A DNA stretch of 8,931 nucleotides. It comes from Bacillota bacterium (GTDB taxonomy: Bacteria > Bacillota > Bacilli > Alicyclobacillales > SLC66). The notes beneath the pieces are model-generated. The model did no database searches. It saw only the letters and a program-made list of their open reading frames with translations, and was not told where the DNA came from. The position numbers and the translations under genes were made by a program. The stretch is from contig JAKADD010000084.1 of assembly GCA_021820825.1 (NCBI GenBank), positions 1 to 8,931 of the forward strand, in the 5' to 3' direction. Numbering within the stretch: the stretch's first letter is position 1; every line of letters starts with the position of its first letter. Below, piece by piece: positions 1 to 8,931 of the stretch.

Positions 1-107
1 TAGGCGCTTGGCTCTTACCCATTTTCCTCAGTATGGGAACCTGCGAGATCTGCGGGAACAGGCGCATTCGACATTTGGCAAAAAAGTGGAAATGGCATCT
101 GTCCGTG

Positions 108-134
108 CTGTGTGGACTGTGTAGACTGTGTAGA
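108..134. repeat. 9-bp tandem repeat, three copies
   Basis: Three head-to-tail copies of CTGTGTRGA lie at 108-116, 117-125 and 126-134. The first has G where the other two have A. The array sits just beyond the stop of the decayed transposase reading frame, so it may belong to the end of the old insertion or be simple slippage. There are no spacers, so it is not a CRISPR. No function can be assigned. Confidence 0.8.
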
Positions 135-152
135 CATGAAGGTTAGGAACCG

Positions 153-263
153 TCAAAAAATAATTGTGTCATTCCACTCGCCAGGAAACTCGTTTCGCTC
201 CAAGTAAACGGCTGCCATCTCTTCGTCAGACACTTTGACGCCACATATTTCGATACGACATGA
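153..263 (-). pseudogene. 3' remnant of a transposase, probably ISAzo13 family
   Basis: On the minus strand a reading frame ends with residues GVKVSDEEMAAVYLERNEFP followed by GEWNDTIIF and a TGA at 153-155. A C-terminus of the form VSDEE, then L-R-x-x-F/H, then x-W-N-x-T-I is what I recall from ISAzo13-family (Rhodopirellula-type, DDE) transposases, usually ending in EWNYTI plus a few residues. Only about 35 codons are recognisable. The frame then runs into the GC-rich hairpin at 268-299, with no DDE domain and no start. It is therefore read as a dead fragment left by a decayed or partly deleted insertion sequence. No terminal inverted repeat or target duplication was identified. The family assignment is from remembered motifs, not a search. 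Confidence 0.55.
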
Positions 264-267
264 GAGA

Positions 268-299
268 GGCCCCGCCCACGGAAACCAGTGGGCGAGGCC
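268..299 (-). terminator. GC-rich hairpin closing the ABC importer operon
   Basis: The arms at 268-279 and 288-299 pair over 12 bp with one non-Watson-Crick position, around an 8-nt loop. The hairpin starts 19 nt beyond the stop codon of the binding-protein gene at 318, where an operon terminator is expected. On the minus strand the stem is followed by TCTCTCAT rather than a clean U-run, so it may be a weak intrinsic terminator or mainly an mRNA 3'-end stabiliser. It also lies at the edge of the transposase remnant. Confidence 0.6.
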
Positions 300-317
300 C
301 CCGCACCGTCTGTCCGT

Positions 318-1634
318 TTAATTGCCGCTCAGTTGACTGTTCGCCTGTTTCTCAGCGTTTTGCATCGTGCTGGCCACCGGCTGCCGCAGATCGAAAACGC
401 CCTGCAACGCATTCTGCACATACTGTAAAATACTCAGATACTGCGGCGAAGGCGGCGCCGCGTGCTGGAATTTCAACTCCGCGAGCGCAGTGGCAAACTG
501 CGGATGCGCACGCAGATACGCCTTATAGGAAGGAACGTTGAGCACGCTCTTTTGCACCGGCACATAGCCCGTCATTTCCGACCAGTGAATGGTCTGCGCA
601 GCGGCCGTCCACCACTGGATAAATGTCCACGCCGCCGTTTGCTGCGCCGCCGGCGTACCGGCAAGAATCACGGCGTCGCCTCCCCCTGGAGGCACCGCGC
701 GCAGGACATCCGCCGGAAACATGGCTGTGCCCCACTGAAAACTATGCCCCACACCGCTGGCCACCTCGCCAGAATCGCCGATCGAATCGATGTCCATGGC
801 GACCTGTCCGTGAATAAACGCCTGGGTTGTTTCCGTCCAATACTGCGGTCCTGTCTGCACTTCGGCGTAGCCCTGTTTGAGCAGCGTCTGCTCCATGCTG
901 ATAATGCGCGTGGCGGCAGGGCTTGCAAACTCAGCCTGACTTAGATTTTTGGACAGAATATGGCCGCCGCCTGACCATACCGAAGCTTCCCAGGGCCACC
1001 AGTCTACGAGCGGCTCAAACCCATAGACTTTGCTATGGCCGGATCCTTTTGTGAGTTTCTTCGCATCCACCATCAACTGCGCCCAGGTCGCAGGAGGAGC
1101 GGCAATGCGCGCTTTGGCAAACAGCGTTTTATTATAGTACAGCACAGGCACGCTGCGGTTAAAGGGAACGCCGTAGTAGACGCCCTTGTACTGCGTGCTG
1201 ACAAGCATCCCAGTCAGGAAGTCGCCCGGCTTGTCCGCCTTGCTCGCCATCATGAGATGCGTCAGCGGGAGCAGCCGGCCAGCCGCTGCAAATACGGGCA
1301 TCGAGTGCACTTCCATCTGCGCCACATCCGGCGCATCGCCGGCGCGAATCGCCGCCAGCAATTTTTGCTGCTCCGGGCCGCCTCCAGAATAGCTGCCCTG
1401 GTATGTCGCCGTGACGTGAATCCCAGGATGTGTCGCGTTGAATTGCTTCACCAGCAGTTGCACATCGTTCCCCAGTTGGCCGCCCAGTCCATACCAGAAG
1501 GAAACCTGCACGGGCGCCTTGGATGACTTTTGCATGGCGGCGGCGCTTGGCAAGGAAGCCGCTCCGTCCACTGCCAGAAGCGCTGTCAACGCCAGCAATG
1601 TGGCGCCGAATTTCGTCTTTTTCTTTGCAAACAT
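318..1634 (-). CDS. ABC transporter substrate-binding protein, UgpB-like (family 1)
   Basis: 438 residues, the usual size for family 1 sugar/glycerol-3-phosphate binding proteins. A basic start (KKKTK, residues 4-8) and a hydrophobic stretch (about 10-22) form a signal peptide with a possible A-x-A cleavage site near residue 33. The mature part opens with VSFWYGLGG and then FNATHPGIHV and ATYQGSY, motifs typical of the UgpB group. It delivers solute to the two permeases encoded just upstream. A strong GGAGGT lies 8 nt before the ATG, consistent with high output of the last gene of the operon. Oddity: no lipobox cysteine is present, although Gram-positive binding proteins are normally lipid-anchored. 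The family is secure. Glycerol-3-phosphate (or a glycerophosphodiester) as ligand is inferred from the UgpB-like motifs and the neighbouring glpP; another sugar is possible. Confidence 0.9.
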   Translation of the reverse strand: MFAKKKTKFGATLLALTALLAVDGAASLPSAAAMQKSSKAPVQVSFWYGLGGQLGNDVQLLVKQFNATHPGIHVTATYQGSYSGGGPEQQKLLAAIRAGDAPDVAQMEVHSMPVFAAAGRLLPLTHLMMASKADKPGDFLTGMLVSTQYKGVYYGVPFNRSVPVLYYNKTLFAKARIAAPPATWAQLMVDAKKLTKGSGHSKVYGFEPLVDWWPWEASVWSGGGHILSKNLSQAEFASPAATRIISMEQTLLKQGYAEVQTGPQYWTETTQAFIHGQVAMDIDSIGDSGEVASGVGHSFQWGTAMFPADVLRAVPPGGGDAVILAGTPAAQQTAAWTFIQWWTAAAQTIHWSEMTGYVPVQKSVLNVPSYKAYLRAHPQFATALAELKFQHAAPPSPQYLSILQYVQNALQGVFDLRQPVASTMQNAEKQANSQLSGN

Positions 1635-1688
1635 TCTATTTGACCTCCCCGATTTCTCCTCGTGCGTTTTCCGCTGTTCATGCTGTTT

Positions 1689-2525
1689 CTACCCTTTGAC
1701 CGCCGAACTGGCGATCCCCCTGACGATAAACCGCTGGCCAAAGATAAAGATCAACACCACCGGAATGATCGTGAACAGGTCCGCCGCCATCATGAGATTC
1801 CATTGCAAATTGCTGCCGCCTTCCTGGCTGAGAAAGTACGACAGAGCGACCGGCAAGACGCGGACATTGGTCGAATTCGTCGCGACAAGCGGCCAGAACA
1901 GGCTGTTGTAATGCCATACAAAATTGAGCAGCGCCAGAGTGATCAGCGCTGGTTTTGTATTCGGCAGCACAATGGAGCGCAGGATGCGAAACTCCGAGGC
2001 GCCGTCAATTCTGGCGGCGGCAATCACCTCCTTGGGAACAGATACAAACCCTTGCCGCAACAGGAAAATGCCAAACGCGCTGCCAATGAAGGGCACGATC
2101 AGACCCTGATAGGTGTTGATGAAATGCACCTGACTCAGCATCAGATAGATGGGAATGAACGTGGCCTGCAAGGGCACCATCATGGCCAGCAGGATGACGA
2201 AGAAAAACGCTTTGCTCCCCGGAAAGGGGATGAAGACAAACGCATACGCAGCCAGACACGAGGTAATCAACTGGACAAAGACAATGGCAAAGTTCGTGAA
2301 CAGGCTGTTGAAAAAGAACAGGCCAAACGGTTGCGATGTCCAGGCGCGCACAAAATTGTTCCAGTGAAAGACTGTGGGAAACAGGTGCAGCGTAGGGCTG
2401 AAGATGGCCGACATCGGCGATATGGCGCTGACTGCCATCCAATAAACCGGAACCAGAACCCCGAGCGACACAATCACCAGGACCACGTGAGCAGCCAGGC
2501 GGGTGAGACGTCGTTTGGCAACCAT
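1689..2525 (-). CDS. ABC transporter permease, UgpE/MalG-like
   Basis: 278 residues with about six hydrophobic segments, the MalG/UgpE-type inner-membrane permease of a carbohydrate-type importer. The cytoplasmic EAA loop that docks the ATPase is visible as EVIAAARIDGASEFRILRSI followed by VLP. The ATG at 2525 is chosen because it overlaps the TAA of the upstream permease (TAATG), the usual translational coupling in such operons, and because the reading frame before it only repeats the end of that gene. It is followed after 54 nt by the binding protein. The motifs PTVFHWNNF and NSLFTNF near the N-terminus are typical of this subunit. No ATPase gene is nearby, so a shared MsmX/UgpC-type ATPase encoded elsewhere is inferred. 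Confidence 0.93.
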   Translation of the reverse strand: MVAKRRLTRLAAHVVLVIVSLGVLVPVYWMAVSAISPMSAIFSPTLHLFPTVFHWNNFVRAWTSQPFGLFFFNSLFTNFAIVFVQLITSCLAAYAFVFIPFPGSKAFFFVILLAMMVPLQATFIPIYLMLSQVHFINTYQGLIVPFIGSAFGIFLLRQGFVSVPKEVIAAARIDGASEFRILRSIVLPNTKPALITLALLNFVWHYNSLFWPLVATNSTNVRVLPVALSYFLSQEGGSNLQWNLMMAADLFTIIPVVLIFIFGQRFIVRGIASSAVKG

Positions 2526-3397
2526 TATTCTTCCACCACCCATCTGCGTCCGAGACGAACCTGCAACCATGTGAGAAGCGCCAGCAGAATCAGCAGCACC
2601 ATCGATGCGGCCGCCGCCGTGCCAATGTTGTACATCTGAAATCCTTCATTGTAAATATAGTAGACGAGGGTGGATGTGGATCCGTCCGGACCGCCCCCGG
2701 TCATCACATACACCTGATCAAAAATCTGAAATGCCTGGATTGTACAGATGACCAGCGCAAAGAACATACTCGGCGAAAGGGCGGGAAGCGTAACGTGCCA
2801 GAAGGTCTGACGATCATTCGCGCCGTCAATCGCCGCCGCCTCCTTGAGGGAGACGGATACGTTTTGCAAGCCGCCGAGAAAAATCAGCATATAGTATCCG
2901 AGATACTGCCAGACGGTCATGATCAGGACTGCCAGCAGTGCGAAACCACTTGTACCCAACCAGTTCGGACCATTTATATGGACCCACGAGAGCACTTGGT
3001 TGATGAGCCCGAAGTTCTGGTTATAGAGCAGCGTCCACACCAGCCCCGAGGCGACAAGCGGCAGTACGTACGGCCCGAACATCACGGTGCGGTAGATGCG
3101 GGTGCCGCGCAATCCCATATCGAGCAGCAGGGCCAGAAACAGTCCCAGAGGCAACAGAATGACAATCTGACCGACGCCAAGAATCAGGGTGTTGGACAGC
3201 GCCTGTTGAAAACTCTGTGACGCAAAGAGATGAACGTAGTTTCCCAGCCCGACAAACTGCGCATGGACATCGATCAGATTCCATCGCAGCAGACTCAAAA
3301 ACACCACGTAGCCCGCAGGAATGAACACAAACAGCGTCAACGCCGCCAACCCTGGCAGGATGAACAGCCAACCGGCCCATGCGCTGTGCAACAGCAA
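2525..3397 (-). CDS. ABC transporter permease, UgpA/MalF-like; start uncertain
   Basis: At least 290 residues with six predicted membrane segments, starting WLFILPGLAALTLFVFIPAG, the standard first helix of UgpA-type permeases. The EAA loop reads SLKEAAAIDGANDRQTFWHV then TLP. It pairs with the UgpE-like permease, to which it is coupled by a TAATG junction. The start is not clear. No ATG or GTG exists in frame between the stop TGA at 3416-3418 and the first helix. The coordinates given use TTG at 3397, which has no ribosome binding site at proper spacing. A better-spaced site, AAAGGA at 3420-3425, sits 7 nt before an in-frame ATC at 3412, which would add five residues (IIRNR) resembling the basic N-terminus of the family. 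A rare ATC start or a small sequence error are both possible. Confidence 0.9.
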   Translation of the reverse strand: MLLHSAWAGWLFILPGLAALTLFVFIPAGYVVFLSLLRWNLIDVHAQFVGLGNYVHLFASQSFQQALSNTLILGVGQIVILLPLGLFLALLLDMGLRGTRIYRTVMFGPYVLPLVASGLVWTLLYNQNFGLINQVLSWVHINGPNWLGTSGFALLAVLIMTVWQYLGYYMLIFLGGLQNVSVSLKEAAAIDGANDRQTFWHVTLPALSPSMFFALVICTIQAFQIFDQVYVMTGGGPDGSTSTLVYYIYNEGFQMYNIGTAAAASMVLLILLALLTWLQVRLGRRWVVEE

Positions 3398-3499
3398 CCG
3401 GTTTCTGATGATCGATCAGTCCTTTCAACGCCATATGCTCTACGCATGAACACGGCGGCAAGCATCAATCCACTCCTACAAAGCGATCCACTCCGCACC

Positions 3500-3550
3500 A
3501 AAAGACAAAATCCACCAAATGCTTTGCCCAGCGAGCAAAGAATCTAGTGG
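3500..3550 (-). terminator. Leader attenuator (intrinsic terminator) of the importer operon
   Basis: Read on the minus strand, CCACTAGAT pairs with ATTTGGTGG (9 bp including two G-U pairs). After one mismatch CTTTGC pairs with GCAAAG (6 bp) around a 7-nt loop, and the stem is followed directly by ATTTTGTCTTTT. This is a textbook intrinsic terminator. It lies downstream of the operon promoter (3602-3630) and upstream of the first permease, so it is an attenuator in the leader, not an end-of-gene terminator. In Bacillus, GlpP with glycerol-3-phosphate prevents termination at such leader terminators of glp genes. The gene encoding GlpP is immediately upstream here. The regulatory role is inferred; the hairpin and U-tract are directly visible. 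Confidence 0.8.
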
Positions 3551-3586
3551 TTCTCAAGTCTCTCACCAACGGATATTAACTTTGTA

Positions 3587-3600
3587 TGTGAACGCTTCCT
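3587..3600. promoter_or_regulatory. Candidate cre (CcpA) site
   Basis: TGTGAACGCTTCCT matches the cre consensus TGWNANCGNTNNCA at every fixed position except the last base. It would cover the transcription start predicted from the promoter at 3602-3630, a classic position for carbon catabolite repression. The consensus is degenerate, so chance matches occur, and no CcpA gene is visible in the window. Confidence 0.4.
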
Positions 3601-3625
3601 TAGCGTAAGTCTATTACGCTAAGAA
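3597..3625. promoter_or_regulatory. Operator-like inverted repeat over the importer promoter
   Basis: CTTAGCGTAA (3599-3608) and TTACGCTAAG (3614-3623) are perfect 10-bp inverted arms around GTCTA. Allowing one bulged base, the symmetry extends to CTTC at the left and GAAG at the right. There is no U-tract, so this is not a terminator. It occupies the spacer and -10 of the predicted promoter, the place where a repressor would bind. The regulator is not identified and no repressor gene is adjacent. Confidence 0.65.
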
Positions 3626-3630
3626 GTCAA
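3602..3630 (-). promoter_or_regulatory. Promoter of the ABC importer operon
   Basis: On the minus strand TTGACT (3630-3625) is followed after exactly 17 nt by TACGCT (3607-3602). The -35 is strong (5/6) and the -10 weak (3/6), as expected of an activated or regulated promoter. The predicted start near 3595 gives a leader of about 180 nt that contains the terminator at 3500-3550. Two direct copies of AAAACAGCA (3660-3652 and 3647-3639, 13 bp apart) lie upstream of the -35 and could be an A-rich UP-like element or an activator site. Confidence 0.55.
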
Positions 3631-3716
3631 GTATTTCGTGCTGTTTTGTCATGCTGTTTTTTGCTATTCCGCTATGGAGTTGTTTTAGCCATCTCTTTGG
3701 ACGTTTCCATGCGCGA

Positions 3717-4265
3717 TCAATAGTTCAGTTTCCACAGTTTTTCTGCGGAAGTGGAGATCGCACATGCGCCGCATTCAAGGATGCGGCGCAAATCGTCCTC
3801 CGTCTGAATGAAGCCGCCCGCAATGATGGGTACTTGGGTGCGCTCTGCAACTTCCTGAATGATACCCGGCATGATTCCGGGAAGCACTTCGATAAAATCC
3901 GGACGGGATGCGCCCACAACCCGGAAACTTGTCTCCAGCGAGTGCGAGTCAAGCAGAAACACGCGTTGAATCGAGATGAGAGAATGCTTCTTGGCCATCG
4001 CAATTACGGCCGAATGTGTGGAAATGATCCCCGCCGGTTTGATCACCTGACACAGAAATTGCGCCCCGCTCTCGTCATGTTTCAACCCCTGCACCAGATC
4101 GGCGTGCAGCAGCACCTTTTTGCCGTGACGTTGCGCAAGACCAACCAGCACATGCAACTGAGCGAGACGCGTTTCCAGCAGCACGATGTACTCGTGCCTG
4201 AAAGCCATCATGCGTTCCAGGTCCTTCACGCTTCGCGCCGCCGGCAGAATGACTTGATTCAACAA
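3717..4265 (-). CDS. glpP: Glycerol-3-phosphate-responsive antiterminator GlpP
   Basis: 182 residues, close to the roughly 190 of Bacillus GlpP, and recognisable along its length. Seen here: NQVILPAARSVKDLE (3-17), EYIVLLETRLAQL (25-37), HGKKVLLHADLVQGLKHDE (47-65), GIISTHSAVIAMAKK (79-93), IQRVFLLDS (99-107), DFIEVLPGIMPGII (123-136) and VPIIAGGFIQTEDD (145-158). The fold is expected to be a TIM barrel that binds glycerol-3-phosphate. Family knowledge: with ligand bound, GlpP acts on leader mRNA to allow read-through of terminators and stabilise glp transcripts. The start chosen is TTG at 4265, with GAGAGG 6 nt upstream; it gives MLNQVILPA, aligning with the Bacillus N-terminus. Upstream codons in frame are not conserved. 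It follows the oxidoreductase by 56 nt on the same strand and precedes the importer operon, its likely target. Confidence 0.92.
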   Translation of the reverse strand: MLNQVILPAARSVKDLERMMAFRHEYIVLLETRLAQLHVLVGLAQRHGKKVLLHADLVQGLKHDESGAQFLCQVIKPAGIISTHSAVIAMAKKHSLISIQRVFLLDSHSLETSFRVVGASRPDFIEVLPGIMPGIIQEVAERTQVPIIAGGFIQTEDDLRRILECGACAISTSAEKLWKLNY

Positions 4266-4321
4266 GGCGCACCTCTCCCTCTCCACCTGCGATTGATTGC
4301 AGCGTCCACAAGGCGAAAAAT

Positions 4322-5335
4322 TTACTCGGCAGCGCCGACTCTGACGAGCTGCTTGCCGGTGTTTTCGCCGCGAAACAGACCTAAAAACGCTTGTGGGGCA
4401 TGCTCCAGACCAGTGACAACATGCTCCCGATACTTGAGTTTTCCCGCTTTCAGCCATGCCGTCAGTTCGCTCAGACCCGCGCGAAAACGCGGCGCATAAT
4501 TGGCGACGATGAATCCCGTCACCGTCGCGCTGTGGATGAGCAACTGGGGGAAATTGCGCGGTCCGGTGTCCGGCTGTTCAAGATTGTATAAGGCGATCTG
4601 TCCACACAGCACGATGCGCGCATGGTTGTTGATCCGCGCGATCACTGCATCCGTGACGTCGCCACCGACATTGTCAAAATACACATCGATTCCGTCAGGA
4701 CAGGCCTCAGCCAGCGCCTGACGCAGATTGCCGGCCGCCTTGTAGTTGATCGCGGCGTCAAACCCCAGTTCGCGTCGCAGATATTCATTTTTTTCGTCTG
4801 ATCCTGCTATGCCGACCACGCGGCAACCTTTCAGTTTCGCAATCTGGCCCACAATTGTGCCGACAGCGCCCGCAGCTCCGGACACGACGACAGTCTCCCC
4901 CGGTTGCGGCCTGCCGATATCGAGCAGGCCAAAGTAAGCGGTGAGCCCAGGCATCCCCAGAACGCCAAGCGCTGTGGAGACGGGTGCGCCTTCCGGCGCC
5001 ATGTGCAACTCGTCACCCTTTGCCAGCGAATAATCCTGCCAGCCCAGCATCCCTGACACGATATCTCCTTTGCGAAATCCAGGATGGTCGGACTGTACGA
5101 CCTGCCCCACGGCGCCCCCCTGCAGGACTTCCCCTACAGCAAATGGAGGAATATACGATTTTGCGTCGTTCATCCTGCCCCTCATGTAAGGATCCACAGA
5201 CAGATAGAGTGTGCGTACGAGCACCTCTCCGGCGCGAGGCTGTGGAATGATCGTCTCCACCAGTTTAAAATTGGCTTCTGTCGGCATTCCCTGCGGCCTG
5301 CTTGCAAGCAATATCTGACGATTTGTTGTATTCAT
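4322..5335 (-). CDS. yfmJ: NADP-dependent oxidoreductase, YfmJ/CurA (zinc-free MDR) family
   Basis: 337 residues, the normal length for this zinc-independent medium-chain reductase group, which reduces quinones or the double bond of alpha,beta-unsaturated carbonyls with NADPH. Visible signatures: SRPQGMPTEANF near the N-terminus, VDPYMRGRM (48-56), GVLGMPGLTAYFGLLDIGRP (124-143), the nucleotide-binding VVVSGAAGAVGTIVGQIAK (149-167), VVGIAGSDEKNEYL (173-186), CPDGIDVYFDNVGG (212-225) and the C-terminal FLGLFRGENTGKQLVRV. The ATG at 5335 is preceded by GGAGG at 9 nt and matches the family start; the frame extends further upstream but only with non-conserved sequence. It is probably cotranscribed with glpP, for which no separate promoter is seen. 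The physiological substrate is unknown; a cytosolic detoxification role is the usual inference. Confidence 0.93.
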   Translation of the reverse strand: MNTTNRQILLASRPQGMPTEANFKLVETIIPQPRAGEVLVRTLYLSVDPYMRGRMNDAKSYIPPFAVGEVLQGGAVGQVVQSDHPGFRKGDIVSGMLGWQDYSLAKGDELHMAPEGAPVSTALGVLGMPGLTAYFGLLDIGRPQPGETVVVSGAAGAVGTIVGQIAKLKGCRVVGIAGSDEKNEYLRRELGFDAAINYKAAGNLRQALAEACPDGIDVYFDNVGGDVTDAVIARINNHARIVLCGQIALYNLEQPDTGPRNFPQLLIHSATVTGFIVANYAPRFRAGLSELTAWLKAGKLKYREHVVTGLEHAPQAFLGLFRGENTGKQLVRVGAAE

Positions 5336-5351
5336 TGTGTCTAACCTCCAG

Positions 5352-5380
5352 ATTATCATGATAACCATTGGGTCCGCCAA
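5352..5380 (-). promoter_or_regulatory. Promoter of the yfmJ-glpP unit
   Basis: On the minus strand TTGGCG (5380-5375), 17 nt spacing, then GATAAT (5357-5352; 5/6 match to the -10). Transcription would start close to the ribosome binding site at 5345-5349, giving a very short leader. The -10 region is inside the palindrome at 5353-5364. Confidence 0.5.
5353..5364. promoter_or_regulatory. 12-bp perfect palindrome in the divergent intergenic region
   Basis: TTATCATGATAA is a perfect 12-bp palindrome between the divergent yfmJ and quinoprotein genes, overlapping the predicted yfmJ -10. A dimeric regulator could bind here and affect one or both genes. A palindrome this short in AT-rich sequence can also arise by chance. 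Confidence 0.35.
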
Positions 5381-5441
5381 GAGATCTGTGAAACCGAAAC
5401 GCCGTTCAATCGTCTGATTGTGCAATGGAGGTATTGACGAC

Positions 5442-7184
5442 ATGCGAACGCTTTTCAAGAAACACGTTGCATCTTCCCTGATACTCGGAACCTGTCTGTG
5501 TCTGAGTGGCTGCGCAACCATCTCGCAGAGCGCGGAGGCGCCTCGTGGCTCCGCTTTTCCTGGCGCCGCTGCGCATGCAAACGATTCGCGTCACGGCCGT
5601 CCAGCGACTGGCCGCGCTCCGCACACATCCGGTTCAGCGAAAATCACGGCAGACACGCCGCCTGGCCTCAGCCGATCGTGGCCGCTGTTTGGCAATAACG
5701 CATGGCAGGACCGTTATTCCCCGATCGGCGCCATCAGCGCCCATACCATAAGCGGTTTGCGTATGGCTTACGACATCGCGCTGCCAAACATGCACGGCGG
5801 CAATGAAAGTTATCCCGAGGAACAAAATGGAGTTCTCTACATCACGGGTTCAAACGCCTCTGTGTATGCGATTGACGTGAAAACGGGAGCCGTCAGATGG
5901 TCCTATACGCCGGCGCAGAGCGACACCTATGGATTGCCGCAGATCAATCGCGGCGTGGCGATGGGGCGGACCCGCCTGTATGTGCTGACAGCGGAAGACA
6001 GGCTGCTGGCGCTGCGCAAATCTGACGGTCGCCTGCTCTATGCCGTACAGGTTGCAAAACCGCAAACAGGAATCTTTGAATCTATGGCTCCGCTGATTGC
6101 GGGCCATGCGATCATCGTCGGCAGTTCCGGCGGCGATGAAGGCGTGCGCGGATTTATCGCCGCTTACAGTCGCAGCAATGGGCATTTTTTGTGGCGTTTC
6201 TACACTGTTCCCCAGCGCGGGGTCAACTGGTTGCCAAAGACCGGACATCACGGCGGCGGCGCGGTCTGGACAACACCCACGTACAATCCGGCCAGTGGAC
6301 TGATCTACTTTGGCTCCGGCAATCCCTCGCCAGACTACTATGGCGCAGCGAGACCCGGGCCAAACCCATACACCGACGCCGTCGTCTGCATCCAGGCAAA
6401 CACAGGCGCGCTGCACTGGTATCGTCAGGAAGTTCCCCATGACCTGTGGGACTACGACGTGGCGTCGCCGCCCCTGATCTTTATGCAAGGCAGTCAGTTG
6501 CGTGTCGCGGAGGCGGGAAAGGACGGATATCTGTATGAGTGGAACGCAAGCAACGGGCGTCCCGTTACAAAGCCGGTCGCCTTTGTGAAGGAAGATCACG
6601 TTGCGCCCACGCCAGCGGGCAATCTGGAATGGCCGGGGCCCGACGGTGGAGCAAACTATGGTCCGTCCGCCTACGACCCTGAAACGGCTGACATTTATGT
6701 GGCGGGAATCAACGGACCAGAAACACTCTACGCCTCGCCGCAGCAGCATAGCGGCCACACGCTGGACCTGGGCACCGCTCAATCCCCGGCGTCCCGCTCA
6801 CACTTTACAGGCACCATCACTGCAATCCACGCTGGAACGGGTACGATCGCCTGGCAGATCGCAACACCCGCGCCTCCCATCGGCGGCGTCACCGCGACCG
6901 CAGGAGGCGTGCTGTTCTTTGGCCTTGCAAACGGCGTCCTCGAAGGCGTAGCGGCCAGTTCCGGGCATGTGCTGTGGCGCAGGGATACTGGCGTTCCCAT
7001 CGGCGCCGCGCCCATCGTGTTTGCCAGCGGACAGACTGTCTTCGTGGCGGTTGCGCTGGGCGGCGCCGCGTCGCTGTCAACGCTGTTCCCCTACAGCGGT
7101 TTGCAGCGACTGCTGGTCTACCGACTGAATCCGCAGGCGACAACATTACGAGAGCGCAGTCATGCATCCATCCCCCGCGGATAG
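5442..7184 (+). CDS. PQQ-dependent dehydrogenase-like beta-propeller lipoprotein
   Basis: 580 residues. Residues 1-24 form a lipoprotein signal peptide with lipobox LSGC (Cys24), so the enzyme should be anchored on the outer face of the membrane. The rest is a PQQ propeller: RSWPLFGNNAWQDRYSPIGA (78-97), then repeats of the AxDxxTGxxxW type, such as VYAIDVKTGAVRWSY (141-155). Likely cofactor and active-site residues by family pattern are Glu233 (GDEGVRG), Trp276, Asn294 (GSGNPSP), Asp337 and Asp339 (HDLWDYD) and Lys360 (AEAGKDGY). The vicinal cysteine pair of methanol dehydrogenases is absent and no cytochrome c domain is present, so electrons must go to another carrier. ATG at 5442 is chosen for its GGAGG at 5427-5431. 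The 3' end overlaps the convergent gene by 39 bp. The substrate (alcohol, sugar or polyol) cannot be told. Confidence 0.88.
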   Translation: MRTLFKKHVASSLILGTCLCLSGCATISQSAEAPRGSAFPGAAAHANDSRHGRPATGRAPHTSGSAKITADTPPGLSRSWPLFGNNAWQDRYSPIGAISAHTISGLRMAYDIALPNMHGGNESYPEEQNGVLYITGSNASVYAIDVKTGAVRWSYTPAQSDTYGLPQINRGVAMGRTRLYVLTAEDRLLALRKSDGRLLYAVQVAKPQTGIFESMAPLIAGHAIIVGSSGGDEGVRGFIAAYSRSNGHFLWRFYTVPQRGVNWLPKTGHHGGGAVWTTPTYNPASGLIYFGSGNPSPDYYGAARPGPNPYTDAVVCIQANTGALHWYRQEVPHDLWDYDVASPPLIFMQGSQLRVAEAGKDGYLYEWNASNGRPVTKPVAFVKEDHVAPTPAGNLEWPGPDGGANYGPSAYDPETADIYVAGINGPETLYASPQQHSGHTLDLGTAQSPASRSHFTGTITAIHAGTGTIAWQIATPAPPIGGVTATAGGVLFFGLANGVLEGVAASSGHVLWRRDTGVPIGAAPIVFASGQTVFVAVALGGAASLSTLFPYSGLQRLLVYRLNPQATTLRERSHASIPRG

Positions 7185-8147
7185 CAGCGCCGCTTCGTTG
7201 AAGCGCGTAAGATCGCGAATATCCTGTCTCCTGACATGGGGCGCGCGGCGATTCATGATCGCATCGACCCACTGTTCAAGCGGCGTGTTCAGAGAGTCGA
7301 ATAGTGGAACCGTGTGCCACTTCAGGGTTCCTTCCTGATCCAGCGCCCGGCTCTGGATCCGCACCTGGCTATCCTCCACCAGCACGGTTCCAAGGGTTCC
7401 GTACAGTTCCAGGGTAAACGGACTTCCGCGCGAGATAAATCCTGCCTCCACAACCCCGGACACGCCGCTGGCGTATTCAACGACCACGGCGGCGTGATCC
7501 TCAACCTCGCGTCCTGTCAGATATGTGAACGACGCACACAGTCGGCGCGCCGGGCCAGCCAAGCGATTGGTCAGATAAATGGGATGCGCCCCCAGATCGA
7601 TCAAGGCTCCTCCACCACAGGAGACTTTGTCAAAAAAATAGGGCGGCAACCAGCCGGTGGGCGATTCACCGTTCGCCAGCGCTCCGTCATGCGCGAGACG
7701 GCAACGCAGAAAAGTCAACTCGCCAATCGCGCCATCCCGCAACAGATGTTCCACCGTTACAAAGTAGTTATGCGAAAGACGCGGCAACGACACCATGAGC
7801 TGCAGTCCACGACGCTCGGCCAGGTCCAGCAGCGTGTCGCAATCGGCAGTCGACAGTGCGAGCACTTTTTCCGAAAATACATGCTTTCCTTGTTCGAGGG
7901 CCGCCCGAATCACCTGTGGATGCATGGCTGTCGGTGTATCGACAATGACAGCGTCAATATCCGTCCGACAGAGCAAATCATCCAGATTCCCGAAAAACGG
8001 CGCCTGCAATTCCTGCGCCCACTGTTCGCCGCGCTGTGCGTCTTCATCCCAGACAGCGGCGACCTGGATTTCCTCATGAGCCAGCGCCTCGCGGGCGTAA
8101 TCACGCGCGTGAACATGCCATTTGCTTAACATGGCAACCTGCAACAT
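7146..8147 (-). CDS. Gfo/Idh/MocA family NAD(P)-dependent oxidoreductase
   Basis: 333 residues, standard length. The N-terminal Rossmann-type domain (about 1-120) starts LQVAMLSKWHVHARDYA, without the usual GxGxxG loop, followed by VAAVWDED, IDAVIVDTPTAMH and KHVFSEKVLA. The common EKP motif is EKV here, with the lysine kept. The C-terminal domain contains CGGGALIDLGAHPIYL, with the conserved His in the expected place, and FTLELYGTLGTVLVED. I recall a Bacilli subgroup that begins with the same SKWHVHA and has EKVLA, so these are subgroup traits rather than decay. ATG at 8147 is preferred: it follows a G-rich stretch and gives the subgroup's N-terminus. An in-frame TTG at 8171 is the alternative. 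It lies 44 nt after the CBS gene on the same strand, possibly cotranscribed. The substrate, likely a sugar or cyclitol derivative, is unknown. Confidence 0.9.
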   Translation of the reverse strand: MLQVAMLSKWHVHARDYAREALAHEEIQVAAVWDEDAQRGEQWAQELQAPFFGNLDDLLCRTDIDAVIVDTPTAMHPQVIRAALEQGKHVFSEKVLALSTADCDTLLDLAERRGLQLMVSLPRLSHNYFVTVEHLLRDGAIGELTFLRCRLAHDGALANGESPTGWLPPYFFDKVSCGGGALIDLGAHPIYLTNRLAGPARRLCASFTYLTGREVEDHAAVVVEYASGVSGVVEAGFISRGSPFTLELYGTLGTVLVEDSQVRIQSRALDQEGTLKWHTVPLFDSLNTPLEQWVDAIMNRRAPHVRRQDIRDLTRFNEAALLSAGDGCMTALS

Positions 8148-8191
8148 CAAGCCCCACCCCCACAAACTCAACAGCCGTCAGTGCGCCGTCA

Positions 8192-8659
8192 TCAATCTTT
8201 CAGCAGTTCACGTACGATAAAGCGCGTTAAATCGCCGCGACTGACAACACCCACGACCACATGGGCGTCATTCACGACCGGCAGTTTCTTGAACCGCTGC
8301 TCGCCGAAAATCTCCGCAATGTCTGCAAGATCTGTGTCCGGCTTGACGGCAGACAATCGACCGGTCGTCATCACTTCGCTGACCGGCCGCGCAATCAGTT
8401 CTGTCATCATATCGGGCAGGTTCTTTTCGCGCACGTAAAAGGACATGAATACGCCCATGTCCAGTGTGTGGGCCGTGTGCGGACGCAGATTCCTTAGCAC
8501 ATCGCTGATCGTGACCATGCCTTTCAGCCGTCGCTGTCGATCCAGCACCGGCACGCCGCTCACATTGTGTGCGGCGAACAGCAACAGCAGTTCCCGAATG
8601 GAGCTTTCAGGAAAAACGGAAATCACGTCCGTAATCATGAAATCAGCGGCCGTCATCAT
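8192..8659 (-). CDS. Two-CBS-domain protein
   Basis: 155 residues made of two CBS motifs: about 1-58 (ADFMITDVISVFPESS, GVPVLD, GMVTISDVL) and about 90-150 (RPVSEVMTTG, KLPVVND, GVVSRGDLTRF). An intervening linker contains MSFYVREKN. Each repeat carries the G-x-V-(T/S)-x-x-D segment that contacts nucleotide ribose, so binding of AMP, ATP or a related nucleotide is plausible. Stand-alone CBS pairs act as energy or ligand sensors on a partner, which is not identifiable here. Start ATG at 8659 is preceded by GAGGAGG at 11 nt; a second ATG follows immediately and would sit further from that site. The Gfo/Idh gene follows after 44 nt. Confidence 0.92.
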   Translation of the reverse strand: MMTAADFMITDVISVFPESSIRELLLLFAAHNVSGVPVLDRQRRLKGMVTISDVLRNLRPHTAHTLDMGVFMSFYVREKNLPDMMTELIARPVSEVMTTGRLSAVKPDTDLADIAEIFGEQRFKKLPVVNDAHVVVGVVSRGDLTRFIVRELLKD

Positions 8660-8704
8660 GAAAATGATTCCCTCCTCAGCAAGAGTGAATGCTCGCCTTC
8701 TTTA

Positions 8705-8731
8705 AGAATAGCACACTGCGTCCATGCCCAA
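8705..8731 (-). promoter_or_regulatory. Candidate promoter of the CBS gene
   Basis: On the minus strand TGCTATTCT (8713-8705) looks like an extended -10 element. A weak -35, TTGGGC, lies at 8731-8726 with a short 15-nt spacer. It is about 45 nt upstream of the CBS start codon and downstream of the stop of the previous gene (8755). Supported only by these short motifs. Confidence 0.35.
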
Positions 8732-8754
8732 CGCACCAGAATGGCGGGATCACT

Positions 8755-8931
8755 TCACTGTTTCCGCATGCCGACGCTGCGAAACCGCGGCAGCTTGTGC
8801 AACACTTCGATCATCTGCGCGCGCTGTTCTTCACTGCGGCGCATCATGGCGTGCAATTCCGCATTCATCTCCTTCAGTTGCTCCAGTTCCGTAACCTGCG
8901 ACTCCTGCATCTCCTGCATTTTTGTAAACTC
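8755..8931 (-). CDS. C-terminal end of an unidentified coiled-coil protein (partial)
   Basis: A frame open from the right window edge encodes 58 residues ending at TGA 8755-8757. It is rich in Glu, Gln and Met with leucines spaced as in a coiled coil (MQEMQESQVTELEQLKEM, then LHAMMRRSEEQRAQMIEVL), and ends in a basic tail, LPRFRSVGMRKQ. The N-terminal part, including any DNA-binding domain, lies outside the window. A similar tail layout occurs in some MerR- or RacA-like proteins with a helical C-terminus, but nothing here proves that. The regular codon structure and a stop just before the CBS promoter support a real gene. Confidence 0.6.
   Translation of the reverse strand, partial: EFTKMQEMQESQVTELEQLKEMNAELHAMMRRSEEQRAQMIEVLHKLPRFRSVGMRKQ

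Follow-up and report, generated by a model that had tools for sequence, protein, structure and literature searches.

A predicted GlpP-type antitermination leader upstream of Ugp-type ABC importer genes in Bacillota

The DNA analysed in this work is a stretch of 8,931 nucleotides from a Bacillota bacterium (contig JAKADD010000084.1; hereafter, the window). A leader at positions 3586–3503, lying between glpP and the genes of a Ugp-type ABC importer, is likely (roughly 80%) to be a GlpP-type antitermination switch in which an antiterminator held by GlpP bound to glycerol-3-phosphate (G3P) would form part of a positive loop. According to this model, predicted from the sequence, a strong hairpin would stop transcription near position 3500 in the absence of G3P; in its presence, GlpP, encoded just upstream, would bind twin GAGA boxes and stabilise a weak hairpin in which the bases 5' of box 1 are paired with the start of the 5' arm of the terminator. 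With the weak hairpin held, the terminator would be blocked and ugpA-E-B transcribed; the importer, in turn, would take up G3P or a glycerophosphodiester, yielding more G3P. This reading draws on the element itself, its likeness to the leaders of glpP loci, the covariation of its terminator, a family-wide complementarity between the segments flanking the boxes, and the gene order, all of which were obtained by computation.

On the minus strand, the order is glpP, a promoter-like site, the leader with its terminator, and the ugpA-, ugpE-, and ugpB-like genes, the window ending 317 nt past the last of these (Table 1). A previous sequence-only reading had placed glpP directly upstream of Ugp-type importer genes, in agreement with the PF04309 match and with the best NCBIfam models of the three importer proteins; its estimate of about 180 nt for the leader is also close to the 185–200 nt separating the assumed transcript start (about 3597) from the ugpA start codon. 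The solved relatives of the window GlpP are 3kts and 1vkf.

Table 1. Position of the features of the window and basis of their assignment.
Feature	Positions	Strand	Basis
glpP, G3P-responsive antiterminator protein	3717..4265	-	PF04309, E 8.2e-61; TTG start at 4265 assumed
UgpA-like permease	2525..3397	-	Best NCBIfam model; start codon uncertain, 3412 or 3397
UgpE-like permease	1689..2570	-	Best NCBIfam model
UgpB-like solute-binding protein	318..1634	-	Best NCBIfam model
GlpP-type leader element, whole model match	3503..3586	-	Model R2, 28.5 bits, E 8.6e-5 in 37 kb
Conserved AAGTTAATAT	3573..3582	-	Sequence and alignments
Box 1, GAGA	3561..3564	-	Sequence and alignments
Box 2, GAGA	3552..3555	-	Sequence and alignments
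Terminator stem-loop	3512..3550	-	Fold; base helix covaries across the family
U-rich tail ATTTTGTCTTTT	3500..3511	-	Sequence
Proposed antiterminator hairpin	3548..3568	-	Loop containing both boxes, closed by UGGU (3568-3565) and ACCA (3551-3548); -2.5 kcal/mol
Promoter-like site TTGACT-17-TACGCT	3602..3630	-	Consensus match only; -10 poor
cre-like site AAGGAAGCGTTCACA	3587..3601	-	One mismatch relative to the cre consensus

The arms of the terminator hairpin, CCACTAGATTCTTTGC and GCAAAGCATTTGGTGG, enclose a 7-nt loop, form 15 of 16 pairs by reading, and are followed by ATTTTGTCTTTT down to position 3500. The terminator segment folds at -21.2 kcal/mol; the folding z-score of the region 3600–3398 is -3.16, none of 200 shuffles being equally stable. 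These data bear out the 15-bp stem and U-tract described in the earlier reading. A simple terminator scan did not include the 3550–3512 site in its list; since it returned 14 terminator-like sites versus 9.4 expected, it provides no evidence for or against the hairpin. Rfam gave no match in the window leader at E ≤ 1 and none in 12 loci.

All four ugp leaders of the window clade (the window and its relatives L001–L003) harbor TTGACT, a 17-nt spacer, and a -10 hexamer ending 14–15 nt 5' of the element; L002 and L003 have a better -10 than the window (TTGACT-17-TATAGT). The site of the window was absent from the list of the simple scan. Inside it, a perfect 9-bp inverted repeat was observed at 3600–3624 (CTTAGCGTA, 7 nt, TACGCTAAG); since none occurs at the equivalent place in L001–L003, it may be due to chance. 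Moreover, a cre-like site with one mismatch lies at the promoter in the window, L002, and L003, and is missing from L001 (three mismatches). Such sites were found in 75 of 204 upstream regions, versus two of 105 regions further upstream and five of 204 shuffled ones. The site at the putative promoter of the window suggests catabolite repression, presumably by CcpA.

Searching genome contigs for GlpP retrieved five loci, from three Bacillota MAGs and two Alicyclobacillus genomes. The former (L001–L003, 90–92% identical) share the gene order of the window; in the latter, glpF or glpK follows the leader. The sequence AAGTTNAT, the GAGA boxes, and the terminator are common to the seven leaders of the five GlpP loci and the window. 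Further elements were collected by a fuzzy motif search in 30 Bacilli glpP loci plus L004 and L005, and 22 elements were aligned with MAFFT (alignment A2). In this alignment, the base helix of the terminator is 92.3% paired, with double changes at eight of the ten pairs, versus at most 51.4% for slid versions; in 121 model-fitted rows, the pairing rises to 96.0%, with double changes at all ten. The comparison of relatives for covarying stems, proposed together with the earlier reading, thus turned out in its favor as far as the terminator base is concerned. Pattern matches without the full element (e.g., G001:C245, G002:C79, and G003:C45) were set aside.

Two models of the element were used. 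Since the ugp leaders went into model R1, the R1 scores of the window are not independent evidence. Model R2 was built from 18 motif-chosen rows from glpP-bearing loci whose downstream genes were not all called, with the window and L001–L003 excluded; the score of the window leader (28.5 bits) is the lowest among the four ugp leaders, those of L001–L003 ranging from 31.1 to 38.4 bits. When the whole genomes of the fragmented MAGs G001–G003 were scanned (150 of 268–295 first-look candidates scored per MAG), R2 retrieved one match each at E ≤ 5, namely, the ugp leader (E 2.4e-3, 5.6e-5, and 5.1e-4, respectively); their glpK loci gave no R1 match. The genomes G004 and G005 (150 of 192–353 candidates scored per genome) yielded four and five R2 matches, three and four of which exceed 37 bits.

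Under stricter filters, with which weak matches are lost, R2 matched at E ≤ 0.01 in 200 out of 398 Bacilli genomes, and R1 matched at E ≤ 0.02 in 38 out of 398 genomes of a phylum sample; in eight loci read from the latter, the next gene codes for a GlpA-like FAD-dependent dehydrogenase (named by reading). The element goes with glpP across Bacilli: assuming that all 299 genomes searched for GlpP are among the 398 searched with R2, it is present in 152 of the 219 with GlpP over the cut-off versus one of the 80 others (none of 13 with a weak GlpP match and one of 67 with none). At 123 loci (119 distinct), the reference gene coming first in the 450 nt past the element was glpF (53), glpD (40), glpK (six), ugpA (four, L055 and L132 being one place), dhaK (three), or glpP (one); the remaining 16 were unclassified and include GlpT-like, GDPD, and MFS genes (named by reading translations). 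These tallies are rough, since the rule for assigning the strand was fuzzy and the 16 unclassified loci include several misoriented ones.

Some single loci are worth recording. Elements precede dhaK, coding for dihydroxyacetone kinase, in L004 (5608–5685, minus strand), L005 (5715–5800, minus strand), and L136 (1785–1858); in G053, an element (L237, 10712–10799, minus strand) stands before a gene for a 684-residue PAS-type-regulator-like protein, upstream of dhaK. In G281, the element (L234, 2038–2117) lies directly 5' of an MFS-type transporter gene (named by reading). Finally, G085, in which PF04309 gave no match at E ≤ 0.001, has an element before glpD (L258, 1501–1583, minus strand).

The connection between leader and ugp genes was probably made twice. 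In G098, a leader scoring 47.5 bits precedes a ugpC-A-E-B set (ATPase, two permeases, and binding protein, the ATPase being named by reading), a GDPD gene (also named by reading) is divergent from the leader, and glpP is located on another contig. The binding protein of this genome has E. coli UgpB as its best solved relative (4.3e-63) and is 24% identical to that of the window. Its wiring is probably an event independent of that of the window clade. The idea that a GlpP switch has been wired to an ABC importer, advanced in the sequence-only reading, gains support from the match to a model lacking ugp leaders, from the covarying terminator base, from the association of the element with glpP, and from the same wiring in G098.

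Scanning 30 UgpA loci from the order with R2 revealed the element in two, L064 and L065, which belong to the window clade; the other 28 are without it. L080 and L081 (ugpA in G210 and G304) harbor a leader terminator with GAGA-like boxes, possibly a diverged GlpP element; neither R1 nor R2 matched them, and they were left out of the ugp-leader count. The MAG G003 possesses a second ugpA-E-B set (L188, 3847–6924), 91–92% identical to that of the window and without the leader element, which may reflect a strain mixture or a duplication. The E. coli Ugp importer is under phosphate-starvation control. Pho-box-like direct repeats occur 5' of ugpA relatives in five of the 30 loci (L066, L068, L071, L074, and L079; 0.3% in shuffled sequences), hinting at phosphate control of those genes.

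As to the folding step, we considered the segment U, consisting of the ten nucleotides before box 1 and the first G of box 1, and the segment D, consisting of the nine nucleotides after box 2. Out of 246 element rows, 20 failing the box rule were removed, and the 226 kept comprise 94 nonredundant elements, with L002 as the only one of the four window-clade ugp leaders; smaller sets had been tested first. The U-D duplex energy was 4.58 versus 3.63 (sd 0.16) with D swapped, the swapped value equaling or exceeding the original one in none of 5000 trials, while the control with D reversed gave six of 5000. For the stem score, the corresponding counts out of 5000 were zero with D swapped, 13 with D reversed, 1417 with U shifted, and 4658 with D shifted. 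For the 48 elements having no CCAC in D, the mean rank of the element's own U by duplex energy was 0.344 (p 0.0002); the reversed-D control was weakly raised (rank 0.420, p 0.039), which points to some family effect. Swaps were also carried out within three author-assigned groups, i.e., the order of G001 (31 elements), the remainder of the Bacilli search (53), and elements reached through the phylum sample only (ten); the counts were 7, 1, and 3 of 3000, versus 190, 75, and 266 of 3000 for the reversed controls. The equal-register classes large enough to test displayed no excess of U-D pairing, implying that the evidence resides in the register and in rare variants.

These data bear on the statement, made from the sequence alone, that no clear competing antiterminator hairpin exists. 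This is probably wrong: in all three groups, pairing between the bases just 5' of box 1 and the beginning of the terminator arm exceeds that of the swapped controls. The related suggestion that the mechanism may rely on GlpP binding alone fares little better, since a short antiterminator pairing is favored family-wide and binding is, thus, probably not the whole mechanism. Still, GlpP occupying the single-stranded GAGA boxes might block the terminator by itself, making an antiterminator hairpin unnecessary, and several data would fit: the UGGU-ACCA pairing of the window is weak (-2.5 versus -21.2 kcal/mol for the terminator), U and D pair over only 1–2 bp in ten of the 94 elements, and no excess emerges within equal-register classes. 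The swap counts, both overall and within the three groups, and long matched variants such as L311 (9 bp) and L244 (7 bp) argue against it, so that we regard it as possible but unlikely. In 94 out of 94 elements, the terminator is more stable than the antiterminator, as a default-off switch would require. Much harder to maintain is the view that an unregulated intrinsic terminator, serving to end glpP transcripts, accounts for the hairpin and that the ugp genes use a downstream start. The terminator is strong, and one placed after glpP would be ordinary, but the element 5' of it is conserved with the glpF, glpK, and glpD leaders and tracks glpP, and a promoter-like site lies 5' of the element in all four clade members; we consider this view very improbable.

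A GlpP switch might also control an importer whose cargo is a sugar or another compound. The three proteins miss the NCBIfam equivalog cut-offs (166.6 of 335 bits for UgpA, 165.9 of 297 for UgpE, and 113 of 411 for UgpB), and the single-sequence best PDB matches of the window UgpB are 7c0y-type binding proteins. Furthermore, according to the contact residues named in PMC12718374, the window protein has a gap in place of the Arg that contacts the hydroxyls of glycerol, as have the Alicyclobacillus-type proteins, whereas G098 retains this residue; the other glycerol contacts, Glu and Gly, are kept, and one residue of the Trp pair is aligned. On the other hand, the four phosphate contacts (two Tyr and two Ser: Y82, S161, S284, and Y357, from the mapping of alignment A7 and HMMER alignments) are kept, the family profile has E. 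coli UgpB as its best match (7.5e-66), and a GDPD gene follows ugpB in G001 and in five of 13 other ugp loci (L177, L183, L187, L190, and L191), L188 being cut just after ugpB. A different cargo is therefore rather unlikely. The whole order in G001 is glpP, leader, ugpA, ugpE, ugpB, GDPD, and a GlpD-like gene (37.7% identical to Alicyclobacillus GlpD). The importer substrate is probably G3P or a glycerophosphodiester, the two ligands originally proposed; the neighbors of ugpB in G001 and the phosphate contacts speak for this proposal, and the missing Arg, which speaks against it, makes a glycerophosphodiester as likely as G3P. No gene for the ATPase UgpC was found in the window. The signal region of the window UgpB-like protein (1634–318) lacks a lipobox cysteine; this residue is also missing in L001, L176, L178, and L191 and is present in L177, L182, L183, L187, and L233.

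PMC9604022 names the promoters of glpD, glpT, and glpFK as those on which GlpP acts in B. subtilis; the 5' UTR of these targets contains an inherent terminator as well as a GlpP site, and CcpA controls PglpFK. The window resembles these systems in glpP, in the terminator-bearing leader, and in the downstream G3P metabolism, with a cre-like site here and CcpA there; it differs in the target, which is an ABC importer here and the GlpF facilitator, GlpT, GlpK, or GlpD there. The review PMC7430163 states that G3P-bound GlpP binds the antiterminator; the term is, thus, not new. The RAT antiterminators of LicT, SacY, and GlcT, treated in the same review, are alike in mechanism only, the proposed weak hairpin being exclusive with the terminator and stabilised by a ligand-gated protein; the regulator here is a PF04309 protein, not a BglG-family one with PRD domains, and the boxes and loop differ. 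With E. coli UgpBAEC (solved UgpB 4aq4) the window shares homologous permeases and binding protein, and GDPD adjoins in several relatives, whereas scores under the equivalog cut-offs, the lack of an ATPase gene, and the GlpP-type leader set it apart.

In PMC3750489, Table 1 places GlpABC among the transporters in the GlpP glycerol row. The open-access papers searched, in which the first glpD leader studies (Glatz, Holmberg, and Rutberg) appear as references only, contained no GlpP antiterminator structure or covariation; no link of GlpP with a ugp leader or an ABC importer was found in the open-access papers searched. GlpP antitermination is known; a new type of target, the ABC importer, and family-wide evidence for the folding step are added here.

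As for GlpP leaders in general, we lean towards a scheme in which a conserved short antiterminator, with the two GAGA boxes in its loop, would be clamped by GlpP-G3P in a RAT-like manner by an unrelated protein, and in which it would have become linked, in at least two lineages, to a Ugp importer replacing GlpT. This allows one to predict a possible induction of Ugp-type importers by G3P and offers a testable structure for the way GlpP may override termination.
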